64,000 nt of DNA from Pleomorphomonas sp. PLEO (GTDB taxonomy: Bacteria > Pseudomonadota > Alphaproteobacteria > Rhizobiales > Pleomorphomonadaceae): positions 310,001 to 374,000 of the forward strand of contig NZ_CP166625.1 in NCBI RefSeq assembly GCF_041320595.1. The letters are read 5' to 3'. How positions within the stretch are numbered: the stretch's first letter is position 1; each line of letters opens with the position of its first letter. Shown one piece after another: positions 1 through 64,000 of this stretch. The translations under genes were made by a program, and so were the position numbers. The notes beneath the pieces are model-generated. The model saw only the letters and a program-made list of their open reading frames with translations, did not search any database and was not told where the DNA came from.

Positions 1-405
1 CGGAAATCTCCCACTACTGCGGCTCACTTGCTAGACCGTTACTCGGCTCTCTATGATCCGAACAGCCTATTGCAGGAAAAGCTGCTAATCGAGGCGGCGA
101 CCGCCACGGGACCGAAGGACTACATCAAACTAGCGAAGCTGGTGTGGGATGCACCAGTATCAATGCAGTCTGGACTCCTTAATGGCATGCGTTGGACTAA
201 TGAAAACGCCTTCGTCTACGTGCTTCAGGCTAAGATGAAATCAGGCGGGCTATATAACGGCCCCCTCAACGGCCTTCTTACGTCGGCGACTATTAAATCC
301 TTGGCTGCTCTTTGCGACCAGGGTCCGGCGGGTGATCGCTGCCGACTGGGGCCCTTAAGCAATGGGGCCGTTCGCGTCCTTTCAATTCGAGCCACAGGTA
401 TGTGA
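1..405 (+). CDS. C-terminal part of an unrecognised protein, peptidoglycan-binding-like tail
   Basis: The reading frame is open from the first base of the window, so the gene begins upstream and only about 134 residues are visible. I do not recognise the protein. The segment LYNGPLNGLLTSATIKSLA resembles the repeat of peptidoglycan-binding type 1 domains, which typically read YxGxxxGxxxxxTxxAL. This suggests, but does not prove, a cell-wall-associated or secreted protein. The frame ends at TGA 403-405. About 120 bases later comes the terminus of a broken IS66 element, so the gene lies at the border of the mobile-element region. An internal TTG at 28 could serve as a start, but nothing supports it over an upstream one. 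Confidence 0.5.
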   Translation, partial: RKSPTTAAHLLDRYSALYDPNSLLQEKLLIEAATATGPKDYIKLAKLVWDAPVSMQSGLLNGMRWTNENAFVYVLQAKMKSGGLYNGPLNGLLTSATIKSLAALCDQGPAGDRCRLGPLSNGAVRVLSIRATGM

Positions 406-524
406 AGTCGCAACAATCTAACACAGCATGAATGAGACACGCCATGGCTTGGTCCGCGCGATAATCTTCTGCTATACTTATCGATGGTGCAGCGCTTCGA
501 TCATCTCCAAAACGAAGGCCTCAT

Positions 525-773
525 GTAACCGTCCGGTGGGGGAGCCTTTGTGATTTCGGATTTCTCGGCTTAGTTACGGAATTAAATAGGTAATTAATTC
601 TGTAACTTGGGTGAGAGATGACGCGGGTGGAGATTTTGACGGGGCGGGAGCGCCGCCGCTCCTGGTCGAGCGAGGAGAAGCTGGCGATCCTTTCGGAAGT
701 GGCGTCCGGCGAGGGGATGGTCGCCGAGATCGCCCGGCGCCACGATATCCTGGCACCTCAGATTTATGCCTGG
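525..773 (+). mobile_element. Left end of a truncated IS66-family element
   Basis: The sequence from 525 starts GTAACCGTCCGG, similar to the left end of the larger IS66 element at 2239 (GTACCCCTCCGG). It is followed by the start of a tnpA-like frame at 618. The element is cut at 773 by the IS3-family insertion, and its other half is not on the far side of that insertion. A recombination or deletion must therefore have followed. The terminus was assigned from sequence similarity only. Confidence 0.5.
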
Positions 774-776
774 TGA
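618..776 (+). pseudogene. IS66 TnpA fragment (52 codons) disrupted by IS3
   Basis: Translation from ATG 618 gives an IS66 OrfA N-terminus: VEILTGRERRRSW, then a helix-turn-helix-like EIARRHDILAPQIYAW. This matches the family pattern of an arginine-rich start followed by an ARRHxxxxxQIYxW motif. The frame stops at TGA 774-776, and that TGA is the first base triplet of the IS3-family inverted repeat. The stop is therefore supplied by the inserted element. The rest of tnpA, tnpB and tnpC of this copy is missing. A GGGTGAGAG stretch lies just upstream of the ATG. The fragment is non-functional. Confidence 0.75.
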
Positions 777-2041
777 CATTGCCCCTTGCGCCTAATCCAG
801 TTTGAAGTTCGTTCTGGCCCATTGAGAGGACCAGGACATGAGACGCAGTCGTTTCACCGAAGAGCAGATCATCGGCATCCTGAAGGAGCACGAGAGCGGC
901 GTGCTTGCGGCACAGCTCTGCCACAGGCACGGCGTCAGCGACGCCAGCATTTACAAATGGAAAGCCAAGTACGGCGGCATGGATGTCAGCGAGGCCAAGC
1001 GGTTGAAGGCACTTGAGGACGAGAACGCCAAGCTGAAGCGAATGCTGGCCGAGGCCATGCTCGACAATGTCGCACTGAAAGATCTTCTGGAAAAGAAATG
1101 GTAGCGCCCGCTGCCGAGCGGAAGGCTGTCGCTCACCTGGTGGAGCACCACGGGATGAGCGAACGGCGGGCGTGTAAAGCCATCGGCTGTAGCCGCATGA
1201 CGGTGAGATACCTCTCTACCCGACCCGACGACCGGGACCTCCGGGAGCGTATGATCGCGCTTGCCCACGAGCGGCGTCCCTTCGGCTACCGACGCCTGCA
1301 CGTGTTGCTGCGCCGGGAGGGCTATGAGGTCAACTACAAGAAGTTGTTCCGCCTTTATCGGGAGGGGAAGCTGAAGGTGCGGCGGCGTGGTGGCCGGAAG
1401 CGGGCGATCGGCACACGGGCACCGATGCTGTTGCCGCTCGCCCCCAACGAACGCTGGAGTCTCGATTTTGTCTCGGACCAGTTCACCGATGGACGGCGAT
1501 TCCGCATCCTCACGGTTGTCGACGACTGCACGCGGGAATGCCTGAGGCTGTTGGCGGACACCTCACTGTCGGGTGTCCGTGTGGCTCGCGAGCTCGATCG
1601 GCTGATCGCCGAACGCGGCAAGCCGAAGATGATCGTCTCCGACAACGGCACCGAGTTCACCAGCAACGCCATCCTCACATGGGCAGAAGGCGCTGGCGTC
1701 GAATGGCACTACATTGCGCCGGGCAAGCCGATGCAGAACCGCTTCACCGAGAGCTTCAACGGCCGCCTTCGCGACGAGTTGCTAAACGAGACACTGTTCT
1801 CCTCGCTGGCCCACGCAAAAGCTGCGCTGGCGAATTGGAGGGCCGATTACAACACGTCTCGCCCGCATTCCCAGATCGACTGGTGTACGCCGTCCGAGTT
1901 TGCGGCTACCTTCCCATCCCGTCGGGCTCTGGCGCTCCGCCAAATGACAGCTCCGCGCCGACGCCCGACACCACCGTCCGTCAGGACAAAGCCAACGCCG
2001 GAAACGAACTCAGAACTGGATAAAACTTGGGGGCAACGTCA
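774..2041 (+). mobile_element. IS3-family insertion sequence (IS407 group), 1268 bp
   Basis: The left end TGACATTGCCCC...ATCCAGTT and the inverted right end TGACGTTGCCCC...ATCCAGTT form imperfect terminal inverted repeats of about 30 bp around two overlapping transposase frames. The IS407 group normally makes a 4-bp target duplication. The flanks here (CTGG on the left, CCTC on the right) do not match. The left flank is IS66 DNA and the right flank is an IS630 relic, so the element now bridges two unrelated remnants. It probably took part in a deletion or recombination. Confidence 0.8.
838..1104 (+). CDS. IS3-family transposase OrfA
   Basis: This 88-residue protein begins [15 protein letters not shown] and has an N-terminal helix-turn-helix (roughly residues 5-45, with [20 protein letters not shown]). 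A leucine-zipper-like tail [14 protein letters not shown] follows. This is the standard OrfA of the IS407 group and recognises the IS ends. Its 3' end overlaps orfB by 7 bases in another frame, the usual arrangement in which a -1 ribosomal frameshift makes the OrfAB transposase. The sequence looks intact. It is read in the same direction as the broken IS66 tnpA into which the element inserted. Confidence 0.9.
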
Positions 2042-2093
2042 CCTCATGTGGGTCGAGACGAGAGCCACGACGCCAGCCCTGCGCTCTTGCTGA
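1098..2093 (+). CDS. IS3-family transposase OrfB (DDE integrase core)
   Basis: The protein has 331 residues and an rve integrase core. The DDE triad is visible in WSLDFVSD, in IVSDNGTEF and in the glutamate of [14 protein letters not shown]. An N-terminal HTH_21-type segment ([18 protein letters not shown]) precedes the core. Two oddities stand out. The usual QNGFIESFNGR around the catalytic Glu reads [11 protein letters not shown], which might affect activity. The frame also has no stop inside the element: it runs through the right inverted repeat and ends at 2093 in the neighbouring IS630 relic, adding about 17 foreign residues. Translation depends on frameshifting from orfA or on the overlapping ATG at 1098. 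Confidence 0.88.
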
Positions 2094-2210
2094 CCACTCG
2101 CCCAGCTTCCGCCCGGCCGATCTAGCGGATCGCAGTCGATACGCCGAACCCGAACCGCGCGGCCGCCTGACGAGCAGAAAGCCCTTCTGATGTCGAAGCC
2201 TGCAAAGCAC
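2042..2210 (-). pseudogene. IS630-family transposase N-terminal relic
   Basis: Reading the minus strand in two frames gives GLSARQAAARFGFGVSTAIR, a stop, then IGRAEAG, and in the next frame [13 protein letters not shown]. These are the helix-turn-helix and linker of an IS630-family transposase, broken by a nonsense codon and a frameshift. The fragment is cut at 2041/2042 by the IS3 element and ends before the IS66 terminus at 2239. It is in the same orientation as two further IS630 relics near 6.9 and 8.7 kb, but it does not join them into one gene. Confidence 0.65.
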
Positions 2211-2342
2211 GTGATCGCAAAATCGTCGCTCAGCGCTCGTACCCCTCCGGAGAAGGCCGCCTTGTGAGTTTGGATTGTTGCGAAGAATCTCCGGCTGTTT
2301 TGATCCGGCAGTAGCGCCGGCATTAATGCTGGAGAGGCTGTT

Positions 2343-2762
2343 GTGGTTGGAGATGAGGTTTTCACCCGGCGCCGACGCTGGACGTGGGACGTGGGACGTG
2401 GGACGTGGGACGAGAAGCGGGCCGTTGTCGCGTAGGCTATGTCGACGGGCAACGTGCTTGGGGTAGCAAAGCAACACGGCATCCAAGCCCAGCAAATCTA
2501 CTGCTGGCGGGATCGGCTTGCGAGCGCAAGAGACGCTGCAGAGTTCGTGGCTGTTTCGCTTGCCTCAGACAGTTTGGCCCTTCCGGCTCCGGATGGTGTG
2601 CCGTCCGAAGAGCCGGCCGATTGTCAGATGGGTTCCGGCAGCGGATTGGGTGAACGGGTGGAGATTGCGGTCGGGGACAGGCTGGTCATCAGGCTGACGT
2701 CCAGTTCGAACGCGGACTTCCTGGTACAGGTCGTGGCCGGCCTGATGGGGTGCCGGTTGTGA
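2343..2762 (+). pseudogene. IS66 tnpA with in-frame TAG and 7-bp repeat expansion
   Basis: The frame reads GDEVFTRRRRWTWD, then the repeat-derived VGRGTWD, then EKRAVVA, a TAG stop at 2433-2435, and AMSTGNVLGVAKQHGIQAQQIYCW. The family pattern expects Glu (GAG) at the TAG. Downstream residues continue as a normal TnpA to TGA 2760-2762. The four GACGTGG units at 2381-2408 add 21 bases, so they insert seven residues without shifting frame; the nonsense codon does the damage. Reinitiation at ATG 2439 could give a 107-residue protein without the arginine-rich N-terminus. The start upstream of 2343 is uncertain. Confidence 0.7.
2381..2413 (+). repeat. Short tandem repeat, (GACGTGG)x4 plus partial
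   Basis: Four perfect GACGTGG units are followed by GACGA, inside the start of the IS66 tnpA frame. A single unit fits the expected protein (WTWDEK), so three units, 21 bp, look like slippage expansion. There is no unique spacing and this is not a CRISPR. Confidence 0.85.
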
Positions 2763-3106
2763 TCCCGATGCCGGCCGGCGTGAAGGTGTGGCTGGCGACG
2801 GGCCATACGGATATGCGCAAAGGGTTTGCCGGGCTGTCGCTCCAGGTTCAGGAGATCCTGCGCCTCGATCCGTTTAGCGGCCACGTATTCGTGTTCCGTG
2901 GACGTCGGGGCGATCGTCTGAAGGTGCTCTGGCATGATGGCCAAGGGGCCTGCCTGTTCATGAAGCGTCTGGAACAAGGGCGGTTTCTGTGGCCGTCCGT
3001 CGCCGATGGCGTGGTGACGATCAGCGTTGGCCAACTCGGCTATCTTCTCGAAGGCATCGACTGGCGGAACCCGCAGAAGGTGTGGCGGCCCAGCCGGGCC
3101 GGGTAA
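2750..3106 (+). CDS. IS66-family TnpB (Orf2) accessory protein
   Basis: The protein is about 118 residues and shows the IS66 TnpB signature: VKVWLATGHTDMRKGFAGLS, then FRGRRGDRLKVLWHDGQG, FMKRLEQGRFLWP and the tail LEGIDWRNPQKVWRP. TnpB is needed for IS66 transposition, though its biochemical role is unclear. Starts are GTG 2750 or GTG 2759. The second gives MIPMPAGVKVWL, closest to the family start, and overlaps the tnpA stop, consistent with translational coupling. The gene is intact and lies 55 bp upstream of tnpC. Confidence 0.9.
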   Translation: MPVVIPMPAGVKVWLATGHTDMRKGFAGLSLQVQEILRLDPFSGHVFVFRGRRGDRLKVLWHDGQGACLFMKRLEQGRFLWPSVADGVVTISVGQLGYLLEGIDWRNPQKVWRPSRAG

Positions 3107-3161
3107 GCGGATGGGGCTAAAATTATTGGTCAACGCACTGTTTTTGTGATTCAATCTGGCC

Positions 3162-4814
3162 ATGGAAGACGACTTGGCCACGCCCGGGGATGACATCGAC
3201 GCGCTGAAGGCGGCGCTCCGTATTGCACGGGCTGAAGCCGAGCATGCGGCTGCGGAACTCGCCGCCGAACGAGCCCGGCGGAGCGAAGATCAGGCCCTGA
3301 TCGCCCATCTCAAACTGACCATCGAGAAGCTTAAGCACGACAAGTACGGCCCCCATTCGGAGCGGACTGTCCGCCTTCTCGATCAGTTGGAACTGCAACT
3401 GGCTGATCTTGAGGCTGCGGCGACGGAAGACGAACTGGCAGCCGAAGCGAGTGCCAGGCGCACGACGACGGTGTCGTCCTTTGCACGCCAGCGGCCCTCG
3501 CACCGGCCGTTCCCTGCCCATTTGCCGCGCGAGCGTGTCATCGTGCCCGGTCCGACGAACTGTTCCTGTTGTGGTAGCAATCGGCTGCGCAAGCTGGGCG
3601 AAGACATCACCCAGACGCTGGAGGTCATCCCCCGTCAGTGGAAAGTGGTCGAGACGGTCCGCGAGAAGTTCACCTGCCGCGACTGCGAAGCCATCAGTCA
3701 GGCGCCGGCGCCGTTTCATGTCATCCCGCGCGGGCATGTCGGGCCGAACCTGCTGGCGATGATCCTGTTCGAGAAGTTCGGTCAGCATCAGCCGCTCAAC
3801 CGGCAGAGCGAGCGTTACGCCCGCGAGGGTGTCGCTCTCAGCCTGTCGACGTTGGCCGATCATGTCGGAGCGGCGGCCTTCGTTCTGAAGCCCTTGTTCG
3901 AGCGGTTGGAATCCCATGTGTTCACTGCCGAGCGACTGCATGGCGATGACACCACGGTGCCTGTTCTGGCCAAGGGCAAGACGATCACCGGGCGGATGTG
4001 GACCTACGTGCGGGATGATCGCCCCTTCGGCGGTCCCGAACCGCCGGCAGCCGTGTTCTATTACTCGCGGGATCGTGCCGGGGAGCATCCGGAGGCGCAT
4101 CTTGCAGGCTATAGCGGCCTATTCCAGGCGGATGCCTATGGTGGGTATGCCGGGCTCTATGCTCCAGACCGTAAACCAGGCCCGTTGCTGGAGGCGGCCT
4201 GCTGGGTTCATGCACGACGTCCGTTCTTCCTGATGGCCGACATCGAGGCGGCGGCGCGCCGGAAGGTCCAGTCCAAAGGCCGGGTGGCGCCGGTTGTCTC
4301 GCCGATCGCTCTCGAAGTCATCAGGCGGATCGATGCCCTATTTGCCATCGAGCGGGATATCAATGGCAAGCCAGCCGAGGAACGACTGTCAGCTCGCCAG
4401 CAACTGAGCCGACCGCTTGTCGACGATCTCCATGACTACATGGCGGCGGAGCGCGCCAAGCTCTCGCGCGGCAGCGAAGTTGCCAAAGCCATCGACTACG
4501 TGCTCAAGCGCTGGCCTGCCTTCACGCGCTTTCTCTCCGATGGCCGGGTTTGCCTCAGCAATAACGCCGCCGAACGCGCGTTGCGTGGCCTCGCCCTTGG
4601 CAGGAAGTCGTGGCTGTTCGCAGGTTCCGACCGAGGCGGGACCCGTGCTGCCATGATGACCAGTCTCATCGTGACCGCCAAGATGAACGACATCGATCCA
4701 CAAGCTTGGCTCGCCGATGTCCTTGCCCGGATTGCCGAACTGCCGCAGGGCCATATCGGCGAGCTTCTGCCGTGGAATTGGAAAGCCTCCACCGAGGAGC
4801 CCCTGGCAGCATGA
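3162..4814 (+). CDS. IS66-family transposase TnpC
   Basis: This 550-residue transposase of normal length has several recognisable parts. There is an N-terminal coiled coil rich in Ala and Glu (about residues 5-75). A zinc finger of the IS66 type follows (CSCCGSNRLRKLGE, then FTCRDCEAI, residues about 125-170). The DDE catalytic domain contains LHGDDTTVPVL, QADAYGGYAGLY, the CWVHARRPFF motif and SNNAAERALRGLALGRKSWLF with the late Glu. Nothing is visibly broken. The stop overlaps the next gene's start (ATGA at 4811-4814), so the pRiA4b-like gene is co-translated. This could act in trans on other IS66 ends in the genome. Confidence 0.95.
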   Translation: MEDDLATPGDDIDALKAALRIARAEAEHAAAELAAERARRSEDQALIAHLKLTIEKLKHDKYGPHSERTVRLLDQLELQLADLEAAATEDELAAEASARRTTTVSSFARQRPSHRPFPAHLPRERVIVPGPTNCSCCGSNRLRKLGEDITQTLEVIPRQWKVVETVREKFTCRDCEAISQAPAPFHVIPRGHVGPNLLAMILFEKFGQHQPLNRQSERYAREGVALSLSTLADHVGAAAFVLKPLFERLESHVFTAERLHGDDTTVPVLAKGKTITGRMWTYVRDDRPFGGPEPPAAVFYYSRDRAGEHPEAHLAGYSGLFQADAYGGYAGLYAPDRKPGPLLEAACWVHARRPFFLMADIEAAARRKVQSKGRVAPVVSPIALEVIRRIDALFAIERDINGKPAEERLSARQQLSRPLVDDLHDYMAAERAKLSRGSEVAKAIDYVLKRWPAFTRFLSDGRVCLSNNAAERALRGLALGRKSWLFAGSDRGGTRAAMMTSLIVTAKMNDIDPQAWLADVLARIAELPQGHIGELLPWNWKASTEEPLAA

Positions 4815-5425
4815 CGCGCTCACCGAGATCGACAGGCACGGCCACTTCCGTTGCAAGATTGAAGGTTGTGCTCGACGACGTCGAGCCTCAAGTCATGCGG
4901 CGGCTGGATGTGCCGCTCAACATTCGCCTCGATCGGCTGCACGAGGCGCTGCAGGCCGCCATCGGCTGGTCCAACAGCCATCTCTACGAACTGGTCTTCA
5001 AAGGTGTCGGCTTCGGCCTTCCCGACGACGGCTGGGGCGACGGTCCAATGGATGCCCGCAAGGCGAGGCTCATCGACATCGTTGAGGATACCGGCGCCAA
5101 GTCGTTCAAATATCTCTACGACTTCGGCGATGGCTGGGAGCACTCGATCAAGATCGAGAAGATCATGCCGGCGATCGATGGCGTCTCCTATCCTTGCCTG
5201 ATCGAAGCCTCAGGAGCCTGCCCGCCCGAGGACAGTGGCGGTCCATGGGGATTCATGGAAGCGCGACAAGCACTTGCCGATCCTAACCACGAGCGCCATC
5301 AGGAAATCCGCGAATGGTGGGGCATCGAAACCTACGACCCAGCCGCCGTGGACATCCCAGCCATTGAAGCGTCCCTCGAAAAACTCGCCAAACGATGGAC
5401 ACCAAGGCGAAGAGCCCCGAAATAA
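4811..5425 (+). CDS. pRiA4b ORF-3-like protein, IS66 passenger
   Basis: This 204-residue protein belongs to the plasmid pRiA4b ORF-3 family. Visible blocks are LKVVLDDVEPQVMRRLDVP, HEALQAAIGWSNSHLYEL, KSFKYLYDFGDGWEHSI, CLIEASGACPPEDSGGPWGF and HQEIREWWG. The cysteine and GDxWEH blocks are the family's conserved core. Function is not established; members often accompany IS66-type transposases and related elements. The ATG at 4811 overlaps the tnpC stop, and the gene ends 40 bp before the right terminal repeat, so it is an integral part of the element. A much longer open frame upstream of the ATG is only the shadow of tnpC. Confidence 0.88.
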   Translation: MTRSPRSTGTATSVARLKVVLDDVEPQVMRRLDVPLNIRLDRLHEALQAAIGWSNSHLYELVFKGVGFGLPDDGWGDGPMDARKARLIDIVEDTGAKSFKYLYDFGDGWEHSIKIEKIMPAIDGVSYPCLIEASGACPPEDSGGPWGFMEARQALADPNHERHQEIREWWGIETYDPAAVDIPAIEASLEKLAKRWTPRRRAPK

Positions 5426-5465
5426 GCGCGAACAATCGCCTCTGCGGCCTTCGGCGGAGGGTTAC

Positions 5466-5740
5466 GGATTTTGCGCCACACCTCCAGTTGGTCGTGGACA
5501 AAGTCCATCGCCCGGGGCCGGTTGCCACGCGTCGGTGGAAACGGTCCTCGCGCAGTTTTACCTTGACCTGCCGCTTCGGTACCGAGGATTGCCCAACCGC
5601 TGCCCCAACTCCTTGTAAAAATCACAGACCTGCTTGGGATTGAACGCCCAGCCGTCACGCCGCAAAAGCACGTGAACACGCCGGTAGAGGTAGCGGACAC
5701 GGGTTTCGCAGATCTCCTTGATCCGCTGTGGAATGGCTCA
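5466..5740 (-). pseudogene. Relic of an IS3-family OrfB
   Basis: The minus strand encodes, in shifted frames, RIKEICETRVRYLYRRVHVLLRR, DGWAFNPKQVCDFYKELG and RPRAMDFVHDQLEVWRKIR. This is the conserved middle of an IS3 OrfB, from HTH_21 to the first catalytic Asp. It is interrupted by frameshifts and truncated at 5465/5466, where IS66 inserted after WRKIR. The remaining catalytic half is not found beyond the left end of IS66. It is a different IS3 subgroup from the intact element at 774. Confidence 0.7.
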
Positions 5741-6045
5741 TCGGCATCCTCGACGACCTGAGCCCCAACTCCCTGAAATTCCAGCTATCGCTGGACCAAA
5801 GTCGGAGAGCGATTCAAAGCAGCGGATCGTAATTTGGCAGCAAGAGTCCACACCGATGTAGCCGAATGCACGCGCAACGTTTATAATGTCGACGTTGACC
5901 AACCCTTTGTTGACTATATCAAGTAGCGAATGATTGACGGCAACGTAAGAGCCGCGACTGCCCGAAGCATCTGGATTCAGGCTAATGTCGGCCTAGAGTT
6001 GAGTTGGCGAGCAATATATGAAATAATGGCGACGATGAACAATTC
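5741..6045. other. Intergenic, no recognisable gene
   Basis: About 300 bp between the IS3 relic and the SGNH hydrolase gene. No coding frame shows family features. The right end is AT-richer and holds a possible promoter at 5999-6027. Confidence 0.5.
5999..6027 (+). promoter_or_regulatory. Possible sigma-70 promoter of the SGNH hydrolase gene
   Basis: TTGAGT at 5999-6004 is separated by 17 bases from AATAAT at 6022-6027, about 20 bases before the ATG at 6046. If the TTG at 6079 is the real start, the untranslated leader is about 45 bases. This is a consensus match only. Confidence 0.35.
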
Positions 6046-6792
6046 ATGGCGATAACTGGCCGAAAATGGAGAGATACATTGAAGCGCACCTTTGTCGCAT
6101 TGGCGTTTTTTTCATTCACCAGCGGACATGTATTTGCGCAGGAGATCTGTCCACAATTCCCTGAACCGCTCGCGGTTAAGAAGCCTTCGACCGATCCGAT
6201 GGTGGCATCTAACGGCCAGTCAAGGACCTCAACGGATTTCAACTTTTTCACAATGCAAGGCGTTGGAAACGAACCGGGTATTATTTTCGTTGGGGACAGC
6301 CTAACGCAAGGCGATGGTGCAACCTCAAAGGAAACATCTTATCCCAAGCGCGCCATTGAAGCGCTAGATAAACCGAGGAAATTTGTTGTATACGCCGCTG
6401 GCGGCAAGACGTCGACCGCCATTGCAGATGTGTTCTCAAAAGAAACCGTTGGCGCTTATGATATTGGGGTGATTTGGGTAGGAAGAAACAATGTTTCGCA
6501 ACGCGAAAAGATTGTTGAAGATGTGAAGCAGATCAGCCAAAAATTTGAATCTAAAAAGGTTCTAGTTTTAGGCGTACTTAAGGGCCTGCGTATGAGCGAA
6601 CAAAAAGGAAAAATTGGTCAGGACATAGACCAGATCAATAATGATCTACGCTCGGCCTTCCCAAATGCGGTGCTCGACGTTCGCACTGTGCTAGCGTGCG
6701 ATGACTATAGAGACAATATCCATCTGAATGATCGGGGATACGCCAAGGTTGGCGCGCTTGTTCAGAGCGAAATCACGTCGCGCGGGTGGTGA
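6046..6792 (+). CDS. Secreted SGNH/GDSL-family hydrolase
   Basis: This protein of up to 248 residues has an N-terminal signal peptide (KRTFVALAFFSFTSGHVFAQ, cleavage near AQ-E). SGNH blocks follow: IIFVGDSLTQG with the nucleophile Ser, VYAAGGKTS with the block II Gly, IWVGRNN in the block III position, and DNIHLNDRGY with the catalytic Asp and His. It should act as an esterase or acyl hydrolase in the periplasm or outside the cell; the substrate is unknown. ATG 6046 has a weak ribosome site. TTG 6079 is preceded by GGAGAG and begins exactly at the signal peptide, so it may be the true start. The gene is AT-richer than the right half of the window and stands alone between transposon relics, which suggests transfer. 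Confidence 0.8.
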   Translation: MAITGRKWRDTLKRTFVALAFFSFTSGHVFAQEICPQFPEPLAVKKPSTDPMVASNGQSRTSTDFNFFTMQGVGNEPGIIFVGDSLTQGDGATSKETSYPKRAIEALDKPRKFVVYAAGGKTSTAIADVFSKETVGAYDIGVIWVGRNNVSQREKIVEDVKQISQKFESKKVLVLGVLKGLRMSEQKGKIGQDIDQINNDLRSAFPNAVLDVRTVLACDDYRDNIHLNDRGYAKVGALVQSEITSRGW

Positions 6793-6975
6793 GTCCTGAT
6801 TCGGCGCAATCGAGAACCAGCGGTGCGGTCATGCCGCTCAGCCGCAAGGTGCCGGTCCTCCAATAACCATGGGGTGTCGCCCGGCTGCGCTCACCGCGCA
6901 GAGACCATATGTGAAGGCGCGACATCTTCGTCCAAAGCCCAGCCTCGTTGATAAAGACCTGACGGGCCGGATCAA
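6785..6975 (-). pseudogene. IS630-family transposase relic, middle part
   Basis: The minus strand reads RDLDPARQVFINEAGL, TKMSRLHIWSLRGERSRA, TPHGYWRTGTL and SGMTAPLVLD. This is the IS630 DDE region around the VFIDETG aspartate, with Asn replacing the catalytic Asp. Both ends are missing. The relic overlaps the end of the SGNH gene and abuts the next IS66 relic. Confidence 0.65.
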
Positions 6976-7560
6976 GATCGCGTGGTGGTACGGCAGCCGC
7001 GCGTATCTCTACGCCAAGCGCCTGGATACGTCCGCGTTTTTCTGGCCACGGCAAATAGCCAGACGGGCCCCATAGAGCGCTTAGCAGATGATGGCCTCAA
7101 CTGGGGGCGCGTTCATCGACTCGATGTCCGACGACCCAAGAGGCCAAAGATGCCGCTCAATCCATTGGAAAGACGTGTATTTTTGTCTGCCCTATAGTGT
7201 GATTTCGGTAATAAGCGATCCGTCGCCCCCCTCTCGATGATCTTGAAGCGCTCAAGGCGTTCGCCCTGGCAATGGCAGAAGAGGTGGCCCAGGTTGATAG
7301 TCTCGAAGTAGAAATCACCGCGCTCAAAACCCTGAACATAGCTGTCAAGGCGGGCTCGCTCGGCTGACGTCGCGCTCCTGAAGTCTCTAGAGCGAGCCCG
7401 CTACGGCAAACAGCCCGAGAAGCTTGGGCCAGAGACGCAGGCGGGCAACAGAACTTGGTGTTCGAGGAGATCAAGGCAAGTTCCGACAAGCCCACGCGGG
7501 CGCCGCGTCCGCGCAAGGGTTTTGCCGTTAACCACGAACGGTCGAAACGATAATCGAGCC
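6976..7560 (+). pseudogene. Decayed IS66 remnant (tnpB and start of tnpC)
   Basis: Frames on the plus strand give KIAWWYGSRAYLYAKRLD, matching TnpB (compare LKVLWHDGQG...FMKRL in the copy at 2750). Around 7225-7440 come DDLEALKAFALAMAEEVAQV and ERARYGKQPEKLGPE, matching the coiled-coil start of IS66 TnpC. Stops and frameshifts separate the blocks. This is a third, unrelated IS66 copy in advanced decay. It ends near the IS5-family insertion at 7626. Confidence 0.6.
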
Positions 7561-7673
7561 GAGATCCCGCTGAATACCTCGGCCTTGCGAAGATCACGAC
7601 TGGCGAAGACGCCAGTGAACGACTAGGCCGTAAACTCATAAATTCGCTTGGCGTTTGTTGGATCGCATGATTC

Positions 7674-7697
7674 AAGGCTTCCGAAAGGGGAAGCCTT
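7674..7697 (+). promoter_or_regulatory. Stem-loop over the IS5 orfA ribosome-binding site
   Basis: AAGGCTTCC (7674-7682) pairs perfectly with GGAAGCCTT (7689-7697), with the loop GAAAGG holding part of the ribosome-binding sequence. The start codon ATG 7699 follows directly. Such hairpins commonly shield transposase translation from transcripts that read in from outside. The same hairpin exists in copy 2 (14518-14541). Confidence 0.6.
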
Positions 7698-7698
7698 G

Positions 7699-8103
7699 AT
7701 GACGCGTCGCCGGTACGAACTCACCGACCATGAATGGTCGATCCTGTCGCCGTTATTGCCCAACAAGCCGCGTGGCGTTCCTCGCGTCGATGATCGTCGT
7801 GTGATGAACGGCATCCTTTGGCGCTTCCGGACAGGATCGCCTTGGGCGGAAGTCCCCGAGCGCTACGGCCCGCCGACCACTTGCTACAATCGCTTCGTTC
7901 GCTGGCGGAAGGCCGGCGTCTGGGATCGGCTTCTTGAAGCGGTTTCCTCCGCCTACGACGGCGACATCGTCATGATCGACTCGACCTGTGTCCGCGTTCA
8001 CCAGCACGCCGCCACGGGAAAAAGGGGGATGGATACGATGGCGGCATGGGCGGAGCAGACAAAGGTTCCGGCGATCTGCAAGATCGCTGGAATGGCTGCG
8101 TAG
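7699..8103 (+). CDS. IS5/IS427 transposase OrfA
   Basis: The frame from ATG 7699 gives MTRRRYELTDHEWSIL, the DUF4096-type N-terminal domain, then GILWRFRTGSPWAEVP and the first catalytic Asp in DIVMIDSTCVRVHQHAA. An A5G5 run at 8019-8028 follows, where the IS427 group shifts by -1 into the orfB frame; frame 0 ends at 8103. An upstream TTG 7648 is in frame, but the ATG next to the stem-loop fits the family start. The product is normally the fused OrfAB transposase. Copy 2 encodes the same protein. Confidence 0.9.
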   Translation: MTRRRYELTDHEWSILSPLLPNKPRGVPRVDDRRVMNGILWRFRTGSPWAEVPERYGPPTTCYNRFVRWRKAGVWDRLLEAVSSAYDGDIVMIDSTCVRVHQHAATGKRGMDTMAAWAEQTKVPAICKIAGMAA

Positions 8104-8465
8104 GGCGTTCCCGCGGTGGACTTACGAGCAAAATCCACGCGCTCGTCGACGCTGAAGGTCGCCCCGTCACCCTCCGTCTGACGGGCGGACAGGTTGCCGA
8201 CTGCACCGAAGCCGACGCCCTCACCGATGACCTCGGCGAAGGCGACATCCTACTGGCCGACAAGGGGTATGACAGCAATGCCATTCGGGCCAAAGCGGCT
8301 GAGCGGAAGGCCTGGGCCAACATTCCGCCGAAGACCAATCGCAAGGGCACCTTCTCGTTCTCGCGTTGGGTCTACCGGCAGCGGAACCTCGTAGAGCGGT
8401 TCTTCAATCGGATCAAACAGTTCCGGGGCATCGCAACGCGCTACGACAAGCGGCCAGAAAACTAG
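8046..8465 (+). CDS. IS5/IS427 transposase OrfB
   Basis: This is the second half of the transposase, read after a -1 shift at the A5G5 run. In the shifted frame the product continues GDGYDGGMGGADKGSG, then GRSRGGLTSKIHALVD, LTGGQVADCTEAD, the second Asp in ILLADKGYDSNA and RWVYRQRNLVERFFNRIKQFR with the catalytic Glu. This completes the DDE triad. ATG 8046 is the first methionine in this frame and may not be used as a start. The frame appears fully intact. Confidence 0.88.
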   Translation: MGGADKGSGDLQDRWNGCVGRSRGGLTSKIHALVDAEGRPVTLRLTGGQVADCTEADALTDDLGEGDILLADKGYDSNAIRAKAAERKAWANIPPKTNRKGTFSFSRWVYRQRNLVERFFNRIKQFRGIATRYDKRPEN

Positions 8466-8526
8466 CTCGCCGCTGTTAAGCTCGTCGCAGCGAAGATCTG
8501 GTGCCAGAGCTTATGAGTCTACGCCC

Positions 8527-8816
8527 TAGTGGATTGACTCCAACGCTTGGAACCCTCGGTTTCTGGCTGCGATGATTGCCTGTGGGTAGGCTCGCCAGAC
8601 GAATGGCTTGGGTGCTTGGTTGTGTTCGTCGATGAACCGGTTGATCGCGGTCTGGAGATCGACAACCGATCTGAAGACGCCGTTTTGCAACCGACGGCGC
8701 GTCAGGATGGCAAAGAAGCCTTCGACAGCGTTCAGCCATGAGCTGGAGGTCGGCGTGAAGTGGAACGTCCGCGTCTCAATTTCTACCGATCGATACCGGC
8801 GTGCAGCGTCATTCAT
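8527..8816 (-). pseudogene. IS630-family transposase C-terminal relic
   Basis: The minus strand encodes RTFHFTPTSSSWLNAVEGFF, ILTRRRLQNGVFRSV, FIDEHNQAPKPFVW and GFQALESIH. This is the C-terminal third of an IS630 transposase, including the region around the last catalytic Glu. The natural end (xxLxSIH) is preserved and its stop TAG lies exactly at the junction with IS copy 1. The N-terminal two thirds are absent. The broken 5' side abuts the acyltransferase gene at 8822. Confidence 0.8.
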
Positions 8817-8821
8817 CTCCC

Positions 8822-9376
8822 TCAGTCTGCGCCCATTGCCGGGGGCGCCGGTAGAATTTTGGCGGGGACACCTACTGCAACATGCCCCGGTGGAACCGCT
8901 GATAGCACGACTGCATTGGCGCCTACGATAGCTCCACTTCCGATTTGCACAGGCCCGAGAATAACGGCACCCGAAGATACAATAACCCCATCACCCAAGA
9001 CGGCAAAATTGCCAATTTCGTTAGCCTGAGATGTATATTTTTTACCGATTGTTGCATTTTGAAGTATAGTCGCCCCTCTCCCAACCCTAGCTGCCCCAAT
9101 GACAATCCCTGCAGGGTGCGGCATATAGAGACCTGGGCCGATTACCGCGTGGGGAGATATATCACACGAATTTAGTAGAACATTCGCCCGCCAGAATAAT
9201 TTCGATACCATTTTTCCTAGAATCCCATATTTTAACGCCCCACTTGATATCCTGTAGAAGAGCGCAGCAAGGAAACCTGGATAGATAAATATCCCAACAA
9301 ATAACAATATATAACGCCGCTTAACAGAATATCTCCCAATATCAGAACATACGTCACTTCGGAAAGACCCATTCAT
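8822..9376 (-). CDS. Serine acetyltransferase-like hexapeptide acyltransferase
   Basis: This 184-residue protein has a membrane-proximal hydrophobic segment (RRYILLFVGIFIYPGFLAAL, about residues 20-40) and then a left-handed beta-helix of hexapeptide repeats (IGAARVGRGATILQNATIG, ILGPVQIGSGAIVGANAVV). The repeats end in GVPAKILP, typical of CysE-like serine acetyltransferases. The hydrophobic N-terminus and location argue for O-acetylation of a polysaccharide rather than cysteine synthesis. ATG 9376 is preferred over an upstream start because AGAGGG lies about 10 bases upstream. The last residues (APPAMGAD) are atypical and lie 6 bp from an IS630 relic, so the C-terminus may have been rewritten by that insertion. 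It is the last gene of the cluster. Confidence 0.8.
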   Translation of the reverse strand: MNGSFRSDVCSDIGRYSVKRRYILLFVGIFIYPGFLAALFYRISSGALKYGILGKMVSKLFWRANVLLNSCDISPHAVIGPGLYMPHPAGIVIGAARVGRGATILQNATIGKKYTSQANEIGNFAVLGDGVIVSSGAVILGPVQIGSGAIVGANAVVLSAVPPGHVAVGVPAKILPAPPAMGAD

Positions 9377-9574
9377 CTTCTCTGGACCCTCTTGTTGAGA
9401 GAAACAATATATTTTAATAACGCACAATAACTCGAAACAACCATTTTCAATGCGACTCAAACACAGATATTTTCTGTAATTCTATTTCTGCAATAATATT
9501 TACGTATTTGTATTGTATTTTATGTATACGTGAATTTATTACCATCTTTTTTGATATTAAGATTGAAAAATTAC

Positions 9575-10702
9575 TTACTTCGAGTAAGTTTTGTTTAGCG
9601 TTTCAAATGATTTCTCAATTGAAAATCCGCTCTCGGTAATCCGGTCATAGGCCTCGGCAGGTGTCACGGGGTAATCACTCTCGATCAGACGCACTATCTC
9701 CCCAGCCCAGGCTTCAATGCCGTCGCTCAGCTCCAGCCGTGTGACCAGCTCGGGGATGGCATCCACTTCGTGCGTTATGCTGTTCGACAGTAGGCACTTT
9801 CTCCCCGAAGAGAGCGCCTCGAGAACAACCAAAGGCAGCCCTTCATAAAGCGAAGGCAAAATGAACAGGTCGAAAGTCTGCAGCAGAATATTGGCGTCAG
9901 ACCGCGCCCCAAGGAACTTCACCCGATCCGACAGCCCCTTGTGCACCACATAATCCTCGAGCTCTCTTTGCCGCTGGTCGTCGCCTCCGCCAACCAGGAC
10001 AAGGTAGGCCTCGGGAACGGTCATCGACACTCGCTCAAATACGTCGATCAGAAAGGCGTGATTCTTCTGCGGATGAAATCTTCCGACGTGACCAACGATC
10101 TGCGCGGATGGAGCCAGCCCGAGAAACTCGCGCATGCTTGCCGCGCGCTCTGGAATGTATTTGTAAGCCTCAAAATCTCTTCCACAATAAGCAAGCGAAC
10201 TCTTCTTGCTTTTTTTCCAGTGCTTTCCATACACCACCTCGCCAGCAACGTTGCTGACCGCGAAGAGGTGGGTGCTGAAAACTGGTAAAATGCACCTCAT
10301 GGTGGCGTTGTAGGCTGCTCTCGGCAGGCTCTCTTCTTTCATGACAGGCGCGTTGTGACTGTGGCTGATTCTGACAGGCACGCGGAGAAATAGGCCGATC
10401 AGCATAACTAGGCCATTCTGGAAGGAGTTATGGGCGTGAATAGATTTATAGCCACCGCCCGCGCGATTCACCCTGGCCAGAGCGGACAGAAGGCTAAATA
10501 TACTCCTGTGCGATCTGACATAATACACGTTGGAGCCGCAATCTCTGGCTACCTTCGCGAGCGGCTGTTCGACTGCATCATAAGTAAGAATGTCCATTTG
10601 GACGCCTCTCTTATTCGCAATCTTGATCAGGTCGATCAACCATGTCTGGATTCCGCCGTAGCCCATGGATGCGACGACATGCAGTACTTTCCCACCAGCC
10701 AT
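9575..10702 (-). CDS. Glycosyltransferase family 4 (GT-B)
   Basis: This 375-residue GT-B enzyme has an N-terminal Rossmann-like domain beginning GGKVLHVVASMGYGGIQTW, an acceptor-side motif ISHSHNAPV, and a C-terminal nucleotide-sugar domain with IVGHVGRFHPQKNH. The retaining GT4 signature EGLPLVVLEALSSG supplies the E-x7-E pair. It should add one sugar to the lipid-linked repeat unit in the cytoplasm; the sugar is unknown. ATG 10702 with GGGTAG upstream is chosen; the frame is open further up but without family sequence. A 536-bp gap separates it from the upstream wzy, unusual inside an operon, so it may depend on its own promoter or on antitermination. Confidence 0.88.
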   Translation of the reverse strand: MAGGKVLHVVASMGYGGIQTWLIDLIKIANKRGVQMDILTYDAVEQPLAKVARDCGSNVYYVRSHRSIFSLLSALARVNRAGGGYKSIHAHNSFQNGLVMLIGLFLRVPVRISHSHNAPVMKEESLPRAAYNATMRCILPVFSTHLFAVSNVAGEVVYGKHWKKSKKSSLAYCGRDFEAYKYIPERAASMREFLGLAPSAQIVGHVGRFHPQKNHAFLIDVFERVSMTVPEAYLVLVGGGDDQRQRELEDYVVHKGLSDRVKFLGARSDANILLQTFDLFILPSLYEGLPLVVLEALSSGRKCLLSNSITHEVDAIPELVTRLELSDGIEAWAGEIVRLIESDYPVTPAEAYDRITESGFSIEKSFETLNKTYSK

Positions 10703-11238
10703 AAGAGCTACCCGTTGCAATTGGTGTGAATCTCGAAATTTGAAAACCTGTTTACTTAAAATATTAAGTTCGACCCGACCAGAATTTTTAGCGAAGCCTA
10801 TGCCACCGAGACGGCGGTATTCTTCCGGCAAGATCGACTGTCGGTTCGGACCACTTCAAGTGGCCAGCTTGCTTCGTGTCACCCGCCCGCGCGCACCGAC
10901 CTCTGACAATTTAAGGTTCAGGGCCGCGCATCCGCGCACCATCGGCGAGAGCGCCTTGGCTGCGGAGAGCCGCCGGTGCCGCCCCGTCACTGGGACCTGC
11001 CGAGCAGCACTCGCGCTGAGAAACGCTAATTCGGATCGCGAAGGCAACTCGGCCTGGCCTTGGTCTTCTCGGCAAGGCGCGAAACGCCGCATCGGCACCG
11101 AGGTGATACTTGTTCTCTCAAAACTCTCGGCCTCGGCCCGCAGCCCTATGTCAAGCATTTGTCAGGCTGTGCCCGGCAGGCGGGATTGTCATGCCTCATA
11201 CCGCCGTTGTCCATCCGCAGGCCGGAGCGTTCCGACCA
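10703..11238. other. 536-bp gap inside the polysaccharide cluster
   Basis: No gene is recognised on either strand. Several frames of up to 219 codons are open, but none shows family motifs. The segment next to the glycosyltransferase is AT-rich and may hold its promoter on the minus strand. The rest is GC-rich, unlike wzy, and could be a decayed gene or mobile-element debris that I cannot name. Confidence 0.4.
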
Positions 11239-12663
11239 TCATGTCTTTTTCGTTTTCAACACGAACCGATAGTACATTTTTACCATTACGAGCGGGCCCA
11301 CGCCATACCACACAATATTTCTGATAATCTGCTGCAGCTCTGAACGCGGGTAGAAGGTTATAATTGCACATATACAGGCCCAATAGGCAAAGGCGATCGG
11401 AAAATGATTGTTTTTTACCTTGATCGCGCCCCGGGCCAACGCATATCCCAGGATAGCACTGACAATGACGACGCCGACCCACGAGAAATTCAAGTAGGCT
11501 TCTCCAACGTAGGAAAAGCCGAAGCCTCCTCCAGTAACAGCCCACTCCGGCCTGATCATCGTGGTGATCCATAGCGAGAGTTTGCTCGCGTCCGCCAGAT
11601 TTTCACCGCCACCGAGATGCGGCACCAGAATAGACAGTGCAATGGCGTAACTCTTGCCTAAATCAAACGGTCGCGCCTCGGGCACGATTTGATAGACCCA
11701 GGAGACGATCCGGATTCCCGACCTCCCCATTTCGTCAAGTATCTGGATCGCGGGGTTATTAATACTGTTAAACGCCGTAAGCAAAGATTCTACTGAGTAT
11801 CTGTCGGCTGAGTTTGACTCTCGCGTCGCGGCGATAATCGGGAACACGACGAACAAGACGATCAGACCTGAGGTAGCCGCCCACACTTTCGGGATTGGAG
11901 ATACTCTTCGATGCCAGGTCCAGGCAACCGCCAAAATCGGCATAATCGCGTGCCCTCGCGTCCCCACATAGAAGTTGAGGCCTGCATACATTAACGTTAT
12001 GAGCGCACCTACATATGCGGGCTTCCTTCGGCCACTAGCGATCAGGAAAATCGCCGCGGGAACAATCAGTTCCATCAGAATGAAGGAAATACGAACCGTC
12101 GTTGACTGGATGTTTCCGGGTTCATATATGGCGGCGTAACCTCCATCACCAACCACGCTGGAATACCAGGAGAGGCTGTTGATAAACGGCACAATCGATA
12201 TGGCCAGCAAAATATAGCCAACGTGAACAAGAGCTTTTGCCTCTCTCTCCACACGTCCGAAATCGACGTTTGCTGGATCCGCCTTCCCACTGGCCGAGTG
12301 CATCGCCAGAACCATACCTAGACCGAATGTCACCAAAGAAATCAGGATCATAAAGATGGCCATGTTGGCGACATCAAGGTTTACCAAACCGTTGACCATA
12401 CCCCCCACCGCCTCGATGCCACCAAATACATAAAGCATCTGGTGCCCGGCCAAAAACAACGCCTGTGACAGCAGAAACAGGGTCAAAATATCAAAATAGC
12501 TTTTTGTATGAGCCCCCCAAACCATAAACGACGCCAGCTGCACAAATATGCACAGAAGCGACAGGTAATATGTCGTCTCTGGCGATGAGATATCGCCGAG
12601 GTTCACCACATACACCCCGTATATTACACACAGTGCCATTGACACTATATAGAAAATCCGCAT
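11239..12663 (-). CDS. O-antigen/exopolysaccharide polymerase (Wzy-like)
   Basis: This 474-residue integral membrane protein has about 11-12 predicted hydrophobic segments, beginning at the N-terminus (FYIVSMALCVIYGVYVV). It has a large loop between segments and the segment GFGFSYVGEAYLNFSWVG, which resembles the GxSxxGExYxNFG pattern of O-antigen polymerases. It would join lipid-linked repeat units at the periplasmic face after flipping by Wzx. Sequence is diverse in this family, so topology and neighbours carry the assignment. The gene is AT-richer than ugd and gmd in the same cluster, as is usual for wzy. The start ATG 12663 gives a normal length. Confidence 0.8.
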   Translation of the reverse strand: MRIFYIVSMALCVIYGVYVVNLGDISSPETTYYLSLLCIFVQLASFMVWGAHTKSYFDILTLFLLSQALFLAGHQMLYVFGGIEAVGGMVNGLVNLDVANMAIFMILISLVTFGLGMVLAMHSASGKADPANVDFGRVEREAKALVHVGYILLAISIVPFINSLSWYSSVVGDGGYAAIYEPGNIQSTTVRISFILMELIVPAAIFLIASGRRKPAYVGALITLMYAGLNFYVGTRGHAIMPILAVAWTWHRRVSPIPKVWAATSGLIVLFVVFPIIAATRESNSADRYSVESLLTAFNSINNPAIQILDEMGRSGIRIVSWVYQIVPEARPFDLGKSYAIALSILVPHLGGGENLADASKLSLWITTMIRPEWAVTGGGFGFSYVGEAYLNFSWVGVVIVSAILGYALARGAIKVKNNHFPIAFAYWACICAIITFYPRSELQQIIRNIVWYGVGPLVMVKMYYRFVLKTKKT

Positions 12664-13033
12664 ATCCCCACTACTATCTTAAAAGCAAATGCACTCCGCA
12701 TCCGCTTGACCTGCAATCTTCATTTTTTCGGCTTGACGTCAGACAGCCACCGACAACGCCGCACCAACAGTAACATCCAAGTCGCGTCTCGATACTAGCG
12801 AACTCTATTGTATGTGGACATAAGCACAGAGACCCGTTTGGGGTAATCCGGCACCGACCCAGAGACGCAGGCGATGGTCAGCTAACAGACCCCAATCCAA
12901 CCCGACCAACACCCCACCGTCATCTTGAGACCGCCTCGGGCGGTCAGCGAGAGTGGCTCGGATCATGCTCTCAAGCCAGCTCCAACGCATTACAACCACG
13001 TCGGGGAGAAACACATTGCCGCGCCCCTCAGGA
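12664..13033. other. 370-bp gap without a recognisable gene
   Basis: No supported coding region. A short perfect inverted repeat GACCGCC-TCG-GGCGGTC lies at 12929-12945 without a T-run. It lies between the acyltransferase and wzy in the direction of transcription and may be decayed DNA. Confidence 0.4.
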
Positions 13034-13585
13034 TCAAGCTATCTGCTCTTCGGCCTTTTTCACTATTATCCTTGCACGCTGCCCGATAGCCGTGGATCCC
13101 TCCGGCATACTGTCAAGCACGACGGTTAACGCACCAATCTTGCAGTTGTCTCCGATCGTTATGCCGCCAAGCACTTGCGCGTATGCCCCGATCTCCACGT
13201 TATCACCTATAACCGGCGCGACTTGGTCGTTATATCGATTTCCGATAGTAACGCCTTGTCTCAGAGTGCAGTTTTCACCCAATACAGCATTTATATTAAC
13301 GAATATTCCGCCAAAATGCCAAATCCGCAAGCCTTTACCGATCTTGCACTCAATCGGAAGCCTAATGCCGGTCGAAGTCTCCACCATCGTCGAAAGTATC
13401 TTGTAGATAATATATTTTATTCTTTTAACAACTCCGCTACGTCTCTTGCGGACTCGTTGCCCGAATCTGTAAACCCAAATTGCCCACAACGACTGCTCGC
13501 GGAAGAAAGCCCACCTTCCGGGCACTCTCGCTTTGTCAGCAAGCCAGTCTTCATCCATGCTACCAAACATTGTCACAGCTCTCAC
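13034..13585 (-). CDS. Serine acetyltransferase-like O-acetyltransferase
   Basis: A 183-residue CysE-type left-handed beta-helix protein. The N-terminal part (WAFFREQSLWAIWVYRFGQR, about residues 25-45) is typical of serine-acetyltransferase homologues in polysaccharide clusters. The helix includes LRIWHFGGIFVNINAVLG with the catalytic-type His, then GENCTLRQGVTIGNR and VEIGAYAQVLGGITIGDN. It probably O-acetylates a repeat-unit sugar from acetyl-CoA. Internal methionines at 13570 and 13561 are alternative starts. IS copy 2 lies about 100 bp upstream and separates it from wzx, so expression from the main promoter must cross an IS oriented the same way. Confidence 0.82.
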   Translation of the reverse strand: MRAVTMFGSMDEDWLADKARVPGRWAFFREQSLWAIWVYRFGQRVRKRRSGVVKRIKYIIYKILSTMVETSTGIRLPIECKIGKGLRIWHFGGIFVNINAVLGENCTLRQGVTIGNRYNDQVAPVIGDNVEIGAYAQVLGGITIGDNCKIGALTVVLDSMPEGSTAIGQRARIIVKKAEEQIA

Positions 13586-13749
13586 GTGAATACGCTTTTA
13601 CCTTTGCCATCTCTCGCTGCGACGCCCACAGGAAAGTTCGTCGCCGCCTCAAGAAATACACACCCACCTAACCCGGCACACACGCCTAGGGCGTAGACTC
13701 ATAAGCTCTGGCACCAGATCTTCGCTGCGACGAGTTTAACAGCGGCGAG

Positions 13750-14169
13750 CTAGTTTTCTGGCCGCTTGTCGTAGCGCGTTGCGATGCCCCGGAACTGTTT
13801 GATCCGATTGAAGAACCGCTCCACGAGGTTTCGCTGCCGGTAGACCCAACGCGAGAACGAGAAGGTGCCCTTGCGATTGGTCTTCGGCGGAATGTTGGCC
13901 CAGGCCTTCCGTTCAGCCGCTTTGGCCCGAATGGCATTGCTGTCATACCCCTTGTCGGCCAGTAGGATGTCGCCTTCGCCGAGGTCATCGGTGAGGGCGT
14001 CGGCTTCGGTGCAGTCGGCAACCTGTCCGCCCGTCAGACGGAGGGTGACGGGGCGACCTTCAGCGTCGACGAGCGCGTGGATTTTGCTCGTAAGTCCACC
14101 GCGGGAACGCCCTACGCAGCCATTCCAGCGATCTTGCAGATCGCCGGAACCTTTGTCTGCTCCGCCCAT
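13750..14169 (-). CDS. IS5/IS427 transposase OrfB, copy 2
   Basis: This protein is identical to OrfB of copy 1, with the second Asp in ILLADKGYD and the Glu in NLVERFFNRI. It is reached by a -1 frameshift from orfA at the A5G5 run. Base differences from copy 1 in this frame (for example in codons near AERKAW and RQRNLVE) are silent. Because the element is in the same direction as the polysaccharide genes, its transcript could be part of the operon message. Confidence 0.88.
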   Translation of the reverse strand: MGGADKGSGDLQDRWNGCVGRSRGGLTSKIHALVDAEGRPVTLRLTGGQVADCTEADALTDDLGEGDILLADKGYDSNAIRAKAAERKAWANIPPKTNRKGTFSFSRWVYRQRNLVERFFNRIKQFRGIATRYDKRPEN

Positions 14170-14516
14170 GCCGCCATCGTATCCATCCCCCTTTTTCCCG
14201 TGGCGGCGTGCTGGTGAACGCGGACACAGGTCGAGTCGATCATGACGATGTCGCCGTCGTAGGCGGAGGAAACCGCTTCAAGAAGCCGATCCCAGACGCC
14301 GGCCTTCCGCCAGCGAACGAAGCGATTGTAGCAAGTGGTCGGCGGGCCGTAGCGCTCGGGGACTTCCGCCCAAGGCGATCCTGTCCGGAAGCGCCAAAGG
14401 ATGCCGTTCATCACACGACGATCATCGACGCGAGGAACGCCACGCGGCTTGTTGGGCAATAACGGCGACAGGATCGACCATTCATGGTCGGTGAGTTCGT
14501 ACCGGCGACGCGTCAT
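14112..14516 (-). CDS. IS5/IS427 transposase OrfA, copy 2
   Basis: Identical in protein sequence to copy 1 (MTRRRYELTDHEWSIL to the Asp of VMIDSTC). ATG 14516 is chosen for the same reason as in copy 1: it directly follows the AAGGCTTCC/GGAAGCCTT stem-loop. That stem-loop would limit translation from read-through polysaccharide-operon transcripts, which matters more here because the IS lies co-directionally inside the operon. Confidence 0.9.
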   Translation of the reverse strand: MTRRRYELTDHEWSILSPLLPNKPRGVPRVDDRRVMNGILWRFRTGSPWAEVPERYGPPTTCYNRFVRWRKAGVWDRLLEAVSSAYDGDIVMIDSTCVRVHQHAATGKRGMDTMAAWAEQTKVPAICKIAGMAA

Positions 14517-14665
14517 CAAGGCTTCCCCTTTCGGAAGCCTTGAATCATGCGACCCCACAAACGCCAAGCGAATTTATGAGTTTACGGCCTAGCATGATGG
14601 ATCAAGGCACCGACACACCAATTCGATAACCTAAGAGCCGCTAAAGCTCTGGGCTTATGTTTTAT

Positions 14666-15901
14666 TCAGCGACCGCGGAAATTTCTTCGATAGATAAACA
14701 GTAGCACTAACGGCGCCAGCACCGACATAGCCGAGGCTACAACCAGTGAGTAAGCAGCACCCAGTACTCCATACTGAGGAACATAGACCAAGGCAGCAAC
14801 CAGACCTATCAAGGCGGCCAAGCCAAAGGCCGGCGCCTGCCCAGCGAATATCTTGGCCGACGTCACCGCAACGCCAAGCACATTACCTACATACCCGATG
14901 ATCGCAGCAACAACAATGACCGGAAACACGTCCGCCTTGCCCGCGAAACGCTCTCCATATAGAAGCCTGATCAACTGTCCACCATAGGCGTATGCGATCA
15001 GAGTGCAAATGCCGCCGGCAACAATAACAACAGCCAAAATGGACAGCGTAAGTGTAAAAAACTCTCTATGTCTTTTGGCTGCATGCTGCCTTGATAGGAT
15101 AGGAATTAATGCCTGCCCTATAGACATGATGAAAATATTTCCAAGAGCAACAAAGTATGCCATGCTAGAGTATAGACCTAGATCAAGTGGTCCATAGTAT
15201 TTTTCTAAAACATATCTTGGTATGTTCGGCCCAAGCAAGCTAAACAGCGTTGTAATACCCAACGGTATTCCTGACCTCAAAAACCTCATGACCTTTTCTG
15301 ATCGCACCACTCCGTTCACGTCAAAATGCTCTACATTTCGCACGTCGTAAAACACCAAAACAGCAAACCACGTCACCGTATATGCGAGCAGAGTTATTTG
15401 CATTGTTAAATCTAAAAAGAGAAAGATGACAATTGTGAGCGTACTTATCACGCCCCTCACGAACAAAGATAACGATATACTGTTTAGTTCTCCGGATTTT
15501 TGTGCGTAACCATAGCAAAAATCGGAAAACGATTCGATGACCTTGGAGGCAGCCACGATCCAAATGATATCGCGAACTTCAGCCCTGAAAATGAATGACG
15601 CGCCGATGCACACTGCAAATGAAAATATCGACAAAGCAAGCTTGATGTACAAAAGCGTCTTCACGTCGAATGTCGAGGTGTGGTCCGTGGCGATGATGGT
15701 TCTGATGCCACAGTTGAAGAACATGATGATCGGCGCGGTCACAGCCAGAGCAAGCGTGAAGTCGCCGACTGCCTCAGGCCCCTTGAGCCTTGCTATGCTG
15801 ATTAGAACCACCCACTGGCAGGCGGCGTAAATCGAGTTGCCAAATACCATCCAGATTGCATTTCGCTTCAGCCCGCCCTTTTTTACCTGACTATCACTCA
15901 T
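14666..15901 (-). CDS. Polysaccharide flippase (Wzx/RfbX, MOP superfamily)
   Basis: This 411-residue integral membrane protein has about 12 hydrophobic segments. It begins with the charged KKGGLKRNAIWMVFGNSIYA typical of Wzx proteins, with inner segments such as GITTLFSLLGPNIPRYVL and a C-terminal pair ending in the positively charged FIYRRNFRGR. It should flip the undecaprenyl-linked repeat unit to the periplasm for Wzy. It lies downstream of the two glycosyltransferases and is followed by IS copy 2. It is AT-richer than the nucleotide-sugar genes. The ATG at 15901 has GAAAGAAG upstream. Confidence 0.86.
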   Translation of the reverse strand: MSDSQVKKGGLKRNAIWMVFGNSIYAACQWVVLISIARLKGPEAVGDFTLALAVTAPIIMFFNCGIRTIIATDHTSTFDVKTLLYIKLALSIFSFAVCIGASFIFRAEVRDIIWIVAASKVIESFSDFCYGYAQKSGELNSISLSLFVRGVISTLTIVIFLFLDLTMQITLLAYTVTWFAVLVFYDVRNVEHFDVNGVVRSEKVMRFLRSGIPLGITTLFSLLGPNIPRYVLEKYYGPLDLGLYSSMAYFVALGNIFIMSIGQALIPILSRQHAAKRHREFFTLTLSILAVVIVAGGICTLIAYAYGGQLIRLLYGERFAGKADVFPVIVVAAIIGYVGNVLGVAVTSAKIFAGQAPAFGLAALIGLVAALVYVPQYGVLGAAYSLVVASAMSVLAPLVLLFIYRRNFRGR

Positions 15902-16090
15902 TCCAAACTTCTTTCACCATTCGCGCCGGCTGTGCTCGCTGCTTGCCCCGTTTAGTTACAAGTCGGTTCGCTTTTGACTCTCTTGTCGTTCGGAAGGAAT
16001 ATCGGTGCCGAGCAACCTGCTTCCGGCTCCGGCGGGAAGGAGAGCGCGCCCTTTTGCCTGGGCAAGCGGCCTATATGGGCAACGGAAGGG

Positions 16091-17260
16091 TCATTCACCG
16101 GCGGCGATCAGATCAGCATACATCTGCCGTCGGCGAGCACTGACTTTGTCCTTGTGATAGTCGCGGGCAATTTCAAGATTGGTAATCGACAGCCTGTTCA
16201 TTCTCTCCGGATCAGCGACCAGCTTCTCGATCTTTTCAGCCAGATCATGTTCATCGCCGGAGGTCACCATCTCAGACAGCGGCAACAACTCGCCGACGCC
16301 GCCAACATCGGAGGCAATGCTCGGCAGACCTCGGGCCATTGCCTCAAGAAGCGCGCGCGGCAGACCTTCCTGACGCGAGGGCAACACAAACAGATCCGCG
16401 TCATCCAACGCCTGGTGAATTGCCTTTCCCTTCGGCAGGAGGCCGGCGAACTCGACGACGCCCGTCAGGTTTAGTGAGCGCGCCTGATTCTCGAACTCTT
16501 GACGGTTGTCACCGTCTCCAACCATCACCAGCTTTAGTTTGACGCCCTTCTCGGTCAGCCGGCTGATCGACTTCAGAAGAACGTCCTGCCCCTTGATGTT
16601 CTGGTGCATCATTCCCACCGTCACGAGCTTCGTAGGCTCGCCGGGCCTCTTGTCGAAGATTTTGGGCGAATCAACAAAGTCGACATTTTCCAGGTTCAAG
16701 GACGTGTAGTGGTAGGTCGGCTTGCCTTTCCCGGGCGGATAACGCCTTTGAAGCGCGGACTCCGTCACATAGGAGCTGACAGCGGCTGACAGGCACTGCG
16801 ACTTGGTTGCCCAGACCTGGAAGACCTTCAAAACGGACCTAAGCGGCAGCGTGCCCGCGCCCTTCTGCAGGTTGTCAAGTGGGTCGGCCACGACCTCGAT
16901 ACCAAAGGGGATTCCACGGAGACGAAGGATCATCCAAGCAATGGTCGCGATGAACCCAGGGATGCGGAGTATATAGGACGATTTCCGCGGAAATCTGAAG
17001 AATATTCCTAGCAGCTGGGGCAGATAAACCACCATCTGCGACAGCTTTCTGATGTTGGGGAGTTCCAGTACCCTCACGTTCGGTCCGGCGAGCTTGTAGC
17101 CGTTTCTCGCCTCCCAGTCGCCTACTCGGGTGACGACAACGACTTCATCGAACATCTCGGCGTAGCGCGACCAGAAATTTTCATAGCTGAGATGGTTTGA
17201 CGCCGGTTGTCCATCCAAACGCCCAAAGTACCCATCCAGAATAACATGCACCCTCTTCAT
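16091..17260 (-). CDS. Glycosyltransferase family 4
   Basis: This 389-residue GT-B protein has an N-terminal start KRVHVILDGYFGRLDG, a central linker, a donor domain with LVTVGMMHQNIKGQDVLL and the GT4 signature EGLPRALLEAMARGLPSIAS. It is a retaining transferase acting on the lipid-linked repeat unit; donor and linkage are unknown. An in-frame TTG at 17278 is possible, but ATG 17260 with AAAAGG about ten bases upstream is preferred. Gaps of about 190-210 bp lie on both sides. The upstream one contains a small GGGC-TTCA-GCCC inverted repeat without a strong T-run. Confidence 0.88.
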   Translation of the reverse strand: MKRVHVILDGYFGRLDGQPASNHLSYENFWSRYAEMFDEVVVVTRVGDWEARNGYKLAGPNVRVLELPNIRKLSQMVVYLPQLLGIFFRFPRKSSYILRIPGFIATIAWMILRLRGIPFGIEVVADPLDNLQKGAGTLPLRSVLKVFQVWATKSQCLSAAVSSYVTESALQRRYPPGKGKPTYHYTSLNLENVDFVDSPKIFDKRPGEPTKLVTVGMMHQNIKGQDVLLKSISRLTEKGVKLKLVMVGDGDNRQEFENQARSLNLTGVVEFAGLLPKGKAIHQALDDADLFVLPSRQEGLPRALLEAMARGLPSIASDVGGVGELLPLSEMVTSGDEHDLAEKIEKLVADPERMNRLSITNLEIARDYHKDKVSARRRQMYADLIAAGE

Positions 17261-17470
17261 TATACGAAGCCTTTTCAATTGTAATATGCGTCTGCTTTCC
17301 CAGATTACTTGATCAATTTAGGGCTGAAGCCCCCTTTATAATTCTGCACGCATATGCCTTTGATCCTTGCTTAGTCTAAGGCACTTGGGTACCGGATCAG
17401 TTAGCCGCTAGGGACTTTTCATCTTGCGGTGAACCAAGGGGTATTCCGGCGCGCGCACCAAAGGACGTCT

Positions 17471-18586
17471 TCATGCGGTCCGGCCCGAGCTACGCTTACG
17501 CTCACGCGCCTCAACATACATGTCGCAAGTTCTCTCGTTCATTTTCAACGAAGTGAACTGCTCTTCGAAGCGAAGCCTCGCCTTGATCCCCATGTCTCGC
17601 ACATCGACGCGAGACAGCCTGTCGAACGCCGCGACAATCGCTGTGGGGCTGTTAGGCTCGAAAAGAATCCCGGTCACGCCATCAACGACGATCTCGGACA
17701 ACCCGCCAACGCCTGAGGCCAGCACGGGACGCCCTGCGCGCATGGCTTCGATCGCAACCAGGCCAAACCCTTCCCAACGGGACGGCATCACCACCACATC
17801 AGCGCTCGCCATCGCCTTCGCAACAAAAGCCGAATCCTGCCAACCCCAGTCCTTGATATAGTCTAGGAGCTCAGCCGACCCTCCTCCATCAACCACATGG
17901 CCACCGACGATATCCAACTCATATCCCCGTTTTTCGAGCTCCTTCATCGCTTCGATCAGGATGTCCAGCCCCTTCTGCTTGTCGTAGCGTCCGACAAACA
18001 GCAGCTTTTTCGGTCGGGTAGCCTCAGGCAGCGGCATCCAGTCCTTGTCTTTGACACCATTGTATATCATCCGGCACTTTGTCTCGCTTATGCCGGCCTC
18101 AATGGCGATACTCTGTTCATGGTTGGAGATATTGACGACAACATCGCTTCTCATCGCGAGAACGGACTCGATCAGCTCGTATACCTTCTTCTTGTATTTC
18201 GAGATACTCATCGAGAAAGACCAACCATGCGCGCAGTATACACATGCAACAGCCTTGCCGCTTCTCCCGACTCTACCGACGAGGCCGGCAAACGTGCTGT
18301 GCAGGTGGAGAACATTATGAGGCACCGTCTTCTTGATGCGACTGTAGTCGAGGAACAATCTTGCGACGCTGCCTAGGCTTCGAGAGTTGTAGTCAACGGG
18401 GATAACCCTGACTCCCTCGACCTTTATCAGATCCACCTGGTTCCTGGGGCAGATGATTGTGACCTCGCCGCAGCTCTGGACCTGATACTCGAATATTTCA
18501 TTGAGGAATGACGCCACACCTCCCTGAAGGGTCTCAGCAAAATGGAGTACTTTTAATTCTCTCATTGCTTTCGCCGAATTTTTCAT
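17471..18586 (-). CDS. Glycosyltransferase family 4
   Basis: A 371-residue GT-B enzyme. N-terminal domain: LKVLHFAETLQGGVASFLNE with the glycine-rich donor-side loop. Middle: VLHLHSTFAGLVGRVG and CAHGWSFSM. C-terminal domain: KLLFVGRYDKQKGLDIL and the E-x7-E motif in EGFGLVAIEAMRAG. This is a typical cytoplasmic polysaccharide glycosyltransferase. ATG 18586 or ATG 18565 may start it. It follows the epimerase gene by about 85 bp on the minus strand, so it is probably on the same transcript. Confidence 0.88.
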   Translation of the reverse strand: MKNSAKAMRELKVLHFAETLQGGVASFLNEIFEYQVQSCGEVTIICPRNQVDLIKVEGVRVIPVDYNSRSLGSVARLFLDYSRIKKTVPHNVLHLHSTFAGLVGRVGRSGKAVACVYCAHGWSFSMSISKYKKKVYELIESVLAMRSDVVVNISNHEQSIAIEAGISETKCRMIYNGVKDKDWMPLPEATRPKKLLFVGRYDKQKGLDILIEAMKELEKRGYELDIVGGHVVDGGGSAELLDYIKDWGWQDSAFVAKAMASADVVVMPSRWEGFGLVAIEAMRAGRPVLASGVGGLSEIVVDGVTGILFEPNSPTAIVAAFDRLSRVDVRDMGIKARLRFEEQFTSLKMNERTCDMYVEARERKRSSGRTA

Positions 18587-18670
18587 TTTTAGCTCAAGAC
18601 AAATTATTTAATTTTACTGTTCATATTTTCGGAATTAAATACCTCTGGCCACGAATGGCCGCTTCTTTCC

Positions 18671-19681
18671 TCACGCATTATTCCAGGTCCTGTACCATTC
18701 GACGAAGTTTTTGACGCCGTGTGGCACGTCGGTATCCGGAACATATCCGGTGAGGGCTTTGAGGAGATCGGGTGCGGCGAAGGTCTGGGGCACGTCGCCC
18801 TTTTGCATGGGCAGCAGGTTGCGGGTGGCAGGCTTGCCGAGCGCCTGTTCGATGGCTGTGATGAAGTCCAAGAGGCCGACCGGCTGGCCACCGCCGATGT
18901 TGACGATGCGGAACGGCGCCTGTTTGGACAGTGTATCGATCACGCCCTCGGCGGTGACGCGGTTGTCCTCGCTCGGTGCGACCGGAACGAGCCGGACGAT
19001 CGCCTCGACGAGATCCTCCACGTAAGTGAAGTCGCGCCGCATGTTGCCTTCGCCGTAGACGTCGATCGCCTCGCCCTTTTCGATGGCGTCAACGAACTTG
19101 AACAGCGCCATGTCCGGCCGGCCCCAGGGACCGTAGACGGTGAAGAAGCGGAAGGCGGTGGTCGGGATCTTCCATAGGTGGGCGTAGGAGTGGCCCATCG
19201 CCTCCATCGCCTTCTTGGTGGCGGCGTAAAGCGTCAGCGGCTCATCGGTCTTGTCGGCTTCTGCGAAGGGAACCTTGTCATTGGCACCATAGACCGACGA
19301 CGTCGAGGCCAGCATCAGGTGCTTCACTTCGCACGCCTTGGCCAGCTCCAGCACGTTCCAACTGCCGACGAGGTTGGCGTCGACATAGGCGCGTGGGTTC
19401 TCGAGGCTGTAGCGGACGCCGGCCTGGGCGGCGAGGTGGATGATCACCTCGGGCTCGGCCAGCTCAGCCGCCTGCTTGAGCGCTTCAGCGTCTTCCAGTT
19501 GACCGATCACCGCCCGAAAGCCGTTCGATCGCTCGAGGAGAGCGTGCCGCGCCTCCTTGAGGCGGACGTCATAATAGGGCGTCATGCCGTCGAAGCCGAC
19601 CACGAAGTGGCCGGCGTCGAGAAGACGCCGGGCGAGATGGAAGCCGATGAAGCCGGCGGTGCCGGTGATCAGGAAGCGCAT
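18671..19681 (-). CDS. lpsL: UDP-glucuronate 4-epimerase (LpsL-type)
   Basis: This extended short-chain dehydrogenase of 336 residues has the NAD-binding motif [12 protein letters not shown] at the start, the Ser of ASTSSVYGA and the YxxxK pair in [13 protein letters not shown]. It matches the family that interconverts UDP-glucuronate and UDP-galacturonate, indicated by [15 protein letters not shown] after the second beta strand and [17 protein letters not shown] near the substrate site. It would provide UDP-galacturonate for the polymer. ATG 19681 overlaps the ugd stop (TGATG), so the two genes are translationally coupled, matching their consecutive reactions. Other sugar-nucleotide 4-epimerases are possible but less likely given the partner. 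Confidence 0.88.
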
Positions 19682-21021
19682 CACTCGGCCGCCTGGGCTA
19701 CGGAACCGGCGATCGGCGAGCCGCGCCCGACGCTGGTATAGCTGAAGCCGTGCTTCTCCACTTCCTCGGGCCGGTAGATGTTCCTGAGGTCAACCAGCAC
19801 CGGCGCCTTCATCACGGCCTTGAGGCGGGGGAAGTCCAGCGCCCGGAACTCGTTCCACTCGGTGACGATGCAGACCGCGTCGGCGTCCTTGGCCGCCTCG
19901 TAGGCACTGCCGACATAATCGATGTTGTCGATCAGCTTCCTGGCGTTGTCCATGCCCTCGGGATCGAAGCCGCGCACCGTGGCGCCGGCGTCCTGCAGCG
20001 CCTGGATGATGGAAATCGCCGGACTGTCGCGCATGTCGTCGGTCATCGGCTTGAAGGTGAGGCCGAGCACGGCCACCGTCTTGCCACGGGCGTCGCCGCC
20101 CACCGCCTGAATGACTTTCCTCGCCATCGCCCGCTTGCGGATGTCGTTGACGGCAACGGTGGTCTCGATCAGGCGCACCGGGCTGTCATAGTCCTGAGCG
20201 GTCTTGACCAGAGCCAGCGTATCCTTGGGGAAGCACGAGCCGCCGTAACCGGGGCCGGCATGCAGGAACTTCGCCCCGATGCGGCCGTCGAGACCGATGC
20301 CGCGCGCCACCTGCTGTACGTCGGCACCCACCTTCTCGCAGAGATCGGCGATCTCGTTGATGAAGGTGATCTTCATCGCCAGGAAGGCGTTGCCGGCGTA
20401 CTTGATCAGCTCGGAGGTGCGGCGCTTGGTGAACAGCAGCGGCGCCTGGTTGAGATAGAGCGGCCGGTAGACCTCGGTCATCACCTCGCGGGCCCGTTCG
20501 TCCTCATAGCCGATGACGATGCGGTCGGGCCGCTTGAAGTCATCGATCGCCGCGCCTTCGCGCAGGAACTCGGGATTGGAGACGACGGCGACGTCGGCGG
20601 CCGGGTTGGTCTCGCGGATGATGCGCTCGACCTCGTCACCGGTGCCGACCGGCACCGTCGACTTGGTGACCACCACGGTGAAGCCCTTCACCGCCGCGGC
20701 GATCTCGCGGGCGGCCGCGTAGACATAAGACAGATCGGCATGGCCGTCACCGCGCCGCGACGGCGTGCCGACGGCGATGAACACCACGTCGGCTTCGGAC
20801 ACCGGACCGGCGAGGTCGGTCGAAAAGGTCAGGCGGCCTGACTTCACGTTGGCGGCGACCAGTGCGTCGAGCCCGGGCTCGTAGATGGGGATCTCGCCGC
20901 GCTCCAGCGCCTCGATCTTCTCCACCGCCTTGTCCATGCACACAACGTCATGGCCGAAATCGGCGAAACATGTCCCCGAAACAAGGCCAACGTAGCCAGA
21001 TCCTATCATCACGATCTTCAA
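19681..21021 (-). CDS. ugd: UDP-glucose 6-dehydrogenase
   Basis: A full-length enzyme of 446 residues oxidising UDP-glucose to UDP-glucuronate with two NAD. The N-terminal Rossmann motif is [19 protein letters not shown], the central helix region contains [14 protein letters not shown], and the catalytic Cys lies in [16 protein letters not shown]. The C-terminal domain begins [18 protein letters not shown]. It starts with TTG at 21021, supported by GGAG eight bases upstream and by the [10 protein letters not shown] start. A 160-bp gap with a strong hairpin separates it from fcl upstream. It supplies the epimerase next to it and makes the polymer acidic. Confidence 0.95.
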
Positions 21022-21146
21022 AATCGGTGCTCCAAAATTAAGGTGGTTTTCAAAGGTTCTTCAAATCTACTTCAACACTCGACAATAGCATGCAGCGGTC
21101 CATTACTGTCCGGAGAGCTAATAGAGAGCAATCAACTTGGCCAGCC

Positions 21147-21164
21147 GAGAAGTGATAACTTCTC
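21147..21164 (-). promoter_or_regulatory. Stem-loop between fcl and ugd
   Basis: GAGAAGT and ACTTCTC pair perfectly around a GATA loop in the 160-bp spacer. There is no T-run on the minus strand, so it is not a standard terminator. It may stabilise or partly attenuate the downstream message. Confidence 0.45.
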
Positions 21165-21181
21165 ACCCTTGGCGACTGGGC

Positions 21182-22129
21182 TCAAAAAGCGACACTATTC
21201 GCAACTACAAAGGCCTTGTATGCTGAGGCGATGCCATCCTCGAGGCGGATGATTGGCTTCCATCCAAGTGACCGGATCTTGTCGGCGCCCATCAGCTTGC
21301 GCGGCGTGCCGTCGGGCTTGGTGAGGTCGTGGACAATCTTGCCCTTGAAGCCGACAACCTTACAGACAAGCTTGGTGAGGTCGAGGATGGAGATATCCTC
21401 ACCCGAGCCGACGTTGACGTGTTCGAAGTCCGAATAGACCTTCATTAGGTGCACGCAAGCGTCGGCGCAGTCGTCGACATGCAGAAACTCGCGGAGCGGC
21501 TTGCCTGTGCCCCAGACGGTGATTTCCTTATCGCCCCGAAGCTTCGCCTCGTGCGCCTTGCGGATCAACGCCGGCATCACGTGGCTGGAATTGAGATCGA
21601 AGTTGTCGCCGGGGCCGTAGAGGTTGGTTGGCATGGCCGAGATGAAGTCGGCACCGTGCTGCTTGCGGTAGGCCTGGCAGAGCTTGATGCCTGCGATCTT
21701 GGCGATCGCGTACCACTCGTTGGTCGGCTCCAGTTCGCCAGTGAGCAGCGCGCTTTCGACGATCGGCTGGGCCGCGAACTTCGGATAGATGCAGGACGAC
21801 CCTAGGAAGCAGAGTTTCTCGACGCCGGCTCGGAAGGATGCCTCGATAACGTTGGCCTCGATGATCAGGTTGTCGTAGAGGAAATCCGCCGGATAGGTGT
21901 CGTTGGCGAGGATGCCGCCCACTTTGGCGGCGGCCACGAACACTGCATCGGGCTTTTGCTGGCTGACCCAGGTGCGGACCGCTGCCTGATCCTTGAGGTC
22001 AAGCTCGCTACGATCGGCGGTCAGGATTTCGCAGCCCTCGGAGGCTAGCCGGCGGGCGATGGCTGAGCCGACCATGCCACGGTGTCCGGCCACCCAGACC
22101 TTCTTGCCCTTGAGATCGTAGGAAGCCAT
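21182..22129 (-). CDS. fcl: GDP-L-fucose synthase
   Basis: A 315-residue short-chain dehydrogenase converting GDP-4-keto-6-deoxymannose to GDP-L-fucose with NADPH. Visible features are the cofactor motif VAGHRGMVGSAIARRL, the family-specific LGSSCIYPKFAAQPI with the catalytic Ser and Cys, and the Tyr-Lys pair in NEWYAIAKIAGIKLCQAY. Length is normal. The gene starts 2 bp after the gmd stop codon, so the pair is one unit. It implies L-fucose, or a sugar made from it, in the polymer. Confidence 0.95.
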   Translation of the reverse strand: MASYDLKGKKVWVAGHRGMVGSAIARRLASEGCEILTADRSELDLKDQAAVRTWVSQQKPDAVFVAAAKVGGILANDTYPADFLYDNLIIEANVIEASFRAGVEKLCFLGSSCIYPKFAAQPIVESALLTGELEPTNEWYAIAKIAGIKLCQAYRKQHGADFISAMPTNLYGPGDNFDLNSSHVMPALIRKAHEAKLRGDKEITVWGTGKPLREFLHVDDCADACVHLMKVYSDFEHVNVGSGEDISILDLTKLVCKVVGFKGKIVHDLTKPDGTPRKLMGADKIRSLGWKPIIRLEDGIASAYKAFVVANSVAF

Positions 22130-22130
22130 C

Positions 22131-23198
22131 TCAGGCCTCCTTCATCACGGTCGCGGTCTGCATCACCTTGAGATCTTCGTTGACCATCTCGCGGCAGAGT
22201 TCGCGCACGCTCGTCTCATGTTTCCAGCCGAGTTTGGTTTGCGCCTTGGTCGGGTCGCCAATCAGGAGCTCGACCTCGGTGGGGCGGAAGTAACGCGGAT
22301 CGACCTCGACGATCACCTTACCCGTGAGGCTGTCGATGCCCTTTTCCTCGATCCCTTCGCCCTGCCACTCAAGGTGAATGCCGACATCCTCGAAGGCCCA
22401 GGTGACGAACTGACGGACTTCGGTGGTCTCCCCGGTGGCAAGCACGTAATCGTCCGGCTGATCTTGCTGCAGCATCAACCACATGCCGCGCACATATTCC
22501 CGGGCGTGCCCCCAGTCGCGCTTGGCACTCAGGTTGCCGAGATAGAGCTTCTCCTGTTTGCCGAGCCGGATGGCGGCGGCGGCGCGGCTGATCTTGCGCG
22601 TAACGAAGGTCTCGCCTCTCAACGGACTTTCGTGATTGAACAGGATGCCGTTCGAAGCATGAAGACCGTAGGCTTCGCGGTAGTTCACCACAATCCAGTA
22701 GGCATAAAGCTTGGCAGCGGCGTAAGGCGAACGCGGATAGAAGGGCGTCGTCTCTCGCTGCGGAACTTCTTGCACCAGACCATAAAGCTCGGAGGTTGAT
22801 GCCTGATAGAAGCGCGTCTTCTTTTCCATCCCGAGGATGCGGATCGCCTCTAGAAGCCTAAGGGTCCCGATACCGTCGGCCTGGGCGGTGTATTCAGGCG
22901 TCTCGAAGGACACTTGAACGTGCGACTGCGCGGCAAGATTATAAATTTCGTCCGGCTTAGTTTCCTGGACGATGCGGATCAGGTTGGTCGAATCCGTCAT
23001 GTCACCATAGTGCAGGTGAAAACGGGCATTTTCGACATGCGGGTCCTGGTAGATGCTTTCGATGCGACCGGTATTGAAGGATGATGACCGCCGCTTGACA
23101 CCGTGGACGGTGTAGCCCTTGTCCAACAAAAGCTGAGCGAGATAGGCGCCATCCTGACCGGTGATACCCGTAACGAGAGCCGTTTTTCCTGAAGACAC
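22131..23198 (-). CDS. gmd: GDP-mannose 4,6-dehydratase
   Basis: This 355-residue dehydratase carries out the first committed step to GDP-fucose. It shows [20 protein letters not shown] (cofactor loop), [13 protein letters not shown] (the arginine-serine dimer and NADP loop), [13 protein letters not shown], the Ser/Glu/Tyr/Lys residues in STSELYG and [10 protein letters not shown], and the LNHESPLRG-type segment [20 protein letters not shown] 23198 is preferred because AGGTGG lies five bases upstream; GTG 23207 and TTG 23201 are alternatives. It is the first structural gene behind the NusG-like regulator and has a 309-bp leader with an ops-like element. Confidence 0.95.
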
Positions 23199-23343
23199 CA
23201 AAACCACCTATAAAAACAGCCGAAGCGAGCAACATGGGGCTCAGCTATGGCCGGACTGGCAACGATCGAGATCCGTCCTCGATAAGCACTGACAGTCAAC
23301 TTACATCAAGTTCGATAAAGCCACATCTCAAGCACGTCAGTCA

Positions 23344-23383
23344 CTAGACGGGACCAAACTCCCCGCTAGACAAAAGCTACCGC
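23344..23383 (-). promoter_or_regulatory. ops-like element plus stem-loop in the gmd leader
   Basis: On the transcribed (minus) strand the leader reads GTGCGGTAGCTTTTG at about 23385-23371. Its core GCGGTAGC (23383-23376) equals the core of the enterobacterial ops element bound by RfaH. Directly downstream, CTAG-C-GGG (5' side, 23369-23362) can pair with CCC-G-T-CTAG (3' side, to 23344) as an 8-bp stem with one bulged T. A recruitment element followed by RNA structure, between a NusG paralogue gene and its presumed target operon, fits a processive antitermination site. This is inference from sequence and position only. Confidence 0.45.
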
Positions 23384-23507
23384 ACTCCGGGTGAAATCAC
23401 TCACCACAGACCAAACGGCACCACCGTCGCGAATGAACAGCCAAAGACCGCCCTCACGCCTCAACCGGAGGCTATCAACGCACCCATACCTCACACCCAA
23501 GCGGCGA

Positions 23508-24071
23508 TCACGCCACCTGGAGAATCATATCGCGGGAAACGCCCGCCCGCACCTGACTACCCATCAAGCTCATCAATAGAACCAGACGATTACGCCCATC
23601 AAGCCGCTCGATCACGCCGAGCTGCTCGGCAAACGGCCCCGCTCTGAGGCGCACCGTCATGCCGGGCTGCAGTGGATCGACGAACTCAAGAATTCCGTCG
23701 GCACCGGTCGACGCTACCAACGTCTCAACGATACCGCGCTTGATCGCGACGGGAGCATCGCCGTTAGTCACCAGCGATCGCACCCCCCGCGTTCCGTTGA
23801 TCGACCGCCAACGCGCCTGCGCCGGATCTAGGCGCACAAAAACATAGCCGCGAAAAACGGGTGCCGTCGTAGCTATCGTCTTGCGAGCGTGACGACGCAC
23901 CACCTTTTCAAGCGGAGAAAACGTAAAAAAGCCCTGACGGCGGAGGTTATCGACCGCGACACCTTCACGCTGCGGCTGTGTCATGGCAGCGAACCAGCGC
24001 TCACCATCTTGAGGCCCCTCGAATATGACCTCAGACACCCCAGCAGCCTTTTGGGAAAACAAACTTTCCAT
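23508..24071 (-). CDS. NusG-paralogue transcription antiterminator (RfaH/UpxY-like)
   Basis: This 187-residue protein combines an NGN domain (RWFAAMTQPQREGVAVDNLR, then FTFSPLEKVVRR and the VFRGYVFVRLDPAQ block, about residues 25-120) with a C-terminal KOW domain (LQPGMTVRLRAGPFAEQLGV, about 130-187). Housekeeping NusG sits beside secE and rplK; this copy heads a polysaccharide cluster, the hallmark of specialised paralogues such as RfaH and UpxY. These travel with RNA polymerase to suppress termination and boost translation of long operons. ATG 24071 is chosen because AGAAGGGG precedes it. Its target is presumably the gmd-fcl-ugd-lpsL-glycosyltransferase operon downstream. Confidence 0.85.
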   Translation of the reverse strand: MESLFSQKAAGVSEVIFEGPQDGERWFAAMTQPQREGVAVDNLRRQGFFTFSPLEKVVRRHARKTIATTAPVFRGYVFVRLDPAQARWRSINGTRGVRSLVTNGDAPVAIKRGIVETLVASTGADGILEFVDPLQPGMTVRLRAGPFAEQLGVIERLDGRNRLVLLMSLMGSQVRAGVSRDMILQVA

Positions 24072-24163
24072 AAGGCCCCTTCTTACGCCCAACACAGCCC
24101 CGTCTCGAAATCAGTCCGTCAACACACCCCGAGAGCCACAGCACATCTCATCGTTGAGCTGCA

Positions 24164-24193
24164 ATTATCCTGCCAGTTTATACACCCACACAA
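24164..24193 (-). promoter_or_regulatory. Possible promoter of the nusG-like gene
   Basis: On the minus strand, TTGTGT (24193-24188) and GATAAT (24169-24164) are separated by 18 bases, about 95 bases upstream of the start. Consensus match only. It would be the main promoter of the polysaccharide cluster. Confidence 0.35.
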
Positions 24194-24299
24194 CATAACC
24201 AGCCTAATCGGCCCCGGCGACGAAAGCGTGACGTTCGGCAAGCACCCCACTCAACGCGACGAGAAATCGCGGCACCCCTTTTAAAACAACAACCTAATT

Positions 24300-24844
24300 A
24301 CAAATCCAACAGCCTTGAAGCTTAGAAAAATCAAAACTCAACTCGTAATCTGGATGGAGCGAACACCCCTAACCATCCGCAAAATCCATTAGTCAACGGT
24401 ACTTTCGATTGAGTGAGGCTGTCAACCACCGCCTTGCGGGAAGAGAGTTTCAAATCCATCCAATGGTAAATCTGCATCGCCAGGGACGCCGTCCCTGGCG
24501 TTAGCGCCAGTCGAAGGATGGACGGAGAAAGAACGAAACAGCTTGGCAATTGAGCACCAAAGACAGGCGCGCCGGAGGCTCCGCTCTACGGCAGCCATTG
24601 CGACTGCATCTCGATGCTGTCGCAAATAGCGACACTGAGGAGGCGTTCGCGGCTCCTGCGACGCTGCCGTTTCTGCCGCTTTTATGGGCAGCGGCGGCCG
24701 TACTCTTTTACTGCCAGTCCCAACACCAAGCGCAAAGCCCGTTTTGATGGACAGCCGGTCTAGCGGGGCTTGGCCGTTTGTGGAAGTCCCGCAAAGCCCC
24801 GAGACTCTGGCTTCCGCCAGAGCCGGCTGGCCAGATGTTTATGC
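24300..24844. other. Intergenic region with several strong inverted repeats
   Basis: No supported gene. CGCCAGGGAC-GCC-GTCCCTGGCG at 24478-24500 is a 10-bp perfect stem that overlaps an alternative GGCG-TTA-GCGCC stem. CGGGGCTT (24764-24771) pairs with AAGCCCCG (24794-24801), and CTCTGGC (24805-24811) with GCCAGAG (24816-24822). The last two lie just downstream of the thuA stop on the minus strand and may end that operon, though T-runs are lacking. Confidence 0.5.
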
Positions 24845-25591
24845 TCAGCCCTTCACTGCCGGACGGCGATGCAGCGGTTCGGCTCGGTGCCAGTTTTCGA
24901 GGATGCGGCCGTCGGTGTGGGCCTGCTTCACCCAGCGAATACCGTTGGAGATCACCTTGTGCACCATCGGATCATGATAGATCGGGAACGTCTCGTGGCC
25001 GGGGCTGAAGTAGAAAATACGGCCACGCCCGCGCTGGAAGGTGCAACCGGAACGGAACACCTCACCGCCTGAATACCAGGACATGAAGACGATCTCGTCG
25101 GGCTGCGGGATATCAAAAGGCTCGCCATACATTTCCGAGGCCGCCACTTCGAAATAGGGCGGCAGGCCCTCGGCGATCGGATGCGATGGATTGACCACCC
25201 AGACGCGCTCGAGATCACCGTCCGGCATTTCGCGCCAGGACAGATTGCAGTTGGTCCCCATTAGCCGCTTGAACAGTTTGGAGTGATGGCCCGAATGCAG
25301 CACGACGAGGCCCATGCCCCTGAGTACGCGCTGCTGGACACGATCGATCAGGCCGTCGCTGACATCGTCATGGGCCATATGCCCCCACCAGAGCAGCACA
25401 TCGGTGTCGTCCAGCAGGCTCTGCGGCAGCCCCTCATTGGGATCATCGAGCGTACCACGACGGATCTCGAAGTCGGCGTGCGCGATGCCCTTGGCGATCG
25501 CGCCATCGATGCGGTCGGGATAGATGTCGCTCACCGCTTTGTGGAGCTGCTCGTGGCGGCCCTCGTTCCAAATGGTTACCTTGATGGGCAT
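24845..25591 (-). CDS. thuA: ThuA-family (trehalose utilisation) protein
   Basis: This 248-residue protein has the ThuA class I glutamine-amidotransferase-like fold. It contains KVTIWNEGRHEQ, the central DTDVLLWWGHMAHDDVSD, GMGLVVLHSGHHSKLFKRLM and the late RGRIFYFSPGHETFPIYHDP. In Sinorhizobium, thuA and thuB follow the thuEFGK transporter genes and act in catabolism of trehalose and similar disaccharides, probably through 3-keto glycosides. Here thuA closes the equivalent operon, 14 bp after the ATPase gene. The nearby thuB-like gene is divergent at 30086. The substrate may not be trehalose, because a GH38 mannosidase belongs to the same locus. Confidence 0.85.
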   Translation of the reverse strand: MPIKVTIWNEGRHEQLHKAVSDIYPDRIDGAIAKGIAHADFEIRRGTLDDPNEGLPQSLLDDTDVLLWWGHMAHDDVSDGLIDRVQQRVLRGMGLVVLHSGHHSKLFKRLMGTNCNLSWREMPDGDLERVWVVNPSHPIAEGLPPYFEVAASEMYGEPFDIPQPDEIVFMSWYSGGEVFRSGCTFQRGRGRIFYFSPGHETFPIYHDPMVHKVISNGIRWVKQAHTDGRILENWHRAEPLHRRPAVKG

Positions 25592-25605
25592 GTATTCCTC
25601 GTGCG

Positions 25606-26685
25606 TCAGACAGCCTTGGCGGAACGGAGAATCCGCCCATCTGGGCTGAAGATGTGACAGGCAGCGGTCTCTGCGGCGAACGGCACCCGGTCGCCCGGGC
25701 GAAAGGTGACGTCGCCCTCGACGCGGACGACGATTGGCTGCTCGATCGAACCGACGGTGAGATAGGTCTCGACACCCAGTCGCTCGACGATCGCCACCTC
25801 GGCAACAAAGTGGGCGGCTTGGATATCGACGACCTTGATATGTTCGGGCCGTACGCCCAGCCGAGCGGCACCTTCGGCAAGCGAAGTATCGGCAAGCGTG
25901 AAGGTCAGGCCGAGCGGGCCGGCGATATGGGCGCGGTCGGCGCTCTCTCGCGTTACCGCAACCGGCAGGATGTTCATCTTCGGCGAGCCTATGAAGGTGG
26001 CGACGAACTCGTTGTCAGGCCGGTGATAGAGGTCCATCGGCGGACCGACCTGAGCGACGGTACCCTGGTTGAGCACGACTATCTTGTCGGCCATGGTCAT
26101 GGCCTCGACTTGGTCGTGCGTCACGTAGACGACGGTGGCTGAGAGTTCGCGATGAAGCCGCTGCAATTCGGCGCGCATCTGCACACGCAACGCGCTATCG
26201 AGATTGGACAGCGGCTCGTCGAACAGGATCAGCGCCGGCTTCTTGATGATGGCGCGGCCTATGGCGACCCGCTGGCGCTGGCCGCCGGACAGAGCCCCAG
26301 GTCGGCGGTCGAGCAACTCGCGCAACTGCAGTATCTCTGCCACCTCTTCGACCTGACGGCGGATATCGGCCGGCGCCACCTTCTTGAGGCTGAGCGAGAA
26401 ACCGATGTTCTCGGCCACCGTCATATGCGGATAGAGTGCGTAGGACTGGAAAACCATGGCGATGCCGCGCTTGTCCGGCGGCACATCGTTGATGCGCGTG
26501 CCGTTGAGCACGAGATCGCCACTGTCGATGCCTTCGAGGCCGGCGATCATTCTGAGCAAGGTCGACTTGCCGCAGCCCGATGGCCCCACGAAGACGGCGA
26601 ACTCGCCATCTTCGACGGTGACGTCGACGCCCTTGATGACTTCCAGCGCGCCGTAGAACTTGCGGACGTTATTGAGGTGAATCAT
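25606..26685 (-). CDS. ABC sugar transporter ATPase (MalK/UgpC type)
   Basis: This 359-residue ATPase has Walker [13 protein letters not shown] (about residue 36), the Q-loop in AMVFQSYALYPHMTV, the signature [14 protein letters not shown], Walker [13 protein letters not shown] and the switch His in VYVTHDQVEAMTMAD. A C-terminal OB/TOBE domain (about 235-359) is typical of carbohydrate importers and often binds regulators. It energises the permeases encoded just upstream (26708-28508). In thu nomenclature it corresponds to thuK. The genes on both sides are 14-22 bp away, so this is one operon. Confidence 0.93.
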   Translation of the reverse strand: MIHLNNVRKFYGALEVIKGVDVTVEDGEFAVFVGPSGCGKSTLLRMIAGLEGIDSGDLVLNGTRINDVPPDKRGIAMVFQSYALYPHMTVAENIGFSLSLKKVAPADIRRQVEEVAEILQLRELLDRRPGALSGGQRQRVAIGRAIIKKPALILFDEPLSNLDSALRVQMRAELQRLHRELSATVVYVTHDQVEAMTMADKIVVLNQGTVAQVGPPMDLYHRPDNEFVATFIGSPKMNILPVAVTRESADRAHIAGPLGLTFTLADTSLAEGAARLGVRPEHIKVVDIQAAHFVAEVAIVERLGVETYLTVGSIEQPIVVRVEGDVTFRPGDRVPFAAETAACHIFSPDGRILRSAKAV

Positions 26686-26707
26686 TGGCTCGAACTCTTG
26701 TTTTATC

Positions 26708-27619
26708 TCACCCCTTCACGCCGCCCGAGAAGGTCTGGACGAGGAAGCGGCGCGCGAAGCCGAAGGCGACGACGGCAGGAACCAGGTAAATGAAGGCGAG
26801 GGCGGTCAGCAGGCCGTAGTCGATCTCGTTGATGCGCAGGAAGGCGCGGAAAAGGCCGAGCGGCAGCGTCTGCAATTCCGGCGACGACAGCAGGATCAGC
26901 GGCAGGAGGAAGTCGCCCCAAGCCGACATGAAGGCAAACAGGCCGGACGCGGCGAGGCCAGGCAAAGCCAACGGCACCAGCACGCGACGGATGCGCTGGA
27001 TCATGGTGGCGCCGTCCATCAGGGCGGCTTCCTCATAATCGCGCGGCAGGCCGTCGAAGAAAGTCTTCATGATCCACAGCGATAGCGGCAGCTGCATGGT
27101 GGCCAGCACCAGGATCAGGCCGAGATAACCGTCGATGAAGCCGGTCCAGCGCATGATGTCGCGCGTTGCGCTGCCGAAGATCGGCCTGAGGAGGGCGCCT
27201 TCGACGTTGTTCAGCGTCAACAGGAACTTGTAGAGCGGCACAATCAGCGCGGTCGATGGCAGCACGCGGATGAGCAGGATGGCGTAGAGAAAGGGCAGCT
27301 TCCACCACGCTCGGGTCCGCGACAGGGCATAGCCACCGAGGCCGGACAGCACCATCACCAGGAAGGTGGCGGATCCCACGACAAACAACGAGTTGAACAG
27401 CCACTTGGCACCATCCTCCTTGGCGAAGACGCGCATGTAGTTGGCAAAGGTCCAGGTCTCGGGCCACCGCAGAAACAGCTGGGCGTTGCCGTCGAAGGAA
27501 GCGAGCAGCAACCAGAAGAATGGAACGGCGCAGAAGATCGAGATCAGAGACAGGCTCGCATAGGCCATCAGGTCGCCACGCAGGCGGTTGGCGGATTCGC
27601 CGGGAGGGACCACGGACAT
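26708..27619 (-). CDS. ABC sugar transporter permease (MalG type)
   Basis: A 303-residue inner-membrane permease with six hydrophobic segments and the cytoplasmic EAA loop EEAALMDGATMIQRIRRVLVPLALPGL that docks on the ATPase. It corresponds to ThuG in thu-type systems. ATG 27619 is selected over upstream in-frame starts because GGAGAT lies eight bases before it and because TGACATG links it to the stop of the preceding permease gene. The first segment (SLISIFCAVPFFWLLLASF) fits the expected MalG N-terminus. Confidence 0.92.
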   Translation of the reverse strand: MSVVPPGESANRLRGDLMAYASLSLISIFCAVPFFWLLLASFDGNAQLFLRWPETWTFANYMRVFAKEDGAKWLFNSLFVVGSATFLVMVLSGLGGYALSRTRAWWKLPFLYAILLIRVLPSTALIVPLYKFLLTLNNVEGALLRPIFGSATRDIMRWTGFIDGYLGLILVLATMQLPLSLWIMKTFFDGLPRDYEEAALMDGATMIQRIRRVLVPLALPGLAASGLFAFMSAWGDFLLPLILLSSPELQTLPLGLFRAFLRINEIDYGLLTALAFIYLVPAVVAFGFARRFLVQTFSGGVKG

Positions 27620-27620
27620 G

Positions 27621-28508
27621 TCAGATCTCCACCTTGGCGGCGCGAACGTAGGCAATCCCGAGCACCAGCGACACCAGCAGGGCGATCACCGCCACCGCCG
27701 CGCCATAGCCGAGCTGGTAGGCCGTGAACGACTGGTTGTAGATGTAGATGCTGATCAGCTCGGTGGCGCCACCGGGACCGCCGCGGGTCAGTGCATAGAC
27801 GAGACCGAACACGGCTATGGTCGAGACGGTCGAGATCAGCATGTAGAGAAGAATGGTCGGCATCATCAGCGGCAAGGTGATGCGGCGGAACATTTGTGCC
27901 GGCGTGGCTCCGTCCATCCGAGCCGCCTCGTAGATTTCCTGGGGAATGGTGCTTAGGCCGGCGGTCAGCAAAATCATCGCCGTGGCGATGCCTCGCCAAG
28001 TGTTGACGACGATGATCATCGCCAGAGGAAACACCTGCAGCCAGTCGGCGGTCGGCAGGCCGAAGAAGGAAACGATGCGGCTCAGCGTGGCGTGATCGCC
28101 GCCGGCCAGCATCGAAATCCACATGAAGCCAGCCACAACCTCCGGCGCCGCGTTGGGCAGCAGGATGATCGACGAGAACAGGGTGCGGAAGACGAGGCGA
28201 CGGCGGAGCGCTATCGCCGAGACAAGGCCGAGCACAAACTGGCCGATGATCGCCGACCCGAGCACGAAGACGAAGGTGACGAACAGGGCGTTCCAGAACT
28301 TGGTGTCGTTGAAGAGGCGTGTGTAGTTGCGCCAGCCGACGAAGCGGGGCGCGCGTGCAGCAGCGCCGGTCAACGCCTCGTTGGTAAACGACAGATAGAC
28401 CGAATAGATGGCCGGGTAGATGACGAAGGCGAGAAGCAGCAGCAGCGACGGCAGGAGCACGATCATCAGCTGCCGTTCGGCGCGCCGTTCCTGGAGCGTT
28501 TTGGCCAT
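27621..28508 (-). CDS. ABC sugar transporter permease (MalF type)
   Basis: A 295-residue permease starting MAKTLQERRAERQLMIVLLP, with six hydrophobic segments and the EAA motif IYEAARMDGATPAQMFRRITLPLMMP. ATG 28508 is chosen with GTGAG upstream; a longer frame to 28559 lacks membrane-protein character. It corresponds to ThuF and forms a heterodimer with the 26708-27619 product. It follows the binding-protein gene by about 80 bp. Confidence 0.92.
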   Translation of the reverse strand: MAKTLQERRAERQLMIVLLPSLLLLLAFVIYPAIYSVYLSFTNEALTGAAARAPRFVGWRNYTRLFNDTKFWNALFVTFVFVLGSAIIGQFVLGLVSAIALRRRLVFRTLFSSIILLPNAAPEVVAGFMWISMLAGGDHATLSRIVSFFGLPTADWLQVFPLAMIIVVNTWRGIATAMILLTAGLSTIPQEIYEAARMDGATPAQMFRRITLPLMMPTILLYMLISTVSTIAVFGLVYALTRGGPGGATELISIYIYNQSFTAYQLGYGAAVAVIALLVSLVLGIAYVRAAKVEI

Positions 28509-28589
28509 GGGGCTCACATCAATGGATCGAAGACCGAGGGGACGTAAGGCAAGCCCCACGTCCCCCTATTCATCGGCGCTAACCCGGGA

Positions 28590-29882
28590 TTACTTCACCG
28601 CCTCTTCGCCGAGCGTTTCCTTGACGTAGTCGACGAGGATCTTCTGGGCACCGGCGGCATCAACTTCCTTGCGCAGCAGAGCGTCAGTGGCGCGGGCAAC
28701 ACCTTCGGCGACGGTGCCAAAACCGGCGGCCTGCTTCAGGAACGTGCCGTTTCCAGCGGCGGCGTGAATCGGGACCAGCTCGGTGAGTTTCTGGAACTCG
28801 GGATTGCTTGCGGCATCCTTGCTGGCCGGAATGTTGCCGATGCGGGCAGCGTAGGACACCTGCGTTTCAACAGAGCCGATCTCGAGAAGCGCCTTCTTGG
28901 CGAGCTCGACATTGGCCGACTTGGCGTTGACCGCCCAGGGCGCAGCAAGGTTGGCGAGCACGAACTGACCGCTGGTTTGTCCGGGGACAGTCCAGGTACC
29001 GACCACCTTGGTCACATCCGGGATGGGGGTCTTGCTCTCGCGGCCCCAGTCGAAAATGTAGCACCAGGAGCCGCAAGTCGTGGCGACGAGCTTGCCGGCC
29101 GGGAACAGTTCGTACTTGGGAATAACCCAGGGCTCCGGCCCGAGCAGCGGCTGCACCGGCATCAGATCCTTGTCGATCAATGTCTTGTAGACGTTGAAGA
29201 CATCCTTGACGCCCTCGCCGTTGAGATCGAGCTTGCCGTCGTCTGTGACGATCTGCGGCGTCTTGGAGCCAACGATCAGGTGCTGAAAGCCTTCGTCGAA
29301 CGCGCCCGAACCCCAGCTGATGCCGGCAGGGAAAAGAAGGCCGTAGGCGCCGGTCTTGGCCTTGATCTCCTCGGCGCGGGCGATCAGGTCATCCCAGGTC
29401 TTCGGCTGCTCGGTGGAAATACCGGCCTTTTCCAGCACATCCTTGCGATAATAGATCTCCTGGATACCCAGCATGTAGGGCATGACGTAGGTTTCGCCGT
29501 CCGGGCTGACCGCCAGCTTCTTGGCCACATCGTAGAAGTTCTTGTAGCCGTCCCAGGCATTGATCTCGGTGGTTACAGGCGCGAGATAGCCGGCCTCCAC
29601 CATATCGGCCACGGCGGCTGTTGATGGCATGGAGAACAGATCGGGGCCATTGCCGGCGCCGAGCTCGGTCAGGAGCTTGGAAAGATAATCCTTGTCGGGG
29701 GCGGGGTATTCGACCACCTCGACCTTGACCCCGAGCTTCTTCTCGATGCGCTCGACCGTCGACTTCATCGCGTCGATACCGGCCTGGCCGTGATTGGCCA
29801 GACGAAGCGTCTCAGCCTGCGCGAACGTGGACGCGCAGCCAAGCAGGATGGCGCATAGGCCACCAAACACCGTCTTCTTCAA
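28590..29882 (-). CDS. ABC sugar transporter periplasmic binding protein (family 1)
   Basis: This 430-residue cluster D (MalE/UgpB-like) solute-binding protein starts at TTG 29882, preceded by GGGAGGG. It has a signal peptide KKTVFGGLCAILLGCASTFAQA. Mature features are ETLRLANHGQAG, AGNGPDLFSMPSTAAVADMV and QEIYYRKDVLEKAGI, the usual hinge region. It captures the imported sugar in the periplasm; ligands of this family include trehalose, maltose and mannosides. It is the first gene of the thuEFGKA-like operon and shares a 200-bp divergent regulatory region with the Gfo/Idh gene. Confidence 0.9.
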   Translation of the reverse strand: MKKTVFGGLCAILLGCASTFAQAETLRLANHGQAGIDAMKSTVERIEKKLGVKVEVVEYPAPDKDYLSKLLTELGAGNGPDLFSMPSTAAVADMVEAGYLAPVTTEINAWDGYKNFYDVAKKLAVSPDGETYVMPYMLGIQEIYYRKDVLEKAGISTEQPKTWDDLIARAEEIKAKTGAYGLLFPAGISWGSGAFDEGFQHLIVGSKTPQIVTDDGKLDLNGEGVKDVFNVYKTLIDKDLMPVQPLLGPEPWVIPKYELFPAGKLVATTCGSWCYIFDWGRESKTPIPDVTKVVGTWTVPGQTSGQFVLANLAAPWAVNAKSANVELAKKALLEIGSVETQVSYAARIGNIPASKDAASNPEFQKLTELVPIHAAAGNGTFLKQAAGFGTVAEGVARATDALLRKEVDAAGAQKILVDYVKETLGEEAVK

Positions 29883-29935
29883 CGGACAACCCTCCCATAA
29901 TGGATGCCTGGCGCCCTCCAGCGCCGGCCGTGAGA

Positions 29936-29953
29936 AGTGTACACGTTTTCGCA
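29936..29953. promoter_or_regulatory. Putative LacI-family operator 1
   Basis: AGTGTACACGTTTTCGCA lies 53 bp upstream of the binding-protein start. It shares GTGTACACGTTT with a second site at 30046 and has the CG-centred, partly dyad-symmetric form of LacI-family operators. The likely ligand is the LacI regulator at 31108. Confidence 0.5.
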
Positions 29954-30045
29954 ACCTCGGCAAGTCACCCTATCCTTTCGTCTCATATGCCGCGCAACAC
30001 TCTGAAAAATACAGTTTAAAAATGGCTTGTCAGGAAAAACGCGAC

Positions 30046-30063
30046 TGTGTACACGTTTGCACA
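30046..30063. promoter_or_regulatory. Putative LacI-family operator 2
   Basis: TGTGTACACGTTTGCACA is an imperfect palindrome centred on CG, sharing GTGTACACGTTT with the site at 29936. It lies 22 bp before the Gfo/Idh start and ends just before its GGAGGATAGGAG ribosome site, so binding would block that gene. Confidence 0.55.
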
Positions 30064-30085
30064 ATGGAGGATAGGAGTTACACAA

Positions 30086-31111
30086 ATGGTCGCGCGGTTG
30101 AGGCTGGGAGTTATCGGTGCCGGCTTGAAGGCCGCCGAATACGCAGCGAGCTGGGTGGCGATGCCGGAAGTGGAATTCGTGGCGCTCAGCGACACGTCGC
30201 AGACCTCGCTCAATAGACTTGCCGACATTTGCACGAAGGCTGGCGCATCGCGCCCGCAATGCTTTGTCGACTATCGCGACATGCTCGCTACCTGCGGCGA
30301 CAAGCTCGATATCGTCTACGTTTCGACACCCCACGCCTTCCACGCCGAACAGGCCATCGCCGTTGCCGAGCGCGGCATCGACATGTTCCTTGAAAAGCCG
30401 ATGGTGACGACGGTGGCCGAGGCCGAAGCGCTGACCGCCGCGCAAAAACGCGGCAAGGGCACCATCGTCACCGCCTTCCAGGGCGGACTGTCTCCTCTGG
30501 TGCTCGACACGCGCCAGCGATCGCTGGGTGGCGAGTTCGGCGATCTCGTCGCCATCTCCGGCATGATCTGGGAAAGCTGGGCCACCAATTATGCCGGTCA
30601 CTGGAAACAGAAGCCGGAGATTTCCGGTGGCGGTTTCATGTTCGACACCGGCGCCCACCTGATGAACACCGTCTGCCTGCTGGCCAATTCCGATTTTGCC
30701 AGCGTCGGCGCCTATATGGACAACCGTGGCGCTCCGGTCGACATCGTCACCGCCGTTTCCGCCCGTCTCGCCAACGGTGCGCTGGCGACGCTCACAGCAG
30801 CCGGTGAAGGACCGAAAGGCTGCGCTTCGTTCATCTCGCTGTTCTTCACCAAGGCGATCGTCCGCATCGATGCCTGGGGCGGTTGGCGCGAACTTATCCT
30901 GGACGGGGTAGCTCAGCCCCGCGAGACGGCTGAAATCCTCGACAATCCGCTCAAAAGCTTTCTTGCCATCCGGGCCGGTACCATGGAGAACACCGCCTCG
31001 GTGGAGATGGGGTTGAGGTTTGCCCGGCTTTGGGATGCCATCAAGGCATCGGCGGCAGCGAACGGCGCCCCGGCGCATATCGGTAAAGCCGAGGGGCGGA
31101 TAGGTCGATGA
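30086..31111 (+). CDS. Gfo/Idh/MocA-family oxidoreductase (ThuB-like)
   Basis: This 341-residue NAD(P)-dependent oxidoreductase has an N-terminal Rossmann fold (RLGVIGAGLKAAEYAASW), the family EKP motif in MFLEKPMVTTVAEAE and the C-terminal active-site region SGGGFMFDTGAHLMNTV, which carries Asp and His of the DxxxH type. Family members oxidise sugar hydroxyls. ThuB in rhizobia is a homologue that works with ThuA on disaccharides. ATG 30086 has GGAGGATAGGAG upstream. The gene is divergent from the thu-like operon and its stop overlaps the LacI start (ATGA), so both are co-expressed. Confidence 0.88.
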   Translation: MVARLRLGVIGAGLKAAEYAASWVAMPEVEFVALSDTSQTSLNRLADICTKAGASRPQCFVDYRDMLATCGDKLDIVYVSTPHAFHAEQAIAVAERGIDMFLEKPMVTTVAEAEALTAAQKRGKGTIVTAFQGGLSPLVLDTRQRSLGGEFGDLVAISGMIWESWATNYAGHWKQKPEISGGGFMFDTGAHLMNTVCLLANSDFASVGAYMDNRGAPVDIVTAVSARLANGALATLTAAGEGPKGCASFISLFFTKAIVRIDAWGGWRELILDGVAQPRETAEILDNPLKSFLAIRAGTMENTASVEMGLRFARLWDAIKASAAANGAPAHIGKAEGRIGR

Positions 31112-32097
31112 GCAGGAAGCGCATTACCTCGAAAGAGCTTGCCGAACTGGTCGGTGTTTCGTCGGCAACCATTTCGCGGGCCTTTTCGCCGGATGCCCGC
31201 ATCGGCGAAGAGACGCGCAGCCGGATTTTGGCGGCGGCGCGCAAATACGGCTATCAGCCGAATGCCATCGCTCGCTCGCTCAACAACCAGAGATCACGCC
31301 TTGTCGCCGTTGTCGTCAACGCCATCGGCAACCCTTGCGAGGCGGAAGAACAGCAGTTGCTCGTCCACGCGCTGCAAGCACGGCAACTGCTTCCAATCAT
31401 CCTGTGCTGCGGCGATCATAGCGACCGGCTGCAACTAATGCGTCTTGCCGCGACCTATCAGGTCGATCATGTCGTGATCTTCTCCGACATGGTGTCGTTG
31501 CGCGATGCCGTTGACATCTTCCCGACCACCAAGCCGATCATCGTTTCCTTCGAGCCGCTCGAGAACGAGGACGTGTCGACCATCCGTATCGATGGTTCGG
31601 CGGCGGCCGACGAAATCGTCGACAGGCTGGTCGCCAATGGCAAGAGCCGCTTTACTTATCTCTCCGGCACCAGTTCGAGCTGGATCGACAAGCTCCGGCG
31701 CAAGTGGTTCGCCGACGCGCTCGCCAGGCGCGGTCTCGCCTTCGTGGCCGAAGCCACCGGCACCTATTCCTATGATAGCGGCTTCAAGGAAGCCGTGCCG
31801 CTGGTTCATCGTTCCAAGGCCGACGCGATCATTTGCGGCAACGACGTGATGGCGATCGGGGCTCGCGACGCGGTCAAGCGGGTGCTGGGCAAATCGGCAC
31901 CCGAGGACGTCGCCATCGTCGGCCAGGATGGCATCGCCATGGCCAGTTGGGACTGCAACGACCTCACCACACTCAGCCTCGACCACGTCGCCTTCATTAA
32001 CGCCGTCGTCGAGCTCATCGAACGGCATGAGGCCGGCGACGACAAGCCCGACACCATTACCCTGACGTGCTCGACCCGATGGGGCGCCACCGCCTGA
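31108..32097 (+). CDS. LacI-family transcriptional regulator
   Basis: A 329-residue regulator. N-terminal LacI HTH: ITSKELAELVGVSSATISRAF, then NAIARSLNNQRSRLVAVV as hinge helix. The periplasmic-binding-like sensor domain follows, with typical DHVVIFSDMV and SKADAIICGNDVMAIGA blocks. It probably controls the divergent thu-like transporter and its own operon through the GTGTACACGTTT sites at 29936 and 30046. The effector is unknown and could be the imported glycoside or a keto product of it. Confidence 0.92.
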   Translation: MSRKRITSKELAELVGVSSATISRAFSPDARIGEETRSRILAAARKYGYQPNAIARSLNNQRSRLVAVVVNAIGNPCEAEEQQLLVHALQARQLLPIILCCGDHSDRLQLMRLAATYQVDHVVIFSDMVSLRDAVDIFPTTKPIIVSFEPLENEDVSTIRIDGSAAADEIVDRLVANGKSRFTYLSGTSSSWIDKLRRKWFADALARRGLAFVAEATGTYSYDSGFKEAVPLVHRSKADAIICGNDVMAIGARDAVKRVLGKSAPEDVAIVGQDGIAMASWDCNDLTTLSLDHVAFINAVVELIERHEAGDDKPDTITLTCSTRWGATA

Positions 32098-32145
32098 CGC
32101 ACCCGGGCCGACCTAATCCCCTGCCATACCGACTGGAATTCAGAT

Positions 32146-35100
32146 ATGCGCCCCTATCGCGACCGCCAGAGAACCCTGGAGCAGCTCTCCCGCCACGTTG
32201 AAACCTGGGTGGATGAGCTGGAGGCTTTCGAACTGCGGGTCCGGCGGCATTTGGGGCCTTTTGTGGAAACCGGTCCCGATGGAGCGCGGCGACAGATCGA
32301 TCTCGGCGAAGGCTGGGGCGACCGTCACGGCATCCACAGCTTCGAGCTCGACGAGCCGGTGACGCTGCCTGAAGGGTCGGGCGTGGAGCTGCGCTTTGAT
32401 TTTGGTGGCGAATCGCTGGTGCGCCTTATCGGGACTGACGGAGCGCTCATCGACAGCTTCTCGGCCAATCCGCGCCATCGCCGCTTCGAAGCGCCACGCG
32501 GCGTTCCCTTCCGCATCGTGGTCGAGGCGGCTGCCCGCACGCTGTTCGGCATCCCCAACCGCGAGCCACGGCTCAGCATGGCCGAGATCTACGAGTATTA
32601 CCCGGAAGTTCGCCATTTGCGGCGGCAACTGGCGACGCTCAAAGAGACAGCCGATGCGGTCGCCGACAAGGAGCTGGCGCGGTCGCTGTTCGAGGCGGCA
32701 TCGATCGTCGTCTCCGGCTTGCGCCTGCCAACGGTGACCAGCGAGATCGGGCCACGGCTCGCCGACCGAGCCTGGGCGCGTGACATCTGGGAGCGCAGTT
32801 TCGAGCCGTCGGCGCAGCCGGCATCCCTGCCGGAGGATGCCATCGCTTCGGTGGTGGAAGCGAGTCGTCGTTTCGACGACCTCATTGCCGAGTTGCGCGC
32901 CGCCTATCCCAAGCAGGGCAATGTTCTGGTCAGTGGCCATGCCCACATCGACTATGCCTGGCTGTGGCCGCAGCCGGAAACGGTGCGCAAGATCGTCCGC
33001 ACCTTCTCGAGCGTCAATTCGCTGATGAAGCGTCATCCGGACTTCCGTTTTCTGCAGTCGTCGTCGATCTTCTACGCCCATGTCGAAGAGGAAGACCCTG
33101 CGCTGTTCGAGGAGATTCGTCGCTGGGTCGCCGAAGGACGCTGGGAGCCGATCGGCGGCATGCTGATCGAATGCGACACTAACATGCCCTCGGCCGAGGC
33201 TTTTCTGCGCCAGTTCGTGCTGGGGCAAAGCTATTTCCTGAAGCATTTCGGGCGCATCAGCCAAGTGGCCTGGTTGCCGGATACCTTTGGCTTCACCGGC
33301 GCTATGCCGCAGATCATGCGGCACGCTGGCATTGAGGCGCTGGTGACCATCAAGGTGACGTGGAACGAGACCAATCGCCTGACCGACAACCTGTTCCGCT
33401 GGCAGGGCAACGACGGATCGCAGGTGTTCGTGCATACCTTCGATGCGTCGGAGCACGAAGGTTACAACATGACCATCTCGCCGCCTGCCCTCTTGGAGGT
33501 CTGGCGCAACCACGGTGGCAAGGATCTTTCCGATACGGTGATCGCCTCCTACGGCTGGGGCGACGGCGGCGGCGGCCCCGATCCCGACCAGATCGAATCC
33601 TTGCCGTTCCTCAATGCCATGCCAGCCATTCCCTCCGTCAGTCACGGCGCGCTTGAACCACATGTGCTCAATCTGGCTAAAAACCTGGAAAACGCCGCGC
33701 TGCCAGTCTGGCAGGGTGAACTCTACCTCGAGTATCATCGGGCCACGCTGACGACGCAGGCACGCGTCAAGCAGCTCAACCGGCGTGCCGAAGCAGGCCT
33801 CGTCGCTGCCGAGGCGCTGTCGGTGCTCGATGCGCTCGACGGCGGATCGTCCGAGATGTCCGATCTTGCCGCCGACTGGACACTGCTTTTGCGCAATCAG
33901 TTCCACGACATCCTGCCAGGCTCTTCGGTGCGCGAGGTCTATGAGCAGACCGAGAAGGAGCTTTCTGGTGTCGTCGACCACGCTTCTTCCCTCAGCGGAC
34001 AACGCCTCGCCGCCATCGCTGCCCGGCGGACAGGCCCGCATAAGGGTGTGCTCGTCGCCAACATCTCGGGATCGGCGAAGACAGCGCTCCAGCTCGAAAG
34101 CCGCGATCCACTGCCGGCTGCGCTCAAGCCGCAGCGGATCGACGGTGGCTATGTCGCGACTATCGACCGCCCTGTCGCGCCGCTGTCGCTGGCGTTCGTC
34201 GGGTCGGCAAGCACCCGAACCGTCGCGACCGACGGCACCGTCCTGGAGAATGACTTCGTCCGGGCAACGCTCGACGAATTCGGTCGCCTTGCCAGCCTCT
34301 TCGACAAGCGCTGTGGCCGCGAATTGCTCGATGGCCCTGGCAACCGGCTGATGCTCTACCGCAACGACTTGCCACGACAGTATGACGCTTGGGATATCGA
34401 GGCCGGCTTCGAACTCGGCGAGGAGGAATGGCTGTCGGTCGAGAGCCGCCACGTGACGGCGGAAGGGCCGCATCTCGCCGAAGTCGAGATCGTCCGCCGC
34501 CATTCGGCCAGCACCATCCGCCAGAAGCTGCGCCTGTGGGCCAACAGCCCACGTCTTGAGATCGTCACCGATCTCGACTGGCACGACCGCCGCACCTACT
34601 TGCGCGCCTTGTTCCCGGTGACCGTACTGGCCGAGGAAGCAGTGTTCGATCAGGCCATCGGCGTCACTCGCCGTCCAACCCACAATAACACCACCTGGCA
34701 GCGCGCCCAGTTCGAAGCCTGTGGCCACCGCTTTGCCTCGCTGTCGGAGACCGACTGGGGCGCGGCGCTGCTATCGGCCGACAAATACGGCTTCTCGGCC
34801 AAAGGCAACCGGCTGACGCTGAGCCTCATTCGCGGGCCGATGTATCCCGACATGCTGGCCGACGAGGGACAACACCACTTCGTCTATGCCCTTTTGCCAT
34901 ACGATGGTCGCTGGTGGAGCGAAGCGGTGCAGGCCGAGGCCGATCAACTCGCCACGCCACCGACCTTCGTCAACGCAAGCGGCGAGGCCGACTACGACAT
35001 CGCACCGATCGGCATTACCGGGCAGCAGGTGCGCCTGCACGCCCTGAAGCCGGCCGAAAACGGCGATGGCTATGTGGTTCGCCTGTCGGAGGCGGCTGGA

Positions 35101-35229
35101 CGACGCGGGCCTTTCTCTCTCGCCTTGCCTGAGGGAAAGATCGCGACGCCGGTGGACGCCCTCGAACGCGCACAGGAGGAAGAAGCCGCCCTCGGCCGCC
35201 CCTTTGGCCTCGCTAGCTATCGCTTCTGA
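32146..35229 (+). CDS. Alpha-mannosidase, glycoside hydrolase family 38
   Basis: This 1027-residue GH38 enzyme has the zinc-binding motif GHAHIDYAWLWPQPE (His267, Asp269), the nucleophile region IECDTNMPSAEAF (Asp344), WLPDTFGFTGAMPQIM and ASYGWGDGGGGPDPDQIE. A mid-domain follows (NQFHDILPGSSVREVY), then a large C-terminal beta domain. No signal peptide is present, so it should act in the cytoplasm on imported oligomannosides or mannosylated compounds, removing alpha-linked mannose with retention. The gene follows the LacI gene by 48 bp and probably shares its transcript. A second GH38 gene lies at 55997. Confidence 0.93.
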   Translation: MRPYRDRQRTLEQLSRHVETWVDELEAFELRVRRHLGPFVETGPDGARRQIDLGEGWGDRHGIHSFELDEPVTLPEGSGVELRFDFGGESLVRLIGTDGALIDSFSANPRHRRFEAPRGVPFRIVVEAAARTLFGIPNREPRLSMAEIYEYYPEVRHLRRQLATLKETADAVADKELARSLFEAASIVVSGLRLPTVTSEIGPRLADRAWARDIWERSFEPSAQPASLPEDAIASVVEASRRFDDLIAELRAAYPKQGNVLVSGHAHIDYAWLWPQPETVRKIVRTFSSVNSLMKRHPDFRFLQSSSIFYAHVEEEDPALFEEIRRWVAEGRWEPIGGMLIECDTNMPSAEAFLRQFVLGQSYFLKHFGRISQVAWLPDTFGFTGAMPQIMRHAGIEALVTIKVTWNETNRLTDNLFRWQGNDGSQVFVHTFDASEHEGYNMTISPPALLEVWRNHGGKDLSDTVIASYGWGDGGGGPDPDQIESLPFLNAMPAIPSVSHGALEPHVLNLAKNLENAALPVWQGELYLEYHRATLTTQARVKQLNRRAEAGLVAAEALSVLDALDGGSSEMSDLAADWTLLLRNQFHDILPGSSVREVYEQTEKELSGVVDHASSLSGQRLAAIAARRTGPHKGVLVANISGSAKTALQLESRDPLPAALKPQRIDGGYVATIDRPVAPLSLAFVGSASTRTVATDGTVLENDFVRATLDEFGRLASLFDKRCGRELLDGPGNRLMLYRNDLPRQYDAWDIEAGFELGEEEWLSVESRHVTAEGPHLAEVEIVRRHSASTIRQKLRLWANSPRLEIVTDLDWHDRRTYLRALFPVTVLAEEAVFDQAIGVTRRPTHNNTTWQRAQFEACGHRFASLSETDWGAALLSADKYGFSAKGNRLTLSLIRGPMYPDMLADEGQHHFVYALLPYDGRWWSEAVQAEADQLATPPTFVNASGEADYDIAPIGITGQQVRLHALKPAENGDGYVVRLSEAAGRRGPFSLALPEGKIATPVDALERAQEEEAALGRPFGLASYRF

Positions 35230-35246
35230 TCCCAGACGATGCATGT

Positions 35247-35283
35247 ACGCCGGCGCGGTGAAACTTCATGGCAGTGCCGGCGT
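35247..35283. terminator. Stem-loop between convergent mannosidase and GntR genes
   Basis: ACGCCGGC (35247-35254) pairs perfectly with GCCGGCGT (35276-35283) in the 54-bp space between the two converging genes. No T-run follows on either strand, so it may be a weak shared terminator. Confidence 0.4.
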
Positions 35284-36021
35284 CTAGACTTGAATGACGA
35301 AGTTGACCCGGTTGCTGGGCGTCAAGAGCAGTGAGCGTTGCAGCGGCGTACCCGACTGGTCGAACACCGTCTTTTCGACTTCGAACAGTGGCTCACCGCT
35401 GCGGCAGTTGAGCCGGTCGCGTTCGTCGGGGCCGGCGAGCCGCACGTTGATCACCCGGCGCGCATGACGAACTTCGCGGCCATATCGGGTCTTCAGCAAT
35501 TGATAAATCGAGCTAGCACCGGCGATCTCGGCCGCGAGATCGGGGAACAGGGACAGCGGAAAGTCAGAGATTTCAATGGTCATTGGCGCATCGGCGGCCA
35601 TGATCAGCCGTCTGATGGTCAGGATCGGCGCACCTTTGGCAATGGCGAGCTTCTGGGCAAGGGCGCCGTCAGCCGTGCCTTCGGCGACCCCCAGCAGTAC
35701 CTTGCTCACCTTGTAGCCTTGCAGAGAATAGGTCTCCGAGAAGCCGGCAAGATCGACGAGGCTGGTTTCCATGCGGCGGAAGGACACGAAGGTGCCCTTG
35801 CCATGCCGCTTCTCCAATAGCCCCTCCTCTTGCAGCTCGCTGATCGCCCGCCGCACGGTGATGCGGCTTACCGCATATTGCTCACAGAGCTGCGTTTCGG
35901 TCGGCACCGGTTCGCCGGGTGCGTAGCGTCCGCTCCGAATCGCCTCGGTCAGGCTGTTCTTGAGCTGGAGATACAGCGGCGAAGCGTCCTGTCTCGTGAG
36001 GCTGTCGGTGGACTGGGACAA
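35284..36021 (-). CDS. GntR-family regulator (HutC/FrlR subfamily)
   Basis: This 245-residue protein has a winged helix GntR domain (PLYLQLKNSLTEAIRSGRY, PTETQLCEQYAVSRITVRRA, GLLEKRHGKGTFV) followed by a UTRA effector domain (about residues 90-240). The start is uncertain. TTG 36021 has GAGGAG ten bases upstream and begins SQSTDSL, while the frame is open to GTG 36102. It is divergent from the frlB-like gene, and FrlR of the fructoselysine operon belongs to this subfamily. It probably binds the TGACGTCA palindromes at 36216 and perhaps 39327. Confidence 0.88.
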   Translation of the reverse strand: MSQSTDSLTRQDASPLYLQLKNSLTEAIRSGRYAPGEPVPTETQLCEQYAVSRITVRRAISELQEEGLLEKRHGKGTFVSFRRMETSLVDLAGFSETYSLQGYKVSKVLLGVAEGTADGALAQKLAIAKGAPILTIRRLIMAADAPMTIEISDFPLSLFPDLAAEIAGASSIYQLLKTRYGREVRHARRVINVRLAGPDERDRLNCRSGEPLFEVEKTVFDQSGTPLQRSLLLTPSNRVNFVIQV

Positions 36022-36215
36022 GACGACTTTTCTCCTCGGTTCCGGATGGAAGCGCCATTCGAATTTGATAGTGACCGTGCCACAGAACGTCCGCCAAGTC
36101 ACCGTTGCAGCCGTCGGTGCAACCGGCTTTGCATAGGCCGTTGGCGCAGGTCGGGGCCTGTTTAGCTTTGCCTCGAGAATGGCGTTGACAGACCGAGACC
36201 AGCCATACTAGCGTA

Positions 36216-36227
36216 TATGACGTCATA
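36216..36227. promoter_or_regulatory. Palindromic operator TATGACGTCATA
   Basis: A perfect 12-bp palindrome 22 bp before the frlB-like ATG, followed by a second half-site AGGACGTTAT. A TTGACA at 36185-36190 could be the -35 box of that gene. The core TGACGTCA recurs in the palindrome at 39327. The GntR protein next door is the likely ligand. Confidence 0.55.
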
Positions 36228-36249
36228 GGACGTTATCAAGGAATCAATC

Positions 36250-37227
36250 ATGACGGAAGTGGTGAAGAACGTCGAGTCGGCGGTGAAGGCAGCGGCCGCG
36301 CGCGCAGCGGTGACGGACATCTTCTTCGTAGCCTGCGGCGGCTCCAACGCGCTGCTCATGTCCGGCCATTACGCGGTCGAACGCGAGGCCGAGAAAATCG
36401 CCGGTTTCTCCTATACCGCCGCCGAGTTCCTGGCGCGGGCGCCGAAGCGCCTTGGCAAGAACTCGATCGTCATCCTGTGCTCGCACTCAGGCAACACGCC
36501 GGAGACGGTGGCCGCCGCCAAGTATTCTCGCGAAGCCGGTGCACTGACCATCTCGTTCACAAACGTCGAGAACTCGCCCCTCGACCAGGCGTCAGAGGCG
36601 GTCATTCTCTACCAGTACAATCCGCTGGCCGTTTCCGAGGATCACGCAGCGCCCATGCTGATGCGCCTCGTCTTCGGCATCCTTGCCGCCCGCGAGGGTA
36701 ACGGCAAGCTTGCCAAGGTCGAGAAGGCGCTGGCTGGCATGTCGAAGACCATCGAGAGCGTCATTGCTCACCATAAGTCATCGATCGCCGCCTGGGCCGA
36801 AAGCTACAAGCGCGAGCCGGTGATCTACACCATGGGTTCGGGCGCCAACTGGGGGTCGGCCTATTCCTTCGCTATCTGCATCCTGCAGGAGATGCAGTGG
36901 GTGCATTCGGCGGCCATCCATGCCGGCGAGTATTTTCATGGTCCCTTCGAGGTCGCCGACTTCGACGTGCCCTTCATCATCCTGAAAGGCCTTGGCAACG
37001 CCCGCAAGATGGACGAGCGAGCCCTTGCCTTCACCGAAAAATACTCCAAGCGCCTTCTCGTGCTCGATGCCGCCGAATTCGGCCTCGAGGCGCAGGCTGG
37101 CGATGCGGCCGAGTATCTGACACCAATGCTGTTCACGGCGCTGCTGCGCGCCTATGCCGTGGCGCTTGCCGATAGCCGCGGCCATCCGTTGACCGTTCGC
37201 CGCTACATGTGGCGCATGGAATATTGA
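36250..37227 (+). CDS. frlB: SIS-domain sugar isomerase, fructosamine-6-phosphate deglycase (FrlB-like)
   Basis: A 325-residue protein with two SIS domains: FFVACGGSNALLMSGHYAVE and ILCSHSGNTPETVAAAKYSR in the first, YTMGSGANWGSAYSFAICIL and the hallmark HAGEYFHGPFEV in the second. FrlB cleaves fructoselysine 6-phosphate to glucose 6-phosphate and lysine. The adjacent FrlD-like kinase makes this assignment stronger than that of a generic glucosamine-phosphate isomerase. There is no amidotransferase domain, which excludes GlmS. AAGGA precedes ATG 36250. Its amine substrate could be any fructosyl amino acid. Confidence 0.8.
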   Translation: MTEVVKNVESAVKAAAARAAVTDIFFVACGGSNALLMSGHYAVEREAEKIAGFSYTAAEFLARAPKRLGKNSIVILCSHSGNTPETVAAAKYSREAGALTISFTNVENSPLDQASEAVILYQYNPLAVSEDHAAPMLMRLVFGILAAREGNGKLAKVEKALAGMSKTIESVIAHHKSSIAAWAESYKREPVIYTMGSGANWGSAYSFAICILQEMQWVHSAAIHAGEYFHGPFEVADFDVPFIILKGLGNARKMDERALAFTEKYSKRLLVLDAAEFGLEAQAGDAAEYLTPMLFTALLRAYAVALADSRGHPLTVRRYMWRMEY

Positions 37228-37236
37228 TTGCTTGAA

Positions 37237-37262
37237 GGGTGGGGCGGAACGCCGCCCTACCC
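37237..37262 (+). promoter_or_regulatory. Strong stem-loop between frlB- and frlD-like genes
   Basis: GGGTGGGGCGG and CCGCCCTACCC form an 11-bp stem (one G-U pair) with an AACG loop, 10 bp after the frlB stop. It lacks a T-run, so it probably protects the 3' end of the upstream message or partly attenuates transcription. Confidence 0.5.
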
Positions 37263-37310
37263 ACCTTCCGTGTGGCGTTGGCCGTGCAGCGACGGCCGAA
37301 AGGATGAGTG

Positions 37311-38156
37311 ATGGTTGCTTCGGTGTCCTCGTCGGCCCTGCTCGGCATCGGCGACAATGTGGTGGACTTCTATAAGGACCGCGGCGAGTTCTTTCCCGGT
37401 GGCAACGCCGTCAATGTGCCTGTGCTGGCCAAGCGCGATGGCCTTGCCCGCGCCGGCTACATCGGTCTGATCGGCAACGACGCCGAGGGTGCCCATGTTC
37501 GCGACAGCCTGACGCGCGAGGGTATCTGGATCGACCGGCTCCGGCAGGCGTTCGGCCCGAACGGCAAGGCCGTCGTGTCGCTCGACGAAAAAGGCGACCG
37601 CGTCTTCCTGGGCTCCAACAAGGGTGGCATCCAGCGGGCGCTTGCCCTGCGGATGGATGCCGAGGATATCGAGGCCATCGAGAGCTTCGGCAACGTCCAC
37701 ACGTCGGTGTTCAGCTATATCGAACCCGAACTACCGAAGATCCGAGCGCATGCCCAAACACTGACTTTCGATTTCTCGACCCACCGCGACGCTGACTACA
37801 TCGCGTCGGTCGCACCGCATATCACAGGTGCGTTCGTGTCCGGATCGGGCCTTTCCGACACCGACATCGACGACCTCATCGGCTATATCTCCGGTTTCGG
37901 AGTCACGACGGTCGGCGTAACACGCGGCAGCGATGGCGCCTTCTGGCTGGCCAACGGCCGGCGCTACCGCCAGGGCATCAAGCCGGTGGAAGTGGTGGAT
38001 ACGCTTGGCGCGGGCGACTCCTTCCTTGCCGGCTATCTCACCGGTGTGCTGACCGGCCGGCCGATCGAAGCCGCCCTCGATTTCGCGGCCGAATGCGCCG
38101 CTGCCACCTGCGCCTATTTCGGTGCTTTCGGTTACCCCCACCCCGCCAGCGACTGA
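37311..38156 (+). CDS. frlD: PfkB-family kinase, fructosamine 6-kinase (FrlD-like)
   Basis: A 281-residue ribokinase-fold kinase. It contains LLGIGDNVVDFYKD, the substrate motif FPGGNAVNVPVLAKRDG, the nucleotide motif GVTRGSDGAFW and the catalytic VVDTLGAGDSFLAGYL with the base Asp. The arrangement closely follows E. coli FrlD, including GGNAVNV and the C-terminal CAAATCAYFGAF. It would phosphorylate imported fructosyl amino acids at C6 for the FrlB-like deglycase. ATG 37311 is preceded by AAAGGA; a GTG lies just before at 37308. Confidence 0.82.
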   Translation: MVASVSSSALLGIGDNVVDFYKDRGEFFPGGNAVNVPVLAKRDGLARAGYIGLIGNDAEGAHVRDSLTREGIWIDRLRQAFGPNGKAVVSLDEKGDRVFLGSNKGGIQRALALRMDAEDIEAIESFGNVHTSVFSYIEPELPKIRAHAQTLTFDFSTHRDADYIASVAPHITGAFVSGSGLSDTDIDDLIGYISGFGVTTVGVTRGSDGAFWLANGRRYRQGIKPVEVVDTLGAGDSFLAGYLTGVLTGRPIEAALDFAAECAAATCAYFGAFGYPHPASD

Positions 38157-38215
38157 GGCCCACCGTGCCCGCCAGGACGCCCCACCCAACACACCCGGCA
38201 GCGAACCGGCAGCGG

Positions 38216-39304
38216 TCAGGTGGTGGCCATCATGCGGCGTGGCGCGCCGATCGAGCCCCGCTCGATGAAGCGCGTGGGCAGGATGCACTGGCGGGCGGGT
38301 GGCGAGTCACCGTTAATGCGGGCGATCAAGAGTTCGGCGGCCTGGGTGCCCATGTCATAGACCGGCTGGTCGATGACGCTGATCGGCGGCGTCGTCACAG
38401 ACGTCCATTCCGCGTCGTAGAAGGACACCAGCGACAGCTCGTCGGGAATGCGCAGGCCCCGCGCCTGCATTACCTTGAAGATCTCGAAGGCGACCAGACT
38501 GTCCGAGGCCAGGATGGCGGTCGGCGGCGCGCTGGCAAGCAGCAAGCGTTCGACCGATGCTCGCTGCTGACCGCCAACGGCGCCTCCGGCCAGACAAACG
38601 CCGCACTCGGGCTCCTCGATGCCGGCGGTGCGACAAGCGGCGAGAAAGCCGTCGATGCGCGCCTTGACCGAGGATGTGTAGAGCTGCTCCGGGCCGGTGA
38701 AGACCGGTGGCTCGGCATTGAGCGCCGTGACGTAGGTAAGACGTCGGTGACCGGCCTCGATAAGGCGCATCGTGGCAGCGAAAGCCGCGTCGCGATCGTC
38801 GCTGGCCACCACATCGGCAGCAAGGCCTTCGATCGGCCGATCGAACAGGACCAGCGGGCGCCGCGATCGGACGATATCCCGGAGATGAGCCACGTTGCGG
38901 TTGTCGGCCGGCGTGACAATCAGGCCATCGACCCGCTTGCCAACCAGCACCTTGAGCGCCGCCCTCTCCGCCTCCACTTCTTCGCCCGAATTGGCCAGAA
39001 TGACATTGAAGCCATGCCGATGGGCAGTGTCGGAAATGCTCCGCACCGCAATGCCGAAAAAGGCATTCTCGATGTCGCCGACCACGATACCGATGGTGCC
39101 GGACTTGCCGGTGCTCATCGAGCGCGCCAGTTCGTTGGGCCGGTAATCGAGCGCCTTGGCGGCTGCCTGGACGCGCAACTTCACCTCTTCGCTGACCGGG
39201 CCATAACCGCCGAGCACGCGGGCGGCGGTCGCCTTGGAGACCTCGGCGCGCCGCGCCACGTCGGCCACCGTCACCGGGCGAAAGGGAGAAGTTTTCCTAT
39301 CCAT
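38216..39304 (-). CDS. LacI-family transcriptional regulator
   Basis: This 362-residue regulator has the HTH VTVADVARRAEVSKATAARVL, hinge ELARSMSTGKSGTIGIVVG and a sensor domain with LFDRPIEGLAADVVASDD and PPTAILASDSLVAFEIFK. It is convergent with the frlD-like gene and divergent from the binding-protein gene at 39659, so it probably regulates that transporter. ATG 39304 is chosen; an in-frame GTG at 39316 is possible, and the ribosome site is weak. Two palindromes (39327 and 39362) lie just upstream. Confidence 0.92.
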   Translation of the reverse strand: MDRKTSPFRPVTVADVARRAEVSKATAARVLGGYGPVSEEVKLRVQAAAKALDYRPNELARSMSTGKSGTIGIVVGDIENAFFGIAVRSISDTAHRHGFNVILANSGEEVEAERAALKVLVGKRVDGLIVTPADNRNVAHLRDIVRSRRPLVLFDRPIEGLAADVVASDDRDAAFAATMRLIEAGHRRLTYVTALNAEPPVFTGPEQLYTSSVKARIDGFLAACRTAGIEEPECGVCLAGGAVGGQQRASVERLLLASAPPTAILASDSLVAFEIFKVMQARGLRIPDELSLVSFYDAEWTSVTTPPISVIDQPVYDMGTQAAELLIARINGDSPPARQCILPTRFIERGSIGAPRRMMATT

Positions 39305-39326
39305 AGGCTGTAGCACTACATAGCGA

Positions 39327-39341
39327 TTGACGTCACGTCAA
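39327..39341. promoter_or_regulatory. Palindrome TTGACGTCACGTCAA
   Basis: A perfect 15-bp palindrome 23 bp upstream of the LacI start. It contains the same TGACGTCA core as the site before the frlB-like gene, suggesting that one regulator, probably the GntR protein, links both halves of the locus. Confidence 0.5.
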
Positions 39342-39361
39342 TGTCGCAATAACCTCCGAAT

Positions 39362-39375
39362 TGAGACCGGTCTCA
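39362..39375. promoter_or_regulatory. Palindrome TGAGACCGGTCTCA, LacI-type operator
   Basis: A perfect 14-bp palindrome with a central CCGG, as in many LacI-family operators, in the 354-bp divergent region between the LacI gene and the transporter operon. It is a good candidate site for the 38216-39304 regulator. The rest of this region (39376-39658) holds no gene that I can support. Confidence 0.55.
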
Positions 39376-39658
39376 CACTACATCTGAACCGGCATCAATG
39401 TTGATAATAAGCGTGCTGCACATGGCACAACCAACATCGCTCGCCGATGATGGACAATCATAGGTTCTATCACCGCGTCGCAGGGATACGGCGCGAATGG
39501 AAGCTTGTTTGCGCGAAGGTGAGTTCTTTTTACTTCGCCATTCGAAGAAATCCGGACAGGGGCCCAGTGGGATGTCCGTTCGGAACAATGGTTGCCGCCA
39601 CCAACAAAGGGCGCGGCAAAAGCAGATGACAGAAGACTAAAAACAAGGAGAACAGCAC

Positions 39659-40492
39659 ATGATCAGCAGGGCACTTAAAGGGTTGGGCCGTCACATCCGC
39701 ACCATCGGTCTGATGGCCGTTCTTGCCGGCACCGGCGCTTCGGCCGCGGTGGCCGCCAGCAATAATCCCTATGATCTGATTGACCCCGCGACCATCAGTG
39801 TCGGCACCATGGGGGACTCCAAGCCCTACGCTTTCGTCGACGCCAACGGCCAGTTCAGCGGCTTCGATATCGAGTTCTTCCTCAACGTCGTCTCGCGCAT
39901 GGGCTTCGACAAGGATCACGTCACCTTCACCGGCCAGGACTTCTCAGCCCTGATGCCGTCGGTGGCCAACGGCCGCTTCGACGTGGCCGTCGCCGCCATC
40001 GGCACCACCGAAGCCCGCAAGAAGAACGTTGATTTCTCGGACGGCTATCTCGCCGGCTATCTGACGGTGCTGACACCCGACGCATCGATCACCACCCCCG
40101 AAGGTCTCAAGGGCAAGCGTCTCGGTGTCGTACAGGGCACGCTGCAGGAGATCTATGCCGAGAAGAACTTCGCCAGCTCGGATATCGTCAAGTTCCCCGA
40201 CAACAACTCGGCGGTTTCCGGCCTCAATAACGGCACGGTGGACGCTCACTTCCTCGACTACGAGGCTGCCAAGCAGTATGGCGAGACCTATCCGGCGCTG
40301 AAGCTCGCCGTGAATATTCCCTCCTTCGACGCGCCGGCTGGCTTCGTCGTCCGCAAGGGCAATGACGCCTTCCGCAAGGCGCTCAATGAAAACCTGCACG
40401 CCGCGATGGAAGACGGTACGTGGCAGAAGCTCTATCAAAAGTGGTTCCCGGGCTCGCCGATGCCCGACCAGTATCTGCCGTCCAAGAAGTAA
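39659..40492 (+). CDS. Amino-acid-type ABC transporter binding protein (family 3)
   Basis: This 277-residue protein has a signal peptide ([20 protein letters not shown]) and a family 3 solute-binding domain ([72 protein letters not shown]). Such proteins bind amino acids and opines, including deoxyfructosyl amino acids in Agrobacterium. Located next to frlB/frlD-like genes, it may import fructosyl amino acids, although its expression is probably set by the LacI regulator. AAGGAG lies 11 bases before ATG 39659. Confidence 0.88.
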
Positions 40493-40502
40493 GACGGCCA
40501 TC

Positions 40503-40528
40503 CGCGCCTGGGCATCGCTCCGGGCGCG
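40503..40528 (+). promoter_or_regulatory. Stem-loop after the binding-protein gene
   Basis: CGCGCCTGG pairs with CCGGGCGCG (one G-U) 10 bp after the stop codon. Such structures between binding-protein and permease genes often keep the binding-protein message in excess. No T-run. Confidence 0.45.
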
Positions 40529-40649
40529 GCGACCGGTCCCCGAGAAAGCCGTCTGGGCACTCCTGCCGGACGGTCCCCTTGACCGGGACGCTCCATCGCG
40601 TGCCCGGTTTCTTTTTGTAGCGCTCAGCCGACTTGGAAAGTCTTTCCCA

Positions 40650-42170
40650 ATGGAATGGTTCGAGAACGTTCGTCGCAGCTTTCTGGACTTCGATGCGATG
40701 GCGGCCGTGTTGCCGAACATGCTGTTCATCGGCCTTAAGAATACGCTCATTCTAGCCTTTGCCTCGACGATCCTCGGCGTGCTGGTCGGTATCGTTCTCG
40801 CGGTGAGCGGCATTTCCCGATCGGCCTGGGCACGGCTACCGGCCCGCCTCTACACAGACGTTTTCCGCGGTCTGCCGGCCATCCTGACCATTCTGATCAT
40901 CGGCCAGGGTTTTGCCCGCATCGGCCGTGAGATTTTCGGGCCATCCCCTTATCCGCTCGGCATCATGGCTCTTAGCCTCATCGCCGGAGCCTATATCGGC
41001 GAGATCTTCCGCTCCGGCATTCAGAGTGTCGAGCGCGGTCAGATGGAAGCCTGTCGCGCGCTATCCATGAGCTACGGACAGGGGATGCGCCTCATCGTCA
41101 TTCCCCAGGGCATCCGCCGCGTGCTGCCGGCGATGGTCAACCAGTTCATAGGCAACGTCAAAGACTCGAGCCTCGTCTATTTCCTCGGCCTGCTCGCCTC
41201 CGAGCGCGAGATCTTCCGTGTTGGCCAGGATCAGGCGGTGGTGACGGGCAACCTGTCGCCGCTGTTGCTTGCCGGCATCTTCTACCTCGTCATCACCGTA
41301 CCTCTCACCCATCTCGTCAACTACGTCGATAACCGGCTCCGAACCGGCCGGCGACCGACGGCGCTGGTCTCAGGTCTTGAGGAGGTCGGCGAACTGCAGG
41401 GTAGCATCGGGACGGCCAAAGCTGCCGAGAAGCTCCCAACCTTCAAGGGCGGAAGCCTCACGGTGCGTGGCCTCGGCATGGCCTATGGCGACCTTGAGGT
41501 CCTGAAAGACATCGATCTCGATGTGAAGGCCGGCACCGTGACCTGCGTCATCGGTCCGTCGGGTTCCGGCAAGTCGACGCTCCTGCGCTGTCTCAACCGA
41601 TTGGTGGAATTGAAAACCGGCGACGTCAAGATCGATGGAACGTCGATCCTGACCATGAAGCCAGAGACGTTGCGTCGGCGCGTCGGCATGGTGTTCCAGC
41701 AGTTCAATCTGTTCCCCGACCACACCGCTCTCGAGAACGTCGTGCTGGCGCTCACCAAGGTGAAGAAGATGCCACTGGCCGAAGCCCGGCGCATCGCCGA
41801 GGCGCGTCTCTTCGACGTCGGGCTGGCGAGCCGCATGGATCACCGGCCCAGCAGCCTTTCAGGCGGCCAGCAGCAACGCGTTGCCATTGCAAGAGCACTG
41901 GCCATGGCACCGGAGGTTATCCTGTTCGACGAGGTGACCAGCGCCCTCGACCCGGAGCTGGTCAAGGGTGTCCTCAACCTGATGTCCGACCTCGGCCGCC
42001 GTGGTATGACCATGGTGGTGGTGACCCATGAGATGGGCTTTGCCCGCAAGGTCGCCGATCAGGTCGTCTTCATGGACGAGGGACGCATCGTCGAGTCCGG
42101 CACGCCCGACGACATTTTCGATCGACCGAACAGCCCACGTCTCAAGCGCTTCCTCAACGAAGTGCTGTAG
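40650..42170 (+). CDS. Fused ABC permease-ATPase, polar amino acid type
   Basis: One 506-residue chain joins a HisM/GlnP-type permease (about residues 1-235, with [20 protein letters not shown] and the EAA-like [21 protein letters not shown]) to a GlnQ-type ATPase (about 265-506). The ATPase has Walker [14 protein letters not shown] at 302, Q-loop [15 protein letters not shown], signature [14 protein letters not shown], Walker [15 protein letters not shown] and the switch His in [13 protein letters not shown] 40650 is chosen because it begins just before the first membrane segment; the longer frame upstream overlaps the binding protein. The linked binding protein is at 39659. As one permease is visible, the transporter should be a dimer of the fusion. 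Confidence 0.88.
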
Positions 42171-42222
42171 GACCATCTGGGTGAGATTGCGAAAGCGGTG
42201 GGGTTCGAGATCCGTCGAACGG

Positions 42223-46074
<3,852 letters not shown>

Positions 46075-46081
46075 GGACGAA

Positions 46082-46116
46082 AGCCGGCCCCGAGGTGAAA
46101 CGCCCCGGGGTCGGCT
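46082..46116 (+). terminator. Terminator-like stem-loop after katG
   Basis: AGCCGGCCCCG pairs with CGGGGTCGGCT (11 bp, one G-U) starting 8 bp after the katG stop. The following bases are not T-rich, so termination may be partial. Confidence 0.5.
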
Positions 46117-46474
46117 GCCATGATTTGCCTTCAGCGGCCCGACTGCGATGACGCGTGCAGGAGCCGTTACCTGGCAACTGGGCGCAGGCGAACGGCAAGA
46201 GGCAGTGCGCACGCCTGAACAGGCCCGAGCCATCGCCAGAAGGCAGGCCAGACATCATCTGGCGGGACGATCACTCACCAACGATCGAGGAACCGATCCT
46301 CCGCGGATGCGGCCAAAAACTGGCCAGCACCGAAGCTTTGCCGCGCATCAATCACCCTTGGTAAAAATACTTAATCAAAAGGGAGCTGCTGGTTTACACT
46401 TTACATCTCAACATCACTTTCGTAAAGTTTCGCCATCACGCACGGTGACGGCGAGCGGGCGAGGTTGCGACAGT
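46117..46474. other. 358-bp upstream region of the allose operon with a dyad
   Basis: No gene is supported here. ACTTT-CGT-AAAGT at 46426-46438 is a perfect dyad with a 3-bp spacer, 37 bp before the RpiR start. It is flanked by AT-rich promoter-like sequence with two TTTACA boxes. It is a candidate site for the RpiR regulator. Confidence 0.45.
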
Positions 46475-47473
46475 ATGACTAGCAGAGAGCGCCCTGGCCA
46501 CCACAAAGATGCTGGAACTCGTGACCATACGGCAGCTGCGGCACATATTCGTATGTTGCTACCTGCGCTATCCCAAGGGGAGCAGAATGTTGCCCTCTGG
46601 TTGTTGGAACGCGGAAATTTGACGAATAACCCAAAGATCGGTGAAGTTTCCGCCGCGCTGGGCATTTCGGAAGCCATGGTTGTCAAGGTGTCGCGCCGGC
46701 TGGGATACGGCGGCTTCAAGGAGCTGCGCGCCGACCTCATGGCCTATTACGCCAACCTTCGCGTGGAGATCGACGAAGAGCTGTCACGCGAGGATTCGGT
46801 CTCTCAGATCGTTCGCAAGGTTTTCGCCGCCGAGCGCTCGGCGCTGGAAGAGGTTGAGAGTATCCTCGATATCGACGCCATTGCGGAGGCAGCGCGCGTC
46901 TTCATCAAGGCGCGTCATCGCGATCTCTACGGCGTAGGTGGCTCGGCTACCGTTTGCGCCGATGCCTCCCACAAGTTCCTGAGGATTGGCATACGTTCAA
47001 GCGTCTTTTCCGACGCCCATCTGATCGCTATGTCGGCGAGCCTTCTGGAAGAAGGCGACGCGGCGCTGGTGGTGTCGCATTCGGGCGAATCCAAGGATGT
47101 GATTCTCGGCGCGGAGGTTGCCCGCGCCGCCGGCGCCAAGGTGATCACCATCACCAACTCGATCGCTTCGACGCTGGCCCGCAACTCGGACGTCGTGCTG
47201 TGCGCACCGGCCAAGGAATCTCCCTTGATGGGGCAGAATGCCGCCGCCCGTATCGCCCAGCTCGCCATCCTCGACACGATGTTCATCTGCCTGGCGCGCG
47301 AGGACTATGAAACCGCCGAGCGGAACCTGAACAAGGTGCTGACCTCGGTCGCCGTCTATTCGACGAACGACCGCGGCCGGACCGAAAGACGCGGCACGCC
47401 CCGCGCAGACAAAAACTCGCCGGACGGCGTCCAGCCGGCGAAGGAAACCGCAAGGAAAAGGGTGGAGTTATGA
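46475..47473 (+). CDS. RpiR-family regulator of the allose operon
   Basis: This 332-residue protein has an N-terminal HTH_6 domain (ALSQGEQNVALWLLERGNLT, then EVSAALGISEAMVVKVSRRLGYGGFKELR) and a C-terminal SIS domain for a phosphosugar (LYGVGGSATVCADASHKFLR, ALVVSHSGESKDVILG, GAKVITITNSIAST). In E. coli AlsR (RpiR) represses als and rpiB and senses allose phosphate. ATG 46475 is chosen; the longer frame upstream lacks family sequence. Its stop overlaps the alsB start (ATGA), so the regulator is the first gene of the operon it probably controls. Confidence 0.9.
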   Translation: MTSRERPGHHKDAGTRDHTAAAAHIRMLLPALSQGEQNVALWLLERGNLTNNPKIGEVSAALGISEAMVVKVSRRLGYGGFKELRADLMAYYANLRVEIDEELSREDSVSQIVRKVFAAERSALEEVESILDIDAIAEAARVFIKARHRDLYGVGGSATVCADASHKFLRIGIRSSVFSDAHLIAMSASLLEEGDAALVVSHSGESKDVILGAEVARAAGAKVITITNSIASTLARNSDVVLCAPAKESPLMGQNAAARIAQLAILDTMFICLAREDYETAERNLNKVLTSVAVYSTNDRGRTERRGTPRADKNSPDGVQPAKETARKRVEL

Positions 47474-48408
47474 AAATCAGAGGCTTGCTCATCGCTACCG
47501 TCGCCGCCGCCGGCATGCTGGGCTTTTCCGCCAGCGCCATGGCCGCCGACTACGCCGTCGTCCTCAAGACGCTGTCCAACCCATTCTGGGTGCAGATGAA
47601 GGATGGCATTGAGGCCAAGGCCAAGGAACTGGGCGTCGAAGTCGACATCGTCGCCTCGCCGTCGGAGGAGGACTTCCAGGCCCAGTTGCAGCTGTTCGAA
47701 GACATGCTGAACCGCGACTACAAGGGCTTTGCGTTCGCGCCGCTGTCGCCGGTCAACCTCGTCAACCCGGCCGCCGCCGCCTACAAGAAGGGTAAGCCGA
47801 TCATCAACATCGACGAGAAGGTCGACATGAAGGCCCTTGAGGCCGCCGGCGCCAACGTCGAAGCCTTCGTCACCACCGACAACGTCAAGGTCGGCGAAAA
47901 GGGTGCCAAGTTCATCATCGAGAAGCTCGGCGCCGAGGGCGGTGAAGTCGCCATCGTCGAGGGCAAAGCAGGTAACGCTTCGGGTCTCGCCCGTCATGAT
48001 GGCGCCAAGGCCGCCTTCGACGCGACCTCGAACGTCAAGCTCGTCGCCAGCCAGCCGGCTGACTGGGATCGCCTGAAGGCGCTCGACGTCGCCACGAATA
48101 TCCTGCAGTCGTCGCCCGACCTCAAGGCCTTCTACTGCGCCAACGACACCATGGCGCTCGGCGTCATGCAGGCGGTGCAGAATGCCGGCAAGGCCGGCAA
48201 GGTGCTGGTGGTCGGCACCGACGGCGCTCCGGAAGCCCGCGAGATGGTGGCCGCCGGCCGCCTGACCGCCACCGTCGCCCAGGACCCGGCCAAGATCGGC
48301 GCCACCAGCCTCGAGCTGCTGGTTGAAGCCGTCAAGGCCGGCAAGCTGACCGCTGTCGGCGCCGAGCCCAAGCAGATCGCGGTGGATTCGGTCCTCGTCA
48401 CCAAGTGA
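47470..48408 (+). CDS. alsB: D-allose ABC transporter binding protein
   Basis: This 312-residue periplasmic protein has a signal peptide (IRGLLIATVAAAGMLGFSASAMA) and the ribose/galactose-binding fold: YAVVLKTLSNPFWVQMKDGI, GFAFAPLSPVNLVNPA, the hinge INIDEKVDM and KAFYCANDTMALGVMQAV. The YAVVLKTLSNPFW start is typical of allose-binding AlsB rather than RbsB. It delivers D-allose to AlsC/AlsA. It is coupled to the regulator gene by a 4-bp overlap and followed by a strong stem-loop that may raise its message over the rest. Confidence 0.9.
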   Translation: MKIRGLLIATVAAAGMLGFSASAMAADYAVVLKTLSNPFWVQMKDGIEAKAKELGVEVDIVASPSEEDFQAQLQLFEDMLNRDYKGFAFAPLSPVNLVNPAAAAYKKGKPIINIDEKVDMKALEAAGANVEAFVTTDNVKVGEKGAKFIIEKLGAEGGEVAIVEGKAGNASGLARHDGAKAAFDATSNVKLVASQPADWDRLKALDVATNILQSSPDLKAFYCANDTMALGVMQAVQNAGKAGKVLVVGTDGAPEAREMVAAGRLTATVAQDPAKIGATSLELLVEAVKAGKLTAVGAEPKQIAVDSVLVTK

Positions 48409-48462
48409 TGGCTTAGCTGAGGTGAGGCAGCCGTTGCGCATGCGGCCGCCTCCCTTCTCCTC

Positions 48463-48496
48463 CGTCCGGCGTGTCACTCCCCCGGCGCGCCGGACG
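48463..48496 (+). promoter_or_regulatory. Stem-loop between alsB and alsA
   Basis: CGTCCGGCG (48463-48471) pairs perfectly with CGCCGGACG (48488-48496), followed by ATTTCTTG. It lies in the 234-bp gap after alsB, a position where partial termination or 3' protection favours expression of the binding protein. Confidence 0.5.
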
Positions 48497-48642
48497 ATTT
48501 CTTGAGCAAGAGCCGATCAATCTGAAACGGGCTTTTGCTTCATCCCCTGCTTTCACGCACCCGTCTGATTCCGAAAAGCTTGCAAGCGTTCGGGCGGATG
48601 CTCTGGACAGCCAACCGATCGGACGACCTAAGCGAGATCGAC

Positions 48643-50217
48643 ATGTCAAACCTGGCTCCGAACACCGCCGGTTCAGCCGGCACCGAAGCGGCCGCCCCGA
48701 TCGTCCGCATGGTCGGCATCGAAAAGCACTTCAACAACGTCGCTGTCCTCAAGGGCGTCAACCTCGACATCCACGCCGGCGAAGTCCATGTCCTGCTTGG
48801 CGAGAATGGCGCCGGCAAATCGACGCTGATGAAAATCCTGACCGGCATCCACGAACCGACCGGCGGAGAGATCGCGATTGACGGCGTGTCGCATTCGCTG
48901 GTGACGCCGCGCCAAGCGAGCGATGCCGGCATTTCGATCATCTATCAGGAACTCTCCGTCATCAACGAGCTGTCGGCGCTCGAGAATCTGTTCGTCGGCC
49001 GCCTGCCGGTGAAGCGTCGCCTCGGCGTGCCGATCGTCGACTGGAAGCTGATGGAAGCGGAAGCAAGGTCGATCATCGGACGGCTCGGCCTTGGCGGCTT
49101 GGATCTTCACAAGCCGGTCGGCGAAATGCCGATCGCCCACCGTCAGATCATCGAGATCGCCAAGTCGCTGATGAAGAACGTCCGTGTGCTCGTCATGGAC
49201 GAGCCGACGTCTTCGCTGACTTCGGTGGAAACCGAGCGGCTGTTCGCCCTCGTCCGCCAGCTCAAGGCCGAGGGCACGGCCATCCTGTTCATTTCCCACA
49301 AGCTCGATGAAGTGCGTGAAATCGGCGACACCTTCTCGGTGCTGAAGGACGGTGTCTCCACCGGCCACGGCCGCATCGCCGACTTCACCAACGATGACCT
49401 CGTGAGGATGATGGTCGGGCGCGTGGTCAAGCAGCGTTTCCTGGCGGAGGGGACGATCGACCGCACGTCGATGCCGGTGCTGAAGGTCGAGAACGTGACC
49501 AGTGCCGACCGCAAGCGCGTTCGCGACGTCAGCTTTGAAGTGCACCATGGCGAAGTGTTGGGCTTTGCTGGCCTCGTCGGCTCCGGCCGGACCGACCTGA
49601 TGAACTGCCTGTTCGGCGCCGAACCGCGCGCTGCCGGCAAGATCATCCTCAACGGTGCCGACATCACGCCGAAAAGCCCCGTCGAGGCGGTGAAGTCTGG
49701 CATGGCCTATCTCACCGAGAACCGCCGCCAGACCGGTTTCACACCCAATTTCACCATCGAAGGCAACATCGCCGTCACCAAGTCGGTGAAGGACGCACCG
49801 CTGCGTGGCATCTGGGGGCTCGTCGACCGTAAGGCCGAGCGCACCGTCGCCGAAGAGCAGCGACGCCAGCTTTCCATCCGCTGCGCCGGCATCGACCAGA
49901 GCATTCTCGAACTCTCTGGGGGCAATCAGCAGAAGGTGCTGGTCGGCAAGTGGATGTCGATCACTCCCTCGGTCATCATCTTCGACGAACCGACGCGTGG
50001 CATCGATGTCGGCGCCAAGTCGCAGATCCACGAAATCATCCGGACGCTCGCCAACGCCGGCAAGGCTGTGATCATGGTGTCGTCCGAACTCCCCGAAATC
50101 CTGGCCGTCTGCGACCGCGTCGCCGTGTTCCGCAACGGCCGCATCATGGACGTCCTCGACGGTGCCACGGCAACCGAGGAGTCCATTCTGAGCGTCGCAA
50201 TGAGGGACGGCAAATGA
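48643..50217 (+). CDS. alsA: D-allose ABC transporter ATPase (two ABC domains)
   Basis: A 524-residue RbsA/AlsA-type protein with tandem ATPase domains. The first has GENGAGKSTLMKILTG, IIYQELSVINELSALENL and VLVMDEPTSSLT. The second, about residues 270-524, has the degenerate nucleotide loop GLVGSGRTDLMN, the signature LSGGNQQKVLVGKW and VIIFDEPTRGIDVG. ATG 48643 is chosen because the family sequence (MVGIEKHFNNVAVLKGVNL) begins shortly after; the frame is open to 48535. Its stop overlaps alsC (ATGA). It powers uptake of D-allose, perhaps also ribose. Confidence 0.93.
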   Translation: MSNLAPNTAGSAGTEAAAPIVRMVGIEKHFNNVAVLKGVNLDIHAGEVHVLLGENGAGKSTLMKILTGIHEPTGGEIAIDGVSHSLVTPRQASDAGISIIYQELSVINELSALENLFVGRLPVKRRLGVPIVDWKLMEAEARSIIGRLGLGGLDLHKPVGEMPIAHRQIIEIAKSLMKNVRVLVMDEPTSSLTSVETERLFALVRQLKAEGTAILFISHKLDEVREIGDTFSVLKDGVSTGHGRIADFTNDDLVRMMVGRVVKQRFLAEGTIDRTSMPVLKVENVTSADRKRVRDVSFEVHHGEVLGFAGLVGSGRTDLMNCLFGAEPRAAGKIILNGADITPKSPVEAVKSGMAYLTENRRQTGFTPNFTIEGNIAVTKSVKDAPLRGIWGLVDRKAERTVAEEQRRQLSIRCAGIDQSILELSGGNQQKVLVGKWMSITPSVIIFDEPTRGIDVGAKSQIHEIIRTLANAGKAVIMVSSELPEILAVCDRVAVFRNGRIMDVLDGATATEESILSVAMRDGK

Positions 50218-51164
50218 GCCAGCGCGTGAAACTTGGCAAACTCTGGGACATCTACGGGACGCTCTGCATCCTGCTCGTGATCGTGGTGCTGTTCAGCGCC
50301 CTGTCGCCTACCTATTTCACCCGTCCCGAGAACATCGTGCAGATCTTCCTGCAGAGTTCGATCACCATCCTGATCGCGCTCGGCGAGTTCTTCCCGATTT
50401 TGATTGCCGGCATCGACCTGTCGGTCGGCGCCGTGCTGGCGCTCACCGGCATGATCACCGCCCAGTTGATGGTGGCCGGCTTCGATCCGACGCTCGCCGT
50501 GCTGCTCGGTGGCGTGGGCGGCGGCCTGGTGCTCGGCGCGATCAACGGTCTGCTGGTCAACTTTACTGGCCTGCACCCCTTCATCATCACGCTCGGCACC
50601 AATGCCATCTTCCGCGGCGTCACGATGATCATATCGGGGGCGAGCCCGGTGTTCGGCTTCTCCTACGACTTCGTCAACACGGTGACCGGTTTTGTCGGCT
50701 TCGTGCCGGTGCCGGTGATCTTCGCGCTGTCGTTCGCCGTCGTGCTCTGGTTCTTCACCGCCAAGACGCGCCTCGGCCGCAACATCTATGCCGTCGGCGG
50801 CAACAAGGAGTCGGCCTTCTATTCGGGCATCGACGTCAAGCTGCACACGCTGATCGTCTTCATGATCTCCGGCCTCTGCGCGGGCCTTGCCGGCGTGCTC
50901 TCCATCGCCCGTCTCGGCGCCGCCGAGCCGGCGGCCGGTACCGGCTTCGAGACCTATGCCATCGCGGCGGTGATCATCGGCGGCACCAGCTTCTTCGGCG
51001 GCAAGGGACGCATCCCCTCGGTGGTGATCGGCGGGCTGATCATCGGCACCATCAACAACGGCCTCAACATCCTGCGCGTTCCCACCTTCTACCAGCTCGT
51101 GGTAATGGGCGGACTGATCATCTCGGCCGTGGCGCTCGATCGCCTGATCGGCCGCATGCGCTGA
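50214..51164 (+). CDS. alsC: D-allose ABC transporter permease
   Basis: A 316-residue RbsC-type permease with 8-10 hydrophobic segments. It has GIDLSVGAVLALTGMITAQL and GLLVNFTGLHPFIITLGT in the first half, GRNIYAVGGNKESAFYSGI in the cytoplasmic loop that contacts the ATPase, and AAVIIGGTSFFGGKGRIPSV in the second half. These are conserved in all ribose-type permeases. It is co-translated with alsA by a 4-bp overlap. A 130-bp gap with a GC-rich stem-loop follows before alsE. Confidence 0.93.
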   Translation: MSQRVKLGKLWDIYGTLCILLVIVVLFSALSPTYFTRPENIVQIFLQSSITILIALGEFFPILIAGIDLSVGAVLALTGMITAQLMVAGFDPTLAVLLGGVGGGLVLGAINGLLVNFTGLHPFIITLGTNAIFRGVTMIISGASPVFGFSYDFVNTVTGFVGFVPVPVIFALSFAVVLWFFTAKTRLGRNIYAVGGNKESAFYSGIDVKLHTLIVFMISGLCAGLAGVLSIARLGAAEPAAGTGFETYAIAAVIIGGTSFFGGKGRIPSVVIGGLIIGTINNGLNILRVPTFYQLVVMGGLIISAVALDRLIGRMR

Positions 51165-51200
51165 CGCAGCGCTTGATGGATAACATATGAAGAGCCCCGT

Positions 51201-51221
51201 CCCGCCGCCCTCCCCGGCGGG
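51201..51221 (+). promoter_or_regulatory. GC-rich stem-loop between alsC and alsE
   Basis: CCCGCCG and CGGCGGG pair across a 7-base loop in the 130-bp gap. No T-run is present. It is probably a mild attenuator or a decayed repeat. Confidence 0.35.
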
Positions 51222-51294
51222 GCGGCCCACCCCCGCCGCTCCTCCCACGGTGGGGGGCTTGCCGGACCGCACCGGCCCAGACCAGGACGACCCG

Positions 51295-51978
51295 ATGAAG
51301 ATCAAGATCTCCCCCTCCCTGATGTGCATGGACCTCCTGCGCTTCAAGGAGCAGCTCACCTTCCTCGACAGCCATGCCGACTTCCTGCACATCGACATCA
51401 TGGACGGCCACTACGTGCCGAACCTCACGCTGTCACCCTTCTTCATGGAGAACGTCGCCAAGGTCTCCAAGCTGCCGATGGATTGCCACCTGATGACCAC
51501 GGATCCGTGGATGTGGGTGCCGATCATGGCCAAGGCGGGCGCCGGCTACATCTCGCCACAGGCCGAGACCATCAATGCCATCGCTTTCCGCATCATCGCC
51601 AAGATTCGTGAACTCGGCTGCAAGCCCGGCATCGTGCTCAACCCGTCGACCCCGCTCGATACCCTGCGCCACTACATTCACCTGATCGACAAGATCACCA
51701 TCATGACGGTCGATCCCGGCTATGCCGGCCAGCCGTTCATCGAGGAAATGTTGGACAAGATCGCCGAAGCCAAGCGTCTGCGCGACGAGCGCGGCCTCAA
51801 CTTCCTGATCGAGATCGATGGCTCGTGCAACAAGCGCACCTATGCACGCCTTGCCGCCGCCGGCGCCGACGTGTTCATCGTCGGCACCTCGGGCCTCTTC
51901 CATAACCACGAAGACATCGCCGAGGCCTGGAAGATCATGACAGCCGATATCGAGGCGGCACTCGGAGCGGCGGCATGA
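51295..51978 (+). CDS. alsE: D-allulose-6-phosphate 3-epimerase
   Basis: A 227-residue TIM barrel of the ribulose-phosphate 3-epimerase family, closest to AlsE by the blocks ISPSLMCMDLLRFKEQL, HADFLHIDIMDGHYVPNLTL, DCHLMTTDP, ITIMTVDPGYAGQPFIEEML and DGSCNKRTYARL. It converts D-allulose 6-phosphate to D-fructose 6-phosphate. The metal and acid-base residues His, Asp, His and Asp are present. The usual LHPET segment after the third strand reads SPQAET, so a conserved His is Gln89. ATG 51295 starts at the family N-terminus. Its stop overlaps alsK (ATGA). Confidence 0.92.
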   Translation: MKIKISPSLMCMDLLRFKEQLTFLDSHADFLHIDIMDGHYVPNLTLSPFFMENVAKVSKLPMDCHLMTTDPWMWVPIMAKAGAGYISPQAETINAIAFRIIAKIRELGCKPGIVLNPSTPLDTLRHYIHLIDKITIMTVDPGYAGQPFIEEMLDKIAEAKRLRDERGLNFLIEIDGSCNKRTYARLAAAGADVFIVGTSGLFHNHEDIAEAWKIMTADIEAALGAAA

Positions 51979-52868
51979 GCGTGTTTGCCGGCATTGACCT
52001 CGGCGGCACGCATACCCGTTTCGCCGTGATGGCGGACGGTGCGTTCGTGCTGTCGGAGAAATATGTGACCGCCGACCTGATGGCAGCCGGGCCAAAGCTT
52101 GCCGGTGTCATTCCGCGCTATCAAGAGGTCGTCAGTCGTGCCGGCCTCAAGCCGCAGGCGTTGGGTATCGGTTTGCCGGCAACGCTGGACGCCGACCGCC
52201 GTGTCGTCCTGTCGGCCCCCAACGTCGATGGTCTCGACGGCCTCGACGTGGTGTCGCTTCTGGAAGGTGCCTTTGGGGTGCCGGTGACGGCCGAGCGGGA
52301 CGTCAATTTCCAGTTTTTCCACGACATGAAGGCCAGCGGGCGGACACCCAAAGTCGCCCTCGGCGTCTACATCGGCACCGGCGTCGGCAATGCGGTGTGG
52401 ATCAACGGCTTCTATACCGGCGCCCACGGCTCGGCGGCTGAACTCGGCCATATCCCGGTGCCCGGTGCGACCGGCATTTGTGGCTGTGGCAAGGTCGGTT
52501 GCCTTGAAACGGTGTGCTGCGGCCGCTGGCTGAAGGGCTGGCAGGAGCGGAACGCGCCGGATACGCCAATTGCCCAGATCTTCGCCTGCCATGGCGATCA
52601 TCCGGATATCCGCAGCTTTGTCGAGACGGCGGCGATGAGCGTCGCCACCGCCGTCAACATCATCGATCCCGAGCTGGTCTTCCTGGGCGGCGGCGTGCTG
52701 GAAATGCCCGGTTTTCCCTTCGATACCCTGAAAACGCGGCTTCTCGCCCATACCCGCGCGCCCTTCCCGCGCGATGTGCTCGAGGTGCGGCTTGCCTCCA
52801 ATCTTGGCGATAGCGGCGCGCGCGGCGCCTGCCTTTATGTCGCCGGCAAATTCGGAACCGTCCAATGA
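51975..52868 (+). CDS. alsK: D-allose kinase (ROK family)
   Basis: A 297-residue ROK kinase with the phosphate loop AGIDLGGTHTRFAVM, the substrate region ALGIGLPATLDADRRVVLSA, the adenosine-side GVYIGTGVGNAVWING, the catalytic and His ligand segment GSAAELGHIPVPG and the zinc motif CGCGKVGCLE. It phosphorylates D-allose to D-allose 6-phosphate. Its place between alsE and rpiB with 4-bp overlaps on both sides fixes the substrate better than the sequence alone, since ROK sugar kinases are similar. Confidence 0.92.
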   Translation: MSVFAGIDLGGTHTRFAVMADGAFVLSEKYVTADLMAAGPKLAGVIPRYQEVVSRAGLKPQALGIGLPATLDADRRVVLSAPNVDGLDGLDVVSLLEGAFGVPVTAERDVNFQFFHDMKASGRTPKVALGVYIGTGVGNAVWINGFYTGAHGSAAELGHIPVPGATGICGCGKVGCLETVCCGRWLKGWQERNAPDTPIAQIFACHGDHPDIRSFVETAAMSVATAVNIIDPELVFLGGGVLEMPGFPFDTLKTRLLAHTRAPFPRDVLEVRLASNLGDSGARGACLYVAGKFGTVQ

Positions 52869-53329
52869 CCGGTAAACTCAAGATCGTCATCTCGTCCGAC
52901 CATGTCGGCATCGATCTGCGCAAAACCGTGGCCGCCCATCTCGCGGCGCAAGGCCACAGCGTGGAAGACGTTGGTCCTGTTACGGCCGAGCGGACCGACT
53001 ACCCCAAGTGGGGCGAGAAGGCTGCCCGCATCGTTCAAGCCGGCGATGCCGATTTCGGCGTCGTCATCTGCGGTACCGGCTTTGGTATCTCGCTCGCCGC
53101 CAATAAGCTCAAGGGCATCCGCTGCGTCGTCTGCTCGGAGCCCTACACGGCCCGCCTGTCACGCCAGCACAACAATGCCAACATGCTGGCCTTCGGCGCC
53201 CGGGTGGTTGGACAGGATCTGGCGCTGATGATCGTCGATGAGTTTTTCACCGCCGAATTCGAGGGCGGCCGTCATGCGCGTCGTGTCGAGATGATCGGCG
53301 AAATCGAAACGCGCGAAGGCGCCGACTGA
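52865..53329 (+). CDS. rpiB: Ribose/allose-6-phosphate isomerase B
   Basis: A 154-residue RpiB/LacAB-family isomerase with the start LKIVISSDHVGIDLRK, the catalytic Cys in VVICGTGFGISLAANK and the phosphate-binding segment SRQHNNANMLAFGARVVG. In the allose pathway it converts D-allose 6-phosphate to D-allulose 6-phosphate, the substrate of AlsE. In E. coli rpiB is beside als but transcribed divergently; here it is the last gene of the operon, overlapping alsK by 4 bp. It is followed by an intrinsic terminator. Confidence 0.93.
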   Translation: MTGKLKIVISSDHVGIDLRKTVAAHLAAQGHSVEDVGPVTAERTDYPKWGEKAARIVQAGDADFGVVICGTGFGISLAANKLKGIRCVVCSEPYTARLSRQHNNANMLAFGARVVGQDLALMIVDEFFTAEFEGGRHARRVEMIGEIETREGAD

Positions 53330-53361
53330 TAGCAATCCCATTTGATTGTCCGCAGCAAGCC

Positions 53362-53395
53362 AAGCCGTGCGCCCATCAGGACGCACGGCTTTTTC
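53362..53395 (+). terminator. Rho-independent terminator of the allose operon
   Basis: AGCCGTGCG pairs with CGCACGGCT across a CCCATCAGGA-like loop and is followed directly by TTTTTC. This is the clearest intrinsic terminator in the window, 33 bp after the rpiB stop. Confidence 0.9.
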
Positions 53396-53607
53396 TATGG
53401 CAAATCCAGCAATAGTGAATTGCGGTTTGCGCTCGTAACTGTGTCTCGGCAAGGAACTGGATCGATTGCCATGAAGGTGCTGCCATCGAAACGCTCTGGA
53501 AAAGCGTCTGACTTCTTGAGCTTTCGGCCGGCATCGTTGTATCGCTAGGGTTCCATCCGGAAAGCGGTGTTTCGAACCGGTGGAAAGCGAGGACCGAGGA
53601 CAAGGCG

Positions 53608-54747
53608 ATGGTGGGAAATCCCAGGCCGATGACGACGCGCCTTCGGAGAACACCGTCGTCCCCCAAGGACGGTCCGGGCATCAACCACGGCGACATTGCA
53701 GATCACAACTCCCGCATTGTGCTGGAGCTTCTGCGTGTGTTCGGAGCTCTCACGCGGCGCGACTTGTCGCAACGGCTCGGACTCACCGAGCCGGCGATCA
53801 CCGGCATCCTCAGGCGCCTTGAGGGACGTGGCCTCGTCACCTCGCGGAGGCAAGCCGGTGCAAGCCGCTATCCGGTTACCGAGTTCATGATCAGGCCACA
53901 GGGGGGCATGGCGCTCGGCCTGAGGCTAGCGCGTCGGGCGGCGGCGGCCGTGCTGATCGATGTGGCCGGAAATGTGATTGCCGAGCGGCGGGACGTGCTT
54001 CCGGATGAATTGATCGCTGTCGGCAAGGCACTGCTCGACCTGAAGCCTACCGAAGCGGAAGTTTTGGGCGTCGGCGTCGCCCTGTCACCCGATGACGGGG
54101 TCAGCGTCGAGGCGGTGCGAGAGGCTTTCGCGCCGCTCACCGTGCTGGCCAACGCCGATAATGCCACCGCGGCCACAGCCGAGCGGCTGATTGGGGCCGG
54201 AGACCGGGATGGCGGCTTCGTCAGCATCCTGGTTACGCGCTCGGGCGTGCGGGCGGGGCTATCGATTGGCGGCCGGCCTTTTCACGGCATGCATGGATTT
54301 GCCGGTGGCATTGGGGCCATGCGCACCGGACAGGATCGCGCACCGCTGGCCGAAGGCCTGTCGCCTGACCGGCTCGACGCGGCAATTGCTGCCAGCGCCA
54401 ACCACGAGGCGGCCATCGTCGAATGGGCGCGCGAGGCAGCCGATCACTTGCTCGACGCCGTGGTGGCAATTTCCGGCGTGGTGGTGCCTGGTCTCATCGT
54501 CATCGGCGGTGACCTGCCGGATGTAGCCATCGACGCAGTGGTTGCCGAGATTCTGGCGGCGCCGGTAGCGATCGGCGGTCGGCCGACAACTACCTCGTGG
54601 ATGCCGCCGCTCTGCCGCTCACAATTGCCGGCTGGCGGTGTCGCCCTCGGCGCAGCGCTCCTGCCGATCGTCGAATTCCTGCTGCCGGATCCCAGACCAC
54701 TGCGGGAAACGCCGGTTCAAACCGAGGGAGCGGCGGCGCGGGTGTGA
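53608..54747 (+). CDS. ROK-family transcriptional repressor (HTH plus ROK)
   Basis: This 379-residue protein has an N-terminal winged HTH (NSRIVLELLRVFGALTRRDL, GLTEPAITGILRRLEGRGLV, about residues 30-90) and a ROK domain. The ROK domain is divergent: the CxCGxxGC zinc cluster is missing and the nucleotide loop is poorly kept, so it is not a kinase and sugar sensing may be altered. GAGGACAAGGCG precedes ATG 53608. Its 3' end overlaps that of the convergent ROK gene by 31 bp. The target is not evident; the als operon lies upstream in the same direction, with a terminator between. Confidence 0.85.
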   Translation: MVGNPRPMTTRLRRTPSSPKDGPGINHGDIADHNSRIVLELLRVFGALTRRDLSQRLGLTEPAITGILRRLEGRGLVTSRRQAGASRYPVTEFMIRPQGGMALGLRLARRAAAAVLIDVAGNVIAERRDVLPDELIAVGKALLDLKPTEAEVLGVGVALSPDDGVSVEAVREAFAPLTVLANADNATAATAERLIGAGDRDGGFVSILVTRSGVRAGLSIGGRPFHGMHGFAGGIGAMRTGQDRAPLAEGLSPDRLDAAIAASANHEAAIVEWAREAADHLLDAVVAISGVVVPGLIVIGGDLPDVAIDAVVAEILAAPVAIGGRPTTTSWMPPLCRSQLPAGGVALGAALLPIVEFLLPDPRPLRETPVQTEGAAARV

Positions 54748-55937
54748 TCGCTTCGAAGAGGTACGCGCTTCAACTGCCCCGCATCGGCCGATGGAAGGCC
54801 CAGTCGGTGAGCTAGCGGCATGGCCGCCGCGCCGAGAGCGGCCGCGTCCTCAGAACAGACGGCGCGGTGCAACGTCACTGATGGCAGGCCCGCGCGCAAA
54901 AATTCCTTCTGCGCCTGAGCAATCAATTCGTCGATAAGGCGCACCGGCATACGGCCACCAACCAGCACCGCCTCTGGATCAGCGATCAAGGCAATATGCG
55001 ACACTGCCTCGGCCAGCCAGCCGGCGGCTCGGGCAACCCAATCAGACACCAGCGCCCGGCCACGTCCATCCAGAGCGGCGAGTTCGGCCGGCGTACGAAC
55101 GACGATGCCGTGGGCGCGCAGATGGTCGTAGAGCAGGAACATAGAGAAAAGCTCGCCGAGTTGCCGAATGCGCCCGGCGCCGTTCGTATCGAATTCCCGC
55201 ACCGGCAGGCAGCCGATCTCGCCATTGATACCGCCCGCCCCCTTGTGGCGGACGCCGTCGATGACGAGGGCGCCGCCGACACAAGCGTTGGCGAGGATAT
55301 AAAAGAAGCTGCCGATTTCCGTGCCGAGGCCGTAGTCGATCTCGCCGAGCGCGGCGGCGTTGGCGTCGTTGTCGATAAAGACGGGATGCGGGGTTATCGC
55401 CTCGACGGCACCACGCAGATCGAAGTCGGTCCAAGCGGCATAGGCGTCCGGTCGGCCAATGACATCAATCTCGCCGAGCCAATCGGGAACGGCGAGGCCG
55501 ACGCCGGCAAGGCGCCCCTCGTCCACCAGCTTGCGGCGACGGAACGTCGACAGTGCGTCGGAAAACAACGCGATGAATTCATCGGGCAGGAAAAAGCTCT
55601 TCTCGTGATGGACGCGGCCGCGCACCGTGCCGGTGGCATCGACCACCACCACCGTGAGATGGTCGCGGTCGATATTGGCACCGACCGAGAACATGCCTTC
55701 TGGGTCAATCTCCAGCTCGATGGCCGGCTGCCCCCGGAGACCATGCCGGCGGCGCGCTTCCATCACCAAGCCTTCATCGACCAGACGATCGACGATCCGG
55801 GCGATGGCCTGCTTGGTCAGGCCGCAGCGCTCGGCAAGCTCGGTGCGCGAGATCGGCGCACCGCGATGAATGGTCGCCAATACCAGCTGGCGATTCTTCG
55901 CGGCAGCCTGTTCGGCGTTCGATCCGAGAAAACTCAC
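54717..55937 (-). CDS. ROK-family transcriptional repressor of the mannoside locus
   Basis: This 406-residue NagC/Mlc-type protein has the HTH NRQLVLATIHRGAPISRTEL, CGLTKQAIARIVDRLVDEGL, then a ROK domain (FSVGANIDRDHLTVVVVDAT, FIDNDANAAALGEIDYGLG, GGINGEIGCLPVREFDTNGA). The zinc-binding cysteines of the domain are absent, although the His/Glu region GINGEIGC remains. GTG 55937 is selected because GGGGAGGGAGC lies upstream and family sequence starts there. It follows the GH38 gene in the minus-strand operon by 59 bp and probably represses it. Confidence 0.87.
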   Translation of the reverse strand: MSFLGSNAEQAAAKNRQLVLATIHRGAPISRTELAERCGLTKQAIARIVDRLVDEGLVMEARRRHGLRGQPAIELEIDPEGMFSVGANIDRDHLTVVVVDATGTVRGRVHHEKSFFLPDEFIALFSDALSTFRRRKLVDEGRLAGVGLAVPDWLGEIDVIGRPDAYAAWTDFDLRGAVEAITPHPVFIDNDANAAALGEIDYGLGTEIGSFFYILANACVGGALVIDGVRHKGAGGINGEIGCLPVREFDTNGAGRIRQLGELFSMFLLYDHLRAHGIVVRTPAELAALDGRGRALVSDWVARAAGWLAEAVSHIALIADPEAVLVGGRMPVRLIDELIAQAQKEFLRAGLPSVTLHRAVCSEDAAALGAAAMPLAHRLGLPSADAGQLKRVPLRSDHTRAAAPSV

Positions 55938-55996
55938 GGGCGCTCCCTCCCCATCCGCCGGAAGACCGGCGGATGGCAAGAGATTAGCTCGGGGCC

Positions 55997-58900
55997 TCAC
56001 GCCTTGCAAAGCCGCCAGCTTTTCACCTCGAAGGGCGTCAGACCGCGTGCCGGCACATCCATCGGTTCCTCGAGAATGGTGACGGGCTGGTCGATGGTCC
56101 AGCCATCCTTCAGCGACAGTCCGAAATCGCCGCGCCGGCCGGCTGGTTCCCAAACGCGCAGGATCAGGCCATCGCCCTCCTCGGCTGGCTTGAGGACCGA
56201 CAGCGCCGCCGGAATGCCCTCGGCGACGACTGGCTGGAAGACGCCGGCCGCAAGTCCGCTCACCGACCGAACGAGCAGCGGCTGGTTGAGATCGTCGGCT
56301 TCCTCGCGGACGCCACCGTCGTGCCAGGGACCGGCGTGCGGCACCAGGGCATAGGTGAAGGTCTGCTCTCCTTCGTCGGCCAACGGGTCGGGATAGACCG
56401 GCGAGCGTAGCAGGCTGAGACCCAGGACGTTCTCGTGGACGCTATGCCCGTACTTGGCGTCATTGAGCAGAGCGACGCCGAAGTCCGGCTCGGACAGATC
56501 GAGGAAGCGATGAGCTGCCGCCTCGAACATCGCCGCGTCCCAGGAGGTGTTGGTGTGGGTCGGGCGGGTGACCACGCCGTACGCGCATTCGGCCGTGGCG
56601 TTGCGGGTTCGGGCGTTTACGGCGGTGAGCGTCCTCAAGAAGACGCGGCGGTCATGCCAGTCGAGCGTGGTGTTGATGTCGAGACGGCGGGCACCGGCGG
56701 CAAGGCTCAGCACTTGCGTAATGGTCGACGAGCGGAAGCGGCGAACCAGCTTGATGGCGACGCGGTGCACCCCTTCTTCGACCACCTCCAGGCTTTCGAG
56801 ACCGGTGATCTCCTCGCCGCGCTCCGCATAGTCGCCCTCGATGTCCCAGGCGTCCCAGTTGCGCGGCTTGTCGACCGGGTAGGCCATCAGCCGGTTGCCG
56901 TAGCCGTCGAGCGCTTCGCGGCCGGTCGGCTTATGCAGGATCGAGGCGATGGAGCCGTCGGCGGCAAGCGTCACGCGCAGCACATCGTTTTCGAGATGCG
57001 TCCGGCTGACCGACAGCGTGCCGGCCGGCTTCAAATCGCCGGTGTCGATGACGGCCGCTGCGAGCGGCGGTAGCGTCTCCGCCAAAGAGATGACGGCGCC
57101 ATTTGCCAGCGTCAGATGGATTGGCCGAACATCGAGCGATGGATTAACGACGAGCAGACGCTCACCGGCTGCCTTAGGCAATACCCCGGCGATGGCATCG
57201 AGCGCGGCCGCCTGCGCCTTGAAGCCGGTATCGATCACGCCCCCCAGTTCCTCAGCGGCGTCCTCGTAAACCTCATGGATCGACGAACCCGGCAGGATGT
57301 CGTGGAACTCGTTCTTCAGCACGGTCCGCCAGGCAGGTTCCAGGCTTTCGGGTTTCGGCGCGCCGAGGAGATGGGCCAGCGAGGCGGCCGTCTCGGCGGT
57401 AATCAGCGCGCGCTCGGCCTTGCGGTGCAGGCGCTTGACGACGCTCTGGCTGGTCAGCGTGCCGCGATGCAGCTCGAGATAGATCTCGCCCTGCCAGACT
57501 GACAGCTTCTTGTCCTTTGCCGACTGATGGGCGCGCTCGAAGAAATCCTTGACGCGCGTCCATCGAGCCTTGGGTAGCGTCGGGAAGACGCGTAGCTGCT
57601 TCTCGCGCGTCACCATTTCCGGCGTCGGTCCGCCACCGCCATCGCCGTAGCCAACGCAGAGCAGCGTTTCCGGATGAAGCGCCTTCTCGCGGAAATTCCG
57701 CCAAGTCGGCACATGGCAATCCGGACGGACGAAGCCGTTATAGCCCTGCATGGGATTGTCGAAGGTATGAGCCAGCACGCGGCTGCCGTCGAGACCTTCC
57801 CACCAGAACAGGTCGGACGGGATGTGGTTGGTCTCCGACCAATTGACTTTGATGGTGAAAAAGCTGCGAATACCCGCCTGCTTCAAGAGCTGTGGCAGGG
57901 CACCGGTAAAGCCGAAGCAATCCGGTTGCCAACAGATGTCATGACGGATGCCGAAGGTCTTCTGGAAGAAGCGCTGGCCATAGAGATATTGGCGCGTCAG
58001 ACTCTCGCCGGTGGGCATGTTGGTGTCGGGTTCCACCCAGCTGCCGCCGAGCGTTTCCCATTCGCCGGACCGGACCCGCGCGGCGATCTTCTCGAACAGC
58101 GCCGGGTCGTCCTCGGCCACCTGGGCGTAATAATGAGCCGTCGACTGGTTGAAGCGGAAATCCTTCGAATCTTCCATCAGCGACACGACCGTCGAGAAGG
58201 TGCGGCGTGTTTTGCGGCGCGTCTCGCCATAGGGCCACAGCCAGGCAAGATCGATGTGGGCGTGGCCGGTCAGGCCAATCTCGCCTTCCGGCGGGAAGCG
58301 CTGCTGCAAGGCTTCCAGGCGGGCGATCAGTGCATCATAGGCCGCTTCGATCGTTGCCCGTTCGGCCTGGTTGAGGGCGGCGGGCGCCTCGGTCAGTTCT
58401 GGCAACTGCCAGATCTTCTGCTGGCTCTCGCTCACGGCGGTACGGGCAACATAGTCAGCCGTTGAGGATGGCCAGTCGAGACCGCGCAACGTGTCTTCGG
58501 CAGCGGCGATTAGATGCGGCACCACATCGTGGCCCTCGAGCACACTCACCGCCTCGATGACCTGGGTGACCAGCAGCCACAGCGCCTCGACGGACGGCTC
58601 GGACAGCCGGAGCTCGGCACGGTTGACGTGCGGCCGCCGCACCGGTTCGCCGAACGGCAGACGGGCGACGGTTTCGGTCGTGACCGTGAAGGCGCGGCCA
58701 GTGAGGGGGAAGCTCTGGTGGTAGGGATCGAGACCGTAGGAAACCGGCTCACCGCCATCGCAGGCAATGGCGATCAGGCTTTCACCGCCGAGATCGAGGC
58801 TGAGGGAAGTCTCGGCAAGCGGCCAGCCAGCAGGAACATGTCCTTCGAGCGCGAAGCGGACGACACCGTCCTTACGCGGCCAGGGAGCACCAATTTCAAT

Positions 58901-59017
58901 GGTCGTGCCCTCGAAGGCGATGGCGGAAAGCGGCGCCGTCTCGCGTACCTTCCAGAATTCCAACTCGGCGACACGTACCTTGAGGCGATCGAGACGTTGG
59001 GCAAGAGTCAGGGACAT
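55997..59017 (-). CDS. Alpha-mannosidase, glycoside hydrolase family 38 (second copy)
   Basis: A GH38 enzyme of about 1006 residues. It has the zinc motif LTGHAHIDLAWLWPYGETRR, the nucleophile region WVEPDTNMPTGESLTRQYLY, WQPDCFGFTGALPQLLKQAG and VGYGDGGGGPTPEMV. A mid-domain follows (KNEFHDILPGSSIHEVY), then the C-terminal beta domain. No signal peptide, so it is cytoplasmic. It is homologous to the copy at 32146 but clearly diverged, so the two are old paralogues or separate acquisitions. ATG 59017 or ATG 59026 may start it. It lies in an operon behind a sugar ABC transporter, implying that imported mannosides are cut inside the cell. Confidence 0.92.
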   Translation of the reverse strand: MSLTLAQRLDRLKVRVAELEFWKVRETAPLSAIAFEGTTIEIGAPWPRKDGVVRFALEGHVPAGWPLAETSLSLDLGGESLIAIACDGGEPVSYGLDPYHQSFPLTGRAFTVTTETVARLPFGEPVRRPHVNRAELRLSEPSVEALWLLVTQVIEAVSVLEGHDVVPHLIAAAEDTLRGLDWPSSTADYVARTAVSESQQKIWQLPELTEAPAALNQAERATIEAAYDALIARLEALQQRFPPEGEIGLTGHAHIDLAWLWPYGETRRKTRRTFSTVVSLMEDSKDFRFNQSTAHYYAQVAEDDPALFEKIAARVRSGEWETLGGSWVEPDTNMPTGESLTRQYLYGQRFFQKTFGIRHDICWQPDCFGFTGALPQLLKQAGIRSFFTIKVNWSETNHIPSDLFWWEGLDGSRVLAHTFDNPMQGYNGFVRPDCHVPTWRNFREKALHPETLLCVGYGDGGGGPTPEMVTREKQLRVFPTLPKARWTRVKDFFERAHQSAKDKKLSVWQGEIYLELHRGTLTSQSVVKRLHRKAERALITAETAASLAHLLGAPKPESLEPAWRTVLKNEFHDILPGSSIHEVYEDAAEELGGVIDTGFKAQAAALDAIAGVLPKAAGERLLVVNPSLDVRPIHLTLANGAVISLAETLPPLAAAVIDTGDLKPAGTLSVSRTHLENDVLRVTLAADGSIASILHKPTGREALDGYGNRLMAYPVDKPRNWDAWDIEGDYAERGEEITGLESLEVVEEGVHRVAIKLVRRFRSSTITQVLSLAAGARRLDINTTLDWHDRRVFLRTLTAVNARTRNATAECAYGVVTRPTHTNTSWDAAMFEAAAHRFLDLSEPDFGVALLNDAKYGHSVHENVLGLSLLRSPVYPDPLADEGEQTFTYALVPHAGPWHDGGVREEADDLNQPLLVRSVSGLAAGVFQPVVAEGIPAALSVLKPAEEGDGLILRVWEPAGRRGDFGLSLKDGWTIDQPVTILEEPMDVPARGLTPFEVKSWRLCKA

Positions 59018-59062
59018 GGGAAACATCCGATTCAAATTGGGAACGGGGCGAATCTAGTGCGC

Positions 59063-59905
59063 CTAACCCTTGACGGCGCCGGCCGTCATGGCGCTCAGGA
59101 TGAGCCGCTGCAGGGCAAGGAAGGCGACGATGGCCGGCACCACCGAGATCAGGCAGGCGGCGGCGAGGATCTGGATCGAACTGTCGTTCTGCGTGCCGGC
59201 GTATTGGAAAATGCCGACGCCAATGGGAACCAGCGAATCCTTGGTGATCAGAAGGAAGGGCACCAGGAATTGCGACCAGCCGGCGATCACGGTGATGATG
59301 AAGGCCGAGGCGACGCCCGGCGTCGACAGCGGCAGGATGATGCGGATGAACACCGAAAGCCGGTTGCAGCCATCGATCAGCGCCGCCTCGTCGAGGCTCT
59401 TGGGGATGCCGTCCATGAATCCCTTCAGCAGCCAGGTAACCATGGGCACGCCGAGGGCGATGTAGACCATGACGGTGCCGAAGTGGCTGTCGATCAGGCC
59501 AAGCCGGCTCATGTAACGATAGAGCGGCACCATGATGACTAGCGGCGATATCATTTGAAAGGCGAGAATGCCGAGCATCCAAGCACCCTTGCCCTTGAAC
59601 TCGAAGCGGGAGAAAGCATAGGAGGCCGGCGCGGCGATGATCAGGCAGCCGACGGCGGACAGGCAGGACAGCTTCAACGCATTGATCAGGTAGACCGGGA
59701 ACTGGCTGGAGGTCAGCACCGCCACGAAATTGTCGAGCGTCGGGTATTTGGGGATCAGCCGGGCAACGCCAAGGAACACCTCCTTGCGGGTGCGCAGCGC
59801 CATGGACAGAAGCCAGATCAACGGCCATGAGAAGAAGACGAACATCAGCGCCATGAAGGCGTAGCTGAGGATGTCGCCGAGACGATCGCGGGTGCTGAGT
59901 TTCAT
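59063..59905 (-). CDS. ABC sugar transporter permease (MalG type)
   Basis: A 280-residue permease with six hydrophobic segments (the first is LSYAFMALMFVFFSWPLIWL) and the EAA loop LDEAALIDGCNRLSVFIRII. It starts 4 bp inside the upstream permease gene (ATGA overlap at 59902-59905), so the two are co-translated. It imports the substrate of the GH38 enzyme encoded 45 bp downstream. The ATPase for this transporter is not in this operon but in the divergent one at 62393. Confidence 0.92.
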   Translation of the reverse strand: MKLSTRDRLGDILSYAFMALMFVFFSWPLIWLLSMALRTRKEVFLGVARLIPKYPTLDNFVAVLTSSQFPVYLINALKLSCLSAVGCLIIAAPASYAFSRFEFKGKGAWMLGILAFQMISPLVIMVPLYRYMSRLGLIDSHFGTVMVYIALGVPMVTWLLKGFMDGIPKSLDEAALIDGCNRLSVFIRIILPLSTPGVASAFIITVIAGWSQFLVPFLLITKDSLVPIGVGIFQYAGTQNDSSIQILAAACLISVVPAIVAFLALQRLILSAMTAGAVKG

Positions 59906-60837
59906 GCCTTTTCTTCCTTCGGCAGGAAGGCCGCGTAGATGAGTGCCAGCCCCAGGCTGATGGCCAGCATCAGGATCGACAGCACGCTGCCGGCCGCGAG
60001 GTCATAGTTCCTGAACACCACGTTGAAGGTGTAGAGCGACAACACCTCGGTGGCCCGACCGGGACCGCCGCCGGTCAGCGAGATGATGGCATCGAAGGTG
60101 TTGAGCGTCTGGATGGTGACGAGGATCATATTGACCAGGATCGCCGGGCGGAGCTGCGGCAACGTCACGAAGAACAGCTTCTGTCGCGCACTGGCGCCAT
60201 CGACCTCGGCCGCCTCGTAAAGCGAGGGGTCGATCGCCTTCAGAGCCGCGTACATCACGACCATCGAAAAGGCCGTACCGCGCCAGATGTTGGACAGCAC
60301 CACCGACCACATGACGACGTCGGGATCCGACAGCCATTGAACCGGCGCCATGCCCGTGAGGCGCAGCAGCGAGTTGAGGCCACCAAAGGGCGCCTCGTTG
60401 AACAGCATCTTCCAGATGATGCCGCCGGCAATGCCCGGCACCACCCAGGCGATCAGCGCCGTGGTCCGCAAAATGGTGGTACCGAACAGGTGCCGCTTCT
60501 CGGAGCGGACCACGACCAGTGCCATGGCAAGGCCGATTACCTGTTGGCCGATCACCGAACCGGCGGTGAAGATGAAAGTCACCCAGAGGATCTGCAGCAG
60601 CTCGGGCCGCGTCAGAACATTGGCGAAGGTCGAGAGCGTGTAATGGCCCTCGCCACCCAACAGCGTCAGGTCGGTAAAGGCGTAACGGAAAACGTCAACC
60701 ACCGGATAGAGATAGAACAGCCCCATCACCAGGATCACCGGCATCAGCCAGGGATAGGGGGACGGAACGCGGTTGTGCCGGCCTGCCGCCCCGAAAAAGG
60801 GCAGTTTCGACGTCACGGCGCGTGCAGACATGGGCAC
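59902..60837 (-). CDS. ABC sugar transporter permease (MalF type)
   Basis: A 311-residue permease with a cytoplasmic N-terminus (MSARAVTSKLPFFGAAGRH), six hydrophobic segments from about residue 30 (WLMPVILVMGLFYLYPVVDV) and the EAA motif LYEAAEVDGASARQKLFFVT. The start may be 60837 or the Met at 60831. It pairs with the 59063 permease. About 140 bp separate it from the binding-protein gene upstream. Confidence 0.92.
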   Translation of the reverse strand: MPMSARAVTSKLPFFGAAGRHNRVPSPYPWLMPVILVMGLFYLYPVVDVFRYAFTDLTLLGGEGHYTLSTFANVLTRPELLQILWVTFIFTAGSVIGQQVIGLAMALVVVRSEKRHLFGTTILRTTALIAWVVPGIAGGIIWKMLFNEAPFGGLNSLLRLTGMAPVQWLSDPDVVMWSVVLSNIWRGTAFSMVVMYAALKAIDPSLYEAAEVDGASARQKLFFVTLPQLRPAILVNMILVTIQTLNTFDAIISLTGGGPGRATEVLSLYTFNVVFRNYDLAAGSVLSILMLAISLGLALIYAAFLPKEEKA

Positions 60838-60976
60838 CTCGGTATCAGTGGTTCAGCGAAGCGAAAGCGGCCGCCACATCGGGCGGCCGCCCGCGGCGGG
60901 ACGACTCCGCATGGTTTATCGGAGCCAAGATCCTGCCGGAAGCCGCCCGTCGGGAGGAACGACGGGCGGATAGATT

Positions 60977-62272
60977 TCAGAGCCGGCCGTAGGCGTCCAG
61001 CGTGGCCTTGAAGGCCTCGTCGACAGCGGCATCAGTGGTCGCGGCGCCGGTCAGCACCTTGCCCATCATGATCTGGATCTGGTTGGAGATCTCCGGATAG
61101 ACCAGCACGCCCGGGCGAGCCTGACCGACTTTCAGCGCCTTGGCGAAGGTCTGGTTGGCCTCGCTCTTGAAGACGTCATACTTGTCGTAGAGGTCAGCGC
61201 GGGTGGGCAACTGCTCCTGCAGGGCGTTGGCCGGGCCCATGTAGACCTCGCGGGCGAGCGCGGCGCACATCTCGACCTTTTCCGGCTCCGCGGAGAAGGC
61301 GGCAACCGTCCAACCGCCGGTGCCGGTCGACCGCTGATCGGCGGTGATGCCGGGCAGCATCGAGAAGGTCCACTTGGCGAACTCTTCAGGCTCCATCGAG
61401 TTCTGCAGCTGGCGATACTGCCAGTTGCCACCGACGAACATCGCCGTGGTGCCGGCGGCGGCGGCGGCATTGAAGTCGTCGTAGTTGCCGATGGTGGCGA
61501 CGCGCTTGGGGGCAGCGCCGGATTCGACGAGATCGCGGTAGTAGTTGACGGCCTTGATGAACTTGTCGCGATTGGCAGCGTCGGCGAAGATCGGCTTGCC
61601 GGCGTCGTCAACCAGCTTGCCGCCCTGACCCCAGAAATTGCCCAACCAGTCGAAGGCCGTGCCCTCGTAGCGACTGCCGTTGAACAGCATGCCTTCCATG
61701 CCGGCCTTCACCGACGCGAGCGCGGCTTCCTTGGCGTCAGCCCAGGTTTCCGGTGCGGTCGGGACGATCTCCTTGTTGCGATAGAGCACACGCAAATCGG
61801 TCGACCACCACCATGCATAGATCTGGCCGTCCTTGGCGGTAATACCGTCACGAACGAATGGGAAGAGCTGGTCGATCTCTTCCTTCTTGAAATAGGGCGA
61901 CAGCGACTTCAGCACGCCGGCCTGCTTGAACAGCGGCAGCACGAAGCTGTCGATGGCGGCGCAGTCAGGGGCATGGCCAGCCTTGGCCTGCTCCAGCATG
62001 CGAGCCTGTTCCTGGCTGATGTCGCCGGTCATCATCTGCAGCTCAAGCTGCCAGCCAGGATGGTTGTTGATGAAATCGGTATAAAGCTTGGTATAGCCAG
62101 CCGCCCAAGTCGGGTCGGTGCTGGACGGACCGTCGCCGGTCATCCGGAACACCATCTTCTTCGGCGCGTCTGACGGGCCGACGCGATCGCTGGTGATCAG
62201 GCTCTCAGCGGCGACAGGCAGACAGCCGAGCGCCGTCGCGGCGGCAAGCGCCGCCAGCAGGGATTTCTTCAT
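60977..62272 (-). CDS. ABC sugar transporter periplasmic binding protein (family 1)
   Basis: This 431-residue binding protein starts MKKSLLAALAAATALGCLPV with signal cleavage near AAE. The mature part shows KMVFRMTGDGPSSTDPTWA, QEQARMLEQAKAGHAPDCAA and QIYAWWWSTDLRVLYRNKEI. An unusual run of alanines (FNAAAAAGTTAMFVGG) lies in the middle. ATG 62272 is preferred because the signal peptide begins there. It is the first gene of the mannoside operon, facing the divergent ATPase gene across about 120 bp. The ligand is unknown but presumably a mannose-containing glycoside. Confidence 0.9.
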   Translation of the reverse strand: MKKSLLAALAAATALGCLPVAAESLITSDRVGPSDAPKKMVFRMTGDGPSSTDPTWAAGYTKLYTDFINNHPGWQLELQMMTGDISQEQARMLEQAKAGHAPDCAAIDSFVLPLFKQAGVLKSLSPYFKKEEIDQLFPFVRDGITAKDGQIYAWWWSTDLRVLYRNKEIVPTAPETWADAKEAALASVKAGMEGMLFNGSRYEGTAFDWLGNFWGQGGKLVDDAGKPIFADAANRDKFIKAVNYYRDLVESGAAPKRVATIGNYDDFNAAAAAGTTAMFVGGNWQYRQLQNSMEPEEFAKWTFSMLPGITADQRSTGTGGWTVAAFSAEPEKVEMCAALAREVYMGPANALQEQLPTRADLYDKYDVFKSEANQTFAKALKVGQARPGVLVYPEISNQIQIMMGKVLTGAATTDAAVDEAFKATLDAYGRL

Positions 62273-62343
62273 CGCTTTCTCCTCCCAGGATAAGCGGAAG
62301 CCGTTTGTTGCAAAAAATTCGGCTTCCCAAACCAACGCCAATT

Positions 62344-62371
62344 AGATTAAATCACTTTGTTTTGTTGTCAA
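62344..62371 (-). promoter_or_regulatory. Sigma-70 promoter of the mannoside operon
   Basis: On the minus strand TTGACA (62371-62366) and TAATCT (62349-62344) are 16 bases apart, about 70 bases before the binding-protein ATG. This is a near-consensus -35 box. The same region contains GATT-A-AATC and AT-rich tracts that could bind the ROK repressor, and it must also serve the divergent gene at 62393. Confidence 0.6.
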
Positions 62372-62392
62372 GCCGGTGTCTGGGAGGTTCGT

Positions 62393-63391
62393 ATGGCCAC
62401 CGTCGAAATCAAGAATCTGCGCAAGGCCTATGGCGCGCTCGACGTGCTGCACGGCATTTCCATCGACATCGCCGACGGTGAGTTCGTCGCCCTTGTCGGC
62501 CCTTCCGGCTGCGGCAAATCGACGCTGTTGCGGTCTATCGCCGGCCTTGAGACCATTAATGGTGGCGATATCTACATCGACGGCAGGATCGTCAACGACC
62601 TCGCCCCGAAGGATCGGGACATCGCTATGGTGTTCCAGAATTATGCGCTCTATCCGCATATGAATGTGGCCGCCAACATGGGCTTTGCCCTGAAGCTGTC
62701 CGGGCGCTCCAAAGTCGAGATCGAAGATCGCGTCGGCAAGGCAGCCGCCATTCTCGATCTCACACGCCAGCTTGCCCGCAAGCCGGTGGCACTATCCGGC
62801 GGCCAACGCCAGCGCGTCGCCATGGGGCGGGCCATCGTTCGCGATCCCAAGGTTTTCCTGTTCGACGAGCCGCTCTCCAACCTCGACGCCAAGCTGCGGG
62901 TGCAGATGCGCGCCGAGATCCGCGAGCTGCAGCAACGGCTTGGCACGACGACCATTTACGTGACGCACGACCAGACCGAGGCCATGACCATGGCCGACAA
63001 GATCGCCGTGCTCAACGCCGGCCGCCTTGAGCAGGTCGGCGCACCACTGGACCTCTACCGCTCGCCGGCCAACCTGTTCGTCGCCGGCTTCATCGGCTCG
63101 CCACAGATGAATCTCATCACCGGCGATCTCGCCCGAAAGGTTGGCGCCGACACCATCGGCGTCCGTCCGGAGCATCTTGCCGTCAGCCGCGACGGCGACG
63201 GCTGGCACGGTCGGGTGATCTCCGCCGAGCATCTCGGCAGTGATACTTTCGTCCATGTCGAGGTCGCGGAGACCGGCCGTCTCACCGCCCGTACCGTCGG
63301 CGACATGCCGGTCGCAGCGGGCGACGACGTCGTATTGACGCCGGCCCAGGGACACTTGCATCGCTTCGGCGCCGACGGCAAAGCCCTCTGA
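62393..63391 (+). CDS. ABC sugar transporter ATPase (MalK/UgpC type)
   Basis: A 332-residue ATPase. It shows Walker [17 protein letters not shown] (about residue 37), [18 protein letters not shown], the signature [14 protein letters not shown], Walker [13 protein letters not shown] and [16 protein letters not shown] short TOBE domain runs from about 240. GGGAGG precedes ATG 62393. It is divergent from the binding-protein and permease genes, yet it is the only ATPase beside them, so it should energise that transporter. The next gene, a sugar kinase, starts 29 bp downstream. Confidence 0.93.
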
Positions 63392-63420
63392 ACTCACCGG
63401 ACCGACGAGGAGACGGCAGG

Positions 63421-64000
63421 ATGTATATCGGGATCGACTGGGGCGGCACGAAGATGGAAGTGGTGGGGCTCGATGCCCTAGGCGTCGAACTCTGCTGCCA
63501 TCGCATACCGACGCCGCGCGAGGACTATGACGCCTCGATCCGGGCGGTCCTGGAACTGGTGGACCATGTCGAGACGGCGACCGGCGAGAGCGGCAGTGTC
63601 GGCATTGGCCTGCCCGGCAGCCCCAACCCGCTGACCGGCCTCATCCGCAACTCCAACGCCTTCTGGCTGAACGGCAAGCCGCTCGGCCGCGACCTTGAGG
63701 CTGCCCTCGGTCGGCCGGTCCGGCTCGCCAACGACGGCAACTGCCTCGCCGTTTCCGAGGCGGTCGATGGCGCCGGCGCCGGTCTCGACGTGGTGGTCGG
63801 CATCATCCTCGGCACCGGCCATGGCGGCGGTATCGCGCTCAAGGGCAAGAGCCACGCCGGCTTCCAGGGCCTCGCCGGCGAGATCGGCCATTATTCGCTG
63901 CCCTGGCCGAAAGAGGGTGAGTATCCCGGCCCCAAGTGCTGGTGTGGCCGGCATGGCTGCCTGGAGATGTTCTGCTCGGGCACTGGCTTCGAGCTCGACT
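63421..64000 (+). CDS. ROK-family sugar kinase, mannokinase/fructokinase type (partial)
   Basis: At least 193 residues are visible, and the gene continues past the window end. The phosphate loop is MYIGIDWGGTKMEVV, followed by GIGLPGSPNPLTGLIRNSNA, the catalytic Asp in VRLANDGNCLAVSEA, GIILGTGHGGGIAL, the His region GLAGEIGHYSLPW and the zinc motif CWCGRHGCLE. The NSNAFWLNGKPLGRDL block resembles Mak-type mannokinase/fructokinase. Mannose released by the GH38 enzyme is the obvious substrate in this context. GAGGAGACGGCAGG precedes ATG 63421. Co-transcription with the ATPase gene is likely. Confidence 0.87.
   Translation, partial: MYIGIDWGGTKMEVVGLDALGVELCCHRIPTPREDYDASIRAVLELVDHVETATGESGSVGIGLPGSPNPLTGLIRNSNAFWLNGKPLGRDLEAALGRPVRLANDGNCLAVSEAVDGAGAGLDVVVGIILGTGHGGGIALKGKSHAGFQGLAGEIGHYSLPWPKEGEYPGPKCWCGRHGCLEMFCSGTGFELD

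Follow-up and report, generated by a model that had tools for sequence, protein, structure and literature searches.

The leader of a polysaccharide operon in a 64,000-nt stretch of DNA (hereafter the window) from a Pleomorphomonas genome (5.48 Mb, single contig) carries a composite element, in which a nascent-RNA hairpin is directly followed by the octamer GCGGTAGC, identical to the core of the enterobacterial ops site. The sequences that we compared show the element itself, where it lies and that it is conserved, the covariation of its hairpin and its association with an RfaH-like NusG paralogue and with polysaccharide genes. By this comparison the element is real, conserved, class-wide and of the recruitment type, recruitment itself being its presumed function. 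It is very probably the alphaproteobacterial counterpart of ops/JUMPstart, and would pause RNA polymerase and load the usually neighboring paralogue against polarity. The features of the locus were as follows.

23508..24071, minus strand: RfaH-like NusG paralogue, 187 aa (ATG at 24071; frame open up to a GTG at 24095; PF02357)
23208..23507, minus strand: leader, from the paralogue stop to gmd
23372..23413, minus strand: full composite element, comprising hairpin, ops-like core and 4 nt (covariance model R1, 35.0 bits)
about 23387..23409, minus strand: RNA hairpin directly 5' of the core; its GGTGA/TCACC stem is extended outwards (predicted fold, z −2.30)
23376..23383, minus (transcribed) strand: ops-like core GCGGTAGC, equal to G2–C9 of E. 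coli ops
23374, minus strand: candidate pause position, the equivalent of ops U11, placed by register with ops alone (the window reads TTTTG where E. coli has TG at positions 11–12)
22131..23207, minus strand: gmd, GDP-mannose 4,6-dehydratase, first gene past the element (TIGR01472, 622.7 bits)
21182..22129, minus strand: fcl, GDP-L-fucose synthase (NF047922, 540.2 bits)
19681..21021, minus strand: nucleotide sugar dehydrogenase of the UDP-glucose dehydrogenase type (TIGR03026, above cut-off)
18671..19684, minus strand: NAD-dependent epimerase/dehydratase (PF01370)
17471..18586, minus strand: glycosyltransferase, GT4 type (PF00534)
16091..17278, minus strand: glycosyltransferase, GT4 type (PF00534)
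14666..15901, minus strand: Wzx-type polysaccharide flippase (PF01943)
13034..13585, minus strand: hexapeptide-repeat transferase (PF00132)
11239..12663, minus strand: Wzy-type O-antigen polysaccharide polymerase (PF14296, 142 bits)
9575..10831, minus strand: glycosyltransferase (PF13692)
8822..9460, minus strand: hexapeptide-repeat protein, the distal limit of the polysaccharide genes as examined (PF00132)

The Wzx/Wzy-type cluster runs on the minus strand to about 8822 and is broken by IS transposase frames; two frames of an IS4/5-type transposase lie within it at 13750–14567 on the minus strand (PF13340 and PF01609). The initial annotation had placed a NusG paralogue at the cluster head, and the 187-aa protein encoded at 23508–24071 on the minus strand indeed has a NusG domain (PF02357, 64.2 bits). 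The leader length of 309 bp given there corresponds to a gmd start at GTG 23198; with the GTG at 23207 as start codon, the leader measures 300 bp. In the interval 23000–25000, a sigma-70 promoter scan returned no promoter-like site, and a terminator scan returned one terminator-like site, located within the paralogue gene (23598–23583), and none in the leader. No Rfam family matched at gathering score anywhere in the window.

The core lies 124 nt past the paralogue stop and about 170 nt ahead of gmd, on the transcribed strand of the leader as had been annotated. The chance expectation that had accompanied it, roughly one leader in 200, was about right: shuffling the 64-kb window gave 2.0 copies over the two strands together, against 3 observed, so that a single 8-mer match is weak evidence and conservation carries the case. 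Within its own genome, the element was matched once only by R1 (E ≤ 0.001), and the extended pattern CACCCNNANNGCGGTAGC was likewise present in a single copy. An orthologue of the paralogue was found in 12 of 14 genus genomes, one of which has a second paralogue, and GCGGTAGC occurred in all 13 of the corresponding leaders (12/12 orthologues and the second paralogue), 113–198 nt past the stop and embedded in TTCACCCGGAGTGCGGTAGCTTTTG or a near variant. The next gene varied by eye (gmd, another epimerase or a UDP-sugar dehydrogenase) and the core was kept. Two genus genomes (89% and 86% complete) had neither paralogue nor element. CACCCNNANNGCGGTAGC was found 14 times in the 14 genus genomes, and 13 of these copies lay within paralogue leaders; the fourteenth (genome G010), GCGGTAGCGTGG, has the letters of E. 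coli and lies 237 nt ahead of a UDP-glucose dehydrogenase gene. A related-locus search of genome contigs returned two loci only, in P. carboxyditropha SVCO-16 and in a Pleomorphomonas MAG.

Other parts of the leader also recur in the genus. A second conserved stretch, GATAGCCTCCG-TCGAGGC, was seen by eye early in the leader (about 23437–23475, minus strand) and at the same place in genus leaders; most members of the genus could form a GCCTC/GAGGC hairpin from it. Short repeats of the type CTTATCGAA / GGCTTTATCGAAC, seen by eye and shared by several genus members, lie in the interval that separates the element from the first gene (about 23300–23325, minus strand).

In the order sample of 297 genomes, the paralogue was detected (E ≤ 1e-15) in 59 genomes at 61 loci. 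The exact core was present within 300 nt past the stop at 35 of the 61 loci, compared with 0.17 expected from dinucleotide shuffles, and it was found neither on the other strand of these leaders (0/61) nor in the 400 nt upstream of the paralogue (0). In a motif-free count, GCGGTAGC was the top 8-mer of the leaders (19/35 genera); the best 8-mer upstream of the gene reached at most 8 genera, and the best inside the gene 15. The extended pattern CACCCNNANNGCGGTAGC occurred in 37 of 59 genomes with the paralogue versus 5 of 238 without it (Fisher, 2e-26), and 44 of the 59 paralogue genomes had an exact-core element when 7 leaders whose core has no CACCCNNANNGCGGTAGC flank were counted. The 46 matches to CACCCNNANNGCGGTAGC, in 42 genomes, were divided among paralogue leaders (28), other places in paralogue genomes (13) and paralogue-free genomes (5). 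A reversed-pattern control gave about 34 matches against these 46, so the genome-wide count is not enriched; the raw count is no proof and the location is the evidence.

All 13 remote copies examined precede a polysaccharide-type gene, scored as the first sizeable Pfam-assigned frame, at distances from overlap to 871 nt. The genes encode nucleotide-sugar dehydrogenases, epimerases, asparagine-synthase-type amidotransferases, glycosyl/sugar transferases and a mannose-1-phosphate guanylyltransferase-type protein. In genome G242, a copy of the element lies ahead of the paralogue gene itself. Genome G155 has two near-identical copies (L114, L115) of the element together with the roughly 300 nt that follow, one ahead of a UDP-sugar dehydrogenase and one ahead of unassigned frames, which looks like a recent duplication.

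The class sample comprised 385 genomes, 82 of them with the paralogue, and 83 of the 84 non-own matches were examined (G627 was left out). The core was present within 300 nt past the stop in 28 of the 83 leaders outside the order, where it was again the top 8-mer; TTTCACCC occurred in 18 of these leaders, and an antisense core in 1 of the 83. Loci with no exact core within 300 nt numbered 26 of 61 in the order and 55 of 83 in the class, including 3 of the 55 with leaders shortened by contig ends. TCACC was found within 16 nt ahead of the core in 32 of 35 order leaders and 25 of 28 class leaders. In three related genomes (L146, L150, L158), the element lies upstream on the opposite strand and faces a divergent unit. 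In the phylum sample, a stricter pattern matched 7 of 398 genomes, 6 within the class and 1 outside it (G697), and by this pattern-only count the TCACCC form therefore looks alphaproteobacterial. The check that the initial annotation had proposed, conservation of the 8-mer in orthologous leaders, thus gave a positive outcome in genus, order and class, and the observation of an ops-like core holds far beyond chance.

The hairpin of the element differs from the one first annotated, which was a stem-loop immediately after the core (23344–23369, minus strand). That stem-loop can be drawn, but it was no better than shuffles in the window (z −0.04 for 66 nt, −0.36 for the 45 nt past the core), and for the stretch after the core, 40 order/genus leaders had a mean z of −0.11 and 28 class leaders one of +0.20. 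Having neither fold signal nor conservation, it was rejected as part of the conserved element. The conserved hairpin, missed in that annotation, lies 5' of the core and consists of a GGGTGA..TCACCC stem with a covarying extension. The stretch 5' of the core gave a mean z of −2.35 in the 40 order/genus leaders (35/40 below −1) and −2.32 in the 28 class leaders (25/28 below −1). The leader had also been described as mixing the ops of RfaH with the RNA hairpin of LoaP; since the hairpin named for this was the wrong one and the conserved one comes ahead of the core, an order also found in E. coli JUMPstart, the parallel is with JUMPstart and not with an RfaH/LoaP mixture.

To assess pairing between the two arms, 5' arms were swapped between genera. 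Native arms gave −13.82 kcal/mol compared with −11.15 kcal/mol after swapping, an average cost of 2.7 kcal/mol, and none of 2000 swaps was as good. On flanking windows the test was weak, the native value being reached by 11 of 200 swaps upstream and 41 of 200 downstream. Alignment A3, made of 16 of 23 elements of one loop register, had changes on both sides in 9 of 12 pairs and a covariation of 0.371 versus 0.166 in shuffles (0/500 as high), and on all five measures it outscored every one of 500 shuffles; with the partner shifted by one column, pairing fell from 83% to 45–47%. These covariation counts lean towards structure, because the register group was picked by best pairing and R1 was built on A3, whereas the arm-swap test is independent of the register choice. 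A3 replaced a gapless 34-row alignment (A2), which was dropped because stems with different loop lengths could not be placed. The hairpin statistics excluded L054, L058, L064 and L081, pattern matches in genomes with no paralogue at threshold that were judged by eye to be chance, as well as L115, whose element equals that of L114 letter for letter; the fifth match in a paralogue-free genome (L055), ahead of a mannose-1-phosphate guanylyltransferase-type gene, was kept.

The stem was retained with unrelated sequence in some lineages (L104, L105, L108, L110 and the AT-rich L204 and L205), and the loop varied from 3 to more than 10 nt. The 3' arm ended at −8 to −1 relative to the core in 82 of 82 elements. 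In a strand test, the stems held 19 G-U against 13 A-C mismatches, which does not clearly point to either strand as the one that folds. The innermost TCACCC was conserved more than pairing alone demands, which leaves room for a sequence-specific role that this arm may have.

The paralogue scored best, among all NCBIfam models, against RfaH (TIGR01955, 87.9 bits; cut-off 144.5), followed by UpxY (NF033644, 69.8 bits; cut-off 100); LoaP (NF033641, 45.4 bits; cut-off 125) and NusG (40.2 bits) scored lower, and all four scores were below their cut-offs. Its closest solved structures were those of E. coli RfaH. The host genome contained one further match to the paralogue (26% identity), presumably the housekeeping NusG. 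Residues were compared across 68 element-bearing paralogues, with L127, L128 and L172, which are cut by contig ends, excluded. F56 of RfaH (68/68), G74 (68/68), Q24 (66/68) and T72 (65/68) were retained. At the position of NusG F165, the Phe that contacts Rho, all 68 have Leu, Met or Val. The ops-contact residues were partly kept (K10 7/68, H20 23/68, R23 44/68, R73 15/68), with Asn at the position of H20 in 39/68; the window protein has Q, N, R and R at the K10, H20, R23 and R73 positions and does not match the full contact set. The contact residues did not separate paralogues by presence of the element. With Q24, T72, G74 and F56 kept and R73 and K10 mostly replaced, the same DNA hairpin is therefore likely recognized by a partly rebuilt pocket. 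R138 was kept in 66/68 and E48 in 6/68, and these residue counts do not support autoinhibition through an E48–R138 contact of the RfaH type. An AlphaFold model built from three sequences had a mean pLDDT of 33.7, too low for use on the fold of the KOW domain.

Running R1 on 80 loci and the window revealed five further cis leaders (L035, L036, L154, L160, L165; E 9e-8 to 2e-3) with the core GCGGCAGC, which has C at the flipped-out T6 position, together with the usual hairpin. R23 was absent in 4 of the 5 paralogues beside GCGGCAGC (A, D, A, E) versus 24 of 68 in the T6 set; the neighboring frames of L160 and L165 have an internal stop. By residue counts, the apparent link between the T6-to-C change and loss of R23 is a lead, not a result. 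Genome G023 (L036, L082, L226) has two paralogues, one beside GCGGCAGC and one beside GCGGTAGC, and a third element elsewhere, and genome G005 (L013, L014) has two paralogues, each with its own element.

From the anatomy of the element and the parallel with E. coli, we infer pausing, docking, exclusion of NusG, antipolarity and a role for the RNA hairpin. Once the core that directly follows the hairpin in the leader has been transcribed, the non-template strand would adopt the small hairpin of ops, and the polymerase would pause. In his-type pauses, the hairpin stops some 11 nt short of the RNA 3' end. The 3' edge of the present RNA hairpin would lie about 11–15 nt ahead of the expected RNA end, where it may contribute to holding the pause or to positioning the complex. 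Next, the RfaH-like paralogue, encoded just upstream, would dock on the displayed non-template hairpin, keep the housekeeping NusG, and with it Rho, off the polymerase, and take the polymerase through the long polysaccharide operon. A bolder version, which we hold to be possible though rather doubtful, is a two-hairpin ops, with joint action of an RNA pause hairpin seated in the exit channel and the DNA hairpin of the non-template strand, the complex being hairpin-stabilized and ops-paused at once. This layout would be ancestral to both classes, with JUMPstart as its gammaproteobacterial form, and a T/C (GCGGCAGC) recognition code would add parallel insulated antitermination circuits in one cell.

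Part of the evidence can be read differently. The paralogue might recognize the RNA hairpin, with GCGGTAGC serving as a pause signal only; LoaP, according to the excerpted report (PMC12691694), binds to a hairpin in the leader RNA of its targets, the present hairpin is conserved and covaries, and the base-contact residues of RfaH are only partly kept. Yet ops positions 4–8 are kept in the element, though in E. coli, according to excerpts of the RfaH–ops study (PMC5995543), they are needed for RfaH and not for pausing, and a core that merely paused would therefore not need them. The hairpin sequence is also free in several lineages where the core is fixed, and the paralogue reaches 45.4 bits with the LoaP model, whose cut-off is 125; we consider this reading unlikely.

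A plain DNA operator, with inverted repeat and core bound by a dimeric regulator (repressor or activator) and resembling ops by coincidence, would suit the palindromic look of GGGTGA..TCACCC and the conservation of TCACCC beyond what pairing requires. Such a site needs fixed spacing, however, and the loop between the arms ranges from 3 to more than 10 nt; hairpins of wholly different sequence (the six lineages named above) still pair, the core is antisense in 0/61 order and 1/83 class leaders, the cis core sits past the neighboring gene and not ahead of it, and its letters are exactly those of the ops DNA hairpin. This makes an operator very improbable. Leader hairpins are common, and the hairpin could in principle be part of an attenuator or of a processing site and have nothing to do with the adjoining core, but it is followed by no T run, the leader has no terminator-like site, the spacing of hairpin and core is fixed in all 82 elements, and their association holds across orders; we give this explanation almost no credence.

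A 2020 survey of RfaH evolution, in its excerpted text, places 18% of RfaH-like genes in Alphaproteobacteria and treats E. coli RfaH as the sole member with a detailed recruitment mode (PMC7593976). Our search of the open-licence PubMed Central literature found no description of an ops or JUMPstart element in Alphaproteobacteria. If the element works as proposed, it would supply the missing recruitment site for a second class, extend the enterobacterial RfaH/ops mechanism to that whole class and make target operons predictable by sequence. The ancient parts of ops would then be the 8-nt DNA hairpin and the RNA hairpin, and the variable parts the flanks and the RfaH contacts. The RNA hairpin is relevant to E. 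coli too: the ops-paused structures paper, as excerpted, treats the ops complex as distinct from hairpin-stabilized pauses (PMC11001881), whereas in each of the two K-12 leaders examined a hairpin adjoins ops. Leaders with the T6-to-C change would be a natural system in which to test shifts in base recognition.

Compared with known systems, the element shares with LoaP the combination of a NusG paralogue and, in the leader of the target, a short RNA hairpin; LoaP binds such a hairpin in the dfn/mln leaders (excerpts of PMC12691694). It differs in that the LoaP leader, in the excerpted account, has no ops core and a hairpin with a UNCG loop, and LoaP acts by terminator read-through, antagonizing NusA; the paralogue also scores far under the LoaP cut-off. 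UpxY is likewise encoded at the head of polysaccharide operons according to the survey excerpts (PMC7593976), but the paralogue is under the UpxY cut-off, and the excerpted text describes no recognition element of the ops/hairpin kind for UpxY.

The likeness to enterobacterial ops/RfaH is closer. In the cryo-EM structure of the ops-paused complex, as excerpted (PMC11001881), non-template G2–C9 forms the ops hairpin with the pairs G2:C9 and C3:G8, and GCGGTAGC is letter for letter this two-base-pair DNA hairpin. RfaH reads the invariant ops G5 and T6, and needs bases 4, 5, 7 and 8, which pausing does not (excerpts of PMC5995543). Thirteen of 68 cis elements run on as GCGGTAGCGTG, the exact letters of E. 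coli; the E. coli TG at positions 11–12 is present in 32 of 68, and the window has TTTTG instead. Both systems have polysaccharide targets, and the regulator is a NusG-family protein nearest to the RfaH model; it keeps F56, responsible for tight RNA polymerase binding, and has lost the Rho-contact loop residue of NusG. Unlike RfaH of E. coli (PMC7593976), the alphaproteobacterial regulator is usually encoded beside its target, R73 and K10 are mostly replaced, E48 is lost and the score is under the family cut-off.

With JUMPstart (RF01707), the element shares a stem-loop abutting the ops core in polysaccharide-operon leaders, a conserved stem-loop having been reported among gammaproteobacterial JUMPstart elements in 2010 (excerpt of PMC2864571). 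In the rfb and waa leaders of E. coli K-12, which matched Rfam JUMPstart with 60.0 and 55.2 bits, CUGG..CCAG and CAGG..CCUG stems abut GGGCGGTAGCGTG. These two stems (L206:9138–9176 and L207:14183–14221, both minus strand) compensate each other, and are thus evidence of hairpin retention in E. coli too. The stem and loop sequences are unlike those of the alphaproteobacterial element. RF01707 scored 12.2 bits on the window against a gathering score of 35 and matched none of 32 alphaproteobacterial genomes (30 with the new element, and G083 and G086 with no known element), the E. coli control being positive; conversely, R1 did not match the two K-12 JUMPstarts at E ≤ 1. The element, on present analysis, would thus be like JUMPstart/ops in its working and stands outside RF01707 as that family is defined.
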